The notes under the pieces are model-generated. The model was not told the DNA's origin. It made no database searches and saw nothing but the letters and a program-made list of their open reading frames with translations. A DNA stretch of 64,000 bases from Treponema sp. (GTDB lineage Bacteria; Spirochaetota; Spirochaetia; Treponematales; Breznakiellaceae). The position numbers and the translations under genes were made by a program. Within the stretch, counting starts at the first letter, position 1. Every line of letters begins with the position of its first letter. Positions 1-64,000 of the stretch are shown piece by piece. Location of the stretch: positions 1 to 64,000 of the forward strand of contig WQXI01000001.1 in NCBI GenBank assembly GCA_009784935.1, given 5' to 3'.

Positions 1-14
1 AAACTGGTTCTGAG

Positions 15-43
15 TTTTTTTTTTTTGATTAAAAAAAAAAAAA
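15..43. repeat. Adjacent poly-T (12) and poly-A (13) runs
   Basis: A run of 12 T (15-26) is followed after GATT by a run of 13 A (31-43). No gene covers it. Such runs are slippage-prone and curved DNA; here they lie upstream of the poly-C tract and the first glycan gene. Function is not shown; they could act as an UP-like element or simply be AT-rich drift. Confidence 0.8.
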
Positions 44-80
44 GACAATTGATTTCGTAATATTTATTTAAAAAATAATG

Positions 81-100
81 CCCCCCCCCCCCCCCCTCCC
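81..100. repeat. Poly-C tract (16 C, then T, then 3 C)
   Basis: Sixteen consecutive C residues (81-96) followed by T and CCC stand out in a region that is otherwise almost entirely A and T. The tract lies 66 bases before the first ATG and just upstream of a TATAAA hexamer (104-109). Homopolymeric G/C tracts in Treponema pallidum tpr promoters are known to change length and alter transcription; by analogy this could be a slippage switch. The true length may be uncertain because such runs are hard to sequence. Confidence 0.85.
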
Positions 101-103
101 ACT

Positions 104-153
104 TATAAATATTTAATTATACATATTAGTTTTATTTCATTTTATTATGGAGA
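104..153 (+). promoter_or_regulatory. Candidate -10 and ribosome binding site of first glycan gene
   Basis: TATAAA at 104-109 could be a -10 element. Its -35 position would fall inside the poly-C tract, so no conventional -35 exists and transcription could depend on tract length. A clear Shine-Dalgarno GGAGA (149-153) lies 12 bases before the ATG at 166. The promoter part is inference; the ribosome binding site is well supported. Confidence 0.3.
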
Positions 154-165
154 ATCTGTAGTAAA

Positions 166-1038
166 ATGAATCCTAATATATTATTAGCTTGTTCTGGATT
201 ATTAGGAGAAAAAGTTTTATTAAACCTATATAAAAATAGAATAATCTGCGCTGTATTAACAGATAAAAAGTCTACTAATATTATTGATTTTTGTTCAATA
301 AAAAATATTAACATATTTATTGGTAATCCAAGAAATGAAGAATGTTTTAATTTTGTTAAAAAATATAAAAGCTGTATTTTATTTTCTGTAAATTATTTAT
401 TTTTATTTGATAAAAATTTATTAAATTTATTCTATTATAAATTTAATATACATGGCTCGCTTCTTCCAAAATATAGAGGTAGGACACCGCATGTTTGGGC
501 TATAATAAATAATGAAAATAAAACAGGAATAACTATACATGATATAACGATAGATTGTGACAGTGGGGATATATATTTTCAAAAAGAAATTCCTATTAAA
601 TATTCTGATACAGGGGGTGATATACTTAATAAATACTTTTATCATTATCCAAAAATAATAGAACAATTTCTGTTATTATTATTTGATAATAAAATAGATC
701 CAAAAAAACAAGATGATAAGTTAAGTACATATTATGAAAAAAGAAATCCAGAAGATGGTAAAATAAATTGGAATTGGCAACGTGAGCGTTTATACAATTG
801 GGTAAGAGCTTTAGCGCCACCTTATCCAGGAGCATTTTGTTATTATAATAATGTTAAGATCGTAATTAATAAAATTGCATTCTCTGATTTTGGATATTCA
901 AATAATATTAGAAATGGTACATTGCTCTATATAAATAATGATAAATTTATTATAAAAACACCAAATGGATGTATAGAAATTTTAGATTATAAAAAAGAAA
1001 ATGAAATTATTTTTAATATTGGAGAAGTATTTAACTAA
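166..1038 (+). CDS. Sugar N-formyltransferase (methionyl-tRNA formyltransferase fold)
   Basis: A 290-residue formyltransferase-family protein that should move a formyl group from N10-formyl-tetrahydrofolate to an amine. The family triad is visible: Asn94 and His96 in 'NIHGSLLPKYRG' and Asp132 in 'DCDSGD', with the same 36-residue His-to-Asp spacing as E. coli Fmt. It is not the housekeeping fmt: there is no def or fmt context, and it lies 6 bases before a PseI-like gene inside a glycan locus. An amino-sugar nucleotide substrate is therefore more likely, as in QdtF/WlaRD-type enzymes. A nonulosonate precursor is possible but is inference. Very AT-rich, like its neighbours to 7.6 kb. Confidence 0.8.
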   Translation: MNPNILLACSGLLGEKVLLNLYKNRIICAVLTDKKSTNIIDFCSIKNINIFIGNPRNEECFNFVKKYKSCILFSVNYLFLFDKNLLNLFYYKFNIHGSLLPKYRGRTPHVWAIINNENKTGITIHDITIDCDSGDIYFQKEIPIKYSDTGGDILNKYFYHYPKIIEQFLLLLFDNKIDPKKQDDKLSTYYEKRNPEDGKINWNWQRERLYNWVRALAPPYPGAFCYYNNVKIVINKIAFSDFGYSNNIRNGTLLYINNDKFIIKTPNGCIEILDYKKENEIIFNIGEVFN

Positions 1039-1044
1039 AATATT

Positions 1045-2076
1045 ATGTTTAAAGGATTGACAAAACCATTTATAATCGCTGAGATGAGCGGAAACCACAA
1101 TCATAGTCTTGAACGAGCTTTCCAAATTGTTGAAGAAGCAGCAAAAACCGGAGTTAATGCTTTAAAAATACAAACATATACACCAGATACTATGACGATT
1201 GATTCAAATAGAGAAGAATTTTTAATAAAAGATAATAGCAGCCTTTGGAAAGGTGAAACTCTTTATTCATTATATCAAAAGGCATATACACCTTGGGAAT
1301 GGAATAAACCAATTTTTGATAAATGTTCTGAATTAGGAGTAATTGGTTTTAGTACACCTTTTGATTTTACAGCGGTGGACTTTCTGGAAAGCTTAAATGT
1401 TCCATGTTATAAAATTGCAAGTTTTGAAAACTACGATCTTCCATTATTAAAATATGTTGCAAAAACTAAAAAACCTGTAATTATTTCTACCGGTATGATA
1501 AAACTAGAGGAATTAAAAGAAAGTATAAGTACGCTGCAAAACAATGGCTGCCCGGAAATTGTTCTTTTAAAGTGTACCAGCACCTACCCTGCTCTACCAG
1601 AAAATTCAAATTTATTAACAATAAAAGATATGCAAAAACAATTTCCTGATTGTACAATAGGATTATCTGATCATACTTTAGGAACTTCTGTTTCTGTGGC
1701 TTCGGTAGCATTAGGCGCAATGGTTATTGAAAAACATTTTACATTATCAAGAAAAGAAGGCGGTGTTGACAGTGCATTCTCTATAGAACCAGATGAAATG
1801 AAACAATTAGTAAACGATGTAAATAATGCATATCATTCATTAGGAAAAGTTTTTTATGGACCTACAGAAACTGAGATACCATCATTAAAATTTCGACGTT
1901 CACTCTTTACAGTAAAAGATATAAAAAGTGGAGAAAACTTTACTACAGAAAATATTCGTTCAATTCGTCCTGGATATGGACTGTCGACAAAAATGTATGA
2001 TGACATAATTGGAAAAACTGCAAAAATTGATATTAGTAATGGAACACCTTTAAATAATAGTATGGTAAACTGGTAG
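1045..2076 (+). CDS. pseI: Pseudaminic acid synthase (NeuB/PseI family)
   Basis: A 343-residue NeuB-family synthase that condenses a 6-deoxy amino sugar with phosphoenolpyruvate to make a nine-carbon nonulosonic acid. The N-terminus ('KPFIIAEMSGNHN', then 'ALKIQTYTPDTMT') matches the PseI branch more than sialic acid NeuB. A TIM-barrel (about residues 1-270, with 'LKCTSTYPA' and 'GLSDHT' motifs) is followed by a C-terminal SAF (antifreeze-like) domain, about 285-340. It sits in a tight run with the formyltransferase upstream and a polysaccharide gene 3 bases downstream. The other Pse pathway genes (pseB, C, H, F) are not in the left cluster; a PseG-like domain lies far away at 62884. Confidence 0.85.
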   Translation: MFKGLTKPFIIAEMSGNHNHSLERAFQIVEEAAKTGVNALKIQTYTPDTMTIDSNREEFLIKDNSSLWKGETLYSLYQKAYTPWEWNKPIFDKCSELGVIGFSTPFDFTAVDFLESLNVPCYKIASFENYDLPLLKYVAKTKKPVIISTGMIKLEELKESISTLQNNGCPEIVLLKCTSTYPALPENSNLLTIKDMQKQFPDCTIGLSDHTLGTSVSVASVALGAMVIEKHFTLSRKEGGVDSAFSIEPDEMKQLVNDVNNAYHSLGKVFYGPTETEIPSLKFRRSLFTVKDIKSGENFTTENIRSIRPGYGLSTKMYDDIIGKTAKIDISNGTPLNNSMVNW

Positions 2077-2079
2077 AAA

Positions 2080-3540
2080 ATGTCAAATATATTATTTTTT
2101 CCATTTAGAACTTATTCTCCTCATTTTGAAACAGACTTAGAATTAATAAAACTGGAATCAGAAAATAAAGATAATAATATATATGTTTTATTTTGTAATG
2201 GTGGATTTAAATCATGTGATAATAATTTTGAGAATAAAAAAAGAATTTGTAAAGCATGTGTTAATAAAAGAAAACGTGCCTTTAAAATAATAAAATCTAG
2301 TAATATAAAAATAATAGATTTAAATAATTACAAAAAAAACAATTATTCTCTTCCTTGTAATGAACATAATATCGATTCTATTAAAAGGATTTATATAGAT
2401 TCATATTCTATAGGATATTCAATATTATCTTCGCTAGAAAATATATTAGATGAATCGTCATTTAATGATTGTATACATATAATTCATAATTTATATTTTG
2501 AAGGATACAATTTATACTATATTGTAAAAACAATTATTAAAAATTATAGTATAGATAAAGGTTATGTTTATAATGCTAGATTTTGTTATACAAGAGCTTT
2601 CTTTGAAGCGTTTCTTTATGAATCAAAACCAATTTATAATCATGATCGAGGTGGAAAATATTATAAATATATTTTAATAAAAAATGAAATGCTGCATGAT
2701 ATTGATAATTATCCAAATCTAATTAATGAATTTTGGGATATAGAAAATAATGAATTATTAAAAAAACAAATTGCTGACAACTTTTTTAAAGATAGATTTG
2801 CAGGAAAACCTACAAATGATGTATCTTATACAAACAAACAAAACCTAAATAAACTGCCTGAAAATTATAGTGTATATAATAAAATTGTAGTAATATATGA
2901 TTCTAGTTCATACGAATATGATTACATTAGCGATGAATATACTTATAAGTTCTATAATTCTCAATCTGATGGTATTAATAAAATCGTAGATACATTATCT
3001 GCATATCCAGAAATAGGTATATTTTTAAGAGAGCATCCAAATCAAAATAATAGAAATAATGAACAACGAGCTAATTTAAGAAATATTAAAGCAAACAATT
3101 TTCATTTGATATCTGCAGAAAGTGATATTAGTTCGTATACTTTATTAACAAAAGCCAATGTTGTTATAACTTTTAATTCTACTATTGGAATTGAGGCAAC
3201 ATATTGGAGGATTCCTTCAATATTATGTTCTAATTCAATATACGAGAAATTAAATATTGCGTATATGCCTTCTTCTCATGATGAATTAATTAAACTTATT
3301 TTATCAGACTTAAAACCTATCCCAATCGAAGATACTTTAAAATTAGGTTACTATTTTAGTAATTCTGGTATTAATTATAAATATTATACGCCCAAGGATT
3401 TGCATGGCGGATTATTCATGGGACATGATTTAGAAGGTTTGAAAAACAAAATTATAAAATTATTTAGAAAGTACTTTCCTAGTATATTTAAGTACTTAAT
3501 AACCATAAAAAAATATCTTAGTAATTTTAAAAAGAAATAG
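2080..3540 (+). CDS. Putative surface polysaccharide biosynthesis glycosyltransferase-like protein
   Basis: A 486-residue protein with no signal peptide or membrane segment. The C-terminal half (about 270-430) resembles the GT-B type capsule-synthesis fold: a strand-loop 'LREHPNQ' followed by 'ADVVITFNSTIG'-like residues ('NVVITFNSTIGIEA') and a Pro-Ser-rich pocket, a pattern found in KpsS/CDP-glycerol transferase-like proteins. The N-terminal part has a conserved-looking Cys cluster ('CNGG', 'RICKAC') of unknown role. Follows pseI after 3 bases. It may transfer or modify the nonulosonate, but the substrate cannot be read from sequence. Confidence 0.55.
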   Translation: MSNILFFPFRTYSPHFETDLELIKLESENKDNNIYVLFCNGGFKSCDNNFENKKRICKACVNKRKRAFKIIKSSNIKIIDLNNYKKNNYSLPCNEHNIDSIKRIYIDSYSIGYSILSSLENILDESSFNDCIHIIHNLYFEGYNLYYIVKTIIKNYSIDKGYVYNARFCYTRAFFEAFLYESKPIYNHDRGGKYYKYILIKNEMLHDIDNYPNLINEFWDIENNELLKKQIADNFFKDRFAGKPTNDVSYTNKQNLNKLPENYSVYNKIVVIYDSSSYEYDYISDEYTYKFYNSQSDGINKIVDTLSAYPEIGIFLREHPNQNNRNNEQRANLRNIKANNFHLISAESDISSYTLLTKANVVITFNSTIGIEATYWRIPSILCSNSIYEKLNIAYMPSSHDELIKLILSDLKPIPIEDTLKLGYYFSNSGINYKYYTPKDLHGGLFMGHDLEGLKNKIIKLFRKYFPSIFKYLITIKKYLSNFKKK

Positions 3541-3543
3541 TAT

Positions 3544-3669
3544 ATGCAATTATACCACGGAACTAATCAGATAATAGAAACTCCAAATTTAGGAAAAAGC
3601 AGAAAATATTTGGATTTTGGCAGCGGGTTTTATATATTGAGGCATACGAATTATGATAACATATATTAA
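3544..3669 (+). pseudogene. Truncated DUF3990 (ADP-ribosyltransferase-like) remnant
   Basis: An ORF of only 41 codons starting 3 bases after the preceding stop. It reads 'MQLYHGTNQ' and then 'YLDFGSGFY', matching the first 30 residues of the intact DUF3990 protein at 4360 ('MILFHGSNV', 'DFGRGFY'). It then hits a stop, so about three quarters of the family length is missing. It is followed directly by DUF3791 ORFs, the usual partners. Best read as the decayed first copy of a duplicated DUF3990/DUF3791 module, with an internal deletion fusing its start to the next gene. Confidence 0.65.
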
Positions 3670-3892
3670 TATAAGTTTAATAAGTATGGTTGTCAGTTTA
3701 ATAGCAGAAAGAAACAGGCTAGATGAACAACAAGCAATTAATATTTTTTATAAAACAAAACTTGCAGATAAATTATTGGATAAAAATACAAGTCTTTATT
3801 TATTATCACCTTATTTAATTTATGAACTATGGAACGCAGAATATCAAACTGGAGATTTTAGCAATACAGATTATTATGAGTGTTTAGTATGA
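3653..3892 (+). CDS. DUF3791-like small protein (copy 1)
   Basis: A 79-residue acidic small protein. The segment 'VVSLIAERNRLDEQQAINIFYKTKL' followed by 'LYLLSPYLIYEL' has the DUF3791 pattern and aligns with the ORF at 4866 ('LSLEESMELFF', 'LYTESSSYIYEY'). DUF3791 proteins are usually encoded beside DUF3990 and are plausible antitoxin or immunity partners, though this is not established. Its start overlaps the truncated DUF3990 remnant by 17 bases, so the first dozen residues may be remnant-derived. Stop and the next start overlap as ATGA. Confidence 0.5.
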   Translation: MITYINISLISMVVSLIAERNRLDEQQAINIFYKTKLADKLLDKNTSLYLLSPYLIYELWNAEYQTGDFSNTDYYECLV

Positions 3893-4092
3893 GAATGATA
3901 TCTGATAAAGCTGTTTTTTTTATATTTTTGTTAGAAAGGTACGCAGAAATAAAAAAAGTATCTTCAAAAGTAGTATTAGAATTATGGCAAGAAAAAAATA
4001 TTATTGAATATATTAATAATATGTATGAGCAATATAATGCTGAACGTATTGAAAATGCAATAGAAGATATTGATAAAAAATTAAGTAAATAA
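3889..4092 (+). CDS. DUF3791-like small protein (copy 2)
   Basis: A 67-residue protein starting at the ATG that overlaps the previous stop (ATGA at 3889-3892); a GTG nine bases upstream is less likely. It has the DUF3791 pattern: aromatic-hydrophobic start 'FFIFLLERYAE', central 'VLELWQEKNIIEYINNMYEQY', and an 'IENAIEDID' tail. Translational coupling to the preceding DUF3791 ORF suggests co-production. Function unknown. Confidence 0.55.
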   Translation: MRMISDKAVFFIFLLERYAEIKKVSSKVVLELWQEKNIIEYINNMYEQYNAERIENAIEDIDKKLSK

Positions 4093-4141
4093 GTTATATG
4101 GTTTACTAGATTTTATTAATATTAAAAGGATTTATACAATA

Positions 4142-4363
4142 ATGAATAATAATAAAAAATATACTTTATTTATAATAAAATGTATTTCTAATTTTGCAGA
4201 AAAGAATAATATTAATATAAAAGATTCTTTTTTGTATTTAAACAAATATAATTGTATACAATACTTGATAGAAAATTACGATATAGAGCATACTCTATCT
4301 AAAGATGATACTTTAGAAGCAATGTATCGTATTGCGCATAATAATGGAGGACATATTATTTGA
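4142..4363 (+). CDS. DUF3791-like small protein upstream of DUF3990
   Basis: A 73-residue protein with the DUF3791 signature 'YLNKYNCIQYLIENYDIEHTLS' and a Gly-Gly near the end. It is translationally coupled to the DUF3990 gene: its stop TGA (4361-4363) overlaps that gene's TTG start, and the GGAGG encoded by its own 3' end (4346-4350) serves as the next ribosome binding site. This tight coupling is typical of antitoxin-toxin or partner pairs, but which role it plays is inference. Confidence 0.6.
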   Translation: MNNNKKYTLFIIKCISNFAEKNNINIKDSFLYLNKYNCIQYLIENYDIEHTLSKDDTLEAMYRIAHNNGGHII

Positions 4364-4869
4364 TTTTATTTCATGGCTCAAATGTAAAAATAGAATCAAT
4401 TGATTTAAATATCTGCAAACCATATAAAGATTTTGGGAGAGGATTTTATACAACAGAGATTGAAGAACAAGCCGCTAATATGGCAATACGAACAGTAAAA
4501 CAATTTGGAGGCAGTCCATATATAACAAAATATTTAATTAATGATAATAATTTTGAAGACATAAAAATTAAAAAAAAAGTATTTAATATGCCATCTAATG
4601 AATGGGCATTATTTGTTCTCAACAATCGAAATAAATATTTTACACCAATTACCGATATCAATTGTAATACAGATAATAAGTACGATGTTGTTATAGGTCC
4701 TGTTGCAAATGACGATATACGATTATTATTTGATTTATTTGAAGATGAGTTTTTAACAATTGATGAATTAACCAAAAGGCTTGAATTTAAAAAACTAACA
4801 AATCAAGTATCTTTTCATACAACAAATGCTGTTAGTATATTAAAAAAAATTGATTCATATAGCATATGA
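4360..4869 (+). CDS. DUF3990 protein, ADP-ribosyltransferase-like
   Basis: A 169-residue DUF3990-family protein. The start is TTG at 4360 with GGAGG ten bases upstream. N-terminal 'LFHGSN' (His5) and 'DFGRGFYTT' (Tyr30) resemble the first two elements of the His-Tyr-Glu type ADP-ribosyltransferase core; 'YDVVIGPVANDD' (109-119) and 'NQVSFHT' (148-154) are further conserved-looking patches. I recall the family being grouped with ADP-ribosyl folds, but activity is not shown here. It is embedded between two DUF3791 ORFs with 4-base overlaps on both sides, so the three proteins are probably made together. A toxin or effector that modifies a host or phage target is one possibility. Confidence 0.65.
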   Translation: MILFHGSNVKIESIDLNICKPYKDFGRGFYTTEIEEQAANMAIRTVKQFGGSPYITKYLINDNNFEDIKIKKKVFNMPSNEWALFVLNNRNKYFTPITDINCNTDNKYDVVIGPVANDDIRLLFDLFEDEFLTIDELTKRLEFKKLTNQVSFHTTNAVSILKKIDSYSI

Positions 4870-5072
4870 ATAAAACTCAAAAATATTTAATTGAGTATAA
4901 AATAAGAGATATAATTTGTTTTATATCATTTGATAATAATTTATCTTTAGAGGAATCAATGGAATTATTTTTTAATTCTAATATATTCGAAAAACTACAA
5001 GATATAGAAACTGGATTATATACAGAAAGTTCATCTTATATTTATGAATATTTTAAAGAAGAACTAAAATGA
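4866..5072 (+). CDS. DUF3791-like small protein downstream of DUF3990
   Basis: A 68-residue acidic protein whose ATG overlaps the DUF3990 stop (ATGA, 4866-4869). The segments 'FISFDNNLSLEESMELFF' and 'TGLYTESSSYIYEYF' match the copy at 3653, giving the DUF3791 pattern. It separates the DUF3990 gene from the HipA-like kinase. Likely partner of the DUF3990 protein; function not established. Confidence 0.55.
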   Translation: MNKTQKYLIEYKIRDIICFISFDNNLSLEESMELFFNSNIFEKLQDIETGLYTESSSYIYEYFKEELK

Positions 5073-5098
5073 AATGAATGAATATTATTTAAAATAAC

Positions 5099-6259
5099 AT
5101 GGACAAAGAATATATCCTAAAACATAAAAACATTCCTGTATTACTTTTTAAATTAAATGAAGATTTTGAATTATTAGAGATAACTACTATATTAGACGAA
5201 AAAAGATTACCATTTGGTTTAAAGTATGCAGGAAAAAAAGAAGCACAATTTAAACAGTTATCCGACTGGATAGAAAATAGAGGATTGCCAAGAAGCAGAT
5301 CTGATTTAGCAAATATTGAATATGATTTTAATGTGAAAAATTCAATCCAGTTAACGTTTGGTTCTTATGCATTAAATTTGGCTGATCATTATTGGGTTCA
5401 TAAATCAGATATTAACTTAAAATGGGAAAATGTAAATTTTTTTAGCAACAATTTTAAAGAAGTAGTTAGTTTTGATATATTAGGTGTGTTTGAGAAAAAC
5501 AGAGAAATACTTGTTGCGCCTGATTTAACTGTAGATGGCAGTTTACGTAAAAAATGGATAATAAATAATAATGAAAGACTTTTATTAAAAGGGAGCCGTT
5601 ATGACGAAATGCAAGAGCCTTTTAATGAATTAATTGCATCAAAAATTATGGATTTATTTGAAATAGAACATGTAAAATACGGTCTTGTTAGAAATGAAAG
5701 TAATAATATGCCATTAAGTGTTTGTAAATGCATGGTAGATATTGATACTGAGATTGTTACTGCCCAGGTTGTATTAGATACCGAGCTAAAGGAAAATAGA
5801 AATGAATACGATAGATTTATTAATATTTGTAATAAGAAAGGAATTAAAGATGTAAAAGAAAATATTGATAATATGATTATTATTGATTTTTTAATTGGTA
5901 ATACTGATCGTCATACATCAAATTTTGGAATTATTAGGAACTCCGAAACATTAGAATGGCTTAAGGTAGCTCCTATATTTGATAACGGTAATTCATTTCA
6001 TCAAAATACTAATACAATTAATAACATAGAAGATAATGTTGATACATTATGCAGATGGTTTCCTAGAGGTAATTATGAAAAATTACAATATATTGATAAT
6101 CCAAAATGCTTTTCTAATGAAAAAATAGATTGTATAAGTAATATTGTGTACGATAATTTATGTAATAATGAAAATGTTAAAGAAGATAAAAAAAATAAAT
6201 TAGTTTCTATTGTAAAAAAAAGAATAAATTTGCTAAAAGAAATTATAGAGAAAAAATAA
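5099..6259 (+). CDS. HipA-like kinase-fold protein
   Basis: A 386-residue protein with a HipA-type catalytic domain in its C-terminal two thirds: ATP-site lysine Lys164 in 'RLLLKGS', an acidic partner in 'PFNELIAS' (174-181), catalytic loop 'IGNTDRHTSN' with Asp270, and the metal-binding 'IFDNGNS' with Asp295. HipA proteins are serine/threonine kinase toxins that phosphorylate targets such as GltX. The first ~110 residues do not resemble the usual HipA N-subdomain, and no HipB-like DNA-binding gene is adjacent. Instead it follows DUF3990/DUF3791 genes 26 bases away, suggesting a different regulatory arrangement. No clear Shine-Dalgarno precedes the ATG. Confidence 0.7.
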   Translation: MDKEYILKHKNIPVLLFKLNEDFELLEITTILDEKRLPFGLKYAGKKEAQFKQLSDWIENRGLPRSRSDLANIEYDFNVKNSIQLTFGSYALNLADHYWVHKSDINLKWENVNFFSNNFKEVVSFDILGVFEKNREILVAPDLTVDGSLRKKWIINNNERLLLKGSRYDEMQEPFNELIASKIMDLFEIEHVKYGLVRNESNNMPLSVCKCMVDIDTEIVTAQVVLDTELKENRNEYDRFINICNKKGIKDVKENIDNMIIIDFLIGNTDRHTSNFGIIRNSETLEWLKVAPIFDNGNSFHQNTNTINNIEDNVDTLCRWFPRGNYEKLQYIDNPKCFSNEKIDCISNIVYDNLCNNENVKEDKKNKLVSIVKKRINLLKEIIEKK

Positions 6260-6284
6260 TATTAGGGATTAAATAAAATCTATC

Positions 6285-6611
6285 ATGGATAATTTGTCAA
6301 ATAATTTTAAAAAAAATGAATTTTTATTGACTCAATTTACTAATGGTTTATTTTGGAATTTTAACAAAGATAAAATAGATTTTTTTAAACATAAGGATTT
6401 AATAATAGAACGTGTAATTGAAGCTGGTTTAGAAAATGATGAAATACTAATGTGGAAATTATATAAATATAAGGATATAAAAAAAGTTGCAATAAATATG
6501 GAAAGTCTTATTTACGAAAAATTAGAATATATAGCATTTGTTTTAAAAATAAATGAAAAAAAGTTCAAAAGCTATGGTAAATTAGATTGGTTTAGAAAAA
6601 ATAAATATTAA
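6285..6611 (+). CDS. Small DUF6922-like protein
   Basis: A 108-residue protein with the pattern 'LFWNFNKDKIDFFKHKDLIIERVIEAG' (about 23-49), which resembles DUF6922, a domain usually found upstream of AbiEii-type nucleotidyltransferase toxins. No nucleotidyltransferase follows; the next gene is a glycosyltransferase 50 bases on. Lies 25 bases after the HipA-like gene and has the same extreme AT content. It may be an orphan antitoxin-like protein or part of the same module. Family assignment is from memory of the pattern. Confidence 0.45.
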   Translation: MDNLSNNFKKNEFLLTQFTNGLFWNFNKDKIDFFKHKDLIIERVIEAGLENDEILMWKLYKYKDIKKVAINMESLIYEKLEYIAFVLKINEKKFKSYGKLDWFRKNKY

Positions 6612-6661
6612 TGATATTTCGAATATAATTAAAAAAAAGCAATAAATATCGTTTTAGGATT

Positions 6662-7654
6662 ATGACTATATATTATTCACAACAACTATCTAAAGAATTT
6701 GAGAATGTAATATTTGAAAGTCCTATTTCTCAAACAACCAACTTATGCGAAAAAATATACCTAATTAATACTTTTTCATACTTAAAAAATATTATGAAAG
6801 ATAATTTTAATCATTATATATTTTTTATTTTTTCTTATAATCAAAAAAATACAGATACATTACCAAAAAGTATAACGTACAATTCTGATAAAAAAAAAAT
6901 ATTAATATATATTTCAGAAGAAACTGGCTATACCCCTGATTTTTTATCGTCATATTATTATACTATCTTTAAATCATATTTAAGAAATGAGAAGTTTCAT
7001 TCTAATAATATCTATAATTTTCCTGTTGGATACCATGACGATTTTTTAGAATTACCATATATAAATATTAGAAACAGAACCAATTCTGTTTTCTTTATTG
7101 GTAATTTAAATTATTCAAGACTGCCATTATATTTACAGCTTTTAACCGGAATTAATATAAATTCTATATTTTATTTAATATTCAATGAAAGAATAATTAA
7201 TTATTTACTAAATATAAAAATAATAAAATATTTATTGACTTTAATTAAATTTGATTATAAAATTAAAGATAGTTTTATTCGTTTTACAAATGGTTTTAAA
7301 CAAGGATTATCTGGTAAGGAATATAGTAAAAAAATATATGATAGTAAAATAGTTTTATGTCCAAAAGGATTTCATTCAACTGAATGTTTTCGACATTATG
7401 AAGCTATGAAAGCAGGTTGTGTAATAATTTCCGAAAAACTTCCGTCAACATATCTATATAAAGATTCACCAATTATTCAAGTCTCTAATTGGAAAGAAGG
7501 CATTAAAATTGCAAGACAATTAATAAATCAAGATAACAAACTTGAACAACTAAGTAAAAAAACACTAGAATGGTGGAATGATAAATGTTCAGAAGAAGCA
7601 ACAGCTAAATACATGATAAATTGCATTAATTCATTAAATAGGAGAAAACCATGA
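6662..7654 (+). CDS. Exostosin-like glycosyltransferase
   Basis: A 330-residue cytoplasmic protein. The C-terminal segment 'SKIVLCPKGFHSTECFRHYEAMKAGCVIISEKLPSTY' (split here by function: 'CPKG', 'ECFRHYEAM', 'GCVII') is the nucleotide-sugar binding region typical of exostosin/GT47-like and related GT-B enzymes. The N-terminal half is divergent. Its stop overlaps the next gene's ATG by 4 bases, tying it to the glycan operon. Donor and acceptor unknown. Confidence 0.6.
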   Translation: MTIYYSQQLSKEFENVIFESPISQTTNLCEKIYLINTFSYLKNIMKDNFNHYIFFIFSYNQKNTDTLPKSITYNSDKKKILIYISEETGYTPDFLSSYYYTIFKSYLRNEKFHSNNIYNFPVGYHDDFLELPYINIRNRTNSVFFIGNLNYSRLPLYLQLLTGININSIFYLIFNERIINYLLNIKIIKYLLTLIKFDYKIKDSFIRFTNGFKQGLSGKEYSKKIYDSKIVLCPKGFHSTECFRHYEAMKAGCVIISEKLPSTYLYKDSPIIQVSNWKEGIKIARQLINQDNKLEQLSKKTLEWWNDKCSEEATAKYMINCINSLNRRKP

Positions 7655-8754
7655 AATTATTAATCACAATACCAACGTATAACGAGAAGGAAAACGTAGA
7701 AGCTATTATCACATCTGTATTTAACATTGTTTCTTCTGATGTAGAAATACTTATAATTGATGATAATTCTCCTGATGGCACTGCCGCCATTGTTGAGAAC
7801 CTTATTGAACGTTATACAAATAGATTACATATACTTAAACGTCCGGGCAAGCAGGGTCTTGCACAGGCATATCTTGCTGCATTTGAATGGGGATTAAATC
7901 GTGGTTATGATGTATTTTTAGAAATGGATGCTGATTTTTCTCATAATCCTGCTTATATTCCTGTAATGATAGAAAAAATAAAAACTAACGAAGTAGTAAT
8001 TGGATCTAGAAATATTAAAGGCGGAGGAGTTGAAGGCTGGTCGATGTTAAGGAACCTTATTTCTAAAGGCGGGTCATTATATTCACGCACTATCCTTAGC
8101 TGCCCTATCAAAGATCTTACAGGTGGTTTTAACATGTGGCAAAAGAGTGCACTTGAAAAAATTGGATTATCTGGAATCATTTCTAAAGGATATTCGTTTC
8201 AAATAGAAATGAAATATAAAGCTTTTCTCTCAAAATGCAGTATAGTAGAAATACCAATAATTTTCCCAGACAGAAAACAGGGAAAATCAAAGATGTCAAA
8301 AAAAATATTTATAGAAGCTCTTTTAAATATAATAAAAATTAGAAAAAACGCTAAAAAAGAAACAGCTTTTAGTCAATTTATTAAATTCTTTATTACAGGC
8401 GGTTTGGGTACTATAACCAATTTAATTATCTTCTTTTTCCTTGCAGATTTATTGAACAAACCAGAAATTCCTGTTAGTATCATTTGTTTTATTATAGCAG
8501 TTACTCAAAATTATATTTTAAATCATCTTTGGTCTTTTAAAACAAATACTATAGGAGAGAAATTATCAATTAAAAAATATTTTATGTTTGTCTCAAGTTC
8601 ACTCTTAGGTCTTGCTGTAAATATAACAGTAATGAAATTAATTCTTATTAATTTCACATTACCTTATAAGTTTTTTGCACAAGCAATTGGAATAGCAGCT
8701 GGCATGATAATTAATTTTATTTTATCAAAATATATTGTTTTTAAAAAGAAATAA
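7651..8754 (+). CDS. Polyprenyl-phosphate mannosyltransferase (GT2) fused to GtrA membrane domain
   Basis: A 367-residue two-domain protein. Residues 1-225 form a DPM1-type GT2 domain ('TIPTYNEKENV', 'IIDDNSPDGT', 'EMDADFSHNP' with the DxD motif), which loads a sugar onto polyprenyl phosphate at the inner membrane. Residues about 245-365 contain four hydrophobic helices of the GtrA type, proposed to help flip the lipid-linked sugar. Fusions of this kind are known in several bacteria. It supplies a lipid-linked sugar, probably mannose or glucose, to the membrane protein encoded next. Marks the right edge of the extremely AT-rich stretch. Confidence 0.85.
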   Translation: MKLLITIPTYNEKENVEAIITSVFNIVSSDVEILIIDDNSPDGTAAIVENLIERYTNRLHILKRPGKQGLAQAYLAAFEWGLNRGYDVFLEMDADFSHNPAYIPVMIEKIKTNEVVIGSRNIKGGGVEGWSMLRNLISKGGSLYSRTILSCPIKDLTGGFNMWQKSALEKIGLSGIISKGYSFQIEMKYKAFLSKCSIVEIPIIFPDRKQGKSKMSKKIFIEALLNIIKIRKNAKKETAFSQFIKFFITGGLGTITNLIIFFFLADLLNKPEIPVSIICFIIAVTQNYILNHLWSFKTNTIGEKLSIKKYFMFVSSSLLGLAVNITVMKLILINFTLPYKFFAQAIGIAAGMIINFILSKYIVFKKK

Positions 8755-8764
8755 AGGAGATCTT

Positions 8765-10156
8765 ATGTTGTCAGAAAGAATGAATTGCCTCTTTCCGGAG
8801 AAGGTTCGTAAAACACTTGTATTTATTACATTATTTTTAGGCTTTGCTTTCTTTTTAATATGTCCCATTTTTAATAATTTATCAATTAAGATATTATTAA
8901 TTTATACGATAAATATTTCTTTAATGTTGTTTATTATATGCTATAAAAATTCAATAAATAAATATGAAGTTGGTATCTTTGGATTTCTTTTTATACAATT
9001 ATTAGCATTAATGCCTGATAATAGTATGGAGAATGTTGATAAATTTGTTTCTTCATCATTTCTTTTATCATTCCGTTATGGTATTTCTTCTAGAAGTTTT
9101 ATAGCAACAATAATTGATTTCTTATCAGGAGGAGGTTTTGTTTCTAAACATTTTGTTTGGCATTTTATTTATTGCACTACAGCATTTTTATCATTTTTAA
9201 TATCTGTTTTTATTGGAGAAGTTATAAACAATAATAAAGAAGATATTAAAATATTTGTTTTACTTTTAAGTTTATTATGTTTAGCAGGTTTTACAGCGCC
9301 TTCTGCTTATTTCATGCATGATACATTTGGAAGATCAGAAGTGTTTGCTTTGCTTTTTTTGCTTTTTATAGTATTTTTTATTAACAAGCAATTTGTTTCT
9401 TGGTTTATACCACTATTTGCATTATTTATTTTTGCAACTCATATTAATCTCATTTTCTTTTATATTCCTCTTGTAATCATTTTGTTATTATATTCATTGT
9501 ATGAGCAGCCTGATAAAAAAATAAAATATATATTTTTATCATCTTTTACTTTTATAATTATTTCAGCTGCATTTATATTGTATACCTTATTTTATAAAGA
9601 TACTTTTATTTTTAATAATGCGGCAGAATTTGGTGAACATTTAAAAGATAAAACAGATCTTTTCTTTGAAGAAGGTTTTTTACATTTTGCATTATTTAGT
9701 ACTTTAGAAGATCATTTAAATACATGGAGAGTATCTGTAAAATACCAGGGACTTTTTAGTGTAATAGTAAATATTCCTGTATTATTGTTATTTTCTGCTT
9801 TTTGGATAAGATGTTACCAAAAGGAAACTGTAAAAATGATGAAATTGTTTTACTTACTGCCTATAGGTACTTTGTTTTTTCAATCTATAATGTTTTTTAT
9901 GTTTATTGATTACGGCAGATGGATTATAATGATGCTTAATGTTCAATTTACTCTAATTTTTTACTTTATTCATGTAAAGAATAAACAAGTAATATCTATT
10001 ATTCAGTCTGTAACTCCATTTATAAAACGACATCTTTTCTATGTTATACTAGTTTGCTGTATTATGTTATTTTTGGGACCAGTTTCTGTAATTGGGACTT
10101 CAGAAAAGACAATGCAAATCGTTCATCTTATTAAACAATTCTTATTATTAAAATAG
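8765..10156 (+). CDS. Polytopic membrane protein, probably glycan polymerase or lipid-linked sugar transferase
   Basis: A 463-residue integral membrane protein with roughly ten or eleven hydrophobic helices. The start is taken at 8765, which has AAAGGAGA at 8753-8760; an in-frame upstream ATG inside the previous gene lacks a ribosome binding site. No family motif is recognised. A position right after the DPM1-GtrA fusion suggests a GT-C-like transferase using the lipid-linked sugar, or a Wzy-like polymerase. Both are inference from context. Confidence 0.55.
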   Translation: MLSERMNCLFPEKVRKTLVFITLFLGFAFFLICPIFNNLSIKILLIYTINISLMLFIICYKNSINKYEVGIFGFLFIQLLALMPDNSMENVDKFVSSSFLLSFRYGISSRSFIATIIDFLSGGGFVSKHFVWHFIYCTTAFLSFLISVFIGEVINNNKEDIKIFVLLLSLLCLAGFTAPSAYFMHDTFGRSEVFALLFLLFIVFFINKQFVSWFIPLFALFIFATHINLIFFYIPLVIILLLYSLYEQPDKKIKYIFLSSFTFIIISAAFILYTLFYKDTFIFNNAAEFGEHLKDKTDLFFEEGFLHFALFSTLEDHLNTWRVSVKYQGLFSVIVNIPVLLLFSAFWIRCYQKETVKMMKLFYLLPIGTLFFQSIMFFMFIDYGRWIIMMLNVQFTLIFYFIHVKNKQVISIIQSVTPFIKRHLFYVILVCCIMLFLGPVSVIGTSEKTMQIVHLIKQFLLLK

Positions 10157-10165
10157 GAGAACTAC

Positions 10166-11344
10166 ATGTCAGAAATAAAAAATATTTGTATTATTGGTGG
10201 ATGCGGTCACGTTGGTATTCCGCTGGGATTAGCGCTTGCAAAGGTTGGATATAATGTAACTCTCATTGATATTAATGATGATGCTGTAAAAACAATAAAC
10301 AGCGGTAAACTGCCTTTTGTTGAAGAAGGTGCCGATGAACTTTTAAAAACGTACATAGGTAAAAACTTGATTGCTTCTTCTGATATACAAAAAGTAAAAG
10401 ATCAAGATACCGTTATATTTGTAACAGGAACGCCGGTAGACGAGCACCATAATCCAGAAATTAAAGCAGTAATAAAAGTTATTAATGCTTATATTCCATT
10501 AATGAATAAAGAACAGTTGGTTATTTTACGCAGCACTATTTATCCAGGAACTACAGAAGTAATAAGCAGCTTATTTAAGAATAAATTAGGCGGAAGCAAT
10601 GTAGCATTTTGTCCGGAACGTATTTTGCAAGGCAAAGGAATAGAAGAAATATTTACATTGCCTCAGATTGTATCTTCGGAAAATGATAAAAGTTATCAAG
10701 CTGCTGCTTCAATTTTTTCTAAAATAAGCCCAAAGATTATCCGTTTAAAAACACGCGAAGCAGAATTAGTAAAACTAATTACAAATACATGGCGTTATCT
10801 TCAGTTTGCTGCCGCTAATGCATTTTATATGATGGTAGAAAATGACGGGCTTGATTTTTATAAAATATATGACGCAATCACAGACGATTATCCGCGCGCA
10901 AAGAATTTTCCAAAAGCAGGGCTTGCCGCAGGTCCTTGTCTTTTTAAAGATACTATGCAATTAGCTGCATTTTATCAAAATAATTTTTTCCTTGGTCAGT
11001 CTGCCATGCTCGTTAACGAAGGTCTTCCTAATTTCCTTGTTAACCAATTGGAAAAAAAGATTGGAAATCTAGCAGGTAAAAATATTGTTATTTTAGGCAT
11101 GACTTTTAAAGCTAATAATGATGATACCCGTGAAAGCCTTTCTTTTAAAATAAGAAAACTTTTAGAATTTAAAATGGCAAATGTTGTAACACATGACCCT
11201 TATATACCTTCTTCTCCTCCCCTAAATGATGTATTAAAAAATGCAGAAGGTATCATTCTTGGAACACCTCATAATGAATATAAAGAAATACCATTAAAAG
11301 TCCCATACGTTGACTGCTGGGATTTTTGGACAAGGAGTAAATAA
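10166..11344 (+). CDS. UDP-glucose/GDP-mannose family nucleotide-sugar dehydrogenase
   Basis: A 392-residue enzyme that oxidises the C6 hydroxyl of a nucleotide sugar to a uronic acid using two NAD+. It shows an N-terminal Rossmann motif 'GGCGHVGIPLG' (11-21), the central domain 'FCPERILQGKGIEE', the helix Lys204/Asn207 region, and the catalytic cysteine Cys258 in 'GPCLFKD'. The pattern is closer to WecC/UDP-ManNAc or UDP-GlcNAc dehydrogenases than to UDP-glucose dehydrogenase. SD GGAGA is nine bases before ATG. Its stop overlaps the next start (TAATG), so it is co-translated with the epimerase. Confidence 0.8.
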   Translation: MSEIKNICIIGGCGHVGIPLGLALAKVGYNVTLIDINDDAVKTINSGKLPFVEEGADELLKTYIGKNLIASSDIQKVKDQDTVIFVTGTPVDEHHNPEIKAVIKVINAYIPLMNKEQLVILRSTIYPGTTEVISSLFKNKLGGSNVAFCPERILQGKGIEEIFTLPQIVSSENDKSYQAAASIFSKISPKIIRLKTREAELVKLITNTWRYLQFAAANAFYMMVENDGLDFYKIYDAITDDYPRAKNFPKAGLAAGPCLFKDTMQLAAFYQNNFFLGQSAMLVNEGLPNFLVNQLEKKIGNLAGKNIVILGMTFKANNDDTRESLSFKIRKLLEFKMANVVTHDPYIPSSPPLNDVLKNAEGIILGTPHNEYKEIPLKVPYVDCWDFWTRSK

Positions 11345-12363
11345 TGAAAATATTAGTCACAGGTTCGGCAGGTTTTATTTGCGGTTATCTCGTAGATGAA
11401 CTTCTCTCTAATGGCCACACAATTGTTGGAATAGATAATTATTCCAAATACGGAAAAGTTGAAAAATCTTACGATAATCATCCTAATTATCATTTTGTAG
11501 AAGGCGACTGCAAAAATGTAGATTTAATGAAAGATTTAATTTCTGATTGTGACGCTGTTTTGGCAGCTGCAGCAATGATCGGAGGTATTTCTTACTTTCA
11601 TACGCAGGCTTATGAACTTCTTGCAGAAAATGAGCGCATAACAGCTTCTACATTTGATGCTGCTATTTGGGCGTTTAAAAATAAAAAGTTAAAAAAAATG
11701 AACATTTTAAGCTCAAGCATGGTTTTTGAAAGTACAGATATATATCCAAGTAAAGAAGAAGATGTACGTAAATCGCCGCCTCCGATAAGCACTTATGGTT
11801 TTCAGAAACTTGCTTGCGAGTATTATTGCCAAGGCGCTTTTGAACAATATGGTCTACCTTATACAATTATCAGACCATTTAATTGTGTTGGCACAGGAGA
11901 AAAAAGAGCTTTATGTGACGAAGAAATTCTTTCTGGTAACGTTAAACTTGCTATGAGCCATGTTGTTCCTGATCTTGTTCATAAGGTTGTAAAAGGTCAG
12001 GATCCTCTGCATATATTGGGAAGCGGTAATCAAATACGTCATTATACTTATGCCGGCGATCTTGCAAGAGGTATTAGAATATGTATAGAACACCCCGCTT
12101 CTGTAAACGAAGATTTTAATCTTTCTACTCCAGAATCTACAACTGTTCTGCAATTAGCTGAAGCTATTTGGAAAAAAATAAACGGAGATAAACCATTCAA
12201 TTATAAATCTGATGATCCGTTTAAGTATGATGTTCAAAAACGAGTTCCTTCTGTAGAAAAAGCAAAAAATATGCTTGGTTATTCTGCAGATACAAAATTA
12301 AGTGAAATCCTTGATGAGGTTATCCCTTGGATTATCGAGCAAGTTAAAATTGGTGGCATATGA
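11344..12363 (+). CDS. NAD-dependent nucleotide-sugar epimerase/dehydratase
   Basis: A 339-residue extended short-chain dehydrogenase with the NAD-binding 'GSAGFICG' (7-14) and the catalytic 'STYGFQK' Tyr-x-x-x-Lys. It acts on a nucleotide sugar, most plausibly the uronic acid made by the preceding dehydrogenase (a C4 epimerase of the GalE/WbpP type), but a reductase role is possible. One-base overlap with the dehydrogenase and 4-base overlap with gmd put it at the centre of the sugar-nucleotide block. Confidence 0.75.
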
Positions 12364-13445
12364 AAAAGGCATTAATTACAGGTATAACAGGACAAGACGG
12401 CGCGTACCTATCAGAATTTCTTTTAAAGAAAGGATACGAAGTACATGGTATTAAAAGAAGAGCTTCTAGTTTTAATACACAGCGTATCGATCATTTGTAT
12501 CAGGATCCCCATGTAGAAAATAAAAACTTTATTCTTCACTATGGAGATCTCACAGACACTTCTAATCTTATTAGAATCATTCAGCTTATTCAACCTGACG
12601 AGATTTATAATCTTGGAGCGCAAAGCCATGTTCAAGTTTCATTTGAAGTTCCAGAATATACTGCTGATGTAGATGGCGTTGGCACTCTGCGTCTTTTAGA
12701 AGCTATTCGTATACTTGGTATGGAAAAAAAGGTTCGTATTTATCAGGCTTCTACTTCTGAGCTATTTGGTAAAGTACAAGAAATCCCCCAGAAAGAGACT
12801 ACTCCATTCTACCCTCGCAGTCCCTATGCAGCTGCAAAAATATACGCATATTGGATTACAATTAATTACCGAGAAAGTTACGGAATGCACGCAAGTAACG
12901 GTATTTTATTTAATCACGAAAGCCCATTACGCGGAGAAACTTTTGTTACAAGAAAAATTACCCGCGCCGCTGCTCGTATTAGTCTTGGCTTACAGGATAA
13001 ACTATATATGGGTAATATTGATGCAAAACGTGACTGGGGTTTTGCCGGTGATTATGTAGAACTTATGTGGTTAATTCTTCAGCAAGATAAACCTGATGAT
13101 TATGTAATGGCGACAGGAATTACAACGACTGTTCGTGATTTTATTAATATGTCTTTTAAAGAAGCTGGAATCACTTTAAAATGGGAAGGGCAAGGTGTCA
13201 ACGAAAAAGGAATTGATGTTTCAAGTAATAAAGTTTTGGTTGAGATTGATCCCAGATATTTCCGCCCAACAGAAGTTGATATTTTAATCGGCGACCCATC
13301 TAAAGCAAAAGAAAAACTTGGCTGGGAACCAAAAGTGCAGCTTCCCGAACTTGTAAATATGATGATGAAGCATGATTTAGAACTCGCAAAACGAGAAGTC
13401 CACCTAAAAGATGGCGGCTATAAAACGGAAAACTATTTTGAATAA
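12360..13445 (+). CDS. gmd: GDP-mannose 4,6-dehydratase
   Basis: A 361-residue enzyme that converts GDP-D-mannose to GDP-4-keto-6-deoxymannose, the first step to GDP-L-fucose. It has the NADP motif 'GITGQDGAY' (8-16), the '[10 protein letters not shown]' loop that is characteristic of Gmd, catalytic Thr132/Glu134, Tyr156 and Lys160 ('SPYAAAK'), and the '[15 protein letters not shown]' segment. Length is normal. It overlaps the next gene (fcl), whose product completes the pathway. Identification is firm. Confidence 0.95.
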
Positions 13446-14409
13446 AGATTCCAAAATTTATATCGCTGGTCATCGCGGTCTTGTAGGAAGCGCAATTATT
13501 CGTTCTTTACAGGGATCCGGATATACAAACCTGATTACTCGTACTCATGCAGAATTAGATCTTTGTGAGCAATCAGCAGTTGATAATTTTTTTAATAAAG
13601 AAAAGCCAGAATATGTTTTTCTTGCGGCTGCTAAAGTCGGAGGTATTGGAGCAAACTCAACCTACCCTGCCGACTTTATTTATTTAAATACAATGATCGG
13701 TTTTAATGTTATTCATGCTGCATACAAATACGGCATAAAAAAATTATTAAATCTCGGATCTTCTTGTATCTATCCAAAAATGGCTCCGCAGCCAATGAAG
13801 GAAGAATACTTATTATCTGATACATTAGAGCCGACAAACGAAGCCTATGCATTAGCAAAAATAAACGTAATTAAACTTTGTACTTTTTTTAACCAGCAAT
13901 ATGGAACAAATTTTCTTTCTGTAATGCCGACAAATCTTTATGGTCCCGGTGATAACTATGATTTAAACAGCTCTCATGTTTTACCTGCATTGATACGCAA
14001 ATTTCATGATGCAAAAGTTTCCGGAATAGATTCTGTAACGCTCTGGGGTGATGGTTCCGCTTACCGTGAATTCCTTTATAGTGATGATTTAGCTAATGCT
14101 GTTATTATGCTAATTCAAAATAAAAATGCAAAAGATTTATCTAATCCTGCAGGTGATTTTGTTAATATTGGTTATGGCAAAGATATAACTATTAAAGAAC
14201 TGGCAGAAAAAATTAAAAATACTGTATATGATTCTAGTGATAAAAATTGCGTTATTAATTGGGATGTATCCAAACCAAATGGTACTCCTAAAAAATTATT
14301 GGATAATTCAAGAATAGAATCTCTTGGATTTATTCCAAAAGTTGATTTAGATAAGGGTATTAAGTTATCATATAATGATTTCTTAGGTTCTTTAAATAAA
14401 AATAAATGA
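13411..14409 (+). CDS. fcl: GDP-L-fucose synthase
   Basis: A 332-residue epimerase-reductase that converts GDP-4-keto-6-deoxymannose to GDP-L-fucose with NADPH. Motifs are '[12 protein letters not shown]' near the N-terminus, '[12 protein letters not shown]', 'SSCIYPK' and 'YALAKI' (catalytic Tyr and Lys), plus 'NLYGPGDN'. The ATG at 13411 gives a 35-base overlap with gmd; a TTG at 13438 would remove nine non-conserved residues and is equally possible. Its stop overlaps the fucosyltransferase start (ATGA), so the GDP-fucose made here is probably used by the next two genes. Confidence 0.93.
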
Positions 14410-15281
14410 TAATTGTTCAATTAAATGGCGGATTAGGTAATCAATTATTTCAATATGCAACAGGCAGAAAACTTGCGATAAGAAATAATACAGAATTAAA
14501 ACTTGATCTAACTCTTTTAGAAGATCTTCCTCATGAAGTTTTTTCGCTGAAACATTTTAATATTAATGCTGATATTCTTGAGAAAAAAGAAGCAAATAAA
14601 TTTTATAAAAAAAATATTATTAGCAGAATAATTCGTAAATCAAAAGCATTGACAAGAACAGGAAAAAACAAATATATAAAAGAAAAAGAATGGTATATAT
14701 TTGATCCTGATATATTAAAATTACCAGATAATACATATTTATCGGGTTATTGGCAATCAGAAAAATATTTTTTTGACATAGAAGAAACAATTAAACAGGA
14801 GCTCTGTTTAGATATTTCATTATCTCAAAAAAGTTGTGAAGCAGAAGAAACAATTAAGTCGTTAAATAATACTGTTTCATTGCATATACGCCGAGGAGAT
14901 TATATAACAAATCCAAAAGTATTTGATTACTTTGGCGTTTGTTCGCTTGATTATTATAATAATTGTATCAATAAATTAAATAAAATTATTGGCAATTTAA
15001 ATATTTTTGTTTTTTCTGACGATCCTTCTTGGGCTAAGAATAATTTAGAAACAAGCAATAAATTATTTTTTATTGAACATAATAATAATTTAAATGCTTA
15101 TGAGGATTTATATCTTATGAGTATATGTGAAAACAATATAACTGCTAATAGTTCTTTTAGCTGGTGGGGCGCTTGGCTTAATAAAAATAAAGATAAATAC
15201 ATATTTGCTCCAAAATATTGGGTAATAAAAGAGAAAAACAAAAAACTTGATATCGTTCCAAATTCATGGAATAGAGTATAA
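14406..15281 (+). CDS. Alpha-1,2-fucosyltransferase (GT11)
   Basis: A 291-residue GT11-family enzyme that transfers fucose from GDP-fucose to a galactose O2. Family signatures are the N-terminal 'LNGGLGNQLFQYA', the GDP-fucose binding 'HIRRGDY', and the C-terminal 'NSSFSWWGAWL'. Length is typical of bacterial members such as WbgL or FutC. It is translationally coupled to fcl. Confidence 0.92.
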   Translation: MIIVQLNGGLGNQLFQYATGRKLAIRNNTELKLDLTLLEDLPHEVFSLKHFNINADILEKKEANKFYKKNIISRIIRKSKALTRTGKNKYIKEKEWYIFDPDILKLPDNTYLSGYWQSEKYFFDIEETIKQELCLDISLSQKSCEAEETIKSLNNTVSLHIRRGDYITNPKVFDYFGVCSLDYYNNCINKLNKIIGNLNIFVFSDDPSWAKNNLETSNKLFFIEHNNNLNAYEDLYLMSICENNITANSSFSWWGAWLNKNKDKYIFAPKYWVIKEKNKKLDIVPNSWNRV

Positions 15282-15294
15282 TAAAGGATAATAT

Positions 15295-16296
15295 ATGAGA
15301 GTATCTGCGATAATTAAAAATCTTCTTCCTTATGGAATTAGTAATTCAATTCTAAAGAAAAAATATATAAAAGAGTCAAAACACAATATTCTTCCTTCGA
15401 TAGAACCTCCGCTATTCAATGAACAAAGACAAAAATATAAATCTATATTTCTATCGAGCAGTATACCAAATGATTATCCGTATGGACTTAATGGTAATGG
15501 AGAAATTCCAAGAAACATATTCTGGGATAAATATAATTTTGGATTAAAAAATCACGGATACGGACATGCAGCTATATTAAATATATACGGAAAACCAGAC
15601 AAATTATTTGCAATGTTTTGGGAATCTCAAGCAATTGTACCTAACGATTACGAATTATTTAACAAATATAAAGGGCTTGCAGAATCATTTAATTTAATAT
15701 TAACTCATAATTCAGAACATCTTAACAAATATAAAAATGCTGTTTTTATTCCTGCTGCTGGTTCGCGTTATGGTACAGAATTAGGTGGAGGAAAACTGGA
15801 TATTGAACGATGTAAGAACAAATCAAAAAATATATCTATTCTTTCGTCAAATAAATCATCTTGTAATATGCATAGATTTAGAATAGATACAGCAAAGTAT
15901 TTTAAAAATACAAATATTGTTGATACATTTGGAAATTTTGACGGCGGAAAAAGAGCTGATTTGCCCGATCTTTTAGAAAAATATCGTTATTCCATTATTA
16001 TAGAAAATGAAATAACAGAATATTATATTACAGAAAAAATTCTAAATTGTTTTGCTTCCATGACTATTCCAATATATATCGGCGCTTCAAAAATAAGCAA
16101 TTTTTTTAATCCTGACGGTATTATTCAAATATTTAATCCAAGCCTCGACGAAATTAAGAAGGCAGTTAAAAATTGCTGCGAAGAGGATTATAATTCCAGA
16201 GTTACTGCTGTTATAGACAATTTTAACAGAGTACAGAAAGACTTTATGTGCATAGAAGATTATATCTGGGAACACTACAAAGAACACTTTGTCTAA
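15295..16296 (+). CDS. GT10-like fucosyltransferase
   Basis: A 333-residue protein. The segment 'YRYSIIIENE' followed by 'YYITEKILNCFASMTIPIYIG' and 'FFNPDGII' is the GDP-fucose binding region of GT10 alpha-1,3/4-fucosyltransferases. The N-terminal acceptor-binding half is divergent, as is usual for the family. SD AAAGGA precedes ATG by about 8 bases. Paired with the GT11 enzyme and the GDP-fucose pathway it could build a difucosylated structure. The linkage cannot be read from sequence. Confidence 0.8.
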   Translation: MRVSAIIKNLLPYGISNSILKKKYIKESKHNILPSIEPPLFNEQRQKYKSIFLSSSIPNDYPYGLNGNGEIPRNIFWDKYNFGLKNHGYGHAAILNIYGKPDKLFAMFWESQAIVPNDYELFNKYKGLAESFNLILTHNSEHLNKYKNAVFIPAAGSRYGTELGGGKLDIERCKNKSKNISILSSNKSSCNMHRFRIDTAKYFKNTNIVDTFGNFDGGKRADLPDLLEKYRYSIIIENEITEYYITEKILNCFASMTIPIYIGASKISNFFNPDGIIQIFNPSLDEIKKAVKNCCEEDYNSRVTAVIDNFNRVQKDFMCIEDYIWEHYKEHFV

Positions 16297-16304
16297 AAAC
16301 AATA

Positions 16305-16331
16305 TTGACAAATTAAAAAAATTGTTATAAA
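16305..16331 (+). promoter_or_regulatory. Candidate promoter for DUF4160-DUF2442 pair
   Basis: TTGACA (16305-16310) and TATAAA (16326-16331) are separated by 15 bases, shorter than the preferred 17. The ATG at 16340 lies 8 bases after the -10, with only a weak AGAG as ribosome binding site. It would give the small pair its own promoter inside the glycan operon. Confidence 0.35.
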
Positions 16332-16339
16332 GAGTAAAT

Positions 16340-16600
16340 ATGCCGGAAATAAGCCGATTTTTAGGTATTTCGATAATGATGTATTTTAACGATCATAGCC
16401 CTCCTCATTTTCATGTAAAATACAATGAAAGCAGAGCATTAATTTCAATAAGTGATTTTAAACTAATAGAGGGCAAATTACCTGCTCGTATATTAGGTTT
16501 AGTTGTAGAATGGGCAGAATTACATAAAGACGAATTAATTAAGAATTGGGAAATGATACAAAAAACAGGTAATTTTATTAAAATAGAGCCATTAGTATAA
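16340..16600 (+). CDS. DUF4160 protein
   Basis: An 86-residue protein with the DUF4160 pattern: 'MPEISRFLGISIMMYFNDHSPPHFHVKY' at the start (split: 'HSPPHFHV' is the signature) and 'WAELHKDEL' near the end. Function is unknown. The family is usually encoded directly beside DUF2442, as here with a 10-base gap, and behaves like a small mobile two-gene cassette. It interrupts the glycosyltransferase series. Confidence 0.85.
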   Translation: MPEISRFLGISIMMYFNDHSPPHFHVKYNESRALISISDFKLIEGKLPARILGLVVEWAELHKDELIKNWEMIQKTGNFIKIEPLV

Positions 16601-16610
16601 GGAGAATTTT

Positions 16611-16868
16611 ATGGTTTGGGTAACTAAAGCAGAGATAAGAGATAGTTATAACGTTTATGTTGAGTTTAATGATGGTTTAAATGGAATCATAAATTTATTT
16701 AATGTAATAAACAACGATCATCGTTTAATTGTTAAAGAACTAATAAACATTGATATCTTTAAAACTTTAAATACAGAATTAGATACTTTATGTTGGGATA
16801 ATGGTGTGGATTTTGCTCCAGAATATCTATATGAACAATTAAAAAATCAACAAAAAGCAGCTGCATAA
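16611..16868 (+). CDS. DUF2442 protein
   Basis: An 85-residue protein with the DUF2442 pattern: 'VEFNDGLNGIINL' followed by 'DTLCWDNGVDFAPEYLYEQL'. SD AAGGAGA precedes the ATG. Forms a pair with the DUF4160 gene. A toxin-antitoxin-like role has been suggested for such pairs by context only; no activity can be inferred from sequence. Confidence 0.85.
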   Translation: MVWVTKAEIRDSYNVYVEFNDGLNGIINLFNVINNDHRLIVKELINIDIFKTLNTELDTLCWDNGVDFAPEYLYEQLKNQQKAAA

Positions 16869-16881
16869 TTTATAAATTAAA

Positions 16882-17895
16882 ATGCTTAAATTCTCCATTA
16901 TAATCCCTGTCTACAACGCTTCTAAATACTTAAATAGATGTATTGATTCTTGTTTAAATCAAAATTATTCTAATATAGAAGTTATCTGCGTTGATGATTT
17001 TTCTAAAGATAACTCAAAGGAGATATTAGAAAACTATAAGAACAAGGACAATAGAATAAAGTGTATTTATCATTCAAAAAATGAAAGTCAATATATCGCC
17101 CGTAGAAACGGTTTTTTAGAATCTACAGGCGATTACATAATGTTTATTGACAGCGATGATACATTAATTAAAAATGCATGCAAATTGATTATAAAAAAAA
17201 TAAATATAACAAAAGCTGATATTATCCAATATGGTTACAAAGAAATTCCAAGCAATAAAAAGATATTTTCACCTTTCTATAATTCATCGAATGAGCGTAT
17301 CAAAAATTATCTGGCTTTAGAAAAAAGATATTCCCCTGAGGTTTGGACAAAAGCCTATAAACGAAGTATCTTAGAAAAATCTTTTAATGCAATGGAAGTA
17401 TTTTATGCATCCGGTCCTGAAGATGTTTATTCCTCAATTGTTTTTGCTCATTTTTCAAATACTTTCTGCTTATTAAAAAAAGCACTTGTTAACTATTATA
17501 TTTATACAGGCTGGAGTGCAAGGAAAGAATATTCTATCGATATACTTACTTCTTGGTTAGCTTCATATAGTGTAATAATAGAAAAAACAAGGAATTTTAT
17601 AAATAAATATATTCCTGAGCTGTCAAAAAATTGTTCTGACATGGAAGTCTTTTTATTAAGGGATTTTTTATATAATAGACTACCTTCTGATTTAAATCCA
17701 GAATTAAAAAAACAGTTCTTCGATATACTTCCTTCCTACTTCTCAAAAGAAACAATAAATTTGTTAATGGATGAATTTTTATCTAAATCAAAAAAACATG
17801 ATAAATATATTAATTTTAACTCATCATTTATATCAAATTCAAAAAAAATAACATTAGCGGTGTTATTGTACATAAAATCTATATTTAAAAAATGA
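16882..17895 (+). CDS. GT2 family glycosyltransferase
   Basis: A 337-residue GT-A enzyme. It has 'FSIIIPVYNASKYL' at the N-terminus, 'VDDFSKDNS', and the metal-binding 'MFIDSDDT' DxD motif around residue 90. The rest resembles typical capsule or O-antigen transferases with an alpha-helical C-terminus. Its stop overlaps the next start by 4 bases. Sugar and acceptor unknown. Confidence 0.85.
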   Translation: MLKFSIIIPVYNASKYLNRCIDSCLNQNYSNIEVICVDDFSKDNSKEILENYKNKDNRIKCIYHSKNESQYIARRNGFLESTGDYIMFIDSDDTLIKNACKLIIKKINITKADIIQYGYKEIPSNKKIFSPFYNSSNERIKNYLALEKRYSPEVWTKAYKRSILEKSFNAMEVFYASGPEDVYSSIVFAHFSNTFCLLKKALVNYYIYTGWSARKEYSIDILTSWLASYSVIIEKTRNFINKYIPELSKNCSDMEVFLLRDFLYNRLPSDLNPELKKQFFDILPSYFSKETINLLMDEFLSKSKKHDKYINFNSSFISNSKKITLAVLLYIKSIFKK

Positions 17896-19334
17896 CCAAA
17901 CAAGAATTATTAAGTCAATTATCTGATATTGAATGGGATGATTTCGAAGTAAAAGAAGCAAAATCTGACCTGCCAAAGAACATATGGGAAACTGTTTCTG
18001 CTTTTTCTAACGGAGCTGGAGGCTGGATTGTTCTGGGTGCTTCAAAAAAGGGAAAAAAATATGAAATTACAGGAGTTGAAAACCCAGAAAAAATAGAACA
18101 GGATTTTACAACTGTTCTAAGAAGTCACAAGAAATTTAATGTATTAATTAATCCAGTATGTAAAAAATACAAGATAAATAATAAATTTATTTTAGTATTT
18201 TTTATCCAATCTTCTGAACAAAAACCAGTATATTACAATTCATTACAAAATACTTTTATTCGTACAGGAAGCGGAGATCATCGTGCTACAGATTCAGAAA
18301 TAAATTCTCTTTTGAGGGATCAATCGTTTGGTATTCGTTCAGAGTTAATTATTGATAATTTAGGAATTAATGATATAAACATAAGTTCATTAGATACATA
18401 TAGAAACAGAGTAAGAAGTCAAAATCCACAGTTAATTTACAATAACTTATCTAATGAAGATTTTTGTGAAAAGTTTGGAATTACAAAAAATGGTACATTA
18501 ACATACGGTGGTTTATTAACTCTTGGGAAATCAGATATAATACGCAAGACTTTTAATGATTTTTGGGTAGATTATCTCGAAATCCCGGGTATTTCCTATT
18601 CCGATGCTGAAACCAGATATACTTTTCGTATTCAGGAACAGGAAAATTTATGGGAATACTACAATGTTCTTATACAAAGACTTAGAAATTACGCAGACAA
18701 CCCTTTTAGAATGAGTGGTGATGGTTTTGCTTACGAAGAAGATACCCAATTATATGCCTTACGTGAAGGTCTTGTTAATATGTTAATGCACGCAGATTAC
18801 TTTAGTGTAATGCACTCAACAATAAGGGTTTTTTCAAACAGAATTGTCTTCCAAAATCCTGGCAGATTTTATATAAATATCTCAGAATTACCAAAGATTG
18901 CTATTTCAAAACCTAGAAATCCTGTTATTGCACGATTATTTCGGTTGGCAAAACTAGCCGAAAATGCAGGGTTTGGTTTTGATAAAATGCTTGCATGGAA
19001 ACATAAAGTTGAATTTAATACTTATATTGACTTTTCTGAAGTAACATTTTTTTTAAATGAAAATGTCCCAGAAAATGTCCCAGAAAATGTCCCAGAAAAT
19101 GTCCCAGAAAATGTCCCAGAAAATGTCCCAGAAAATGTCCCAGAAAATAGGTGTTTATCGATAATCGAGTTAATTAAAAAGGATGCAAAGATATCCATGC
19201 TAGATTTATCAAAAAAATTACATGTTAATCATAAGACAATAAAAAGAGATGTTCAATCACTTAAAGAAAAAGGTATTATAGAACGCATTGGCCCTGATAA
19301 AGGCGGTTATTGGAAGGTTAATGACAATAACTAA
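17892..19334 (+). CDS. AlbA_2 (Schlafen-like) / HATPase regulator with ENVP linker and HTH
   Basis: A 480-residue protein with three parts. Residues about 15-130 form an AlbA_2 divergent AAA/Schlafen-like domain ('EVKEAKSDLP', 'AFSNGAGGWIVLGASK', 'FIRTGSGDHRAT'). Residues about 280-385 form a GHKL-type ATPase-like region ('LREGLVNMLMHADY', 'NPGRFY'). A linker of seven ENVP repeats joins this to a C-terminal winged helix (about 415-475, 'MLDLSKKLHVNHKTIKRDVQSL'). Such proteins are annotated as putative transcriptional regulators and often sit in accessory regions; the function is unproven. Translation is coupled to the glycosyltransferase before it and overlaps the FemAB-like gene after it. 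Confidence 0.75.
   Translation: MTKQELLSQLSDIEWDDFEVKEAKSDLPKNIWETVSAFSNGAGGWIVLGASKKGKKYEITGVENPEKIEQDFTTVLRSHKKFNVLINPVCKKYKINNKFILVFFIQSSEQKPVYYNSLQNTFIRTGSGDHRATDSEINSLLRDQSFGIRSELIIDNLGINDINISSLDTYRNRVRSQNPQLIYNNLSNEDFCEKFGITKNGTLTYGGLLTLGKSDIIRKTFNDFWVDYLEIPGISYSDAETRYTFRIQEQENLWEYYNVLIQRLRNYADNPFRMSGDGFAYEEDTQLYALREGLVNMLMHADYFSVMHSTIRVFSNRIVFQNPGRFYINISELPKIAISKPRNPVIARLFRLAKLAENAGFGFDKMLAWKHKVEFNTYIDFSEVTFFLNENVPENVPENVPENVPENVPENVPENVPENRCLSIIELIKKDAKISMLDLSKKLHVNHKTIKRDVQSLKEKGIIERIGPDKGGYWKVNDNN
19059..19148 (+). repeat. 12-bp tandem repeat encoding (ENVP)x7
   Basis: Seven perfect copies of GAAAATGTCCCA (19059-19142) are followed by a half unit GAAAAT. Each 12-bp unit encodes Glu-Asn-Val-Pro, so changes in copy number keep the frame and only alter the linker between the ATPase-like region and the winged helix. 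The perfect DNA identity suggests recent slippage or gene conversion. Confidence 0.95.
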
Positions 19335-20067
19335 AAAAAAGTATCTTAATAATTTTAGCCTTAAATGGGCGAATGTTTTTTTTGATTCTTTCTATTCAAA
19401 ACCTAAAGTAGATATTATTTATGAATGGCAATATACTCAAAAAAAAGGTTTTTCTCAAGATTTTTATACTCTTGCCTTAGATTTACCTAAAAATGAAGAA
19501 GAAATATTATCTAATTTTGAAAAAAATACAAAATACGAAATAAACCGCGCAAAAACCAAAGACAATCTAGAAATAAAAACTGTTAACTGCGAATCAAAAC
19601 AAGACTTTTATTCATTTTACAATACTTTTGCTTCTTCTAAAAAGCTTCCTTTAATTAATATTAACGAAACTGACAGCTTTATAGAAAATAATATATATGT
19701 AATAAGAGCCGCTTTTTATGAAGGCGAACCTATTGTTTATCATACCTATGTGACAGCTAATAACAGAGCTCGTTTAATGCTTTCTGCATCTCTTTTTAGA
19801 GATTCTGACAATTCTTTTAAAAATCTTGTGGGAAGGGCAAATCGTCTTTTGCATTGGGAGGACATTCTTTATTTTAAAGAGCAAAACTTTTTAATCTATG
19901 ATTTTGGAGGTATTAATAAAGATAAAAAGAACAAAGAAACACAAGCGATTAATAAGTTTAAAGAATGTTTCGGCGGTGAACTTATAAAAGAATATAAAAA
20001 CCAGATCCCTCTAACATTTAAAGGTTTTTTATTTTTATTATGTAAAAGATTAATAGGAAAATTTTAA
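19321..20067 (+). CDS. FemAB/GNAT-like acyltransferase
   Basis: A 248-residue protein. The start is taken at ATG 19321 (GGAAGG just upstream), overlapping the regulator's end by 14 bases; an upstream in-frame ATG would add 11 residues lying wholly inside the regulator. The pattern 'ILSNFEKNTKYEINRAKT' and the later 'YHTYVTANNRARLMLSAS' resemble FemAB/BioF2-like acetyl- or aminoacyl-transferase folds. It may acylate an amino sugar of the surface polymer; the substrate is unknown. Confidence 0.55.
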   Translation: MTITKKKYLNNFSLKWANVFFDSFYSKPKVDIIYEWQYTQKKGFSQDFYTLALDLPKNEEEILSNFEKNTKYEINRAKTKDNLEIKTVNCESKQDFYSFYNTFASSKKLPLININETDSFIENNIYVIRAAFYEGEPIVYHTYVTANNRARLMLSASLFRDSDNSFKNLVGRANRLLHWEDILYFKEQNFLIYDFGGINKDKKNKETQAINKFKECFGGELIKEYKNQIPLTFKGFLFLLCKRLIGKF

Positions 20068-20076
20068 CAATATATA

Positions 20077-21216
20077 ATGAATGTTACAATTGTTATTGAT
20101 GAACTTGATATGGGAGGTGCGCAGCGTGTCGTTTATGAACTTGTCAAACACCTTAATACAGAAAAATATAAACTTACTATTATATGCACAGACGGTAAAA
20201 CTGATTCCCTTCTCGAAAAACAAATGCTCGGTTTACAGAAATCCGGTAAATGTAAAATTATATTTTTAAAGAGTTCTTTATTATCCTATATAAATACACC
20301 TTTTAGACTATTAAATAAAATTATTAAAAGAATCTTTCGATTTTCTGCCGAATTACTAATACTCTCCCCTCTTTTAAAACAAATTAAAAAATCAAATCCC
20401 GATATAGTACATGCTCATCAGCGCGGAATTCTTGCCGGTTTTTGGACAATAAAAAATGATATTCTGCTTTTGGCGACAGTACATACTTCGCCGTCTGCTA
20501 CTTTTTTTAGAACTTTAGAAAAAATCATTTTTAAACGATTAATAAAAAGAAGAAAAATAGTTCTTGTCGGTATATCAAAGTATAATCAAGATATAATAAA
20601 AAATTATTGGCATTTAGATGATTATAGTGTTCGTTATATTAATAACGGAATAAATATAGAAGAATTTGCATCGATTACACATGATTTATTTACATTTATT
20701 AACACATCAAGACAAGATAAAAACAAAAATCAATCTTTAATATTAAGGGCTTTCTCTCGTCTTTATAATAATAATAATGATTTAATTAAATTAATTTTAG
20801 TTGGAGACGGCGAAACTCACAATAGTTTAAAGTCAGAAGCACAAAAGCTCGGAATAGCTCATATAACAGAATTTACAGGTTTTATTACAAGCCCAAAAGA
20901 ACACCTTGCTGTTTCTGATATTTATATTTCTTCCGCGCACCGTGAGGGGCTTTCTCTTTCTGCGTTGGAGGCTATGGCTTGCGGGCTTCCTGTTATCGCA
21001 ACTGATGTCGGCGGAGTAAGAGATCTTGCTCAGGAAAACGGTATTCTTATTGCAGATGATGACGATGACGCACTCTATGAAGCGATGAAAAAATTAATGA
21101 ATAACAGCGAACTAAGACAGACAATGGGAAAAATATCCAAAGAAATGGTAAAAGAATTCTCTGCTCCTGTAATGGCAGAAAAATATGCAGCGCTTTATGA
21201 TGAATTAACCGCATGA
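20077..21216 (+). CDS. GT4 family glycosyltransferase
   Basis: A 379-residue GT-B enzyme with N-terminal 'DELDMGGAQRVVYEL', the hinge 'VGDGETHNSLK', and the donor-binding 'SAHREGLSLSALEAMACGLPVIATDVGG' region (E-x7-E pattern). It retains the anomeric configuration of the donor, as known for GT4. Overlaps the next gene by 4 bases. Confidence 0.9.
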   Translation: MNVTIVIDELDMGGAQRVVYELVKHLNTEKYKLTIICTDGKTDSLLEKQMLGLQKSGKCKIIFLKSSLLSYINTPFRLLNKIIKRIFRFSAELLILSPLLKQIKKSNPDIVHAHQRGILAGFWTIKNDILLLATVHTSPSATFFRTLEKIIFKRLIKRRKIVLVGISKYNQDIIKNYWHLDDYSVRYINNGINIEEFASITHDLFTFINTSRQDKNKNQSLILRAFSRLYNNNNDLIKLILVGDGETHNSLKSEAQKLGIAHITEFTGFITSPKEHLAVSDIYISSAHREGLSLSALEAMACGLPVIATDVGGVRDLAQENGILIADDDDDALYEAMKKLMNNSELRQTMGKISKEMVKEFSAPVMAEKYAALYDELTA

Positions 21217-22106
21217 AACACTTTTTTATTACAATTGATACAGAAGGAGATAATCTTTGGGAGTATACAAGCGGAAAAATCAATACAGAAAATGTTAAAT
21301 TTATTCCTAGGTTTCAGGAGTTGGCGCAAAAATATAATTTTAAACCTGTATACTTAGTTAATTACGAAATAATTGAGAATGATTTTTTTTGCGAATACGC
21401 TAACAAACTTTTAAAAGACAATTTTTGCGAAATCGGTATTCATCCTCATGCGTGGAACTCCCCTCCCCTTTTTGATCTGGAAGGCTCCGGCAAAGGACTT
21501 CCTTATTTAATCGAATACCCAAAAGATATAATGAATCAAAAATTTGATTATCTTTATAACGCAATAACAGAAAAGTTTAATGTTAAACCTGTCTCTCACA
21601 GATCAGGAAGATGGGCATTAAATCAAGATTATATTGATATATTAATTGAACATGACATCAAAATTGATTGCTCTGTAACTCCTTTTGTATCATGGAAAAG
21701 GTCGATGGGACATTCTGCCGGAGGAAGTGATTATTCAAAAAACAGCTCGGAACCATACAAAGTAAAACACAGTAAAAACAATAACGCAATAACAGAAATA
21801 CCTGTAACAATAAGAAAGTTTCCTTTTTTTTTAAGACCTGTTTGGATAAGGCCAAACGGCAAAAATCTTTCTAAAATGCTTAAGTTATGTGATTACATAA
21901 AAAAAAGTAAATCGCAGTATTTAATGTTTATGCTCCATTCATCTGAGTTAATGCCAAAAGGAAGCCCAACATTTTCTACAAATGAATCTATAGAAAAACT
22001 ATATAATGATTTAGAAATTCTATTTAAACATATATCACATCATTTTAAAGGAATAACACTTAAAGATTATCATGCTTTATCTTTACACACTGACAAGCAC
22101 TCCTAA
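21213..22106 (+). CDS. Polysaccharide deacetylase-like (NodB fold) protein
   Basis: A 297-residue protein resembling WalW-type members of the NodB/CE4 superfamily. 'FFITIDTEGDN' gives the metal-binding Asp pair, 'EIGIHPHAW' the His-x-x-x-His type site, and 'HRSGRWA' the substrate arginine motif. There is no signal peptide, so it probably acts in the cytoplasm on a nucleotide sugar or lipid-linked intermediate. It is coupled to the GT4 gene upstream and overlaps the next gene by 35 bases. Confidence 0.7.
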   Translation: MKHFFITIDTEGDNLWEYTSGKINTENVKFIPRFQELAQKYNFKPVYLVNYEIIENDFFCEYANKLLKDNFCEIGIHPHAWNSPPLFDLEGSGKGLPYLIEYPKDIMNQKFDYLYNAITEKFNVKPVSHRSGRWALNQDYIDILIEHDIKIDCSVTPFVSWKRSMGHSAGGSDYSKNSSEPYKVKHSKNNNAITEIPVTIRKFPFFLRPVWIRPNGKNLSKMLKLCDYIKKSKSQYLMFMLHSSELMPKGSPTFSTNESIEKLYNDLEILFKHISHHFKGITLKDYHALSLHTDKHS

Positions 22107-23094
22107 TGACCTTTATTACGAACAATTTCTCCTTTCGGCTTTTTCGCTTAAAAAAATAATGCCGAATGCTGATATAATCCTTCTTTGTGATTCTGCCACT
22201 AAAGATACTTTAGTAAATAATAGAAACGAACATTCTAAATATATAAAAGAGACTATATCAGTTGATGTTCCTGCCGGGTTTTCTCAGGTAGAAATTTCCA
22301 GATGGGTAAGAACTTCTATGCGCTGTCTTGTAAAAGGAGATTTTCTATTTTTAGACGGGGATACTATTGTTACAGATGACCTGTCTTCTATAGCTAATCT
22401 AAATATTAAGTTCGCCTCCTGTCTTGATAAACATTTGCTTCTCGATTCTCATCCCAAAAAAAACAGTATAATTAAAAAAGATAAAAAACTTAAGTTTGAT
22501 TCGCATAAATCAAACACTCATTATAACGGCGGTGTTTTATTTTGCGCAGATACGCCGGAAGTTCACAAAATATTTGATCGCTGGCATGAACTTTGGCTTT
22601 ACAGTAAAAGCAAAAAAACTGTAAGAGACCAGCCTGCTTTGAATATGGCGATTCAGGAAAATCTCTCTTCTTTTACAGAACTTGACGGCTCTTGGAACTG
22701 TCAGATTGCCCATAACGGTCTTCCTTGGCTTTCTTGCTCAAAAATAATTCATTATTTTGCAACAGATATGGTCTTTAATGAATCTCCGTTTCTGCTTGGA
22801 CAGAATGAAATATTCAAAGAAATAAAAAGAACCGGCGTAATAAACGAGCAAACAATAGCGCTTTTAAATAATCCGCGCGGCGCATTTGCTCTTAAGTCGC
22901 AGATTATCGCGGGGAAAGACATGTTATATGTCGTCAATTCCAGTTTGTTCCAGTTTTTATTTCTTGTAAAAAAAAGACTTCCTTTTATATATTATTTTTA
23001 TAATAGTATCTTTACATTTGTAAAAAACGTTTTAAAAAGCATTATAATAAAATTTAACAAAAAAAGCAAAAAAGCAAACTTAATATATAACTAG
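22072..23094 (+). CDS. GT8-like nucleotide-sugar transferase
   Basis: A 340-residue protein with a GT-A like core: 'LYTLTSTPNDLYYEQFLLSAFSL' start, the metal-binding 'FLFLDGDTIV' and 'HYNGGVLFC' substrate motif, which is typical of glycogenin/GT8-like enzymes. The conserved fold begins within the first residues, so the 35-base overlap with the previous gene seems real. Sugar unknown. Confidence 0.7.
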   Translation: MLYLYTLTSTPNDLYYEQFLLSAFSLKKIMPNADIILLCDSATKDTLVNNRNEHSKYIKETISVDVPAGFSQVEISRWVRTSMRCLVKGDFLFLDGDTIVTDDLSSIANLNIKFASCLDKHLLLDSHPKKNSIIKKDKKLKFDSHKSNTHYNGGVLFCADTPEVHKIFDRWHELWLYSKSKKTVRDQPALNMAIQENLSSFTELDGSWNCQIAHNGLPWLSCSKIIHYFATDMVFNESPFLLGQNEIFKEIKRTGVINEQTIALLNNPRGAFALKSQIIAGKDMLYVVNSSLFQFLFLVKKRLPFIYYFYNSIFTFVKNVLKSIIIKFNKKSKKANLIYN

Positions 23095-23115
23095 TATACT
23101 AATATAGGGGGTAAT

Positions 23116-24210
23116 ATGAAAACTGCAATTATACATTTTTGGCTTGTTAATATGCGCGGCGGAGAAAAAGTAATAGAGGCGCTGTTAGAAATGTATCCGG
23201 ATGCTGATATTTTTACGCATGTTTATGATCCGGAATCAGTTTCTCCTTTAATAAGAAACAGGAATGTCTATACTTCCCGTATTAATAGTTTTCCTTTTGC
23301 AAAAAAACTTTATCAGTTTTACATGCCCTGGATGCCTGATGCTCTAATGGATTTTGACCTTCAAGGATATGATCTTGTAATTTCATCTGAGTCGGGTCCT
23401 GCCAAGGGTGTTATTCCAAATCCAAACGCTTTTCATGTATGTTATTGTCACAGTCCAATGCGTTATCTTTGGGATATGTATCATGAATACCTTAAGGGAA
23501 CAAAACCGATTGTAAAATATTTTATGAAGCGCCTTATACCAAGACTTCGCATTAAAGATGTAATTTCTTCTAATATGGTCGATTGCTTTGTCGCTAATTC
23601 TAATTATGTATCAAAAAGAATTAAGCGTTATTATAACCGAGGCTGTAATGTTGTTCATCCGCCTGTCGATATAGAAAAATATAAATCTGTTATAAGAAAG
23701 CCGCAGGAATATTATCTTTTCTTTGGTCAGCTAACGGGTTATAAACGCGCGGATATCGCAATTGACGCATGCGTTAAATCAGGAAGGAAACTTATTGTAG
23801 CAGGTGCCGGAGCGAAAAAAAAGACTATAAAAAAATACGCAAAAAACGGTCTTATTTCTTTTAAAGGAAGAATCTCCGATGAAGAAATAAAAGAGCTTTA
23901 TGCAGGCGCAAAAGCGCTGATTTTCCCTGGTATAGAAGATTTTGGTATAATACCTGTTGAAGCAAATGCGGCAGGCTGTCCTGTTATTGCATACCGTGAC
24001 GGAGGAGCTCTTGAGACAGTAAAAGACGGCGATACAGGTATTTTCTTTAATGAGCAGACAGCTGATTCATTAATTTCTGCAATGGATTATTTTGAAAAAA
24101 ACTTAAAGTTTCATAACCGTGATGTATTTAATGAACATGTTCAGCAGTTTTCTATCGATTCATTTAAAGAAAAAATGAATATAGTTTTTAACGAGAAAAA
24201 AAGAACATAA
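23116..24210 (+). CDS. GT4 family glycosyltransferase (WbaZ-like)
   Basis: A 364-residue GT-B enzyme. The N-terminus 'HFWLVNMRGGEKVIEAL' and 'CYCHSPMRYLWDMY' match the WbaZ-like branch of GT4, often mannosyl- or rhamnosyltransferases of O-antigen synthesis. The donor site 'FPGIEDFGIIPVEANAAGCPVIAYRDGG' is intact. A strong SD AGGGGGT precedes ATG at 23116, so translation is reinitiated independently here. Its stop overlaps the Wzi-like gene (TAATG). Confidence 0.85.
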   Translation: MKTAIIHFWLVNMRGGEKVIEALLEMYPDADIFTHVYDPESVSPLIRNRNVYTSRINSFPFAKKLYQFYMPWMPDALMDFDLQGYDLVISSESGPAKGVIPNPNAFHVCYCHSPMRYLWDMYHEYLKGTKPIVKYFMKRLIPRLRIKDVISSNMVDCFVANSNYVSKRIKRYYNRGCNVVHPPVDIEKYKSVIRKPQEYYLFFGQLTGYKRADIAIDACVKSGRKLIVAGAGAKKKTIKKYAKNGLISFKGRISDEEIKELYAGAKALIFPGIEDFGIIPVEANAAGCPVIAYRDGGALETVKDGDTGIFFNEQTADSLISAMDYFEKNLKFHNRDVFNEHVQQFSIDSFKEKMNIVFNEKKRT

Positions 24211-25847
24211 TGAAAAAATTATTTATTCTGATAATTTTATTTTTCGTCTCCATTTTGATCTATGGTCAGCTTTACGACATGATTCTTACAGGAGATCCTG
24301 TACTGCAGGATTTAAGATTTTTAACAATAGAAACAGGAAGGCCATTTTTATCTTTTAGTCCGCCTCTTTCGCAGTCAGAAATAAAAAAATATCTTGACAA
24401 GATAGACGAGTCTCTTTTATCCGCACCTGCTCTGGAAGCTTACAACAGAATATTAAATAGACTTAATCCAACAGCGCCGTTCCTTTCGTATTCTGATGAG
24501 ATTTTTTCCGCTCATTTAAATGTTAATTTAAATCTTGTCGGCAGAATAAGATTTAACGAAGATGTCTCATGGGAGCCGTATAATTCAAAAATAGAACCTT
24601 TTGCCGCTTTCCCTGTCAGATTTTTCTTCTCTGACTTTATTCAATTGTACGCAGAACCGGGTATTTCAATGAGAACAGGCGCATACGGCAATGGAAGCGC
24701 AGATTTAAATATTCCTACAGGATATTATGAATATAATTCCAGCATGCCTCTGCGTGTTTTTGCCGCGGCAGGAGGCTCCTTTTGGAATTTTCAATTAGGG
24801 CGTGATCGCCTCTATTGGGGAACTGCAAATTTAGGAAGCCTTACATTTAATGATAATTCGCCGTATATGGAATACGCGCGTCTTTCGCTTTTTTCTTCTT
24901 CGTTTAAATATTCACTTTTAATTAATCAAATGCCTTTAACATTGCATGATAGTCTTTTTAATATTCCAGGTTGGGATCTTCCCGAAAATTTAAGAAACAG
25001 TCAGCAGCGGTATTTATATCTTCATCGTTTTGATTTTACTTTATTTGACAGAGTTAATATCGGACTCATGGAAGGCGTAATTGTCGGTAACTCTTCTATA
25101 GAACTAAGATACTTAAATCCTCTTATGATTTTTCACTCGTTTTTTTCATGGGAAAATTATGATAAATGGAAAAGCCCTTATGACGGCAGCGACGGTTTTA
25201 TAAACGGTTCGATAATTTCGTTAGAACTAAATTGGAATATAATAAAAAATCTTGCTTTTTACGGACAGATTGTAATAAATGATTTTGCTACATCCTCAGA
25301 AATGGAAGAAGATCCAAGTGACTGGCGCCCAAACGGCGTTGGCTATCTTGCGGGTATTACATATTCTCATTCATTTAAAGATTGGGGAGCTGTTTTTTAT
25401 CTCGAATTTTTATATACAGACCCGTATCTTTATATGCTCTCTTCTCCGTTTGCGAGTTTTATACAGCTTGACCTGCACGAAAACGATTATAATTATTACT
25501 TGCTTGGATTTTCGCGCGACACAATAGGGCTGACATTAGGCGCTCACATCTTTAATAATGATACATTAAATTTTACAGGCAGTCTTTCCTGGATATCAAG
25601 AGGCAGTCATAATAAAGACGGCGTTAAATGGGACTGGCAAAAAGGAGAAGAAGCATTTAACGAAACTACTCCATCCGGTATAGCAGAAAATAAATTTATT
25701 CTTTCTATTGGAGGCACATGGAAACCTTATCCTTGGCTTTTATTTAAAACAAATATAACCGGTATTCTCTCTTTTAACAATAATCATGTACAGGGCAATA
25801 ATACTCAAAGCGCTCAAGTTTCTGTTACAGCGGGGTTCCGTTATTAA
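24210..25847 (+). CDS. Wzi-like capsule-assembly outer-membrane protein (1)
   Basis: A 545-residue exported protein. The N-terminus (about 1-20) is a Sec signal peptide ending near 'LIYGQ'. The mature part resembles the Caps_assemb_Wzi family: a helical N-terminal region ('LTGDPVLQDLRFLTIETGRPFLSFSPPLS') followed by many alternating strands with aromatic girdles, ending in a Tyr-terminated strand 'SVTAGFRY' as expected of a beta-barrel. E. coli Wzi anchors capsule polysaccharide at the outer surface; a similar anchoring role is inferred from its place in the glycan locus. Confidence 0.75.
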   Translation: MKKLFILIILFFVSILIYGQLYDMILTGDPVLQDLRFLTIETGRPFLSFSPPLSQSEIKKYLDKIDESLLSAPALEAYNRILNRLNPTAPFLSYSDEIFSAHLNVNLNLVGRIRFNEDVSWEPYNSKIEPFAAFPVRFFFSDFIQLYAEPGISMRTGAYGNGSADLNIPTGYYEYNSSMPLRVFAAAGGSFWNFQLGRDRLYWGTANLGSLTFNDNSPYMEYARLSLFSSSFKYSLLINQMPLTLHDSLFNIPGWDLPENLRNSQQRYLYLHRFDFTLFDRVNIGLMEGVIVGNSSIELRYLNPLMIFHSFFSWENYDKWKSPYDGSDGFINGSIISLELNWNIIKNLAFYGQIVINDFATSSEMEEDPSDWRPNGVGYLAGITYSHSFKDWGAVFYLEFLYTDPYLYMLSSPFASFIQLDLHENDYNYYLLGFSRDTIGLTLGAHIFNNDTLNFTGSLSWISRGSHNKDGVKWDWQKGEEAFNETTPSGIAENKFILSIGGTWKPYPWLLFKTNITGILSFNNNHVQGNNTQSAQVSVTAGFRY

Positions 25848-27456
25848 AATAAAAAAAATATTACTTTTATTAATTTTTATTTTTACTCTTAATAATTTAA
25901 GAGCCGTTCCGTTTGACATGATCTTAACAGGCGATCCAATACTCGAAGATATTCGTTTTGTTTCTCTCGAATCCGGAATCCCTTTCCTTTCTTTTTCACC
26001 GCCATTATCCCCTTATGAAATCAGGGATTTTATTGACAAAATAGATGAATCAAAACTTTCTGATAACGGTAAAGAAGCGTATTCCAGAATCCTAAAAAGA
26101 CTATCTCCTTCTTCCCGGATATCATATTCGGATAACAGATTTACTCTTTTAATGGATATCGATTTTACATTAGAAAGTACTTTTAGATCTAACACAGAAA
26201 TATCTCTCCATCCTTTTTATCCTAATGTTACGCCTTTAATATCGATTCCTGTCAGACTCCACTTTAAAGATTTAATAGTTCTTTATATAGAACCTATAAT
26301 TGCGATGAACTCTAGTGAGTATGCCATCGATAACTTTGGTTTTAATATTCCGTTGGGATACGAAAAATTAAATCACGATCCTCCATTACGCGCTTTTGCC
26401 GCAATCGGCGGAGACTGTTGGAATTTTCAGATAGGACGCGATCGCCTTTATTGGGGAACATCTTTATCAGGAAGCCTTACTTTTAACGATAATTCGCAGT
26501 ACTTCGATTTTGCCCGCCTTTCGATATTTACGTCTAACGTAAAATATTCGTTTATTGTAAATCAGCTCCCTCTTAGACTGCAAAAAAGTTTATTTACAGA
26601 CGATTGGTGGACAGGACCTGGCGGCAATGGCAGTAATGTCGATTCTTCTACTGTAATGCAAAGATATTTTTATCTTCATCGTCTGGATTTTAAATTGTTT
26701 AATAAAGTAAGCATAGCTCTAATGGAAGGTTTGCTCGCAGGGAACAATCCTTTTGAGCTTAGATATCTTAACCCTGCGGCAATTTTTCATGCATTTTTTG
26801 CATGGGATGATTATGATAAATGGGATATTAATGACGGAGATATGATAGGTTCGTTTGCTTCTTTAGAAATTAATTATAATATTACAGAAAATCTTTCTGT
26901 TTATGTACAATGGGTGGTAAATGAGCTGACATTCGGAGGCGAAAATAATTTAAACCCGAATAGTTTAGCTTATCTTGCAGGGGTTCAATTTGCGCATAAC
27001 TTTAGTTCATGGTCATCTTTATCATTTTTAGAAATAATTTATACAGACCCTTACTTTAGTATTTTGTCTACGCCGTACGCGAGCTTTATACAAATGGACA
27101 GGCTTGGACGGTATTATTATATCGGATATCCGCGTGATACTTTTTCTATTTCTGCAGGAACATTATTAAAATACAAAGATACTTTTAATATTAATATTAA
27201 TCTTTCATGGATATCCAGCGGAGAACATGGTCTTATATGGAATTGGGAAGAAGGACAGCACACAATGAACGAAAGAACTCCGACAGGAACAGCAGAAAAT
27301 AAATTTATTCTTTCTTTGGGCGGAGGCTGGAAAGTTAACCAATGGCTTTTATTAAAAACAAATCTTACGGGTATTTTGTCATTAAACAATAATCACATTA
27401 GCGGCAATAATACTTTTGGGATTCAAGCCGCTCTTTCTGCCGGCGTTCGTTTCTAA
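25843..27456 (+). CDS. Wzi-like capsule-assembly outer-membrane protein (2)
   Basis: A paralogue of the preceding gene with the same pattern ('MILTGDPILEDIRF', 'IPFLSFSPPLS', terminal 'AALSAGVRF'). The likely start is an ATT at 25843 overlapping the previous stop, about ten bases after GGGG, which yields a 537-residue protein with a normal signal peptide 'KIKKILLLLIFIFTLNNLRA'. The only upstream ATG (25786) would add 19 residues before the signal peptide and overlap the neighbour by 62 bases. Tandem duplication and divergence of Wzi-like genes is evident. Role as for the first copy. Confidence 0.7.
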   Translation: MKIKKILLLLIFIFTLNNLRAVPFDMILTGDPILEDIRFVSLESGIPFLSFSPPLSPYEIRDFIDKIDESKLSDNGKEAYSRILKRLSPSSRISYSDNRFTLLMDIDFTLESTFRSNTEISLHPFYPNVTPLISIPVRLHFKDLIVLYIEPIIAMNSSEYAIDNFGFNIPLGYEKLNHDPPLRAFAAIGGDCWNFQIGRDRLYWGTSLSGSLTFNDNSQYFDFARLSIFTSNVKYSFIVNQLPLRLQKSLFTDDWWTGPGGNGSNVDSSTVMQRYFYLHRLDFKLFNKVSIALMEGLLAGNNPFELRYLNPAAIFHAFFAWDDYDKWDINDGDMIGSFASLEINYNITENLSVYVQWVVNELTFGGENNLNPNSLAYLAGVQFAHNFSSWSSLSFLEIIYTDPYFSILSTPYASFIQMDRLGRYYYIGYPRDTFSISAGTLLKYKDTFNININLSWISSGEHGLIWNWEEGQHTMNERTPTGTAENKFILSLGGGWKVNQWLLLKTNLTGILSLNNNHISGNNTFGIQAALSAGVRF

Positions 27457-27466
27457 TAATTACTTA

Positions 27467-29440
27467 CTAAAACTTTGGAAATATCCTGATACCTAAAGTT
27501 GCGACAACTCTAAACGAATGAGGATACTCAGAAGTATCTATCACTTTGTATGGATGACTTCCTTCATTAGCAGGTCCATCAATATTTGTAAAATAAGAAT
27601 ACACCCCGCCAACTTCTGCAAACGCCTTTATCGGCAAATTAAATGTCGTTAAAGAGTACTCTCCCCTCAATCTAACAATGTGCATCCACTGATACGCGCC
27701 ATCCCGTAAAAAATGTTTTCTTATGTCATTCCTGTGGTACAATAATTCTGACCACAGCGAAGATCCCGCCACCGCACTAGACCCGTAATTTGCGCCATGA
27801 CGGATTAGCTGATACTGGAGACTGAATAAACTGTGCGCCTGCGGCATTACTTCGAACCGGATTAATAGTTCGTCAGAGTTAGGCGGAATATAGTGGCCAA
27901 GAGATTTTCCAAAGCTGACATAATTTGTTTCCATCAGATTATACGGATACCAAGGTACATCTTCTCTTATATGAGAATAATTGTAGGGTTCAATCTTTGT
28001 ATAACTTACAGTGATAGAAGAAAACGGAAGCCATGGAATATGAATTGATCCGCCAAACTGATACGCAAACATCATCTTTGCCATCTGGAAAAAATCGCGC
28101 GATGGACTCATTTCGTCAATAAAGAGAGACAGCCAGAGTTTACCTATACCGGGATACTGAGTCTTTGCATTAAAAAACAATGCCATATTGTCAAAATCAC
28201 CGATATTTGTCTGATAAATAAAGTTATCTGCAAACGGAAACAAGTATCCAAGTTCGAATCTTTTGGGCCAAACAACAGTACTGCCAAAATCTATGTGCAG
28301 AAAATTAGAAATATTTAATTCCAGCATTACAATAGAAAACGCATTCTGAAAAACTCTCGCCGACTCCTGAATCTCCGCCTTGCTGTCGCCTATCGCATTG
28401 TGATATTCTAACACCCCTGTCAGAGCCGAAATCGACATCCACTCAAACGGCCTTATAACAGCTTCCATCGCTAAAAACGGCTGAGCGGCTTCATTTAAAA
28501 TTAAACTGGAAGAAGCTGACATCCCTGCCCATTCACGGTCAAGCCTTGCGAAACGGAAAAAAATATGCCCGTTTAAAAGCGTTCCTGCCATTTCCGGCAT
28601 CATAGAGTAGCCCACAGACAAATTGCCCTCCGGCCACGATCTCATCCCGCCTGTAGAAATATCCGATGTTGTCCAAACATATCCGTCCCACCGCTTTTTA
28701 TATGAAAAAGGAAAATAAGCCCAAGGTTCGCTGTATGTAAGCATTTCTCTTCGCTCTACAGGATCGGATTTATCAAGAATATTTAAGTATTCGCCTAAAA
28801 TTGTCCGGGGGTTTCTTCCTGCCCAAATACTCAGCGTAAGCCCATATGATAAATTGTTTCCTATATCACCTTTAAACGAAACTGTCGGTATAAAATCATA
28901 ACTAAAAAACGAATCACCCGAAGCAGGATGAACTGCTTCGTAATCAATTGTAGATGGTGGTTTGTTCAGATCATAAGGATTAAAAATAGTACCGCTATCT
29001 GTGAAGCCGCCGGCATTAAAAAAGTGAGAAAACGCAAAGTTCATATTCAATCCAAAACCAAACTCTCCGGAAAAATATATGTCATTCCAAGTATGATCAA
29101 AAGAAATAACCCCCCTCGTTAAATCTAACCCTTCCCTCTTTAAAGTCAAATCACTCTTATACTGCTCCAAAACTCTGCGTTCTGTCTCTGTAAGAGCGCC
29201 GAATCTGGCATTGGAGTTATTTTCGAGAATTTCGCTTAATATCGAAATGACCCTTTCGCGTGAATACGGCTTAACATGGGGAAGAAACCCAATAAGACCT
29301 CTCATTTGAGCTTGTTCAATCGCAACATAAACGGGATGACCTAGGGGAACTGCTTCATGAGTTTGCGCAAATACCGGAATATATAGAACAGCCGTTAATA
29401 TTAAGGCTAAAAATATTTTTTTTATCAAATTATGCTCCAT
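27467..29440 (-). CDS. Wzi-like outer-membrane beta-barrel protein (3)
   Basis: A 657-residue exported protein on the opposite strand, ending 10 bases from the plus-strand gene. It has a Sec signal peptide ending 'PVFAQ', then a helical region ('YVAIEQAQMRGLIGFLPHVKPYSRERV'), then long stretches of amphipathic strands ending 'VATLGIRIFPKF' as for a barrel. It is more distant from the two tandem copies but shares the Caps_assemb_Wzi-type layout. Its promoter is a near-perfect TTGACA-17-TATAGT that ends 7 bases before the ATG, so the mRNA is probably leaderless. Confidence 0.65.
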   Translation of the reverse strand: MEHNLIKKIFLALILTAVLYIPVFAQTHEAVPLGHPVYVAIEQAQMRGLIGFLPHVKPYSRERVISILSEILENNSNARFGALTETERRVLEQYKSDLTLKREGLDLTRGVISFDHTWNDIYFSGEFGFGLNMNFAFSHFFNAGGFTDSGTIFNPYDLNKPPSTIDYEAVHPASGDSFFSYDFIPTVSFKGDIGNNLSYGLTLSIWAGRNPRTILGEYLNILDKSDPVERREMLTYSEPWAYFPFSYKKRWDGYVWTTSDISTGGMRSWPEGNLSVGYSMMPEMAGTLLNGHIFFRFARLDREWAGMSASSSLILNEAAQPFLAMEAVIRPFEWMSISALTGVLEYHNAIGDSKAEIQESARVFQNAFSIVMLELNISNFLHIDFGSTVVWPKRFELGYLFPFADNFIYQTNIGDFDNMALFFNAKTQYPGIGKLWLSLFIDEMSPSRDFFQMAKMMFAYQFGGSIHIPWLPFSSITVSYTKIEPYNYSHIREDVPWYPYNLMETNYVSFGKSLGHYIPPNSDELLIRFEVMPQAHSLFSLQYQLIRHGANYGSSAVAGSSLWSELLYHRNDIRKHFLRDGAYQWMHIVRLRGEYSLTTFNLPIKAFAEVGGVYSYFTNIDGPANEGSHPYKVIDTSEYPHSFRVVATLGIRIFPKF

Positions 29441-29447
29441 TACAGCT

Positions 29448-29476
29448 ACTATATTTACATTTTAAGCAAATGTCAA
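29448..29476 (-). promoter_or_regulatory. Sigma-70 promoter of the minus-strand Wzi-like gene
   Basis: On the minus strand TTGACA (29476-29471) and TATAGT (29453-29448) are 17 bases apart. The -10 ends 7 bases before ATG (29440) and no Shine-Dalgarno sequence fits in between, so transcription should begin at or beside the start codon. Confidence 0.65.
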
Positions 29477-29485
29477 CAAATTCCA

Positions 29486-29514
29486 TTGAAAACCTATTAT
29501 TTTTATACTATATT
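29486..29514 (+). promoter_or_regulatory. Sigma-70 promoter of the wbaP-like gene
   Basis: TTGAAA (29486-29491) and TATATT (29509-29514) are 17 bases apart; seven bases (AGATTAA) separate the -10 from ATG at 29522. There is no ribosome binding site. It lies back to back with the minus-strand promoter in an 81-base intergenic region, so both genes may be controlled together. Confidence 0.55.
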
Positions 29515-29521
29515 AGATTAA

Positions 29522-30979
29522 ATGACACTTAATGACTTTGATATCTGGTATAGAACGAGATACCGCCGTACCAGTTCTGCCCTTACAGCTTCTGCCTTTA
29601 TCCTCTCAGACCTTATTGCGATTCTGCTGTCATTTGCCTGGGGTTTTTTCTGGGTCAGAATCTACGGTTTTTTTATCGGTGATCCCTCTATTATCAATGC
29701 CAAATCCTTTATAACCTATTCGCCGTATCTTCCGGCTTTTATTCTTATTTTCTTAATTCATAGACTTTATCCCGGGGTTTCTCTAGCTCCATCCGAAGAA
29801 ATGAGGCGTTTTTTTATTGGCTCTTTTATTGCATACGGCGGTATTATTTTTTCGCGTATTGTAGAATATGAAGTTTGGGATTCCATTAATACTGCATTTT
29901 TAATTAGTTTTATTTTTTCTACATTAATTCTTTTAGTAGTCAGAAGTGTAACCCACTGGTTTTTATACATAACAAAATTGGGAGGCATTCCTACTGTAAT
30001 TTTTGGTTCCGGCATTACAGGAAAGCTTGTTGCCGATTGCCTTTTGGGCAGTATACGAACAGGTTATGTTCCTGTGCTTTTTTTGGATGATAATCCTCTG
30101 GGAGAAGACGAATACAGGGGTATTCCGGTTGTTCACGATTTAAACGCAGGACCGGAAATTGTAAAACGTTACAATATAAAAATGGCAATAGTAGCGCTTA
30201 CAAAGCTGGATGCGCAAAAGTTAAAAACACTGCAAAATACGTCTGTCAGCGCATTTCGTTATAATGTAATTATTCCTAATTTTCATAATATTTCGTCAAT
30301 TTGGATGTCTGTGCGTGATTTTAACGGTATTTTAGGAATTGATACATCAAATAAGTTTAATTTAACCATAAATTTAGTAATAAAGCGTTTTTTGGATATT
30401 TCTCTTGTAACAATCGGCGGTCTATTGTTGTTACCTTTTTTGATGTTAACCGCGCTTTTGGTCAAAATAACTTCTCCCGGCCCTGTCTTCTACAGGCAAA
30501 AAAGACTTGGTATGAACGGCGCACATTTTTATGCGTATAAGTTCCGCTCTATGGCTATAGACGCAGATGAAAGGCTTCAGAAACTTTTGGATTCTGATCC
30601 CATATTAAAAGAAGAATGGGAAAAGAACCATAAACTTGCGAAAGATCCCAGAATTACATGGTTTGGAAGAATTTTAAGGCGCACGAGCATCGACGAGTTT
30701 CCGCAGCTTTTAAATATTTTAAAAGGTGATATGTCACTTGTAGGTCCGCGTCCAATAGTTGACGCCGAAATTGAAAAATACGGCGAAGATTATAAACGCG
30801 TGTTTTCGATTAAACCCGGATTAACAGGTCTATGGCAGGTATCCGGAAGGTCAGACGCCAATTACCATGACAGAGTTGCTTATGATATTTATTATCTTCA
30901 GAGCTCGTCTGTATGGCTCGATCTCTGGATAATATTTAAAACATTCGGCGTTGTACTTATAGGAAAAGGTGCGTATTAA
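29522..30979 (+). CDS. Undecaprenyl-phosphate sugar-phosphotransferase (WbaP-like)
   Basis: A 485-residue polyprenyl-phosphate glycosyl-1-phosphate transferase that starts the lipid-linked glycan by moving a sugar phosphate to undecaprenyl phosphate. It has four N-terminal hydrophobic helices (about 20-150), a central nucleotide-binding-like domain ('VIFGSGITGKLV'), and the C-terminal catalytic domain: a membrane helix at about 285-305, then 'SPGPVFYRQKR', 'YKFRSM', the 'DPRITWFGRILRRTSIDEFPQL' basic-acidic motif, 'VGPRP' and 'PGLTGLWQVSGR'. The 'LLDSDP..KEEWEKNHKL' stretch is typical of WbaP rather than WcaJ. It is the initiating enzyme expected for this locus and probably has a leaderless mRNA. 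Confidence 0.88.
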   Translation: MTLNDFDIWYRTRYRRTSSALTASAFILSDLIAILLSFAWGFFWVRIYGFFIGDPSIINAKSFITYSPYLPAFILIFLIHRLYPGVSLAPSEEMRRFFIGSFIAYGGIIFSRIVEYEVWDSINTAFLISFIFSTLILLVVRSVTHWFLYITKLGGIPTVIFGSGITGKLVADCLLGSIRTGYVPVLFLDDNPLGEDEYRGIPVVHDLNAGPEIVKRYNIKMAIVALTKLDAQKLKTLQNTSVSAFRYNVIIPNFHNISSIWMSVRDFNGILGIDTSNKFNLTINLVIKRFLDISLVTIGGLLLLPFLMLTALLVKITSPGPVFYRQKRLGMNGAHFYAYKFRSMAIDADERLQKLLDSDPILKEEWEKNHKLAKDPRITWFGRILRRTSIDEFPQLLNILKGDMSLVGPRPIVDAEIEKYGEDYKRVFSIKPGLTGLWQVSGRSDANYHDRVAYDIYYLQSSSVWLDLWIIFKTFGVVLIGKGAY

Positions 30980-31776
30980 TGAAAAAATTATTTATTTATA
31001 CAATATTGTTTGTAATGACAGCGGCCTCTTTTGCTCAAGCTCAAAATCAGTACCGCACATTTGCGCAGATTTTTCCGAATATTGACGCAGAAACAAGAGC
31101 TGCTGTTTTTAGTGAAACAGGTTATGTAAGGTCCAGCCAAAGAAGCTCAGGATTTGTTATTTTAGGAAACAATCAAAACTCAAGGCTCGATCCTTCTGTA
31201 GTAAATATTGTACTAAACTCTAACCCAGGCTATCTTGTAGAATCTATTTTTATTATTCCGGGCAGACCCGGTTCTGTCAGTCTATTAAATATTTATAACG
31301 CTCTTGGAAACATCCGTGATTTAAGAGGAAGGCTATATGATTCTGCAACAAGGGGACAGCCTACTCCTCTTTTTGAAGAAGCAACCAGAATTAACAGTGA
31401 AAGAAACACAAACTCAATCGCTGATCCTGCACCTGCAAGCGCGGTTCCTCAAACAGAAACTGTTTTTATAAGGCTAAAAGATGCTAACTTTGGAAACACT
31501 TTTTACCGCGGAGAAATGGCTCTTATTCAAAACGGCCTTAGATACACAATGTCAAACTTTAGAAGCATGAGTTATATGTTTGTGCCTGTCATAAGAGAAG
31601 GCAAATTTATCGCCCAGCTTTATTTTGAACCTATAAATGAAGGCGTTCTTGTTTACAGTATCGCCGCGGCGGATATTTCTGATTTTTTTGCTCAAAGGAT
31701 ACATGTAGACTCTGCTATTTCTAAACGTCTTGCTGTAATTAATTCATGGGCTGCCGACGGAATCAAAAGAAATTAA
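30979..31776 (+). CDS. Conserved exported protein of unknown function
   Basis: A 265-residue protein with a clear signal peptide (about 1-21, ending 'SFAQAQ'). No family is recognised with confidence; it appears to be a globular periplasmic or surface protein with a Pro/Ala-rich linker near residues 148-155. Its ATG overlaps the wbaP-like stop (TAATG), so it is co-expressed with the initiating transferase. Its last 33 bases overlap the tail of the convergent histidine kinase gene. Confidence 0.6.
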   Translation: MKKLFIYTILFVMTAASFAQAQNQYRTFAQIFPNIDAETRAAVFSETGYVRSSQRSSGFVILGNNQNSRLDPSVVNIVLNSNPGYLVESIFIIPGRPGSVSLLNIYNALGNIRDLRGRLYDSATRGQPTPLFEEATRINSERNTNSIADPAPASAVPQTETVFIRLKDANFGNTFYRGEMALIQNGLRYTMSNFRSMSYMFVPVIREGKFIAQLYFEPINEGVLVYSIAAADISDFFAQRIHVDSAISKRLAVINSWAADGIKRN

Positions 31777-34700
31777 CTTTAAATAATCATTTAAAACTGA
31801 TAACGCTTCATCAAAATTACTGTGGGTTATGTAACTTGTAATTTTATCTAAAATTTCTTTTGTTTCTTTTGTACCTTGTTTAATTGATGATATTTTTTCT
31901 AATAAACCCTTTCTGTTGTAGTCTTCTGTCATTTTAATAAGTTCATTTAGATTTTCTTTTAGTTCTGTTATATTTTCTTCATCTGTAATATAAATAGAAC
32001 TGTTTTCTTTTTGTTTTAATTCAAGGTTATCCAAAAGTATACCGAGTTTTTCTTTAAACTCTGATTCGTTTTCTTTTATACTTTCTATATTTTTTTCTCT
32101 TGCCCATTTTTCAAGTTTAACAGCGGATTCTGCAAGCTGCATTTCTCCGATATTCCAGAGCGAACTTTTTATACCATGTATTGATACTGTAAACTTATAC
32201 AGAGTATCTTCGTCATTTAAATCAATTTTTTCCTTAAGCCAGTCAAACGCTTTTTTTCCGTCTCTCAAAAATGATTCTATCAAAAGAGAATCGCTTTTGC
32301 TGTTTGTTTCTCCGGAGATTTTTCCTTTATACTTAAGCTTTGCGGCTTCTACAACCTCGCTTGGATATTTGTCTCTTATAAGCCTGTTTAAAATACCGTT
32401 TAATTGCCTTATATCTATCGGTTTAGAAATAAAATCATCAAATCCGTTTTGTAAAAACATATCAGACTGCCCAAAAACCGCATTCGCTGTCAAAGCAACA
32501 ATAGGGATTTGCTTAGGCAAATCCCTATTGTTGCACTGCTCGGATTCCCAAACGCGTATTATTTTGGTCGTTTCTATTCCGTCTATTTCCGGCATCATAT
32601 GATCCATAAAAATGACATCGTATTTATTGCCTTGTTTTACTTTTTCTATAGCTTCATAACCGTTCATAGCTGTATCAATTTTTAACCTATAAAGTTTTAA
32701 AAGACCCACAGCGACATAAATATTTGTTTCTACATCGTCAACTACAAGAACGCTTCCGTAAGGCATTGGATCGCGTACAATCTGGCTTATCTTTCTTTGC
32801 GTCATATAATTCATACGGAAGTGCTTTAAGTTTTCCGCTATTTCTTTGCCCATTATCTGATCGTCAATTTTTTTCTGCGGAATTTTAATTACAAACAACG
32901 AGCCTTTTTTTACTTCGCTTTGAACATGCATACTGCCGTTCATTAGATTTATTAATCTCTGTGTAATCGCAAGCCCAAGACCTGTACCTTCTACAGATAT
33001 ATTTGATTCTGCGTTAAAACGCGAATATTCTTCGAACATTTTTCCCAGTTGTTCATCTGTCATTCCATGCCCTGTATCCTGAACGCTTAAAACAAGCATT
33101 GTGCTCTTTTCTGTTTCATCGCAATGTTCAAATCCAATCGATAATGTAACTTTTCCATGATCTGTATATTTAATTGCATTTGATAAAATATTATTTAATA
33201 TTTGTTTTATACGAAGCTCATCGCCTATAAGCGTCTCAGGAATATTTTCGTTAACATCCAGTTCAAATTCGATCGGCTTAGAATCAATACGCATCATATT
33301 TAAATGAACCGAATCATTTATCAGGCTTGCAACCCTGTATGTAACAGGAACTATATCAAGTTTACCGGCTTCTATTTTTGAAAAATCCAAAATGTCATTT
33401 ATTATTCCCAAAAGCAAATCGCACGAACTGTATATTTTTTCTAATCCTTCTTCTACTTCTGCAGGGAGTTTTTCGTTTTGAATCAAAAGCTCGGTAACGC
33501 CTAAAATAGCGTTCATAGGCGTTCGTATTTCGTGGCTCATATTTGCCAGAAACGAAGATTTCATACGCGAAGTTTCTTCTGCTTTTAATTTTTCTTCTGT
33601 TACTGTTTTTAATTCTGTAATATCAACCGAGTGCTGTAAATGCGCCTTTGTGCCGCCGATCCATTCGATATAACAGTCAGTGTTATGATAATAACGGTTA
33701 GTAAGTAAATTATAATCTTCCCATACAATAGGTGTATTAGAATCAATATCAAGTTTATAGCAGGGACAAAACTCGCAAATACTATCTTGATCCTTCCTAA
33801 AAATCTTGTAACAGTACTGCCCGATTGCATCATCTTTAACAGAAAACTCTTTTTTCATTTGCTCATTAATAAAAAGTATCTCGCCTGTTTTAGTATCTGT
33901 AACATAAACAAATGCGTCAATTCCGTTTAAAATATTTTGCAGTATCTTAAATGCGTTTTCTATCCGCTCTGTCATTAGATTCATCGAATTTTTTAAGACT
34001 GAAAATTCATCCTGATACTCGCCTGTTATTCTTACACTGTAATCGCCCTGCGCGATTTTTGCCGTGCTCTGCGAAAACTCAATTACAGGTTTTGTTATTT
34101 TTCCTATTAAGTAATATAAAAACAGAGCAATTATAATAAGCAAACCTGCACTGAACATAATTACAGTAAATAACAAACGTCTTCCTTGGGCATTTATTTC
34201 TCCGACAGGCGCAGCGACAGAAATATAAAAACGGCTGTCAAACTGCGGAAAATAAACAGTCTGTCTGGAAACTAAAGTCTTTTTATTATTTAAAATCGAT
34301 GTCGAATTAAAAACTTCTGATGTTATTTCAATAGGAGGAATAGGATATAAAATCCCCGCTTCTGTTCTTGTTTTTCCTATATCTTCAAACCGCGGACTAT
34401 AAATAATCTGATTCTTATCATTGCCGATAATGATATATCCCGTATCATATACTTCTTCTGCCCTAAGTTCTTCATGCATGTCTCCAAGAAAAATATCTGC
34501 CGTTATTACTCCGATAAATTCTCCGTTTCTTCCGAATATTGGGTATGCTATAACAAACTTTAACATGTCTATACCGTCAATATTATAAATACCCGGTTCA
34601 GTATAAGTAGGAGCATTTAAAACTTTTGTATCGGTATAAAGCGGCAGGGTAAATTCTATTTCGTCATCCATCGCTGCTTGTCTGTAGCCTGTTCTCTCAT

Positions 34701-35133
34701 TAAACCTGTAAAAATAATAGCTAATCCTTCCTGACAGAGCTGTCCCGTAAACTGTGTTTATATATTCACTGTCCTTATTGTCATACATGTCAGGCTCAAA
34801 ATAAATACTGGAACTATCGACAGTATGTCCGTCAAAAATATAATAAATTATCCGCTGAAGCGCTTCTCTGTCTGCCGATCCTTCATAAACTTGAAATTCT
34901 AAAACACTGGTAACCGATGACAAATAATCCAATGCATTATTTATTTTTCTTTCAAAGTCAGCGGAGAACCTGCTGGTAATATTTTGAAATTCAGAAATTG
35001 CATTTTTTTGCTGAGAATTGAACAATGATATGAACAAAACAGACGATATTATGATAAATGTAATAATTACTGGAATTATCATATAAAGAGTTGTTTTAGC
35101 TTTTATACCGGAAAAAGGCCTTATTGATCCCAT
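31744..35133 (-). CDS. Hybrid sensor histidine kinase (Cache-HAMP-PAS-HisKA-HATPase-REC-HPt)
   Basis: A 1129-residue membrane sensor. It has a transmembrane helix at about 15-38, a large extracytoplasmic double-Cache-like domain to about 325, a second helix at about 330-350, HAMP, then PAS with a Cys cluster ('CEFCPC'). The kinase core has His534 in 'MSHEIRTPMN', an ATPase domain ('NILSNAIKYT', 'DTGHGM', 'GTGLGLAI'), a receiver domain with phospho-acceptor Asp844 ('IFMDHMMPE') and a C-terminal HPt-like domain with His986 ('SIHGIKSS'). A multistep phosphorelay is predicted; no output regulator is adjacent. It is divergent from two solute-binding lipoproteins, whose ligand it may sense (inference). 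Confidence 0.92.
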   Translation of the reverse strand: MGSIRPFSGIKAKTTLYMIIPVIITFIIISSVLFISLFNSQQKNAISEFQNITSRFSADFERKINNALDYLSSVTSVLEFQVYEGSADREALQRIIYYIFDGHTVDSSSIYFEPDMYDNKDSEYINTVYGTALSGRISYYFYRFNERTGYRQAAMDDEIEFTLPLYTDTKVLNAPTYTEPGIYNIDGIDMLKFVIAYPIFGRNGEFIGVITADIFLGDMHEELRAEEVYDTGYIIIGNDKNQIIYSPRFEDIGKTRTEAGILYPIPPIEITSEVFNSTSILNNKKTLVSRQTVYFPQFDSRFYISVAAPVGEINAQGRRLLFTVIMFSAGLLIIIALFLYYLIGKITKPVIEFSQSTAKIAQGDYSVRITGEYQDEFSVLKNSMNLMTERIENAFKILQNILNGIDAFVYVTDTKTGEILFINEQMKKEFSVKDDAIGQYCYKIFRKDQDSICEFCPCYKLDIDSNTPIVWEDYNLLTNRYYHNTDCYIEWIGGTKAHLQHSVDITELKTVTEEKLKAEETSRMKSSFLANMSHEIRTPMNAILGVTELLIQNEKLPAEVEEGLEKIYSSCDLLLGIINDILDFSKIEAGKLDIVPVTYRVASLINDSVHLNMMRIDSKPIEFELDVNENIPETLIGDELRIKQILNNILSNAIKYTDHGKVTLSIGFEHCDETEKSTMLVLSVQDTGHGMTDEQLGKMFEEYSRFNAESNISVEGTGLGLAITQRLINLMNGSMHVQSEVKKGSLFVIKIPQKKIDDQIMGKEIAENLKHFRMNYMTQRKISQIVRDPMPYGSVLVVDDVETNIYVAVGLLKLYRLKIDTAMNGYEAIEKVKQGNKYDVIFMDHMMPEIDGIETTKIIRVWESEQCNNRDLPKQIPIVALTANAVFGQSDMFLQNGFDDFISKPIDIRQLNGILNRLIRDKYPSEVVEAAKLKYKGKISGETNSKSDSLLIESFLRDGKKAFDWLKEKIDLNDEDTLYKFTVSIHGIKSSLWNIGEMQLAESAVKLEKWAREKNIESIKENESEFKEKLGILLDNLELKQKENSSIYITDEENITELKENLNELIKMTEDYNRKGLLEKISSIKQGTKETKEILDKITSYITHSNFDEALSVLNDYLKLISFDSVGSP

Positions 35134-35187
35134 CGCCTGTTACTCCAAACTTCTTTTTAATACGAATTAAAACTTATGTATTGTCAT

Positions 35188-35217
35188 TTGATTAAATTTA
35201 TACTAGTATAATATAAT
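35188..35217 (+). promoter_or_regulatory. Promoter of solute-binding lipoprotein gene
   Basis: TTGATT (35188-35193) and TATAAT (35212-35217) are 18 bases apart. A leader of roughly 45 bases follows, with SD AAGGAGA at 35259-35265 before ATG 35271. It lies in the 137-base gap divergent from the histidine kinase. Confidence 0.5.
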
Positions 35218-35270
35218 ATTTTATACAAAAAAAATCAACCTGAATCTAAAGATAGTCCAAGGAGACAGCA

Positions 35271-36557
35271 ATGAGAAATATTCTTTTTCCGTTAGTTGTT
35301 TTAGCGGCTTTTGGTATTTTTATTACATCTTGTCCGGGAAGAAGTTCAGCAAATGGAATCAAATCCGCTGAGCCAAAAGAAGTCAGAGTCTTACTTGCAG
35401 CTCATCCCTACGGTGACTTAATTATTCCCTTTATTCCAGAATTCGAAAAAGAAACCGGTATAACCGTTATTGTTCAGCAGCTTAATGAAAATGATCTAAA
35501 CCGAAAACTTACAGAAGACTTTGCAGCCGGTATTTCCAGCGCAGATGTCTTTATGACCCGTCCGCTTCAGGAAACTTTGCTTTTTCTCAAAAACGATTGG
35601 TTAGCTCCTTTGAATGGTATAAGTTTTTACGACTATCCTTCTAATACTATCGAAATCGGGCGTAGAAACGGAAATAATTATGTTGTTCCTCTTATTGTTG
35701 AATGGCAGGTTCTCTACTACAGAAGAGATCTGTTTCGGGCAGCAGGTTTAAGCGTTCCGACAAACTTTGCAGAACTAGAAAACGCGGCAAGAATCTTAAA
35801 CAGCGGCGGAGTCACAGGCTTTGGATCACGCGGTGCAGGTTCGCCGGCGGTAACTCAGATTTCCAGCTTTCTTTATAACTACGGCGCGCGTTTTATAGAA
35901 AACGGCGTTGCTGTCTTTGACTCCCCTCAGGCGCTGGAAGCATTCCGTTTATACGGACGTCTTCTTGGTGTCTCAGGTCCTCAGAGTGTCAGCACAATGT
36001 CGTGGAATCAGCTAATGCCGCTTTTTCAAGCTGGTCGGCTTGCTATGTGGACAGACGCTTCGGTTTTTTACGGACAGTTAATCGATCCGCAGGTTTCAAA
36101 TGTCCCTGCCGAAAATATCGGCATCGCGCGCCTTCCCCGCGGTCCTGCGGCAGATGAACCTTATATTATTACAGCTTGGGGAATGAGCATTTCTTCGATG
36201 ACTAATGATCTAGAGTCATCCAAAAAGTTTTTAGAATGGGCAGCATCGCTAGAAATGGCAAGAAGAGGAATGTTAGCCAACATTACCATGGCGCGTTCTT
36301 CTGTCTGGAATGACCCTGCAATAACCGCGCAGGTAAATCCGGGTCTTGTAGAAACAATGATTCATGCGTCACGTAACGGCTATCCCTATGACAGGCCTTT
36401 TATTACATCTGTTGTCAATGCCCGCGAACTAATAGGCGAAGTTATATCTGAATCGATTAATACAAGAGGAACTTCTCCTCGTCTTTCGGCTCTGGCAAGG
36501 CGTAAGGCAGCGGAAGTAAATGACCTTTTAAGAGCCGACGGCGAATACGGGTTCTAA
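35271..36557 (+). CDS. Extracellular solute-binding lipoprotein (ABC transporter type 1 family)
   Basis: A 428-residue family-1 substrate-binding protein, most likely for a sugar. The lipoprotein signal ends 'FITSC' with Cys21 as the lipid anchor. The binding fold shows 'LIPFIPEFEKETGI'-type N-domain ('IIPFIPEFEKETGI'), 'DVFMTRP', the hinge 'PLIVEWQVLYYRRDLF', and a C-domain 'GRLAMWTDASVFY'. No permease or ATPase genes are nearby, so it is an orphan that may use a transporter encoded elsewhere or act as a sensor partner of the divergent kinase. A close paralogue follows. Confidence 0.88.
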   Translation: MRNILFPLVVLAAFGIFITSCPGRSSANGIKSAEPKEVRVLLAAHPYGDLIIPFIPEFEKETGITVIVQQLNENDLNRKLTEDFAAGISSADVFMTRPLQETLLFLKNDWLAPLNGISFYDYPSNTIEIGRRNGNNYVVPLIVEWQVLYYRRDLFRAAGLSVPTNFAELENAARILNSGGVTGFGSRGAGSPAVTQISSFLYNYGARFIENGVAVFDSPQALEAFRLYGRLLGVSGPQSVSTMSWNQLMPLFQAGRLAMWTDASVFYGQLIDPQVSNVPAENIGIARLPRGPAADEPYIITAWGMSISSMTNDLESSKKFLEWAASLEMARRGMLANITMARSSVWNDPAITAQVNPGLVETMIHASRNGYPYDRPFITSVVNARELIGEVISESINTRGTSPRLSALARRKAAEVNDLLRADGEYGF

Positions 36558-36639
36558 TAAAGATTCCAAGATTTCAACTTTTAGAAAAAAATAATTATAT
36601 TTTTTACACATTTTATATAAATTATGATAAAATGATATT

Positions 36640-37950
36640 ATGTTAATAAATAAAATTACAAGAAAACTCTCTATTTTATTCCTTGGTATCGCTTTAATTT
36701 TTATGTTTTCCGCTTCCTGTCAAAAAAACAACACAAGCGAAAACAATACAGATACTGAGCATAAAGAAATAAGAGTTTTATTGGCAGATCACCCCTACGG
36801 TAATTTACTTTATTCATTAATACCTGATTTTGAAAAGGAAACAGGCATTAAGGTTTTATTGGAACACTATAACGAAAATGAACTTACAAATAGATTGAAC
36901 TCAGAGTTCAGCGAAGGCATTCCTTTGATCGATGTTTTTATGACACGCCCTATGACAGAAACCCTTCTCTTTTTAAAAAACAACTGGATGATGCCGTTAG
37001 ACGGCTATGATTTAAGCGACTATCCTTCTAACACTCTGGAAATAGGCGTTAAAGACGGAAAGCCTTATTTTATTCCTCTTGTAGTTGAATGGCAGGTGCT
37101 TTATTACAGAAAGGATTTACTTGAAGCGGCGGGTTTGAGAGTTCCTGTAAATTTTAATGAGCTCGAAAACGCTGCAAGAGTTTTAAACAGAGACGGCGTT
37201 GCGGGTTTTGCTTCACGCGGAGCGCCCTTCCCCGCTGTATCTCAAATATCAAGTTTTATTTTTAGTTATGGGGGAAGATACATAAATAACGGCGCGGCTG
37301 TTTTTGACACTCCGGAAGCTGTAGACGCTTTTCGTTATTACGGCAGAATCCTTGGTATGTACGGTCCGCAGGGTATCGCAGGAATGTCTTGGGATCATAT
37401 AATGCCTATTTTTCAGGCGGGACGTCTTGCTATGTGGACAGACGCTTCTGTGTTTTACGGACAGTTAATTGATCCGCAAGTCTCAAATGTACCTGCCGAA
37501 AATGTCGGCGTCGCCCGCCTTCCGCGCGGTCCTGTGTCACAACAGCCCTACATTGTAACAAGCTGGGGGATGAGCATTTCTTCTTCTACAAAAGATTTTG
37601 ATTCTTCTATGAGATTTCTTGAATGGGCAGCATCAAAAGAAATCGCTCAAAAAGCAATGCTCGCCAACATCCCAATGGCGCGTCTCTCTGTTTGGAACGA
37701 CCCTTCTGTAACAACGCATATAAACCCGGGTATCGTTGATACGATGATCCATGCTTCACAGTTTGGCAATCCTTATCCTATGCCTTTAATGACATCGATT
37801 GTTCAGGCACGCAATCTGATAGGGGAAGTTATCTCAGAATCGATTAATACTAGGGGAACATCCCCGAGGCTTCAATCTCTGGCTGCGCAGAAAAACGCTG
37901 AGTTAAATCAACTGCTCAGAAACGACGGCGAATACGGAACAGCGCGGTAA
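36640..37950 (+). CDS. Extracellular solute-binding lipoprotein, paralogue
   Basis: A 436-residue paralogue of the preceding gene with the same landmarks ('EKETGIKVLLEHYNENEL', 'DVFMTRPMTETLLFL', 'MPIFQAGRLAMWTDASVFYGQLIDP' split across the C-domain) and the shared tail 'SINTRGTSPRL..DGEYG'. The lipobox is 'MFSASC', Cys27. The 82-base gap holds AT-rich sequence without a convincing terminator or strong promoter. Tandem duplication suggests a changed ligand range or dosage. Confidence 0.88.
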   Translation: MLINKITRKLSILFLGIALIFMFSASCQKNNTSENNTDTEHKEIRVLLADHPYGNLLYSLIPDFEKETGIKVLLEHYNENELTNRLNSEFSEGIPLIDVFMTRPMTETLLFLKNNWMMPLDGYDLSDYPSNTLEIGVKDGKPYFIPLVVEWQVLYYRKDLLEAAGLRVPVNFNELENAARVLNRDGVAGFASRGAPFPAVSQISSFIFSYGGRYINNGAAVFDTPEAVDAFRYYGRILGMYGPQGIAGMSWDHIMPIFQAGRLAMWTDASVFYGQLIDPQVSNVPAENVGVARLPRGPVSQQPYIVTSWGMSISSSTKDFDSSMRFLEWAASKEIAQKAMLANIPMARLSVWNDPSVTTHINPGIVDTMIHASQFGNPYPMPLMTSIVQARNLIGEVISESINTRGTSPRLQSLAAQKNAELNQLLRNDGEYGTAR

Positions 37951-37966
37951 AACGTTTTTAAACCCC

Positions 37967-37995
37967 TTGCCAAAACTTTTATTTTTCTGTACCAT
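37967..37995 (+). promoter_or_regulatory. Promoter of tRNA-Tyr
   Basis: TTGCCA (37967-37972) and TACCAT (37990-37995) with exactly 17 bases between. Transcription would begin near 38002, right at the base of the leader hairpin preceding the tRNA. Confidence 0.5.
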
Positions 37996-38000
37996 ACAAA

Positions 38001-38022
38001 GTATCAGATAAAAGTCTGATAC
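38001..38022 (+). other. Perfect hairpin in the pre-tRNA leader
   Basis: GTATCAGA (38001-38008) pairs perfectly with TCTGATAC (38015-38022) around a 6-base loop. It ends three bases before the first base of tRNA-Tyr and would form the 5' leader of the primary transcript. It may guide RNase P processing or be a relic of an upstream gene; no T-run follows, so it is not a terminator. Confidence 0.6.
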
Positions 38023-38025
38023 CTT

Positions 38026-38107
38026 GGGGAGTTTCCAGAGTGGTCAAATGGGGCAGACTGTAAATCTGTTGGCTCAGCCTTCGAAGGTTCAAATCCTCCA
38101 CTCCCCA
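38026..38107 (+). tRNA. tRNA-Tyr (GTA)
   Basis: An 82-base class II tRNA. The acceptor GGGGAGT pairs with ACTCCCC (38100-38106), discriminator A at 38107; the anticodon stem-loop CAGA-CTGTAAA-TCTG carries GTA; a long variable arm precedes the GGTTCAAATCC T-arm. CCA is not encoded. Followed at once by a terminator, so it is a single-gene transcript. Confidence 0.95.
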
Positions 38108-38109
38108 CA

Positions 38110-38146
38110 AAAGACGATGCAGTTAAAACTGTGTCGTCTTTTTTTT
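38110..38146 (+). terminator. Rho-independent terminator of tRNA-Tyr
   Basis: AAAGACGATGCAG (38110-38122) pairs with CTGTGTCGTCTTT around a TTAAAA loop, followed by a run of T to 38146. It starts three bases after the tRNA end. Confidence 0.9.
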
Positions 38147-38180
38147 AATTTTCGAATAATTTTAAAATGATGAACTATTG

Positions 38181-38347
38181 TGGGGAGTGGAGGATTTGAA
38201 GGGTTTAGCCCGCCGTAAGGATAGGCGCCAAGGAGGGCGCCGGCAGGGCTAAACCCCGGCCTGGAACGAAGTAACAGGATGTTGCTGAGTGGAAGGCAAA
38301 TCCATTACTCATCAAAAAGTAATACAGCATTTACACTGCTCCCCTTT
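38181..38347. repeat. GC-rich structured element with inverted copy of the tRNA-Tyr tail
   Basis: Bases 38181-38200 are the exact reverse complement of the last 20 bases of tRNA-Tyr (38088-38107). Then follows a GC-rich palindrome: GGGTTTAGCCC (38201-38211) pairs with GGGCTAAACCC (38246-38256), enclosing GGCGCC-AAGGAG-GGCGCC (38224-38241). On the minus strand the far end reads GGGGAGCAGTGTAAATGCTG, so a tRNA-Tyr-like 5' end (GGGGAG) and a GTA-containing seven-base loop also appear. The stretch could be an inverted, degenerate tRNA-Tyr copy interrupted by a palindromic element, or a structured RNA ending at CTCCCC plus T-run on the plus strand. No coding sequence is seen in 38150-38447. Confidence 0.6.
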
Positions 38348-38402
38348 TTTTGGTGTTTTTTTCGATTTATAACATATTCATTAATTAAAAAATAAATAAC
38401 TA

Positions 38403-38432
38403 TTGATTTGGTTTTTTTTCCTGACATATTAT
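38403..38432 (+). promoter_or_regulatory. Candidate promoter of the OmpA-type gene
   Basis: TTGATT (38403-38408) and TATTAT (38427-38432) are 18 bases apart. SD GAGGAA (38439-38444) precedes ATG 38448, implying a very short leader. Confidence 0.35.
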
Positions 38433-38447
38433 TAAAATGAGGAAAAA

Positions 38448-39455
38448 ATGCTGAAAAAAATATTTTTCATACTGTTAATGTTTTTGTTTATTGCAAACTC
38501 TATATTCGCTCAAACACTATTCGACTTTCCGGCAGGAGATTTCTGGTCACTTAATATCGGGCTTGGAATGAGTGATTTTCTGGTTTCCGGAGCCTCCTTC
38601 CAGTCAATAATTGATCCTAAACTATGGCTCTCACCCAAATTAATGATAGGAAGCAAACTTGGCGTCAACTTCAGCATAGAAGAGGATAATCGTCACATAT
38701 TGGCTTTTGAAGGCCAGGTCTATATCAGATGGAATTTACTTAGGTTTGGTAAAGAATTAAACCCATGGATTTTTTTTATTCAGGGAGGAATGGGATTGAT
38801 TTCCGCATACAGAGGAACTTCATCTAATCCGTTTAATGATGTAACAATGACACGCGGTTCTCTGCTTTTTGAAGCAGCAACAGGGGTAACAATTCCATTA
38901 ACAGAAAGATGGAATGTCGAACCGCAAATACGCGGCGGGTATCCGTTTATTATTGGGGTTTCACTGACAGCCGGTTATAAATTCCCCTTACCGCAAAAAG
39001 TTATAAGTAATTATAATACAGAATATACAGAAGTCATAAGAACCATTCCTCCCGAAGAAATTATAAGACGGGTTTTGATTTCCTCGGTTGAGTTTGTCCT
39101 GTTTGGTCCAGATATCGGAATGTACAATATTGGAATTGACAATGACGCCCAGCAGCTAAACGAAATGGTTTTGAATTATACTGCCCAAACTTTAAATGCC
39201 AATCCCAATTATCGTGTCAGGATAGAAGGCCACGCCAATCCATATACAATTAATCAAAGCGAAATTGAAGAACTAATGGTATTGAGTGTTATGCGTGCGA
39301 ATGTAGTCGCCGAAGAGCTCAGAGCCAGAGGCGTCGATGAAAATCAAATCGTAATAATCTCTTTTGGCGGCTCAAGAACCGCGACAAATGAATGGGACAT
39401 TAGAAACAGAAACCGCCGGGTAGAAATGATAATTACCCAGGTTGACATAGACTGA
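38448..39455 (+). CDS. OmpA-family outer-membrane protein
   Basis: A 335-residue exported protein. Signal peptide about 1-21 ('NSIFAQ'), then a beta-barrel-like region to about 180 (alternating strands, 'GGYPFIIGVSLTAGYKF'), then a C-terminal OmpA/MotB-type peptidoglycan-binding domain ('YRVRIEGHANP', 'VMRANVVAEELRARGV', 'NRNRRVEMII'). It would tether the outer membrane to peptidoglycan. The next gene, 22 bases on, carries a second OmpA domain, so the two probably function as a pair. Confidence 0.85.
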   Translation: MLKKIFFILLMFLFIANSIFAQTLFDFPAGDFWSLNIGLGMSDFLVSGASFQSIIDPKLWLSPKLMIGSKLGVNFSIEEDNRHILAFEGQVYIRWNLLRFGKELNPWIFFIQGGMGLISAYRGTSSNPFNDVTMTRGSLLFEAATGVTIPLTERWNVEPQIRGGYPFIIGVSLTAGYKFPLPQKVISNYNTEYTEVIRTIPPEEIIRRVLISSVEFVLFGPDIGMYNIGIDNDAQQLNEMVLNYTAQTLNANPNYRVRIEGHANPYTINQSEIEELMVLSVMRANVVAEELRARGVDENQIVIISFGGSRTATNEWDIRNRNRRVEMIITQVDID

Positions 39456-39477
39456 CGAATAAAGAGGAAAACAAAAA

Positions 39478-42147
39478 ATGATAAAAAGAATTAAAAAAAT
39501 TGTAAATGTGGTTTTTATAATTTTTCTCTTTTCGGTCTGCAATAATAACATCATAGAAAGATGGTGGGACATAGATAATAACCTAGGTACAAAAAATACC
39601 GGCAGGGAATTCTTTATTGTAAGTTTCAACCCGGGCCCGGACTGCAGGGACTGGGTAGGTCCTCAATCGATAATCCGTGACGGAAAAGTAGAGAGAGTTC
39701 CTGCGATAGCTCAGGCTGGTCATGTTTTCGGCGGATGGTTTCCCAATTCCAGCCGTTCCGGAAAAACATGGGACTTTGACAATGATATTGTTAATAAAGA
39801 TTTTACCTTATTTGCCAAATGGATTCCTACGCCTTATAAGATAAATTTTATTACAGAAGGCGGAACCCCGCAGCCGCCTGATCAGATTTTGATCCATGGA
39901 ACAAAAGTCAAAGAACCTCCCCCCATGCAAAATTCTAGTTTAGCTTTTGGCGGATGGTATACTGTAAACGGAGAGCCCTGGCTTGAAAGTAATCGCTGGA
40001 ACTTTGAAACTCCGGTGACCGATCAAAACACAACAGCAGGAGTTCTAAACTTGTATGCACGGTGGGCTCCCGGTAACGTTACTGTAATATTCAATGAAAA
40101 CGGAGGTACTCCGTTTATACCCAATCAATTAATAATACACGGAGAAAAAATTCTATCGCCTCAGCCCATTACCCCTACCGGCACTTTCGCTGGTTACGCT
40201 TTCGGCGGTTGGCTTACAGATGAAAGTAACACCAATACGCTCTGGGATTTTGATACAGTTGTTAATAGTACAACGGTTGTGGGCACCACTCTGAACCTGT
40301 ACGCCTTGTGGGTTCCCATTCCGGTTTCTGTAACATTTATAACAAATGGCGGAACCCCAATACCGCAAGCACAGGCTGTTCTTGCGGGAACACAGGCGCG
40401 AGAACCCCGTCAAATATCCCGCTCAGGATACTCTTTTGCAGGATGGTTTGATAACCCAAACTTTTCAGGTTCAGCGTGGAATTATACAACGCAGGTAAAC
40501 ACAAGTATGTTCCTATACGCCAAATGGGAAGGAACCGGATTTACTGTTAAGTTCGAAACGGATGGCGGAGATATCCAACCTGCCGATCAATTGATAGCTG
40601 ATGGAGGAAAAGTGCAGGAACCATTACCTATGTTAAAAGAAAGTTATGGTTTCAGCGGCTGGTATACAGAAAAGCCGCCGATAACTGGAATATGGAATGA
40701 AGCTGCGCGCTGGCATTTTGCTTCGGATACTGTTGACGAAAACAACACCGACAGCAATGATGTACTAACCTTGTACGCAAGGTGGGTTGAAACTGATTAT
40801 TATTTTGTCAAATTCAATTCCAATACTTCGCCGCCTTTTCCTTTGAAAGACCAGATAATCGCCGAGGGTTCTTTTGCGGCAACACCAAGGCCTATGACAC
40901 AGGTTGGCATGAATTTCGGCGGCTGGTACACCGAGCAGCCGGCAACACCCGATGGTATATGGGATGAAGGCAAGCGCTGGGTTTTTAATTCTATGCCGGT
41001 AACTTCAGATTTAACTTTATACGCAAGGTGGGAACCTGTCAGGTATGTAGTTTCATTCCAGCCGGATGGCGGCGATCCAATTCCAAATATCCAGTATGTT
41101 AACTTTCTTTCAAAAGTATTAAGACCGCTCCCCATGGAAAAAACCGGTTACAGTTTTGGCGGTTGGTTTACAAACGGGGTTTTTGCCGGCAATGAATGGG
41201 ATTTTTCTGCGCCGGTAAGAACGGACATGATCTTGTACGCCAAATGGATTTATACTCCGCCCATTCATACCGTAACCTTTAACTCCAACGGGGCAGTATC
41301 AACTCCGGAATCACAGCGTTTAGCCAATGGCACAACGGCTGTCGAACCTCCAACCCCGATCCGTTCCGGATATGGTTTCGGCGGCTGGTATACTTCTGAT
41401 GGAACGCCATGGGATGATGCCAACCGCTGGCATTTCGGTTTACCGATAACCGAAAGTTTTACCCTTTATGCGAGGTGGGAAACAATAACCAGCCGTATTA
41501 TGTTCAGCGCAAATGAAGGAAGAGAAGAACCAGATGACCAGGTAATAGCTCGAGGAACAAGAGTCACACAGCCGCAGGCAATGACCAGACCCAATCATTA
41601 TTTTGCAGGCTGGTATGCGAATCAGCGTTTCGAAGGTTTACCATGGAATTTTACCACCGGGTTTGTTACTACACCGGAGCTTAGACTTTACGCTCGTTGG
41701 ATCCAGAATGATATACCTCCAATCGAAATCGTACAGCGTGTAAGGATCTATGGGATTTACTATGTTGACTTTGCGGGGAACCAGACCGAATTCAATAACT
41801 CACGGCCCGGTCCTGGCGCATCAACATCTCTAACATCGACACAGATAAATAACAACACTTCTGTTGTCCAGAACGTAAGAAACATCATGCTCCAGCACCC
41901 CGATTTTGTTCTTCAGCTATCCGGTCACGCAAACCCAATTGATAACACTGATGAAGAAAGAGCGGAACTTGAAGCTATCAGCACAGCAAGATCACAATCT
42001 GTACTGGAAGAATTTATTTCCAAAGGTATACCGCGCTCTTCCATGATCAATGCAGGTTACAATGACAGGATTTACGGAGACGGCAGCAGGGGAAGCCTTA
42101 ATCGCTGTGTGGAGATAATCATTATTGAGTATCTCCCTCTAAAATAG
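39478..42147 (+). CDS. Lipoprotein with nine InlB-type repeats and C-terminal OmpA domain
   Basis: An 889-residue protein. The N-terminus 'FIIFLFSVC' resembles a spirochaete lipobox. About residues 45-755 consist of nine Listeria-Bacteroides/InlB B-repeat units, each of 65-85 residues with a 'FNSNGG..P..Q' strand, a central 'GY.FGGWYT' and a closing 'LYARW' or 'LYAKW'. The last ~130 residues form an OmpA-like domain ('LQLSGHANP', 'ARSQSVLEEFISKG', 'SLNRCVEIIII'). Repeats of this kind are known in cell-surface adhesins. Combination with a peptidoglycan-binding domain points to a periplasmic stalk or a surface-exposed protein anchored to the wall. Repeat number may vary by recombination. Confidence 0.8.
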   Translation: MIKRIKKIVNVVFIIFLFSVCNNNIIERWWDIDNNLGTKNTGREFFIVSFNPGPDCRDWVGPQSIIRDGKVERVPAIAQAGHVFGGWFPNSSRSGKTWDFDNDIVNKDFTLFAKWIPTPYKINFITEGGTPQPPDQILIHGTKVKEPPPMQNSSLAFGGWYTVNGEPWLESNRWNFETPVTDQNTTAGVLNLYARWAPGNVTVIFNENGGTPFIPNQLIIHGEKILSPQPITPTGTFAGYAFGGWLTDESNTNTLWDFDTVVNSTTVVGTTLNLYALWVPIPVSVTFITNGGTPIPQAQAVLAGTQAREPRQISRSGYSFAGWFDNPNFSGSAWNYTTQVNTSMFLYAKWEGTGFTVKFETDGGDIQPADQLIADGGKVQEPLPMLKESYGFSGWYTEKPPITGIWNEAARWHFASDTVDENNTDSNDVLTLYARWVETDYYFVKFNSNTSPPFPLKDQIIAEGSFAATPRPMTQVGMNFGGWYTEQPATPDGIWDEGKRWVFNSMPVTSDLTLYARWEPVRYVVSFQPDGGDPIPNIQYVNFLSKVLRPLPMEKTGYSFGGWFTNGVFAGNEWDFSAPVRTDMILYAKWIYTPPIHTVTFNSNGAVSTPESQRLANGTTAVEPPTPIRSGYGFGGWYTSDGTPWDDANRWHFGLPITESFTLYARWETITSRIMFSANEGREEPDDQVIARGTRVTQPQAMTRPNHYFAGWYANQRFEGLPWNFTTGFVTTPELRLYARWIQNDIPPIEIVQRVRIYGIYYVDFAGNQTEFNNSRPGPGASTSLTSTQINNNTSVVQNVRNIMLQHPDFVLQLSGHANPIDNTDEERAELEAISTARSQSVLEEFISKGIPRSSMINAGYNDRIYGDGSRGSLNRCVEIIIIEYLPLK

Positions 42148-42182
42148 ATTTTGCTTTTATTCCTGTGTTTGTTTATAGATAA

Positions 42183-42211
42183 TTTACAAACTCTTTTATA
42201 TAGGCTACAAT
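42183..42211 (+). promoter_or_regulatory. Promoter of the rnf operon
   Basis: TTTACA (42183-42188) and TACAAT (42206-42211) are exactly 17 bases apart. SD GGAGAAA (42224-42230) precedes ATG 42238. It is placed correctly to drive rnfCDGEAB. Confidence 0.6.
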
Positions 42212-42237
42212 AAAAGTATATTTGGAGAAATAAATTC

Positions 42238-43518
42238 ATGAGTAAGCTGGGCGGAGTAAAAGCGCCGCACCATAAAAATACTGCCAATTCTATTCCGGAG
42301 CAAATTCCGGTTCCTGCAGAGGTAATACTTCCCATGTCTATGCACTCCGGCGCGCCTGCGTCTCCTATTGTCTCTGCAGGCGATTATATAAAAGTGGGAC
42401 AGCTTATCGCGGAAGCTAACGGTTTCGTTTCTTCGCCTGTTCACGCGAGCGTATCGGGTACTGTTAAAAGTGTTGGAGAATCCATTGTAATTACTTCTGA
42501 CGGAAAGAATGAAGTTTGGGAAGGAATCAAGCCGCCAAGTGTTTCAAATCTTTCTGAATTTTTAGAAGCTGTCAGAAACTCGGGCGTTGTAGGTCTTGGC
42601 GGCGCCGGATACCCTACTGCTCCTAAGTTTACGCTAAAAGAGTCTGTAAAACTGGATTATATACTTGTAAACGGAGCGGAATGCGAGCCTTATATTACTT
42701 CTGATACAAGAACAATGATCGATGATACAGATCATGTTTGGAATGGTATTCTTTTGATGAAAGAATTTCTTAAACCAAAAAATATTGTTATCTGTATCGA
42801 GAATAATAAACCTCTTCCTATCAAAAAATTTAAAGATTTATGCAAAGATAAAGAAGGAATTTCTGTGCGGGTGCTTCCTTCGCTCTACCCTCAGGGAGAA
42901 CGCAAAGTGCTTGTCTATAATGTCACCGGAAGAATCGTGCCGGAAGGCGGAAGGCTTCCTGATATTGGATGCATTGTTGTAAACTGTACGACCGTCTCTG
43001 TCTTTGCAAAATATATTAAGACGGGTATTCCGCTTGTTTCTAAATGTATAACAGTAGACGGCTCTGCTGTGAAAAATCCAAAAAATATTATTGCTCCCAT
43101 TGGCACATCTGTGCGTGATATATTTAATTATTGCGGTCTATTTAACAATGGAGAATTAAATCAAAACATTAAAAAAATAACTCTTGGCGGTCCGATGATG
43201 GGAGTTGCTATTCCGGATATTGATACGCCTATTGTAAAAATTACAAATGCTATTCTCGCTTTTTCTGAAAAAAACGCTCAGCCAAATGAGCCGTCTGCAT
43301 GTATAAAATGCGGCAGATGTGTTTCTAAATGCCCGATGAATCTAATGCCTTCGTTAATGGAAGAAGCATACGAATTAAAAAAGACAGAACTTTTAAAAAA
43401 ACTAAAAGTAGAAATGTGCGCCGAATGCGCCTGCTGCGCGTTCACATGCCCTGCAAACAGACATCTTGTTCAGGTTTTCCTTCTTGCAAAAAGAATGCTT
43501 AAGGAGTCTAAACAATGA
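42238..43518 (+). CDS. rnfC: Rnf complex subunit RnfC
   Basis: A 426-residue peripheral subunit of the Rnf complex, which couples reduced-ferredoxin oxidation by NAD+ to Na+ or H+ export. It has the RnfC N-terminal barrel-sandwich ('SPIVSAGDYIKVGQLIAEA'), the NADH/FMN-like Rossmann part ('GLGGAGYPTAPKF', 'VNGAECEPYITSDTR'), a SLBB-like segment, and two 4Fe-4S motifs ('CIKCGRCVSKCP', 'CAECACCAFTCP'). The first gene of the six-gene operon; overlaps rnfD by 4 bases. Confidence 0.95.
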   Translation: MSKLGGVKAPHHKNTANSIPEQIPVPAEVILPMSMHSGAPASPIVSAGDYIKVGQLIAEANGFVSSPVHASVSGTVKSVGESIVITSDGKNEVWEGIKPPSVSNLSEFLEAVRNSGVVGLGGAGYPTAPKFTLKESVKLDYILVNGAECEPYITSDTRTMIDDTDHVWNGILLMKEFLKPKNIVICIENNKPLPIKKFKDLCKDKEGISVRVLPSLYPQGERKVLVYNVTGRIVPEGGRLPDIGCIVVNCTTVSVFAKYIKTGIPLVSKCITVDGSAVKNPKNIIAPIGTSVRDIFNYCGLFNNGELNQNIKKITLGGPMMGVAIPDIDTPIVKITNAILAFSEKNAQPNEPSACIKCGRCVSKCPMNLMPSLMEEAYELKKTELLKKLKVEMCAECACCAFTCPANRHLVQVFLLAKRMLKESKQ

Positions 43519-44465
43519 ATTCCAATATGATTGTATCTCCCGCTCCTCATATACACAGCGGCTCTTCTACAAATAGAATTATGCTAGACGTAATAATAGC
43601 GCTTATTCCTGCATTTTTAGCGGCTTTTTATATTTTTGGCATGCGCGCCGTTCTTCTAACGGGCGTTTGCGCTGCTTCCTGCGTTTTATTTGAATTTTTA
43701 TACGAAATTTTATTAAAAAGAAAAAATACTGTAAAAGACTTATCCGCGGTTTTAACTGGAATTATTCTTGCTTTTAATCTGCCTGTAACTATTCCAATAT
43801 GGCAGGCTGTTTTTGGGAGCTTTATAGCGATTATCCTTGTTAAACAGCTCTTTGGCGGAATAGGAAAAAATATCGCTAATCCCGCTGTTACAGCGCGTAT
43901 TATAATGTTTCTTGCTTTCCCTTTGACAATGACAACATGGATTGCTGTCGGCGAAGCCGATTGCATATGTTGTACAGATATTATTACTGCCGCTACTCCC
44001 CTTGCGCATTTATTCCGCGGCGAAATTGACCAACTGCCAAACAAATTAGAACTATTTTTGGGTTTTCATGGCGGCTGTATCAAAGAGACTAGCATATTCG
44101 CTCTTTTAATCGGTTTTATTTATTTATTGGCAAGAAAGGTTATAACGCCAATTATACCTGTAACTTTTATTGGAACTGTTTTTGCATTAACAGCAATATC
44201 GGGCGGAATTGATTTTGGTATTCTTCACATTTTATCCGGCGGGCTCTTTTTGGGCGCTGTCTTCTGCGCGACAGATTATGTGACATCCCCGATTACAAAC
44301 AAAGGGCGGATTATTTTCGGAATAGGCTGCGGTTTAGTTACTGTTATTATCCGTCTTTACGGCAGTTTCCCCGAGGGAGTTTCTTTTGGTATATTGTTTA
44401 TGAACATGCACGTTCCATATATTAATAAATTGACTCTTAAAAAGGCGCTTGGAGGAAAAAAATAA
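43515..44465 (+). CDS. rnfD: Rnf complex subunit RnfD
   Basis: A 316-residue integral membrane subunit with about nine helices. The covalent FMN site is visible as 'DYVTSPIT' (Thr near residue 257), and 'GGIGKNIANPAVTAR' is the family signature. Start ATG overlaps the rnfC stop (ATGA). Confidence 0.93.
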   Translation: MNSNMIVSPAPHIHSGSSTNRIMLDVIIALIPAFLAAFYIFGMRAVLLTGVCAASCVLFEFLYEILLKRKNTVKDLSAVLTGIILAFNLPVTIPIWQAVFGSFIAIILVKQLFGGIGKNIANPAVTARIIMFLAFPLTMTTWIAVGEADCICCTDIITAATPLAHLFRGEIDQLPNKLELFLGFHGGCIKETSIFALLIGFIYLLARKVITPIIPVTFIGTVFALTAISGGIDFGILHILSGGLFLGAVFCATDYVTSPITNKGRIIFGIGCGLVTVIIRLYGSFPEGVSFGILFMNMHVPYINKLTLKKALGGKK

Positions 44466-44466
44466 A

Positions 44467-45024
44467 ATGAGCGCAAAAAAAGATTTTATTATACCTATAC
44501 TCGTACTTGGTTTAATTTGTCTATTTGTTACCGGCGCGTTGGCTGTTGTAAATCATTTTACGTATCCAAAAATAAAAAGTGATTCCGCAGAACGCGCGTA
44601 TATCGCAAGATCCAAAATTATTCCTGAAGCAGACGGATTTGTTTTAATGGATATAAAAAATATTGGTTTACCCGAATCAATCATTGAAGTTTACAAAACA
44701 GCAAATGAAGCAGGTTTTATATTTACAGTATCTGTAAAAGGATTTGGCAGAGAAAATATGCGATTGCTTTGCGGTGTAGATATTGATGGAAGATTAATAA
44801 AATCCAACATAAATGATTTGGTCTTATCTCATACAGAAACACCTTCTTACTTTAACAGAGCTTTTTCTGAAATTCATTTAAACCGTTTTTGGAATGGTAA
44901 TAAAACTGATATAGAAAAAATTGATGCGGTTTCAGGCGCTACAGTTTCTTCCAATGCTTTGCAAAAAGCAATTCTTTATGCTCTTACAGCTTTTGAACTA
45001 ATAAAAGGGAGTAATAATGAATAA
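44467..45024 (+). CDS. rnfG: Rnf complex subunit RnfG
   Basis: A 185-residue subunit with one N-terminal membrane helix ('IPILVLGLICLFVTGALAVV') and a periplasmic FMN-binding domain carrying the covalent flavin motif 'DAVSGATVSS'. The ATG at 44467, one base after the rnfD stop codon, is preferred to an in-frame ATG at 44449 inside rnfD; the shine-dalgarno GGAGG (44451-44455) lies 11 bases before the chosen ATG. It overlaps rnfE by 8 bases. Confidence 0.92.
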   Translation: MSAKKDFIIPILVLGLICLFVTGALAVVNHFTYPKIKSDSAERAYIARSKIIPEADGFVLMDIKNIGLPESIIEVYKTANEAGFIFTVSVKGFGRENMRLLCGVDIDGRLIKSNINDLVLSHTETPSYFNRAFSEIHLNRFWNGNKTDIEKIDAVSGATVSSNALQKAILYALTAFELIKGSNNE

Positions 45025-45697
45025 AAGAATTTCTATTATTCATAACGGAATATTAAAGGAAAATCCTGTTTTTGTCCTTTTACTTGGTTTATGCCCTGCT
45101 CTTGCGGTTTCTACCGATACTTTTGACGCGATAGGAATGGGGCTCGCGACTACTTTTGTTCTTGTTGGTTCAAATACGGCTATTTCGCTATTACGTAAAA
45201 GTATTCCATTTAAAGTACGAATACCATGTTTTATCGTTCTTATTGCAGGGTTCACAACTATTGTCAGATTATTGGTACAGGCATATGTATATGATCTTTA
45301 TACAGCGCTGGGAATATTCCTTCCTCTTATTGCGGTTAATTGCATTGTATTTGCCCGCGCAGAAATATTCGCGAGTAAAAATAATATACTGGATTCTGTA
45401 ATTGATGCAGTCAGCGTAGGTATTGGATTTACGCTTGCTCTATTTCTTATTGCTTCATTACGTGAAATATTCGGTAACGGAACATGGTTTAGAATGGCAT
45501 TACCGTTTTTAAAAGAAAATAAAATTGAAATCTTTGTATTGGCGCCCGGCGGTTTTATAGTATTTGGGCTTTTAATCGCGATTATTAACAAGATTTCTAA
45601 TGAAAAAGCTATAAAAAGAAAAAACTTTGGATGTGAACATTGTTCTTCTAAAGGGTCTTGCGGAAAAGCTTCTTCCATAAAGGAGGAATGTAAATAA
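45017..45697 (+). CDS. rnfE: Rnf complex subunit RnfE
   Basis: A 226-residue membrane subunit of the RnfA/E (NqrD/E) family with six helices. 'NPVFVLLLGLCPALAVSTDTFDAIGMG' is the family opening; a Cys-rich tail ('CEHCSSKGSCGK') follows the last helix and is unusual, possibly metal-binding. Stop overlaps rnfA start (TAATG). Confidence 0.92.
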   Translation: MNKRISIIHNGILKENPVFVLLLGLCPALAVSTDTFDAIGMGLATTFVLVGSNTAISLLRKSIPFKVRIPCFIVLIAGFTTIVRLLVQAYVYDLYTALGIFLPLIAVNCIVFARAEIFASKNNILDSVIDAVSVGIGFTLALFLIASLREIFGNGTWFRMALPFLKENKIEIFVLAPGGFIVFGLLIAIINKISNEKAIKRKNFGCEHCSSKGSCGKASSIKEECK

Positions 45698-46293
45698 TGG
45701 ATTATAGAATTCTAATTACTATAATAATCAGTACAGTATTGGTTAATAATTATGTATTACAAAGATTTCTTGGCGTATGCCCTTTTCTGGGTGTTTCTAA
45801 GGAGCAAAAAAGCGCAATAGGTATGAGCGCTGCGGTAATTTTTGTTATGATCCTTGCAACTGCTGTAACATGGCCGATATATAATTACTTCCTGGCACAA
45901 AATGGACTTGGTTTTTTACAAATAATTGTTTTTATTCTGGTTATCGCGACACTTGTTCAATTTGTTGAGATCGTATTAAAAAAGTTCTTTCCGTCTTTAT
46001 ATAAAACGCTTGGTGTTTATTTACCGCTCATGACAACAAATTGCGCTATTTTTGCGGTAACAATGGTAAATATCGAAGAAGGTTACAGCTATATTGCATC
46101 TATTGTAAACGCATTCGGTTCAGGTTTTGGATTTTTTCTTGCTATGGTAATATTTTCCAGTATTCGCCAGCATACAGAAAACGCAGATCCGCCGCAGGCT
46201 TTTAAAGGTTTACCGCTGATACTTATATCCGCGGCTATACTTTCATTTTCTTTTTATGGTTTTGCGGGCGTAGCAGAAAATCTGTTTCGTTAA
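45697..46293 (+). CDS. rnfA: Rnf complex subunit RnfA
   Basis: A 198-residue membrane subunit with six helices, inversely oriented paralogue of RnfE. 'VNNYVLQRFLGVCPFLGVSK' and 'TLGVYLPLMTTNCAIF' are signatures; the Cys pair is thought to bind an intramembrane iron-sulfur cluster with RnfE. 27 bases before rnfB. Confidence 0.94.
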   Translation: MDYRILITIIISTVLVNNYVLQRFLGVCPFLGVSKEQKSAIGMSAAVIFVMILATAVTWPIYNYFLAQNGLGFLQIIVFILVIATLVQFVEIVLKKFFPSLYKTLGVYLPLMTTNCAIFAVTMVNIEEGYSYIASIVNAFGSGFGFFLAMVIFSSIRQHTENADPPQAFKGLPLILISAAILSFSFYGFAGVAENLFR

Positions 46294-46320
46294 CAGAATA
46301 TATACAAGGGGTTTTTATAC

Positions 46321-47121
46321 ATGAGCATAATAATTACTGCTGTTGTTTCTGTGACAATTATTGGCATTATTTGCGCGATTATTCTTAATGTGGCGTCACA
46401 ACTAATGTTTGTAAAAACTGATGAACGGATCACTAAACTTACAGAAATAATGCCTGGTGTTAACTGTGGAGCATGCGGATATCCGGGATGTTCAAGTTAT
46501 GCTGAAGCGTTAGTTAACGATAATGTAAGTGCTGCTCTTTGCACACCCGGCGGCGTAGAAGTTCTTAATAAAATAAGCGAATTACTCGGCGTAGAAGCAG
46601 GAGCAATCGAACAAAAAACCGCGGTAATTAAATGCGCAGGTGATTTTAATACTCGTCAGCAGGACAAAATTTATTTAGGGATACAATCATGCGGCGGAGC
46701 TCACATGCATTTTGGAGGAGACAATTCCTGCGTTTATGGATGTCTCGGTTACGGTGACTGCCAAAAAGTCTGCCCTGCTTCCGCTGTATATTTAAAAGAA
46801 GGACTTGCGCATATTAACCATGGTCTCTGTACGGGCTGCTCTCTCTGCGTTAAAGCATGTCCAAAAAAATTAATTGCCATAGAAAAATCAAGTATCCCTG
46901 TAATAATCGCATGCAGTAATACGGAAAAAGGCGCTGTTACAAGAAAAAAATGTTCATCCGGCTGTATTGCCTGCGGAAAATGCGTACGCGAATGTCCTGT
47001 ATCTGCAATCAGTATGGAAAATAATCTAGCAATAATTGATTACGAAAAATGCAACGGCTGTTTAAACTGCGTCAAAAGCTGCGTAACAAAATGTATTACT
47101 TCCCTGCCGTTTCATAGATAA
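46321..47121 (+). CDS. rnfB: Rnf complex subunit RnfB (ferredoxin-oxidising)
   Basis: A 266-residue subunit with one N-terminal membrane helix, a 4Fe-4S domain ('GVNCGACGYPGCSSYAEAL') and several ferredoxin-type clusters ('CVYGCLGYGDCQKVCP', 'CTGCSLCVKACP', 'CIACGKCVRECP', 'CNGCLNCVKSC'). It takes electrons from ferredoxin into the complex. Last gene of the operon; its final 26 bases overlap the tail of the convergent glycosyltransferase gene. Confidence 0.94.
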   Translation: MSIIITAVVSVTIIGIICAIILNVASQLMFVKTDERITKLTEIMPGVNCGACGYPGCSSYAEALVNDNVSAALCTPGGVEVLNKISELLGVEAGAIEQKTAVIKCAGDFNTRQQDKIYLGIQSCGGAHMHFGGDNSCVYGCLGYGDCQKVCPASAVYLKEGLAHINHGLCTGCSLCVKACPKKLIAIEKSSIPVIIACSNTEKGAVTRKKCSSGCIACGKCVRECPVSAISMENNLAIIDYEKCNGCLNCVKSCVTKCITSLPFHR

Positions 47122-48229
47122 TCTGCAATGTTCGCTCTACGCATTTATCCCACGAAAACACTTGAGCTCTTTCAAGCCCAAGGCGGCGGCATTCATTATA
47201 TATCTCTCTGTCTGTGCTTAAAGTAATCATTCGGTCTGCCAAGTCTTCTGCGTTTAAAGGATCAAAATAAAGCGCCGCATGTTCTGCAGTTTCGGGAAGC
47301 GAAGCTGCGCGGGCGCAAATAACAGGTACGCCGGAAGCCATCGCTTCGACAGCGCCCATTCCAAATCCTTCGTACATCGAAGGAATAACAACAAAATCTG
47401 CGCCCGCATAAAGTTCCGGCAGGCTCGTTGTCGGAAAATGTCCCGTAAAGAAAATATCACTGCGCCATGGCGAAGTAGAAGCAGATTCCTTTACAATCGA
47501 CGCGTTCTTGCTGTCTCCGCCTGCCAAAACAAGCCTGTGAGGATATTTTGTTTTACTTTTAAAAATATTAAAAGCTTCGATTAATTTTGCGTGATTTTTT
47601 ACAGGATGATCTATGCGGGAAACGCATAAAACATAAGGACGGCGAAAGCTAAACGGCTGAATTAAAAGTACGCTTTCTTCGTTCCGCTGTCTTGGATAAA
47701 AAGATTCATGATCGATTCCGTTGGGAACAACTTCGATCCTGTTCTCTTTTACATGAGCTCTGTCTATCAGTTCCTGTTTTACCCATTCACTGACTGCAAT
47801 AATTCTGTCCATTCTGCGCAGCGAGTTAGGCAGAATCATTCTTAAAAGAGCTCCAAGATGAACCCTTGTCTTTCGGTTTCCAAAATAAGCTGCCATATCG
47901 TGAACTACGCCGATTGTAGGGCAAGGTGATTTATACGGAAGATATCTGTGCGCGGCAGGAAAAAAACATGCCTTGTACTGACGATGGATGGCGAATTGCG
48001 GATACCTAAAAACATGCCAGAGTGAGTTTGCTGTTCTGCCGTGAATAGAACATTGAGGAATAAAATCAAAGTTCGGCGCTACATCGCTGTATGTATACCT
48101 GTCATATTCCCATCCAAAAAGTTCAAAAAGAGCTTCGGAAGGCATAAAGCGCTTTAGGACCTGAGTTAAATACATGCCCACTCCGGATTTACCGCCGTCA
48201 CAGGCAAAGGTATCCAGCCCTATTTTCAT
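47096..48229 (-). CDS. GT4 family glycosyltransferase
   Basis: A 377-residue GT-B enzyme. The start is ATG 48229 ('MKIGLDTFACDGG'), with SD GGGGGAAG just before it; an in-frame ATG 63 bases upstream falls in a terminator hairpin and is rejected. Motifs: 'GVVHDMAAYFG', 'VPNGIDHESFYPR', and the donor site 'PSMYEGFGMGAVEAMASGVPVICA'. It is not linked to other glycan genes; it sits alone between rnfB and nrdR. Confidence 0.88.
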   Translation of the reverse strand: MKIGLDTFACDGGKSGVGMYLTQVLKRFMPSEALFELFGWEYDRYTYSDVAPNFDFIPQCSIHGRTANSLWHVFRYPQFAIHRQYKACFFPAAHRYLPYKSPCPTIGVVHDMAAYFGNRKTRVHLGALLRMILPNSLRRMDRIIAVSEWVKQELIDRAHVKENRIEVVPNGIDHESFYPRQRNEESVLLIQPFSFRRPYVLCVSRIDHPVKNHAKLIEAFNIFKSKTKYPHRLVLAGGDSKNASIVKESASTSPWRSDIFFTGHFPTTSLPELYAGADFVVIPSMYEGFGMGAVEAMASGVPVICARAASLPETAEHAALYFDPLNAEDLADRMITLSTDREIYNECRRLGLERAQVFSWDKCVERTLQIIYETAGK

Positions 48230-48248
48230 TTCTTCCCCCGGGTCATTG

Positions 48249-48254
48249 ATTATA
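48249..48254 (-). promoter_or_regulatory. Candidate -10 of the GT4 gene
   Basis: TATAAT on the minus strand (48254-48249), 19 bases before ATG 48229. A matching -35 is weak (TTCCCT-like at 48277-48272). It lies directly after the terminator T-run, consistent with a fresh transcription start after nrdR. Confidence 0.35.
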
Positions 48255-48256
48255 TC

Positions 48257-48300
48257 AAAAAAAAAGACCGCAGGGAAGCTGTTAACCTCCATACGATCTT
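48257..48300 (-). terminator. Second terminator hairpin between nrdR and GT4 gene
   Basis: On the minus strand AAGATCG (48300-48294) pairs with CGGTCTT (48270-48264) around a partly paired interior, followed by nine T. Together with the stronger upstream hairpin it forms tandem terminators after nrdR. Confidence 0.5.
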
Positions 48301-48348
48301 AAAAAAATACCGGCAATCAACTCCTTAGAGCTCCCCCCTGACTGCCGG
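48301..48348 (-). terminator. Rho-independent terminator downstream of nrdR
   Basis: On the minus strand CCGGCAGTCA (48348-48339) pairs with TGATTGCCGG (48319-48310), with a G-U pair, and is followed by TATTTTTTT. It begins about 40 bases after the nrdR stop. Confidence 0.75.
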
Positions 48349-48386
48349 CTGGGCACTAATACCTTTGTACAAGTACCCGCCTCAAG

Positions 48387-48851
48387 CTATATATTTTCCA
48401 CTCCCAGTTTCTTTATTTCTTCAATAAACTCATCAACATTGTTAAAGTGCTTATAAACCGAAGCAAAACGGATATAAGCGACTTTATCCAGCTTTCCCAG
48501 TTTCTCCAGCGTTAAATCTCCAATAATCGAACTGGAAATTTCCCGGCTTCCCTTGCTCAAAATCGCTGTTTCATCTTCTATCTCGTTTACGAGATTTTCG
48601 ATCTGCATCTGGGAAAAAGGTCTTTTTTCCAGCGCGCGGACTACACCGCGTTCGAGTTTATTGCGATCAAAAGGCTCTCGTCTTGAGTCTTTTTTAACCA
48701 CCATAAACTGCGTTTCGTCGATTTTTTCGTAACTTGTAAAGCGGTAACTGCAGCTGATACATTCCCTTCTGCGCCTCACAGCATCGCCGTTAGCCAAAGA
48801 CCGGGATTCAATAACTTTGTCCTCTATGGTGCCGCAATGGGGACATCTCAT
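48387..48851 (-). CDS. nrdR: Transcriptional repressor NrdR
   Basis: A 154-residue repressor of ribonucleotide reductase genes. The zinc ribbon has Cys3, Cys6, Cys31 and Cys34; the ATP-cone domain follows (about 46-136, 'VVKKDSRREPFDRNKLERG', 'VAYIRFASVYK'). It senses ATP versus dATP and binds NrdR boxes. Two such boxes overlap its own promoter, implying autoregulation. No nrd gene is in the window. Confidence 0.96.
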   Translation of the reverse strand: MRCPHCGTIEDKVIESRSLANGDAVRRRRECISCSYRFTSYEKIDETQFMVVKKDSRREPFDRNKLERGVVRALEKRPFSQMQIENLVNEIEDETAILSKGSREISSSIIGDLTLEKLGKLDKVAYIRFASVYKHFNNVDEFIEEIKKLGVENI

Positions 48852-48872
48852 ATAGCGTAACCCTCTACCATA

Positions 48873-48902
48873 CTACTATATATGGTACACTATATATAGC
48901 GT
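48873..48902 (-). promoter_or_regulatory. Two overlapping NrdR boxes in the nrdR promoter
   Basis: CTACTATATATGGTAC (48873-48888) and ACACTATATATAGCGT (48887-48902) both fit the NrdR-box consensus acaCwATATATwGtgt, the second with one mismatch at its 3' side. Their centres are 14 bp apart and they overlap by 2 bp, closer than the usual arrangement. They cover the spacer and -10 of the nrdR promoter. Confidence 0.75.
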
Positions 48903-48911
48903 ATTTGTCAA
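48882..48911 (-). promoter_or_regulatory. Promoter of nrdR
   Basis: On the minus strand TTGACA (48911-48906) and TACCAT (48887-48882) are 18 bases apart; SD AGAGGG precedes ATG 48851. The NrdR boxes sit exactly across this promoter. Confidence 0.6.
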
Positions 48912-48956
48912 GAGGTATCCGCTATATTTTGTGTATGTTATCGTTTTTTTTTATGT

Positions 48957-48962
48957 TATAAT
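48957..48962 (+). promoter_or_regulatory. -10 element of the UDG gene, leaderless arrangement
   Basis: A perfect TATAAT is followed by six bases (AACCTG) and the ATG at 48969. No ribosome binding site is present. The -35 region (48934-48939, TATGTT) is weak. Transcription should start at the initiation codon. Confidence 0.5.
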
Positions 48963-48968
48963 AACCTG

Positions 48969-49694
48969 ATGACAACTGAAGAAAAGCATAAAATTGCTCA
49001 TTTTCTCGTTTTAGCCGGGGATTTCCTGGGTTCTGGCTATAGAAGCGAACAAAAAGAATATAATTTTATTGATTCTGATGAAGGCAGCAATATAATCAAT
49101 GAAAGCAAACAGATTGAAGGAATACATAAGGTCGAAGGTGACAGCATAGATACAATCACAGAGGAAATCCGCTTATGCAAAGCCTGCCCCCTTCACACTA
49201 ATAGAAAAAATACTGTTCCCGGAGAAGGCGTTAAATCGCCGCTTGTTATGGTAATTGGCGAAGGACCCGGAGAAAAAGAAGACCTTCAGGGGCGGCCGTT
49301 TGTCGGCAATGCGGGACAGCTTTTAGATAAAATGCTCGCTTCTATCGGGCTTTCGCGCGAAACAAACGCATTCATTGCAAATACAGTAAAATGCAGACCT
49401 CCTTTTAACCGTGATCCTGCAGCCGAGGAAACATCAGCATGCAGATCTTTTTTAGAAAGGCAAATACTATTATTAAAACCATCATTTATTTTAATTGCAG
49501 GAAAAGTCGCAGCGCAATCGCTTTTAAATACAACAGAGCCCATAGGAAAACTCCGCGGAAAAATTGGTGAATTAAAAGTTTCTGATAAGTCTTTTCCTGT
49601 CTTGTGCACATATCATCCTTCGGCGCTTTTGCATAACGAAGAATTAAAACGCCCTGTTTGGGAAGATTTAAAATTACTAAAATCAAAAATTTAA
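48969..49694 (+). CDS. Uracil-DNA glycosylase, family 4
   Basis: A 241-residue enzyme that removes uracil from DNA. The four cluster-ligating cysteines of the family are Cys70, Cys73, Cys142 and Cys158; the active-site motif 'GEGPGEKED' (98-106) and the 'HPS' motif near residue 217 are present. The first 60 residues are a low-conservation extension, common in spirochaete members. The gene probably has a leaderless mRNA and leads into priA 13 bases downstream. Confidence 0.9.
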   Translation: MTTEEKHKIAHFLVLAGDFLGSGYRSEQKEYNFIDSDEGSNIINESKQIEGIHKVEGDSIDTITEEIRLCKACPLHTNRKNTVPGEGVKSPLVMVIGEGPGEKEDLQGRPFVGNAGQLLDKMLASIGLSRETNAFIANTVKCRPPFNRDPAAEETSACRSFLERQILLLKPSFILIAGKVAAQSLLNTTEPIGKLRGKIGELKVSDKSFPVLCTYHPSALLHNEELKRPVWEDLKLLKSKI

Positions 49695-49707
49695 CGGAGA
49701 AAAATAA

Positions 49708-51675
49708 TTGGCGGCTTTTTACGATTTAATATTTGATATTCCGTCAGATCAGTCTTATTCTTACCGTGTCGATGATAAAAACGAAGCTGCTGTCGGCAAG
49801 CGCGCGATGGTTCCGTTTGGTATCGGCTCTCGTGACTGTCTTGGTTATATTATCGCAGAAAAAGACTCTCCGCCGGAAGCGATCAAAATTGAGTCAATAA
49901 AAAAAATACGCCGCGTTGTTGATTCTCAGCCGTTATTTGACAATAACGATATAGATATCGCTAAATGGATGGCGGATTATTATTTGTGCAGTACAGGACA
50001 GGCATTAAGTTCTATGATCCCTTCCGGCAGAAGAATGATAGTTCCTTCTATTGCTGATAACGATGAAGAAAACTTAAATACGCTTTCTATTTCTGACGAA
50101 CAGGCAGAAGCCCTAAAAGAAATCACGAGCGGCAGCTCTAAAATGTTTTATCTTTACGGTATTACAGGTTCCGGTAAAACAGAGGTTTTTTTAAGAGCCG
50201 CGCAATACATGTTAAACAAAGGAAAATCTGTCATTTATCTTGTACCGGAAATTTCTCTTACTCATCAGACTGCAAAAATGATAGGCGGACGTTTTGGTTC
50301 TTTGGCGGCGACTTTGCATTCGGGGATGAGTCCTTCTACCCGCTTAAGCGAATGGATGAGAATAAGAAAAGGCGAAGCTCCGATTGTTGTTGGTCCAAGA
50401 AGCGCAGTTTTTGCTCCTGTTCCTAATCTTGGATTAATTATTATTGACGAAGAACATGATTCTTCTTATAAGTCAGGACAGTCACCTCGATATAACGCAA
50501 GGCAGATTGCGCTTCGCCGCTGCTCCACAGAAGGTGCAGCCCTCGTTATGGGATCTGCCACTCCTTCTGCCGAAGCTTGGAAACTAATGAACGAAGGCGG
50601 CATGAAACGGCTGGACTTAACGCAGCGTCTTTCCGGCGGAGGTCTGCCAAAAATTATACCTGTCAGCCTTTCTAAAACAACCGGATGTCTTACAAAAGAA
50701 TTAAAAGAAGAAATACGTATAACCGCTCAAATGGGAAGACAAACAATACTTTTTATGAACCGCAGAGGTTTTGCGCATTTTTATCAATGCCCCAACTGCA
50801 ATTGGGATCTAACATGCAAACGATGTTCTGTTTCGCTTACATGGCATAAAAGCAGAGGACGCTGTATCTGCCACTACTGCGGTTACAGCGAAGCGCCTCC
50901 CGATGTTTGTCCCAAGTGCGGATGTTTAGAAGCCGGTTACCGGGGTTTTGGCACAGAAATGATCGAAGAAGAAATGAATAAAGCGTTTCCGGATCTGCGT
51001 CTTAGGCGCATTGACGCGGACACCGCAGGAAAAAAAGGAGGGCTGGAAGATACTCTATCCCTTTTTAAAACTGGATTAATCGATGTGCTTCTTGGAACTC
51101 AAATGGTTGCAAAAGGATTAAATTTTCCCGGCGTTCGTCTTGTTGGAATTGTTTTTGCGGATACGGGGCTTCATCTGCCGGATTTTCGCGCGGCAGAAAG
51201 AACGTTTTCTCTTATTGTTCAAGTCGCTGGACGCGCGGGCAGATATTTTCCTGACAGCAAAGTTATTGTTCAAACTTTAAGAATGGAAGATCCTGTAATC
51301 ACCCGTTCCTGCGCTCTTGATGTAAGCGGGTTTTTTAATGCCGAATTAAAACAACGCAAAGCCCTTGGCTTTCCTCCCTATACAAGGCTCATACGGTTTG
51401 TAATACGCGCAAAAGATAATAAAAGAGCTGATGCGGCAATAAAACGGCTGACTTCTATTGCTGAACCTTTAATCAATAATAATGCGGATTTACTCGGCCC
51501 TGCGGAATGTCCTATCGGCATTATAAACGATAATTACAGAAGGCAGCTTATTCTCCGCGGCTCTTCTATGGCGAGCATTCATTCGATAGCTAAAGATGTT
51601 CTTTCTTCTTACGAAAAAGGAAAAGACGCCAAAGCTTATCTCGAAATAGATGTTGATCCTGTAAGTATGTTGTAG
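49708..51675 (+). CDS. priA: Primosomal helicase PriA
   Basis: A 655-residue 3'-5' helicase that restarts stalled replication forks. The start codon is TTG with CGGAGA upstream. It shows Walker A 'GITGSGKTEVF', the DEAH-type box 'IIDEEHD', the zinc-binding Cys pairs ('CPNCNWDLTCKRC', 'CHYCGYSEAPPDVCPKCGC') between motifs III and IV, and 'QVAGRAGR' motif VI. Somewhat shorter than E. coli PriA, mainly in the N-terminal domain. Confidence 0.96.
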   Translation: MAAFYDLIFDIPSDQSYSYRVDDKNEAAVGKRAMVPFGIGSRDCLGYIIAEKDSPPEAIKIESIKKIRRVVDSQPLFDNNDIDIAKWMADYYLCSTGQALSSMIPSGRRMIVPSIADNDEENLNTLSISDEQAEALKEITSGSSKMFYLYGITGSGKTEVFLRAAQYMLNKGKSVIYLVPEISLTHQTAKMIGGRFGSLAATLHSGMSPSTRLSEWMRIRKGEAPIVVGPRSAVFAPVPNLGLIIIDEEHDSSYKSGQSPRYNARQIALRRCSTEGAALVMGSATPSAEAWKLMNEGGMKRLDLTQRLSGGGLPKIIPVSLSKTTGCLTKELKEEIRITAQMGRQTILFMNRRGFAHFYQCPNCNWDLTCKRCSVSLTWHKSRGRCICHYCGYSEAPPDVCPKCGCLEAGYRGFGTEMIEEEMNKAFPDLRLRRIDADTAGKKGGLEDTLSLFKTGLIDVLLGTQMVAKGLNFPGVRLVGIVFADTGLHLPDFRAAERTFSLIVQVAGRAGRYFPDSKVIVQTLRMEDPVITRSCALDVSGFFNAELKQRKALGFPPYTRLIRFVIRAKDNKRADAAIKRLTSIAEPLINNNADLLGPAECPIGIINDNYRRQLILRGSSMASIHSIAKDVLSSYEKGKDAKAYLEIDVDPVSML

Positions 51676-51682
51676 TTATTAT

Positions 51683-52210
51683 ATGAGTATGAAACTTCTT
51701 CTTCATTGCTGCTGCGCGCCCTGTTCAATCTCTTCTGTCATTGCGCTCCGCGGTAATGGCATAGAACCTCATCTTTTTTGGTACAACCAAAATATTCATC
51801 CTATTAATGAATACGAATCGCGCAGAGACTGCTTCTTAAATTTCGCAAAAGAAGAAAAACTTGAAACTTCTGTTATTGACGAATATAGTATGGAATATTT
51901 TACAGAGGCAGTATGCGGTAAACCGGAAAGCCGCTGTTTTTTATGTTATAGAATACGATTAGAAAAAACTGCCGCTTTTGCAAAAGAGAATAATTTTGGT
52001 GCATTTACAACGACTTTATTAATTAGCCCATATCAGGATCATGATGCAATAGTACAGATAAGCAGGGAATGTTCTGCTAAGTACGGTGTTGGTTTTTATT
52101 ATATGGATTTTCGTAGATTTTTTAAAGAAAGCCAAGCTTCTGCCAGAGCAAGAGGGTTTTACATGCAAAAATACTGCGGCTGCACGAATTCCTACGAGGA
52201 AAAAAAATGA
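51683..52210 (+). CDS. queH: Epoxyqueuosine reductase QueH
   Basis: A 175-residue QueH (formerly DUF208) enzyme that reduces epoxyqueuosine to queuosine in tRNA. It has the N-terminal 'LLHCCCAPCS' and downstream 'CFLCYRIRLEKTA' Cys pairs for the metal/cluster site, plus 'TTLLISPYQDHD'. ATG 51683 or 51689 are both possible. 7 bases after priA. Confidence 0.94.
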   Translation: MSMKLLLHCCCAPCSISSVIALRGNGIEPHLFWYNQNIHPINEYESRRDCFLNFAKEEKLETSVIDEYSMEYFTEAVCGKPESRCFLCYRIRLEKTAAFAKENNFGAFTTTLLISPYQDHDAIVQISRECSAKYGVGFYYMDFRRFFKESQASARARGFYMQKYCGCTNSYEEKK

Positions 52211-52224
52211 AATCTTTATTTTTT

Positions 52225-52293
52225 ACCACTAACCACACGAACTTGCTGTCCGACATCGAAGAAAAGGTTCGTGAGGGTTCGTTTGGTTCGTGG
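52225..52293. repeat. Palindromic intergenic repeat
   Basis: ACCACTAACCACACGAAC (52225-52242) faces GGTTCGTTTGGTTCGTGGT (52275-52293), its imperfect reverse complement, with a second GTTCGTGAGGGTTCG inside. The element fills the queH-tcdA gap. It resembles REP/MITE-like palindromes built of CGAAC/GTTCG units. It could act as a boundary or terminator but has no T-run. Confidence 0.75.
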
Positions 52294-52312
52294 TCATTAA
52301 ATTTGAGGTTAT

Positions 52313-53032
52313 ATGGACATTAATAATATTTTTGATAGGTTAGTTTTATTAACTGGTAACGAAGGGTTAAATAAACTGCAAAATACTTCTGTATTGGTTT
52401 TCGGGGCGGGTGGTGTTGGAAGCTGGGCAGCGGAAGCGCTTGTCAGATCAGGTATCGGAAAAATCGGCATAATTGATAATGACACTGTTTGTCCGTCAAA
52501 TATTAACAGACAGTTAGAAGCAACCTCTTTAACAATCGGATCCCCAAAGGCAAGCGCTTTAAAGAAACGTTTAAATGAAATTAACCCAGAATGCGAAATT
52601 ACAGCATGGGATAAACTTTTTTGCAAAGAAGACGCTTCTATTTTTAATATAAAAAATGCAGATTATGTAATTGACGCGATTGATACGCTTAACCATAAAC
52701 TTGATTTAATAGAGATCGTAACGGGTTTAAACGTTACTTTGTTTTCGTCGATGGGGATGGCGTTAAAAATAGATCCTTCATTAATAAAAGCTGCTTCTAT
52801 ATGGAAAACAGATGTTTGCCCTCTCGCCCGCTCTGTACGGCAGGGGTTAAGAAAACGAAACTTTACAGATGATTTTACAGCCGTTTACTCCACCGAGCAG
52901 CCGGCAGAAATTAAACACATTCAAGATCAAAATACCTCGCAAAAGCAGATTAACGGAAGCATTGTTACTGTGACAGGAACCGCAGGGCTTCTGCTTGCAA
53001 GCCTTGTTATACATAGGATTATAAATGAATAG
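52313..53032 (+). CDS. tcdA: tRNA threonylcarbamoyladenosine dehydratase TcdA
   Basis: A 239-residue E1-like ATP-dependent enzyme that cyclises t6A37 to ct6A in tRNA. It has the adenylate site 'VLVFGAGGVGSWAAEAL' (28-44) and 'DNDTVCPSNINRQ'. The Cys residues at the C-terminal side and 'SSMGMALKIDP' fit TcdA/CsdL rather than ThiF/MoeB. It overlaps the TtcA-like gene by 8 bases. Confidence 0.92.
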   Translation: MDINNIFDRLVLLTGNEGLNKLQNTSVLVFGAGGVGSWAAEALVRSGIGKIGIIDNDTVCPSNINRQLEATSLTIGSPKASALKKRLNEINPECEITAWDKLFCKEDASIFNIKNADYVIDAIDTLNHKLDLIEIVTGLNVTLFSSMGMALKIDPSLIKAASIWKTDVCPLARSVRQGLRKRNFTDDFTAVYSTEQPAEIKHIQDQNTSQKQINGSIVTVTGTAGLLLASLVIHRIINE

Positions 53033-53765
53033 ATTTTTTAAGAAAAAAGAACCCTCAGATATTGTAAAAAAACTTGTCGTTAAAGTAATAATGGAAAGAT
53101 CTCTTATCACAGAAGGAGATCGAATTCTTATAGCGGTATCCGGCGGCAAGGATTCCAGCGTACTTGCGTGGGCTTTGTCCGCTGTAAGACCTGCGCTAAA
53201 ATTTAATTATGAACTTGCAGGTTTGCATATAAGCACCGACTTCTGCGCTTGCTGTAAAAAATCTATTTTAATAAAAAGGCTGCAAGATTGGGGGATTCCT
53301 TTTTCAGATCTTTATGTTCCGGTAATAGGGAGGCTCCAGGAAGGCGAAAAAATGAATTGTTACTGGTGTTCGACCCAGCGGCGCACAGAACTGTTAAAAT
53401 ACGCAGTAGAAAACGGCTTTAATAAAATTGCGCTTGGACATCACCTCGATGACATTGTAGAAACTTTTTTTATGAATCTATGTACAAAGGGCGAATTAAG
53501 TACAATGCCGGTTTTATTAAAATACCGGAAATATCCTGTAAGTTTAATACGCCCTCTCGCGCTGCTGGAAGAAAAGCAGATAATTTCCTGCGCAGAAGAA
53601 CAAAAGATCCTAAAAAACGCATGCACATGCCCTTACGGACAAAATTCTAACCGGCGCAGTATCAGAAAAAAAATCGAAGACTTTACAGACAAAGATGGAG
53701 AAATTAAAAGACGTATTTTAAAAGCTCTAGGCGGCGGAAAAGTAGATTATCTTATAGATAATTAA
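53025..53765 (+). CDS. TtcA-like tRNA 2-thiolation ATPase
   Basis: A 246-residue PP-loop ATPase with 'SGGKDSS' (39-45), a CxxC at Cys112/Cys115 ('NCYWCSTQRR') and a downstream Cys near residue 200 ('NACTCP') that together resemble the iron-sulfur site of TtcA, which makes 2-thiocytidine-32. 'ALGHHLDDIVET' is the family substrate motif. The exact nucleoside target is inferred. Co-translated with tcdA, so this is a small tRNA-modification pair. Confidence 0.8.
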   Translation: MNRFFKKKEPSDIVKKLVVKVIMERSLITEGDRILIAVSGGKDSSVLAWALSAVRPALKFNYELAGLHISTDFCACCKKSILIKRLQDWGIPFSDLYVPVIGRLQEGEKMNCYWCSTQRRTELLKYAVENGFNKIALGHHLDDIVETFFMNLCTKGELSTMPVLLKYRKYPVSLIRPLALLEEKQIISCAEEQKILKNACTCPYGQNSNRRSIRKKIEDFTDKDGEIKRRILKALGGGKVDYLIDN

Positions 53766-53779
53766 TCGATAATCGAAAA

Positions 53780-54985
53780 CTATACTTCATCCAAAACTTG
53801 AGAAAGAATCTCCAAGCCCTGATCTATTTCGCTTTCTAGAATTGTATACGCAGGTAAAACCCTTAGAGTATTTACTCCGCCGCTGAGTATTAAAAGACCG
53901 TTTTGATTCTTTGAGTTATCCGCTCTTGATATTCCGGCTTCCAATACATCCCATGCTTCTTTTTCGATATCAAGACCAATTATTAAACCTTTGCCCCTTA
54001 CTTCTTTTACAAGGTGGTGATTCTTTAAACCGTTTATTATTATCTCACCCTTTCTTACAATGTCAGAAAGAAACTCAGTGTCCTGAATCGTTTTTAAAAC
54101 AACAAGCCCGGCTGCAGCGGCTATCGGATTTCCGCCGAATGTGCTTCCATGATCTCCCGGCGACAGAACTTCGCTTGTTTTTTCTCCGGCAAGAAAAGCT
54201 CCGGCAGGAACGCCTCCGGCAAGCCCTTTGGCAAGCGTAACAATGTCAGGTTTAATTGGGTTTCCGTTTTTGTCTTTGTACTGTTCAATTGCAAGAAAAG
54301 TCCCTGTTCTGCCTACGCCGCATTGAATCTCATCAACAATGAACAGGATGTCCCTCTTTGCGCATAATTCGGCAGCGGCGGCAATAAACTCTTCTGACTG
54401 CGGAATTATTCCGCTTTCACCCTGAATCGGTTCTATCAAAAGTCCCGCTGTGGTTTTTTCATCCAGAGCTTTATCCAAAGCATCTATATCGCCGCATTCT
54501 ATATGCAAAAAACCTTCTGTAAAGGGACCAAAATCCTTATGAAACTTATCCTGTCCTGTTGCCGCAAGAGTCGTAATTGTCCTTCCGTGAAAGCTTCCCT
54601 TAAGCGTAACAATCTTATGTCTTCCCGGTCCGTATTTTAACAGCGAATATTTCCTTGCCAGCTTACATGCGCCTTCGTTTGCTTCTGCTCCTGAGTTTGC
54701 GAGAAATACTTTTTTAATTCCCAACGGAGAAGCAGCCTCTACAAGTTTTTCCGCAAACGAAATACTTACATCGCTTGAATAATAATTACTTACATGAAAA
54801 TATTTCGCCGCTTGTTCTGTAACTGCCCTCACTAACGGCGGATAATTATGCCCAAGACAATTAACAGCTATACCGCTGCCAAAATCGAGATACTTTTTGC
54901 CGTTAATATCAAAAAGAAATGAGCCTTCGCCCCTTACAAAGGTTACAGGAAGCCTCTTATATGTATTCATAAAAGCATTATTCAT
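53780..54985 (-). CDS. argD: Acetylornithine / succinyl-diaminopimelate aminotransferase
   Basis: A 401-residue class-III PLP aminotransferase. Lys253 in 'LAKGLAGGVP' should bind PLP; 'NSGAEANEGACKLAR', 'HGRTITTLAATGQ', 'VDEIQCGVGRTG' and 'GSTFGGNPIA' are characteristic of the ArgD/ornithine branch. It serves arginine and perhaps lysine synthesis. Its ATG overlaps the upstream lipoprotein's stop by one base, an odd partnership for a biosynthetic gene. Convergent with the TtcA-like gene, 14 bases apart. Confidence 0.9.
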   Translation of the reverse strand: MNNAFMNTYKRLPVTFVRGEGSFLFDINGKKYLDFGSGIAVNCLGHNYPPLVRAVTEQAAKYFHVSNYYSSDVSISFAEKLVEAASPLGIKKVFLANSGAEANEGACKLARKYSLLKYGPGRHKIVTLKGSFHGRTITTLAATGQDKFHKDFGPFTEGFLHIECGDIDALDKALDEKTTAGLLIEPIQGESGIIPQSEEFIAAAAELCAKRDILFIVDEIQCGVGRTGTFLAIEQYKDKNGNPIKPDIVTLAKGLAGGVPAGAFLAGEKTSEVLSPGDHGSTFGGNPIAAAAGLVVLKTIQDTEFLSDIVRKGEIIINGLKNHHLVKEVRGKGLIIGLDIEKEAWDVLEAGISRADNSKNQNGLLILSGGVNTLRVLPAYTILESEIDQGLEILSQVLDEV

Positions 54986-55851
54986 TAGTTATTCCTTATA
55001 GAATTAATTCTTCTGTCAATTTCTGCGATTTCACTCCGATTTCCCAGAGCTTCATATATTGCTTTCGCTCTTTCGTATGCGTTCCGTGCTTCTGTAAATC
55101 TTCTGTCCCTAACATATACATCGCCCATAGCTCTGTAATTAGCTCCTAGTCCCCATGAATTTTCTGAACGTCTGTCAAGCTCTATCGCTTTTTCCAAAGC
55201 TTCCAAAGCTTCGGAAAATTTTCCTGATAATGATCTGACAGAAGCAATAGTGTACCAGTCATATGAAGCAATTTCAAGTAACTTTTCGCTTTCATGAATA
55301 GCAAGGCTTCGCCTTATCGCGTTTTCGGCTTCTTCCCATTGTCCCAATGAACGATGAGCAAGTCCTTTAACCTGCCAATAAGACGCTATATACAACCTGT
55401 TTCTTAAATGAGCGCTTTGATATTCGATATCTAAAAGCACAGCCTGCGCAGATTCTCTGCCGGAAACAATGTCTCCCCTTGCCTTGTAAATCAATCCAAT
55501 TGACAATAATTCTGCGTTATTAATTCTTCGCGCTTCTGTTATTGCATGATTCCATTCCGTATATGCTTCATCTATTCTATTAATCGAAAATAAAACATTC
55601 CCTCTAGAAAGACTAACTCTGATAAAAAGAGAAGAATCATCAACTAATATGGCGTTTCGTCTACAGTCATCAAGGAGTTTAATAGCAGTTTCAAAATTAC
55701 TTCTTGCCGCCTCTATATTTGCTTTTCTAAGGTTTTCTTCTGTCTGATGACGTACAGTAAAAACATCTCCTGTGTTTTTTGGAATTGACGAACAGGAAAC
55801 AAAACTTATTAAAAAAAATGAGGTTATTAATATAAAAATATTTTTTTTCAC
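54985..55851 (-). CDS. TPR-repeat lipoprotein of the Mla operon
   Basis: A 288-residue lipoprotein with lipobox 'ISFVSC' (Cys20). About residues 40-280 form tetratricopeptide-like helix pairs ('AKGLAHRSLGQWEEAENAI' type repeats, 'NYRAMGDVYVRDRRFTEARNAY'). It lies 18 bases after mlaD in the place where other species have an auxiliary lipoprotein (PqiC or MlaA-like), so it may scaffold the lipid-transport complex. The function is inferred from context only. Confidence 0.7.
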   Translation of the reverse strand: MKKNIFILITSFFLISFVSCSSIPKNTGDVFTVRHQTEENLRKANIEAARSNFETAIKLLDDCRRNAILVDDSSLFIRVSLSRGNVLFSINRIDEAYTEWNHAITEARRINNAELLSIGLIYKARGDIVSGRESAQAVLLDIEYQSAHLRNRLYIASYWQVKGLAHRSLGQWEEAENAIRRSLAIHESEKLLEIASYDWYTIASVRSLSGKFSEALEALEKAIELDRRSENSWGLGANYRAMGDVYVRDRRFTEARNAYERAKAIYEALGNRSEIAEIDRRINSIRNN

Positions 55852-55869
55852 TTTTATACCGCTCCTTTA

Positions 55870-56754
55870 TTAAAATTCCAGATTTCTGTGATTAGCGCCG
55901 CCGGGTCCTGGCTGTACTCTTTCCGGTATGCCGCCTCTTATCAGCGGATTGTTGTTAACAGCTGTAGCAGTTTCCTGAATAGTAACAATCGTTGAATTTA
56001 TTTGATTTATAAGAACCGAAAGATTTGCTAAATTATGCGGCAGTACTGCAGTTGATTGCTCTAGATTTTGAATAGTTCCGGCAAGAGAAATGATAGACTT
56101 TTCAAGTTCACGGTAAATAACTCCGTCACCGTCAAGAATTGAGCTTACGGCTCCTGATTCACTGGTAATCATATCTAATATTGCATTTAAGCTTATTAAT
56201 AATTCCCCAAACGGATTATCTTCGGTACCTTCATCGCCATTTAATGTACTCAATAATAAATTTGCATTATTTAAAATATTATTTATACCATCGTTCGAAT
56301 GAGGAATCTCAGCTAACCCTTCATCAATTATTTTTTTTCCTTCAATTGAATTTTTTTCATGGATTAATCCATTTTCAGGGATTTCTTCATCCCCTTTGCC
56401 CGGATAAAAATTGAATGTACTTCCAAGACCAATTGGACTGCTTTCTACATCAACAAGAGAACCAACTTTTACTCTTTCTTTGTATTCATTAAAAATAGTA
56501 AAATAAACTTCTACTTCAGAATAATCATCAGATAGACGAATATTTTTAATATGCCCAATTGTAAAACCTTTATAATGAACAGGCATATTTTTACTTATTC
56601 CAGATGTGGTTTTTAATTTTGTCATATACATAGGATCAGTTACAAACAGCCTTTGATTCCTTCCTATCATAAAAACAACAAAAACAAGAGCTGCAAGCGC
56701 AAGGACAACAAGCAGTCCGACAATTTTATCCGCAAACCTGATCGAAAACTTCAT
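55870..56754 (-). CDS. mlaD: MCE-family periplasmic lipid-binding protein MlaD
   Basis: A 294-residue protein with one N-terminal membrane helix ('IVGLLVVLALAALVFVVFMIG') and an MCE domain (about 38-118, 'GISKNMPVHYKGFTIGHIKNIRL', 'SPIGLGSTF'), followed by a coiled helical tail with low-complexity Asn. MCE proteins bind lipids between the membranes. The tail is longer than in E. coli MlaD. Confidence 0.87.
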   Translation of the reverse strand: MKFSIRFADKIVGLLVVLALAALVFVVFMIGRNQRLFVTDPMYMTKLKTTSGISKNMPVHYKGFTIGHIKNIRLSDDYSEVEVYFTIFNEYKERVKVGSLVDVESSPIGLGSTFNFYPGKGDEEIPENGLIHEKNSIEGKKIIDEGLAEIPHSNDGINNILNNANLLLSTLNGDEGTEDNPFGELLISLNAILDMITSESGAVSSILDGDGVIYRELEKSIISLAGTIQNLEQSTAVLPHNLANLSVLINQINSTIVTIQETATAVNNNPLIRGGIPERVQPGPGGANHRNLEF

Positions 56755-56772
56755 AACAACCTCGTTTAGCGT

Positions 56773-57513
56773 TTATGACGCTATTCCTATTTTAATAAAA
56801 TCATTAAGCAATAAATCGCTTATTATTTCATCTTTTGGCGCGCAAGCATGTATCTTGCCCTCAAGCACAACAATTATATAATCCGCTAAATCTATAATAA
56901 GACGCATGTCATGGCTTATAAATAAAATTGATGTGCCTTCTCTCTGTTTTTTTCTGATAACGTCTATTAGTCTTTCTGCGGCTGTTTCATCAAGCGATTC
57001 TGTACATTCGTCTAAGAATAAAATCGAAGGATTACAGATCATCGCTCTTGCAAACGCGATTAATTTTTGCTCTCCCATAGAAAGCCTGTGAGGACGTATA
57101 TTTAAATCTTTTTTATAACCGGCTTTTGCTACAGCGTCTTTTACACGGATCAAACGCTGGCTTTTTGTCATCTTAGGAAAATGAATTCTAAGCGGAAGCT
57201 CAAGTATCTGCAATAAATCCATATTTGCCCAAAGCGCGGAATCCTGAAAAACAAACGCGCTCTCCCTTCTAAAATCTAGGTTTTCTGTACGGTTTAAAAG
57301 AGTGATGTTCTTTTCTTTGTATAGTACTTCTCCGCTGTTAGGTAATAAAAGCCCTGCCGCAAGTTTTAACACAGTGCTTTTTCCGCAGCCCGAAGGTCCT
57401 ACAATAGCTGTAGTTTTTCCGGGTGTAAACACAACAGAAACATCATCGACTATCTTTCTATCATCTTGAGCGGAGAAATTTACATTTTTTAATTCTAATA
57501 AGTATTTTTTCAT
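56773..57513 (-). CDS. mlaF: ABC transporter ATP-binding protein MlaF-like
   Basis: A 246-residue ATPase. The start is ATG 57513 overlapping mlaE's stop (ATGA), rather than an in-frame ATG 54 bases upstream inside mlaE. It has Walker A 'GPSGCGKSTVLK', the signature 'LSMGEQKL' (Met replaces Gly and Glu replaces Gly of the classic LSGGQ), Walker B 'ILFLDECTESLD' (Glu of DE) and 'SHD'. The divergent signature is noted. It powers the Mla lipid transporter. Confidence 0.88.
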   Translation of the reverse strand: MKKYLLELKNVNFSAQDDRKIVDDVSVVFTPGKTTAIVGPSGCGKSTVLKLAAGLLLPNSGEVLYKEKNITLLNRTENLDFRRESAFVFQDSALWANMDLLQILELPLRIHFPKMTKSQRLIRVKDAVAKAGYKKDLNIRPHRLSMGEQKLIAFARAMICNPSILFLDECTESLDETAAERLIDVIRKKQREGTSILFISHDMRLIIDLADYIIVVLEGKIHACAPKDEIISDLLLNDFIKIGIAS

Positions 57514-58283
57514 TGCGCCAACACTACATAGAATAATACCGATATAAGAACATTTACCACTATGCATGCCGCAAATGCTCCGCTCACCGCTTTTAAACCC
57601 GCGATTGGTACTTCTGTACTCGCGCGTTCAACCGAAAAACCCTGGACAACTGCCACGATAGAAATTATCGCTCCAAAAGCTGTACTTTTTATTAAAGAAA
57701 GCAGAATATCATGTAAGCTTAACGCTTGCAAAAGACTGTCAAAATACGCGTCCATCGGAGTTGAGCTGAACATCTGGGCAATAATATAGGAACCTGCCAG
57801 CCCAAAGATCGAAAAATAAATATTTAATAAAACAAGCGAAATTGTAACGCCCAAAAATCTTGGAACCGCAATATGCTGAATTGGATCTACTCCAACAGAA
57901 ATATATGCTTCTACTTCGTGCGAAACAACCATACCGGCAATTTCTGTAGCGATTGCCGTTGCAGAACGGGCAATGACAATAAAGGCTGTTAAGAGCGGCC
58001 CTAATTCTCTTGTAATAATAATAATTAATAGAGTATAAATTAACTGTTGTTGATTCAGATTTATAAGAAAAGGAGCGCCGATAATATTTACAGCAGCTCC
58101 GATAGCCAGCGCCAAAAGGGTCGAAATACCAAGAGCATAAACAAATGTAAAAAGAATCTGCATTATAAGAATTTTAACAGAAGCCTGCGAATGCCGCGCA
58201 AAACTTCCAACGCCTTTAAGGGTTCTAGCGAAAAACCCTAAAATGTAGAACATTCTTTTTATAGGCGCAAGAGGATTCAGCAT
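57510..58283 (-). CDS. mlaE: Permease MlaE-like
   Basis: A 257-residue integral membrane protein with about five helices, matching the MlaE/YrbE family ('LGPLLTAFIVIARSATAIATEIAGMVVSHEVEAY' region, 'GVDPIQHIAVPRFLGVTIS'). First gene of a four-gene minus-strand operon mlaE-mlaF-mlaD-TPR lipoprotein, then argD. Start ATG 58283 has TATAAT only 6 bases upstream and no ribosome binding site. Confidence 0.9.
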   Translation of the reverse strand: MLNPLAPIKRMFYILGFFARTLKGVGSFARHSQASVKILIMQILFTFVYALGISTLLALAIGAAVNIIGAPFLINLNQQQLIYTLLIIIITRELGPLLTAFIVIARSATAIATEIAGMVVSHEVEAYISVGVDPIQHIAVPRFLGVTISLVLLNIYFSIFGLAGSYIIAQMFSSTPMDAYFDSLLQALSLHDILLSLIKSTAFGAIISIVAVVQGFSVERASTEVPIAGLKAVSGAFAACIVVNVLISVLFYVVLAQ

Positions 58284-58289
58284 TTAATC

Positions 58290-58319
58290 ATTATATATTG
58301 AGGGTATCCGCTATGGCTA
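58290..58319 (-). promoter_or_regulatory. Promoter of the mla operon, leaderless arrangement
   Basis: On the minus strand TATAAT (58295-58290) is followed by GATTAA and ATG 58283. A partial -35 TAGCCA (58319-58314) lies 18 bases upstream. Transcription is expected to start at or just before the ATG. Confidence 0.4.
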
Positions 58320-58348
58320 GTGGTATTACTTAGCTTGTTTTCTTCTTC

Positions 58349-58378
58349 TTGACATTTTTAGAAAAAAATTGTTAGAAT
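58349..58378 (+). promoter_or_regulatory. Promoter of the CAT tRNA
   Basis: TTGACA (58349-58354) and TAGAAT (58373-58378) are 18 bases apart. Transcription would begin about 4 bases before the tRNA. Confidence 0.6.
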
Positions 58379-58388
58379 TATATAGAAA

Positions 58389-58462
58389 GGGCCCTTAGCT
58401 CAGTTGGTTAGAGCAGGAGACTCATAATCTCTTGGTCCGGGGTTCAAGTCCCTGAAGGCCCA
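58389..58462 (+). tRNA. tRNA with CAT anticodon (probably tRNA-Ile2, otherwise Met)
   Basis: A 74-base tRNA: acceptor GGGCCCT pairs with AAGGCCC (one C-A mismatch), anticodon stem-loop GGAGA-CTCATAA-TCTCT with CAT, T-arm CGGGG-TTCAAGT-CCCTG, discriminator A at 58462. CCA is not encoded. The 'TTAGCTCAG' and anticodon-arm sequence closely resemble tRNA-Ile2 (CAT, modified to lysidine) of E. coli and Bacillus rather than elongator Met, but sequence alone cannot prove the charging. The next gene's ATG begins directly at 58463. Confidence 0.88.
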
Positions 58463-59530
58463 ATGCAGGACAGGATATTTTTTAACCGTCTCTCAGAAAG
58501 TGAGTTTTTAGAAAGCTCTGTTTTAGACATATCAAAAAGCGGCAAAGTTATAATTATAAGTGATTTACACATGGGCTCAGGTTCGCGGGATGATCTTTCT
58601 CATAACGGAGAAATGCTTACCTGTATATTAGAAGAATATTATTATAAAAATGGCTGGATTTTAATCTTAAACGGCGATGTAGAAGAACTTCAGAGATATT
58701 CGCTGGATTATATAAGAGAAAAATGGGCAGGGCTTTATAGGGTATTCAATTTATTTTCGCGCGAAAACCGTCTCTTCAAAATAATCGGTAACCACGATGA
58801 ACAATTGACATTTAAAAAGAATCTGTCTTACCCCTTCCATATCTATCAAGTCATTAGGATTGATACAGGAATAATACCTGCATATGTTTACCATGGTCAT
58901 CAGCTGTCAGATATTTATACAAAATTTAATAGAATTTTTGGATTTTTAATCAGGCATTTTTTAACCCCACTAGGAATCAAAAATTTATTCGAAAACCGCA
59001 GTCCTTTTAAACGGTTTCAGATAGAAAAAAAAGCCTATGCTTTTTCGCTAAAAAATCACTGCCTTTCTATCATTGGGCATACCCACCGTCCCCTATTTGA
59101 GTCATTGGGACGTTTTGATTTTATTAAGTTCGAAATCGAACGCCTTTGTCAAAACTACCCTGCTTCTCAAGGTGAAGCCCGCCTGCGGATAGAAAACGAA
59201 GTTACTGCCCTAAGAAAAGAATTAGGTAAATTGAAACGCAAAGAACGCCGCGATGTTCTTCGTCAGAGCCTGTACGGAGACGAGCTCCCTGTTCCATGCC
59301 TGTTTAATTCCGGCTGTACTCTGGGCAAAAAAGGTTTTAATGCCATAGAAATGACAAACGAAGACATTGCCCTCGTTTACTGGTTTACAGAAGGAAAGAG
59401 CAAAAAATTTGTAACAAGAGGCGGCTACGAAATCGTCAGTATTCCTTCTAGACCTTATAAAAAAGCAGTTTTAAACCATAACAGGCTGGACTATATTTTT
59501 GCGAGGATTAAACTGCTGGGCAACCAGTGA
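58463..59530 (+). CDS. Metallophosphoesterase
   Basis: A 355-residue calcineurin-like phosphoesterase. The metal motifs are present: 'SDLHMG' (Asp34, His36), 'NGDVEE' (Asp72), 'GNHDE' (Asn110, His111), 'YHGHQ' and 'GHTHRP'. It has an inserted basic segment at about 230-275. Substrate unknown (UDP-diacylglucosamine-like, phosphodiester or protein phosphate). The ATG is the first base after the tRNA discriminator with no space for a ribosome binding site, so maturation of the tRNA would give a leaderless mRNA. Confidence 0.85.
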   Translation: MQDRIFFNRLSESEFLESSVLDISKSGKVIIISDLHMGSGSRDDLSHNGEMLTCILEEYYYKNGWILILNGDVEELQRYSLDYIREKWAGLYRVFNLFSRENRLFKIIGNHDEQLTFKKNLSYPFHIYQVIRIDTGIIPAYVYHGHQLSDIYTKFNRIFGFLIRHFLTPLGIKNLFENRSPFKRFQIEKKAYAFSLKNHCLSIIGHTHRPLFESLGRFDFIKFEIERLCQNYPASQGEARLRIENEVTALRKELGKLKRKERRDVLRQSLYGDELPVPCLFNSGCTLGKKGFNAIEMTNEDIALVYWFTEGKSKKFVTRGGYEIVSIPSRPYKKAVLNHNRLDYIFARIKLLGNQ

Positions 59531-59573
59531 CCCGTCTTTTCTAGATTGCTTAAATCGCCGATAATAGGAAAGT

Positions 59574-61169
59574 ATGAATAATCTATTAATTTTATATGGC
59601 GCTGACATTTCCAGCCATGCATTAGAACCTGTATTTGACGGCAAAAGCGCTCTGGAACTTTCAATCGAACAAGCGAAAAAATTCTCCGGTGTAAAAAAGA
59701 CAGTTCTCTTTGTTTCGGCTGATTTATCTGTCAAAGATTTAGCTGCCGAGATAACTAACGATGTAACTATCGAAAAAAGAGAGTCATGGGACAAACACAG
59801 TATTCTTGTAAGAATCGCCGAGCTTCAGGCTGATTTTGATTTAATATATTTTGCTTATGCGGACTGCCCTTTTTTGGATCCTGTTCTCGCAGGAAAAATT
59901 GCTGAAAGGCATAAGAACTATGCGGCGGAATATTCTTATGCAGACGGCTGGCCGTACGGATTGGCGCCGGAAACAATTTCCCCTGGAACGCCCGGTATTT
60001 TAGCGAACATTCTTTCGAGTTCTATTAAAAATAAATCCGAATATAAATCCGAACATGCAGAAAGGGATTTGTTGTTTTCTGTAATTCAAAAAGATATAAA
60101 TTCTTTTGATATAGAAGCCGAAATATCTTCTGTTGATCTTCGCTGTCATCGGCTAAATCTGTGCGCGGACTCTAAACGAAATCTGCTTTTACTTAAAAAC
60201 TTTTATTCCGCGGCAAACGGCATTCCTGATACAGAAAAAACAGAATCAATTATTGCAAACCAGCCTAATATATTAAGGACTCTTCCAAACTTTATTCCTA
60301 TTCAGGTTTACGGCGGCTGTCCGCAAAAATGCGCAATCTGTCCGTATCCTTCTTATACAGACTCTCAAGGGCGCTCAGATTTTATGGACACTTCAAAGTT
60401 TACTGCACTCCTCGATAAAATAATTGAATTTTGCGGCGACGCAGTTATCGATCTTTCACTGTGGGGAGAAATTAGCCTGCATCCTGATAAATTAAAATTA
60501 ATAGAAGCAGTTCTTTCGCGCCCTCAGCTTTCGCTCATTATAGAAACAACCGGTATCGGCTGGAAAACCGAAGAACTCGAAAAATGCGCCGCATTTTTAA
60601 AAACATCGGGTTCAAACGCAGAGGCGCCAAACTCAAGGCTTTCTTGGATTGTATCCCTTGATACAAACGACCCGCAGCGTTATTCGTCATTGCATGGAGC
60701 AGGATTCGCAGAAGCACAGCAGTGCGCAAAACAGCTTTTATCGCTGTTTCCGAATGACTGCTATGTACAGGCAGTACGTATTAATGACGAAGAACAGGAC
60801 ACAGAAAACTTTTACCGCTACTGGAAAGAAAATTCTCCCAACGGCGAAAAAAATATTATTATCCAAAAATATGATGACTTCTGCGGCGCTCTGGAAAAAA
60901 AACAAGCTTCTGATATTTCACCTGTTATCCGCCAAAGCTGCTGGCATATTATGAGGGATCTTCCTATTCTAATTGACGGGACTGTCCCTTTATGCAGAGA
61001 AGACCTTTCTGTTTTAAAAGGAGAAAAAACAAAAGTTCTCGGCAATGTTTTTACTGATTCGCTTGAAGCCATCTGGCAAAACGGCGTAAAGTACTATGCA
61101 GAACACTGCAATAAAAAATTTAATTGTATATGCGCAGACTGCGATGAATACTATACCTACAATTTTTAA
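59574..61169 (+). CDS. Spiro-SPASM radical SAM protein with N-terminal nucleotidyltransferase-like domain
   Basis: A 531-residue protein. Residues about 1-215 resemble a cytidylyltransferase-type GT-A fold (weak); residues about 235-400 hold the radical SAM core with the cluster motif Cys249-x3-Cys253-x2-Cys256 ('GGCPQKCAICPYP'); the C-terminus has the SPASM Cys set ('PLCREDL', 'NCICADCDEY'). The architecture matches the spirochaete-restricted spiro-SPASM family, whose substrate is unknown. It begins a co-directional run with a glycosyltransferase-like, a cytidylyltransferase and a PseG-like gene, suggesting sugar or glycopeptide modification. SD AGGAAAG. Confidence 0.88.
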   Translation: MNNLLILYGADISSHALEPVFDGKSALELSIEQAKKFSGVKKTVLFVSADLSVKDLAAEITNDVTIEKRESWDKHSILVRIAELQADFDLIYFAYADCPFLDPVLAGKIAERHKNYAAEYSYADGWPYGLAPETISPGTPGILANILSSSIKNKSEYKSEHAERDLLFSVIQKDINSFDIEAEISSVDLRCHRLNLCADSKRNLLLLKNFYSAANGIPDTEKTESIIANQPNILRTLPNFIPIQVYGGCPQKCAICPYPSYTDSQGRSDFMDTSKFTALLDKIIEFCGDAVIDLSLWGEISLHPDKLKLIEAVLSRPQLSLIIETTGIGWKTEELEKCAAFLKTSGSNAEAPNSRLSWIVSLDTNDPQRYSSLHGAGFAEAQQCAKQLLSLFPNDCYVQAVRINDEEQDTENFYRYWKENSPNGEKNIIIQKYDDFCGALEKKQASDISPVIRQSCWHIMRDLPILIDGTVPLCREDLSVLKGEKTKVLGNVFTDSLEAIWQNGVKYYAEHCNKKFNCICADCDEYYTYNF

Positions 61170-62133
61170 CGAAACTATCGCTCCCTATACTGCTGTAGGC
61201 GGCAAGGAACGCATTGCTTCTACCGGTATATCCGCGGTTATTCTAAACCGTCCGGGACATCCAAAAAGATCTTTTTTAAGCGAACTAGAAAAAACAGGAT
61301 TTGATAATATAATTTCGATCGAATCCTGCTCTCCTCATTATGATATAGAAGAACTTGCAGGACGTTTTCCTTTTGTCCGTTTCATCCTGCCGGAAAGCGA
61401 ATTAAATCTCGGAGAACAGATTAATCTTGCTGCGTCAGAACTGGAAAGCCCTCTTTTTTTTGTAATGCACAGCGACATGAAAATAATAGCCGGCGGTACT
61501 GCAAGAAGAATGGCAGAAAGACTTGTAATTAATCCGGATGAACCAAACGAACAATCGGAACAAAAAACTGTATTTAAAAGACTTTGTACAGTTCCTTTAA
61601 TATTAAACGCTAATTATGAAACATTGCCTTCTCTATTGGCTCCGCTCACTCAAAAAAGAAAAATACGCACTATTTTTTTTGATCCAAAAAATGAAGGTGA
61701 TAAAAGCCTCTACCCGTTTAACGGAATTGGTATTTATGACAGGCAGCGTTTTATTAATACCGGCGGATTTGATATTACATTAAAAAACTCTCATTGGCAG
61801 TTAATGGACTTTGGTTTTCGTTCATATTTATGGGGAGAAGAAATAGCGTTAAACCTTCATTTAAAACTTTCATATGACGGCGAATTAAATCCGGAAAATT
61901 ATTCTGTAGAAGAAAGTTACAAACGTTTTTATCTTAAAAATCTTGCTCCTGTATTTAAAAGCGATTATTCTCATCTTCCATTGTATAAATTTCCGGGATT
62001 CTTTTTTAAATCCGGAGAAGACATTTTTAGCGCTTGGGAAGATTTTAAAGAATGCAGAAAATGGGTTATTAAAAACAAGTACAGATGGAAGTCCGACGCG
62101 CGTTCTGTAATTAATTACTGGAGTATTAATTGA
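61144..62133 (+). CDS. GT-A glycosyltransferase-like protein of spiro-SPASM cluster
   Basis: A 329-residue protein. The start is set at ATG 61144, overlapping spiro-SPASM by 26 bases, because the preceding part would lie wholly inside the Cys-rich SPASM codons. 'AVILNRPGHPKRSFLSEL', 'SPLFFVMHSDMKI' (DxD-like) and 'YDRQRFINTGGFD' with a following 'WQLMDFGFRSYLWG' resemble GT2/GT27-type transferases. Stop overlaps the next TTG start. Sugar unknown. Confidence 0.65.
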   Translation: MNTIPTIFNETIAPYTAVGGKERIASTGISAVILNRPGHPKRSFLSELEKTGFDNIISIESCSPHYDIEELAGRFPFVRFILPESELNLGEQINLAASELESPLFFVMHSDMKIIAGGTARRMAERLVINPDEPNEQSEQKTVFKRLCTVPLILNANYETLPSLLAPLTQKRKIRTIFFDPKNEGDKSLYPFNGIGIYDRQRFINTGGFDITLKNSHWQLMDFGFRSYLWGEEIALNLHLKLSYDGELNPENYSVEESYKRFYLKNLAPVFKSDYSHLPLYKFPGFFFKSGEDIFSAWEDFKECRKWVIKNKYRWKSDARSVINYWSIN

Positions 62134-62801
62134 CGGCAGTTGTTTTACAGGCGCGTCTTGACTCGTCGAGGCTTCCGCAAAAAGCTATGCTTTGTATTGA
62201 CGGCAAACCTCTTGTTTTACATGTAATGAATGCGCTAAAAGAAATATTCGCAAATATTCATGTGTTAGCCTGCCCGGATGATTCGTTCGGCGTTTTTAAA
62301 CCTCTTGCTGAAGAAGCCGGATTCAAAATTGTTTCCGGTCCTAAAGAAGATGTTCTAGAACGTTTCTGCATTGTCATACGCGAATTTAAAATAGACCGAA
62401 TTATCCGCGCTACAGGTGATAACCCCTTTGTTTTTACAGACGCCGCTTCATTATTAAACGAAGAAGCTGTAAAGCTTAACTGTGATTACGCGGGTTTTTC
62501 GGAACTGCCTTACGGGGCAGGCGTAGAATCCGTCAGCGCGTCAGCTCTGTTAAAGGCAGCAAATGAAACTGAACTTCCTTTTGACCGCGAGCATGTCTGT
62601 CCTTATTTGTATAATAATCCGCAGGTTTTTAAACTACACCGTCCTTCTGCTCCATCTCAGTGGAAATACCCGCAAATTCGGCTTACTGTAGACACACAAG
62701 AAGACTTTGACAAAGCTAAAATTTTGTATAATGCGCTAAAAAACAATCCAAATAGATACAACGGAACAACCATAATTGAAGTATTTAAAAAATTGTTTTA
62801 G
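62130..62801 (+). CDS. SpsF-like cytidylyltransferase
   Basis: A 223-residue nucleotidyltransferase-fold protein of the SpsF/CMP-nonulosonate synthetase group: 'VVLQARLDSSRLPQKAM', 'IIRATGDNPFVFTD' and 'RLTVDTQEDF'. The start TTG overlaps the previous stop (TTGA). It could activate a nonulosonic acid as a CMP sugar, which would complement the PseI-like gene 60 kb away; this link is inference. Followed by a palindromic repeat. Confidence 0.8.
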   Translation: MTAVVLQARLDSSRLPQKAMLCIDGKPLVLHVMNALKEIFANIHVLACPDDSFGVFKPLAEEAGFKIVSGPKEDVLERFCIVIREFKIDRIIRATGDNPFVFTDAASLLNEEAVKLNCDYAGFSELPYGAGVESVSASALLKAANETELPFDREHVCPYLYNNPQVFKLHRPSAPSQWKYPQIRLTVDTQEDFDKAKILYNALKNNPNRYNGTTIIEVFKKLF

Positions 62802-62807
62802 AATACT

Positions 62808-62861
62808 CTCACACAAAGGCACAAAGACACAGAGCTTAGTTTGGATTCTTCTCTGTGTGAG
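62808..62861. repeat. Palindromic repeat of 'CACAAAGACACAGAG' type (copy A)
   Basis: CTCACACA (62808-62815) and TGTGTGAG (62854-62861) are exact inverted arms; inside, CACAGAG (62828-62834) pairs with CTCTGTG (62851-62857). It lies in the 82-base gap after the SpsF-like gene. The same motif recurs at 63331 and 63697. Confidence 0.8.
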
Positions 62862-62883
62862 ATAATTAGAGGAGTTATTTTCG

Positions 62884-64000
62884 TTGAAAAATATTCTGGT
62901 AGTCCCTGCAATTGAACAAAAACGGGGCGGAGGACATTTATGCAGATGCATTTCACTCACCTGTGATTTACGCGCTATGGGCTGTAAAGCCATGTTATAC
63001 CTTCCTTCTCAAACAGTAACATCAAATTTTGTTAACTTTTTTGAATCTATGAACTTTAACCGATCATGGCTCATTTTTGATGAAGAAATAAAAATTAAAA
63101 ACGAAAACTTTCTGGAGAAATTTGACTTTATTGTTTTAGATAGATTTAATACTCCTTTAGACGAACTATTACACTGGCAAACTATTGCGCCGGTTATTGG
63201 AATTGACGAAGGCTCCAAGCATAGAGATAAATTTGACTTTCTTATTGACATTCTTGTCCCTCTTAATTTTTATAAACACAGGGCAAATATCGCAAGTCCT
63301 AGATTGATTAATTTACCAAAAGATTTTATGCAGAAACACAAAGACACAGAGAAGATTAAAATTTTGGTTACTTTTGGACAAGAAGATTCGGCGGGATTAG
63401 GAATAAAGACGGCTGTTAAATTATCAAAAATAAAAACTCCTAAGCCGCTTGAGATTACATTATTAAAGGGCAATCTTAATACTGCTTCCAATAATAAAAT
63501 CCCGGAGTCGGTTAAAGTATTGGATTCAATTCCTAACTTGTCTGCACATCTTCATGAATACGATCTTGTTATTACCCACTACGGTTTAACAGCGTATGAA
63601 GCATTTTTTGCAGGCGTTCCGGTTCTTCTTGATCATCCGACAAGACTGCATAAAAAACTCGCCAAATCCGCCGGCTTTAAAACATTCTCCAAGTTCCTCA
63701 CACGGAGACACGGAGACACTGAGAACACAAAGTTAAAAACCCTCTGTGATCTTGGTGTTCTCAGTGCCTCTGTGAGAAATAAATCCGATAATTTCTCTTC
63801 TCTTTCCGAGCTAATCAACAGTTTTGCGCTGATGGTTAATCGCTGTTGTCCTGTTTGCGGCTCAGAAAAGAATCTCTGCTCTGCCCGTTTTAGCGATCGC
63901 ACCTACAGAAACTGTAAAAAATGCGGCATAATTTATATGGACAGAACCTGCCCTCCTCCAATTGAATACGAAAAAGAGTATTTCTTTGAAAATTATGTAA
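62884..64000 (+). CDS. PseG-like glycosyl hydrolase/transferase fused to a methyltransferase-type domain (partial)
   Basis: An open reading frame of at least 372 codons running off the window. The start is TTG 62884 with SD AGAGGAG at 62868-62874; the frame is closed by TAA at 62863. The N-terminal ~270 residues resemble PseG/MurG-like GT-B proteins ('RGGGHLCRCISL', 'VITHYGLTAYEAFFAGVPVLL'). A second part begins around residue 320 with 'CPVCGSEKN' and 'CKKCGIIY', the Cys-rich lead-in of certain SAM-dependent methyltransferases. A 80-bp palindromic repeat is translated in frame in the linker (about residues 272-300). Only part of the gene is visible, so function is tentative. Confidence 0.65.
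   Translation, partial: MKNILVVPAIEQKRGGGHLCRCISLTCDLRAMGCKAMLYLPSQTVTSNFVNFFESMNFNRSWLIFDEEIKIKNENFLEKFDFIVLDRFNTPLDELLHWQTIAPVIGIDEGSKHRDKFDFLIDILVPLNFYKHRANIASPRLINLPKDFMQKHKDTEKIKILVTFGQEDSAGLGIKTAVKLSKIKTPKPLEITLLKGNLNTASNNKIPESVKVLDSIPNLSAHLHEYDLVITHYGLTAYEAFFAGVPVLLDHPTRLHKKLAKSAGFKTFSKFLTRRHGDTENTKLKTLCDLGVLSASVRNKSDNFSSLSELINSFALMVNRCCPVCGSEKNLCSARFSDRTYRNCKKCGIIYMDRTCPPPIEYEKEYFFENYV
63697..63776. repeat. Palindromic repeat inside the PseG-like ORF (copy C)
   Basis: CTCACACGGAGACACGGAG and the following CACTGAGAACAC (63697-63728) are the imperfect reverse complement of GTGTTCTCAGTGCCTCTGTGAG (63755-63776). The unit is open in the reading frame and is translated. A half copy 'CAGAAACACAAAGACACAGAG' lies at 63330-63350 in the same gene. 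Confidence 0.85.

What the first reader, a model, noticed from the sequence alone, without database searches (positions are those of the whole stretch)
3544..6611. Composite module: DUF3990 ADP-ribosyltransferase-like protein, DUF3791 partners and HipA-like kinase inside a glycan locus
A DUF3990 gene is flanked by two translationally coupled DUF3791 genes (overlaps TTGA and ATGA), followed after 26 bases by a kinase-fold protein with HipA catalytic residues but no HipB, then a DUF6922-like protein normally found with AbiEii toxins. Two effector chemistries (ADP-ribosylation and phosphorylation) next to several small partners suggests a multi-component toxin-antitoxin or anti-phage system. I know of no characterised system with this layout.
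Basis: partly seen in the sequence, partly recalled or inferred. Interest (0 to 1): 0.78.

Follow-up and report, generated by a model that had tools for sequence, protein, structure and literature searches.

The report
ADP-ribosyltransferase toxin-antitoxin cassettes beside unrelated genes
A Treponema-like bacterium carries, inside a surface-sugar gene cluster, two copies (one intact, one decayed) of what looks like a widespread but untested three-gene toxin-antitoxin module built around an ADP-ribosylating enzyme; the neighbouring HipA-like kinase and DUF6922 genes look like independent passengers rather than parts of one new machine.

Summary
The genes are as described, but the five-gene composite is not supported. 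Window 3544-5072 holds two tandem DUF3990/DUF3791 cassettes: a decayed ART-beta-alpha and an intact alpha-ART-beta. DUF3990 models as an ADP-ribosyltransferase (best solved match ParT) with an H-Y-Q triad. Alpha (DUF3791) and beta (a divergent relative) are co-inherited with it and occur fused in either order; a sister ART type has a partner with an Xre-like HTH. Alpha often outlives the ART. I infer a toxin (ART) with a two-part antitoxin. The trio matches PADLOC candidate PDC-M13, and a clade with the same signature was linked to toxin-antitoxin systems before; I found no functional test. The HipA/CtkA-like kinase is real but normally solitary: of 57 kinase places in 588 genomes only the window's lies within 5 kb of an ART, and 0 of 70 other kinase loci show ART, alpha or beta in the fetched flanks. 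DUF6922 lacks the AbiEii gene found beside three relatives. The multi-component toxin-antitoxin idea thus holds for three genes and fails for five. Modestly new: PADLOC's M13, M10 and perhaps M42 look like split, fused and HTH-fused forms of one module.

The parts
3544..3669 (+). Cassette 1: remnant of a DUF3990 ART (41 aa; first H and GFY kept, the part with W, R and Q lost)
   Evidence: Pfam DUF3990 E 3.1e-11 over profile 1-33 of 152; PADLOC PDC-M13B PDLC04438 E 3.4e-11
3653..3892 (+). Cassette 1: beta protein (divergent DUF3791 relative), 79 aa
   Evidence: PADLOC PDC-M13B PDLC04440 E 1.1e-15; Pfam DUF3791 16 bits, under its 25-bit cut-off
3880..4092 (+). Cassette 1: alpha protein (DUF3791), 70 aa
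   Evidence: Pfam DUF3791 E 2.5e-10; PADLOC PDC-M13C PDLC04446 E 1.2e-21
4142..4363 (+). Cassette 2: alpha protein (DUF3791), 73 aa; proposed half of the antitoxin
   Evidence: Pfam DUF3791 E 2.3e-16; PADLOC PDC-M13A PDLC04435 E 6.8e-22; 4-nt overlap with the ART gene
4360..4869 (+). Cassette 2: full DUF3990 ADP-ribosyltransferase-like protein, 169 aa, triad H5-Y30-Q149; proposed toxin
   Evidence: Pfam E 3.2e-44; model pLDDT 95.9, pTM 0.89; Foldseek best ParT E 2.1e-3, prob 0.99; triad conservation
4866..5072 (+). Cassette 2: beta protein, 68 aa; proposed second half of the antitoxin
   Evidence: PADLOC PDC-M13C PDLC04444 E 5.3e-24; no Pfam hit; profile-profile match of its family to alpha
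5099..6259 (+). Independent neighbour: HipA/CtkA-like kinase, 386 aa, catalytic residues intact, no HipB gene beside it
   Evidence: Model pLDDT 90.3, pTM 0.91; Foldseek CtkA 3akj E 1.7e-10, then HipA; K164, D270, H272, N275 in 38 of 38 and D295 in 37 of 38 rows; not linked to ART elsewhere
6285..6611 (+). Independent neighbour: DUF6922 protein without an adjacent AbiEii gene
   Evidence: Pfam DUF6922 E 1.2e-12; in L205, L208 and L209 the DUF6922 gene overlaps a following AbiEii gene

Best explanation
Window 3544-5072 is two tandem copies of a mobile three-gene toxin-antitoxin module. DUF3990 is a small intracellular ART-fold enzyme (H-Y-Q triad) that, when free, would ADP-ribosylate an unknown essential target or consume NAD. 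Alpha (DUF3791) and beta (divergent DUF3791 relative), made from overlapping genes, together bind and silence it. Cassette 2 is intact; cassette 1 has lost most of its ART but keeps both partners. The HipA/CtkA-like kinase and the DUF6922 gene are separate accessory genes in the same low-GC sugar locus. Shown by computation: gene content, predicted folds, active-site conservation, recurrent trio, fusions, co-inheritance, lopsided loss, lack of kinase linkage in the samples searched. Inferred: toxicity, neutralisation by alpha+beta, target, trigger.
For: ART fold and triad (over 130 full ARTs H5 128, Y30 130, Q149 129). Of 127 full ART ORFs (three plasmid ones left out) 53 are alpha|ART|beta, 26 ART|beta,alpha, 11 ART|long alpha-class partner (144-163 aa), 2 ART|beta, 35 without alpha/beta. 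Of the 11 long partners 7 show alpha then beta domains side by side (each at E 0.013 or better), and Bacteroides plasmid partners are beta then alpha. Of the 35, 32 have a downstream partner found with a model seeded on a 218-aa protein (31 of that model's 84 members were already classed alpha or beta, so it had widened); 25 of 25 aligned ~210-aa members matched HTH_3, as type II antitoxins do. Alpha-ART overlap is exactly 4 nt in 40 of 53. ART-alpha, ART-beta and alpha-beta distances correlate over 78 trios, r 0.76, 0.75, 0.71, 0 of 2000 permutations reaching each. Lopsided loss: of 61 alpha genes over cut-off in the 247 genomes, 40 have a full ART within 1.5 kb, 8 only a piece, 13 none; one of the own genome's five cassettes is beta-alpha with no ART (L157). 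62 of 72,556 plasmid records hold an ART match, 28 typed conjugative. Kinase independence.
Against: I found no report of activity or toxicity. The usual catalytic Glu is Gln here; in ScARP an E164Q change is reported inactive (PMC11833690, passage), though CmdT-type ARTs are described as HY-[E,D,Q] (PMC11618068, passage). A sequence profile found no ART among solved structures; only the fold comparison did, with no E under 0.001 and TM about 0.46. Lopsided loss may be inflated by contig ends (the C34 cassette is one; the 13 lone alphas were not checked except L157) and by alpha's shortness. Of 53 full ARTs in that sample 14 had no alpha within 1.5 kb. Kinase and ART co-occur in genomes above chance (9 of 10 and 18 of 33 kinase genomes have ART), though unlinked and confounded by phylogeny; ART beyond short contigs' ends would be missed. 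A Bacteroides plasmid has a canonical HipA with an HTH gene 1.7 kb from its ART, but that HipA shows no significant similarity to the window kinase (E 0.47).
Confidence: 0.72

Rival explanations
1. One reading: a single composite defence or toxin-antitoxin system whose two effectors (ADP-ribosylation and phosphorylation) and DUF6922 work together.
For: All genes co-directional with gaps of 26 and 25 bases; kinase and ART co-occur in genomes above chance; a canonical HipA gene lies 1.7 kb from an ART on one Bacteroides plasmid.
Against: 1 of 57 kinase places within 5 kb of an ART, the window itself; 0 of 70 other kinase loci with ART, alpha or beta in fetched flanks; the closest kinase relatives (66% and 61%, L005 and L006) stand without them; DUF6922 precedes AbiEii in three relatives; the plasmid HipA is not similar to the window kinase.
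Confidence: 0.04
2. The module is kept mainly as anti-phage abortive infection: infection releases the ART from alpha/beta.
For: PADLOC lists it as candidate PDC-M13; one cassette lies with DarTG inside a type I R-M locus (L202) and 3 of 100 tallied neighbours are R-M specificity proteins; CmdTAC is a precedent.
Against: No phage test found; 100 neighbours matched 171 Pfam families, none in more than 4 proteins, so no clear defence-island signal; the trio itself occurs on viral contigs (16 of 33 ART loci there have alpha or beta).
Confidence: 0.35
3. The module is selfish or stabilises its replicon (addiction), here a variable sugar locus and elsewhere plasmids.
For: 62 plasmid records with an ART match, 28 typed conjugative and 4 mobilizable; three of the own genome's five cassettes lie in two sugar loci (window, L158); the ART tree interleaves the two genome samples; lone alpha/beta survivors are expected of anti-addiction.
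Against: No stability test; in the neighbour tally Polysacc_synt_2 matched 2 of 100 (only 25 of 171 families were shown), so sugar loci are not a general home.
Confidence: 0.33
4. The ART is a non-toxic or inactive regulator because Gln replaces the catalytic Glu.
For: Gln at the triad's third place in 129 of 130 full ARTs; ScARP E164Q is reported inactive (passage).
Against: H, D, GFY, W, R and Q are near-invariant over very diverse sequences, unlike the drift of a dead enzyme; HY-Q is listed as an ART triad; DUF3990 forms the C-terminal domain of a Serratia Rhs protein, a toxin position (passage).
Confidence: 0.1
5. Alpha and beta are immunity proteins against DUF3990-type toxins delivered by rival cells; lone copies are kept for that.
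For: DUF3990 in an Rhs C-terminus (passage); 13 alpha genes without an ART within 1.5 kb.
Against: The intact cassettes encode a free-standing ART of about 160-170 aa without room for delivery domains, and the trio co-inherits.
Confidence: 0.1

Closest known systems
PADLOC candidates PDC-M13, PDC-M10, PDC-M42
   Same: Cassette 2 hits M13A (E 6.8e-22), M13B (1.5e-50) and M13C (5.3e-24) models; the ART also hits M10A and M42A models; a fused partner hits M10B (E 1.1e-65) and an HTH partner M42B (E 1.3e-9).
   Different: PADLOC lists them as separate candidates; here they look like split, fused and (weakly supported) HTH-fused states of one antitoxin. The one held paper naming PDC-M13 gives, in the passages I saw, prevalence only (PMC13356809).
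Tox-ART-HYD2 clade (PMC3482391; PMC5512222)
   Same: Its printed signature H, D, GFY, W, R equals invariant columns here; [quoted passage not shown]
   Different: PMC5512222 describes Asp in strand 5 for its ARTs; this family has Gln. The 2012 table lists no immunity partner, though its text speaks of distinct immunity proteins. The two works cited for the TA class were not held. I did not compare sequences, so membership is not claimed.
ParST (ParT, PDB 6d0i/6d0h)
   Same: Best fold match of the ART; an ADP-ribosylating toxin with a cognate antitoxin, by the entry title.
   Different: 9% identity; here two DUF3791-type partners without HTH.
CmdTAC (PMC11618068)
   Same: Three-component ART toxin-antitoxin system with an HY-[E,D,Q] triad (passages).
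   Different: Its third part is a SecB-like chaperone; here both small parts are DUF3791-related and no SecB family was matched. CmdT itself was not compared.
HipA/HipT kinases and CtkA (3akj)
   Same: Kinase fold and catalytic residues.
   Different: No HipB or HipS gene beside it; longer than CtkA (386 vs 325 aa). Gerdes et al. 2021 (PMC8262856, abstract and passages) describe other monocistronic Hip kinases; I did not place this kinase in their tree.
Bxa with Bsi and BAH (PMC11699363)
   Same: An antibacterial ART neutralised by two proteins encoded next to it (abstract and passages).
   Different: MuF-fused prophage toxin with a catalytic Glu; one immunity protein is an ADP-ribosyl hydrolase.

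Membership tests
Pfam DUF3990 | Score above the curated cut-off | tested here: met
   150.7 vs 32.2 bits
ADP-ribosyltransferase fold | Predicted structure resembles solved ARTs | tested here: met
   pLDDT 95.9; top matches ParT and PARPs, probability up to 0.99 but no E under 0.001
ADP-ribosyltransferase fold | NAD-dependent activity | not testable with these tools
   needs biochemistry
Tox-ART-HYD2 clade | Signature H, D, GFY, W, R | tested here: met
   H5, D24, G28-F29-Y30, W82, R90; invariant in 79 of 79 rows of A2
Tox-ART-HYD2 clade | Aspartate in strand 5 (as PMC5512222 describes) | tested here: not met
   Gln149 in strand 148-152; so not filed as a member
PADLOC PDC-M13 | M13A, M13B and M13C models together | tested here: met
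   all three hit by cassette 2; PADLOC's own system rule was not available
PADLOC PDC-M13 | Antiviral activity | not testable with these tools
   no report found
Type II toxin-antitoxin | Small adjacent, overlapping partner genes | tested here: met
   overlaps in the window; trio in 79 of 127 full ARTs, 90 if the 11 long partners count as fusions
Type II toxin-antitoxin | Antitoxin protein neutralises toxin protein | not testable with these tools
   inferred from architecture and lopsided loss
HipBA | HipA-like kinase fold and catalytic residues | tested here: met
HipBA | HipA_C over Pfam cut-off | tested here: not met
   28.5 vs 30.5 bits
HipBA | Adjacent HipB (HTH) gene | tested here: not met
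   flanking genes are beta and DUF6922
AbiE | DUF6922-type gene | tested here: met
AbiE | Adjacent AbiEii nucleotidyltransferase | tested here: not met
   next gene is glycosyltransferase-like (RXYLT1_C)
CmdTAC | SecB-like chaperone gene | tested here: not met
   no such Pfam hit among the ten scanned window genes
ParST | Xre-like ParS antitoxin partner | tested here: not met
   alpha and beta show no HTH match in Pfam; a sister ART type does have HTH partners

The most novel reading that the evidence does not exclude
A tripartite toxin-antitoxin class in which two distantly related DUF3791 proteins form a required heterodimeric antitoxin for an H-Y-Q ADP-ribosyltransferase, one perhaps folding or sensing like the third part of CmdTAC; it exists split in two gene orders, fused in both orders, and with an added DNA-binding domain, so that three separate defence candidates are one family with an unknown target.
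Probability: 0.4. Interest if true: 0.55.

Novelty: new member of a known kind. Interest (0 to 1): 0.33.

Why it matters
The module is common (ART in 25 of 247 genomes of the window's phylum, and 71 of 341 of the class of G251; PDC-M13 counted 3324 times in rumen genomes by PMC13356809, passage) and rides conjugative Bacteroides plasmids such as pBF9343, yet I found no functional test. Treating M13, M10 and M42 as one ART with a two-part antitoxin gives a directly testable prediction, and setting the kinase and DUF6922 aside keeps a false composite out of the defence catalogues.

Tried and rejected
Composite system: rejected on linkage. ADP-ribose erasers as regular partners: macrodomain (L030, L033), NADAR (L025) and ADP-ribosylglycohydrolase (L048) genes lie beside ARTs (Pfam), but a search with these four proteins found only themselves among 146 ART loci (single-sequence search), and the two macrodomains belong to DarTG pairs; left as a curiosity. 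Glycan loci as the module's home: not general. Absence of the insertion in relatives could not be tested: the upstream sugar gene 2080-3540 matched only the own genome among 39 (E 1e-5 or better), and GC does not set the genes apart (23.2% against 25.3% and 25.2% in the flanks). Solved relatives of alpha by sequence: none convincing. Papers with an H-Y-Q wording: none. DarT as control for genome co-occurrence: 13 of 247 genomes, 0 of the 10 kinase genomes; kinase-ART co-occurrence is thus not a general property of such toxins, but DarT sits in other lineages, so phylogeny is not excluded. Rows dropped: A2 used 78 of 89 listed ARTs plus the window (dropped: one near-copy, the window's own duplicate, nine divergent or fused-type rows); restores them, the one non-Gln being L041, a broken gene. 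A3 used 37 of 43 listed kinases plus the window. A1 used 100 of 222 listed neighbours, chosen by me, mostly from alpha/beta or fused types. A4 and A5 used 52 of 72 and 50 of 77 printed rows plus two window rows each. Three of 27 viral kinase loci gave no hit to my kinase profile and were not counted; three of the 46 genome kinase loci hit the HTH-partner profile, which I take as ordinary HTH genes, unchecked. Of the seven further DUF6922 places, L210-L212 were not read; L207 has a shortened AbiEii-like ORF. One search was mis-numbered by one residue and is superseded.

Full report
WHAT IS THERE. Pfam confirms DUF3990 (4360-4869), DUF3791 (4142-4363), a sub-threshold HipA_C (5099-6259) and DUF6922 (6285-6611); the small gene 4866-5072 has no Pfam hit.

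TWO SMALL-PROTEIN FAMILIES. Around ARTs from the window's phylum, from the class of G251 and from the genomes of L005-L009 the small genes fall into alpha (DUF3791 proper) and beta, distantly related to each other (hhalign probability 91%, E 1e-6). Of 149 ART ORFs (three plasmid ones left out), 127 are full: 53 alpha|ART|beta, 26 ART|beta,alpha, 11 ART|long alpha-class partner, 2 ART|beta, 35 without alpha or beta; 22 are partial, 16 of them still beside alpha or beta. Cassette 2 of the window is the first order; cassette 1 is a decayed second order. Their partners share only 28% (beta) and 15% (alpha) identity, so this is not a recent tandem duplication.

FUSIONS. The 149-aa 'DUF3791' of Bacteroides plasmids is beta (residues about 14-81) fused to alpha (84-148); the 152-aa partner in L100 is alpha (10-69) fused to beta (92-151). 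Of the 11 long partners, 7 show both domains side by side at E 0.013 or better, three more align with them, and one (L060) does not fit. Profile comparison of nine such proteins puts beta at the C-terminus (probability 95%) and alpha at the N-terminus (63%). Of the 35 ARTs without alpha or beta, 32 have a downstream partner found by an iterated model; all 25 aligned ~210-aa members carry HTH_3 at the C-terminus, and 5 match an antitoxin Xre-like HTH family. The part before the HTH resembles beta and alpha only weakly (probabilities 23% and 19%), so that link is a suggestion. PADLOC calls these arrangements M13, M10 and M42.

ENZYME. The AlphaFold model of the window ART is confident (pLDDT 95.9, pTM 0.89). 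Foldseek ranks ParT first (E 2.1e-3, probability 0.99), then PARPs, with a chain of the RhsP2-RhsI2 complex at rank 21; no match passes E 0.001, and a sequence profile finds no ART in the PDB. H5, Y30 and Q149 are present in 128, 130 and 129 of 130 full ARTs; the one non-Gln is in the broken gene L041. Q149 lies at the start of strand 148-152; PMC12340436 places the ART glutamate at the beginning of strand 5 (passage). HY-[E,D,Q] is given as the triad of diphtheria-type ARTs in PMC11618068 (passage). Against activity: ScARP E164Q is catalytically inactive (PMC11833690, passage).

EVIDENCE FOR TOXIN AND ANTITOXIN. (a) Partner genes overlap the ART (alpha-ART overlap exactly 4 nt in 40 of 53). 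(b) Distances of ART, alpha and beta correlate over 78 trios (r 0.76, 0.75, 0.71; 0 of 2000 permutations each), and the ART tree interleaves the two genome samples, while gene order needs 5 changes against 22 when shuffled. (c) Loss is lopsided: 61 alpha genes over cut-off in 247 genomes, 40 with a full ART within 1.5 kb, 8 with only a piece (one, C34 of the own genome, is cut by the contig end), 13 with none (contig ends unchecked except L157); conversely 14 of 53 full ARTs had no alpha that near, a number that fits the HTH-partner type but was not resolved one by one. In the own genome, of five cassettes two are complete (window cassette 2, C18), one is cut by a contig end (C34), one has only an ART remnant (window cassette 1) and one has no ART (C40, L157). 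(d) 62 of 72,556 plasmid records hold an ART match, 28 typed conjugative; three were opened: pBF9343 has the fused partner and ART near a zeta-toxin-family gene, a B. zhangwenhongii plasmid has a HipA gene with an HTH gene 1.7 kb away, and a 7.7-kb Phocaeicola plasmid carries the pair. (e) 16 of 33 viral-contig ART loci have alpha or beta; 6 of 50,697 phage records match the ART. Toxicity and neutralisation themselves are inferred.

KINASE AND DUF6922. The kinase model (pLDDT 90.3) matches CtkA (E 1.7e-10) and HipA (TM up to 0.62 by query length). K164, D270, H272 and N275 are invariant in 38 of 38 rows, D295 in 37, so it is probably active. It occurs in 10 of 247 genomes of the phylum, 33 of 341 of the other class, 15 plasmid and 7 phage records. 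In the 16 loci whose neighbours I read, they are unrelated to each other. Of 57 kinase places, 5 share a contig with an ART: the window's is 254 bases away, the next 5.7 kb, the others 18 kb or more; many contigs are short. Among 46 genome and 24 viral kinase loci with flanks of up to 1.5, 3 or 8 kb none holds ART, alpha or beta. At genome level kinase and ART co-occur (9 of 10, p 2e-9; 18 of 33, p 6e-6), which phylogeny and lifestyle may explain; DarT, as a control, is in none of the 10. The plasmid HipA near an ART is a canonical HipA (HipA_C E 8e-41) without significant similarity to the window kinase. DUF6922 is rare (7 of 198 genomes, 4 over cut-off); in L205, L208 and L209 its gene overlaps a following AbiEii gene, here none.

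CONTEXT. The locus is a low-GC (23-25%) sugar gene cluster against 37% from 10157 on. A further cassette of the same genome also lies in a sugar locus (L158), but over 100 neighbours of cassettes no family exceeds 4 proteins; helicases, R-M specificity subunits, HTH proteins, integrases and polysaccharide genes all appear among the 25 families shown of 171.

WHAT IS KNOWN. Zhang et al. 2012 define Tox-ART-HYD2 by H, D, GFY, W, R in many phyla including spirochaetes, with no immunity partner in the table row (PMC3482391, passages). [quoted passage not shown] the two works it cites were not held. DUF3990 is in the ART clan (PMC7955679, passage) and in a Serratia Rhs C-terminus (PMC4524185, passage). 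PDC-M13 was found in one held paper, as a prevalence count (PMC13356809, passages). Searches for DUF3990 or DUF3791 gave five papers; I saw passages of three, none of which tests the function. Hence: known kind, new member. The unification of M13, M10 and M42 I did not find in print, in a library lacking most subscription papers.

VERDICT.

Noticed in passing
L201:1917-4658 and L202:1-7066: DarT-DarG pairs (DarT and Macro by Pfam) sit directly upstream of ART-beta-alpha cassettes in two genomes; in L202 the array lies between HsdS/HsdM and an HsdR-like gene of a type I R-M locus.
   Followed up: partly
L025:2484-2855 and L048:2311-3120: A NADAR gene (E 1.1e-32) and an ADP-ribosylglycohydrolase gene (E 2.3e-34) lie just downstream of ART cassettes.
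   Followed up: partly
window:17892-19334: A Schlafen-AlbA_2/HATPase_c_4 gene in the sugar locus holds a perfect 12-bp repeat of 7.5 copies at 19059-19148 (NVPE repeats in the protein); a gene of the same domains follows the solitary kinase in L005.
   Followed up: partly
L158:7566-9594: A further ART-beta-alpha cassette of the same genome also lies in a sugar locus, preceded by a DUF6036 nucleotidyltransferase gene and a small unknown gene.
   Followed up: partly
L157:3174-3623: Own-genome beta-alpha pair with no ART beside it.
   Followed up: yes
L007:6839-9182: Two tandem HipA/CtkA-like kinases in a Candidatus Endomicrobiellum MAG.
   Followed up: no
L178:2317-4846: Another genome with two neighbouring, divergent alpha-ART-beta cassettes, so side-by-side cassettes are not unique to the window.
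   Followed up: no
L051:4555-6615: On B. fragilis pBF9343 the fused beta-alpha and ART genes are followed by a small gene and a zeta-toxin-family gene.
   Followed up: no
L207:1139-1704: A DUF6922 gene followed by a shortened AbiEii-like ORF, where the near-copy L208 has a longer one.
   Followed up: no
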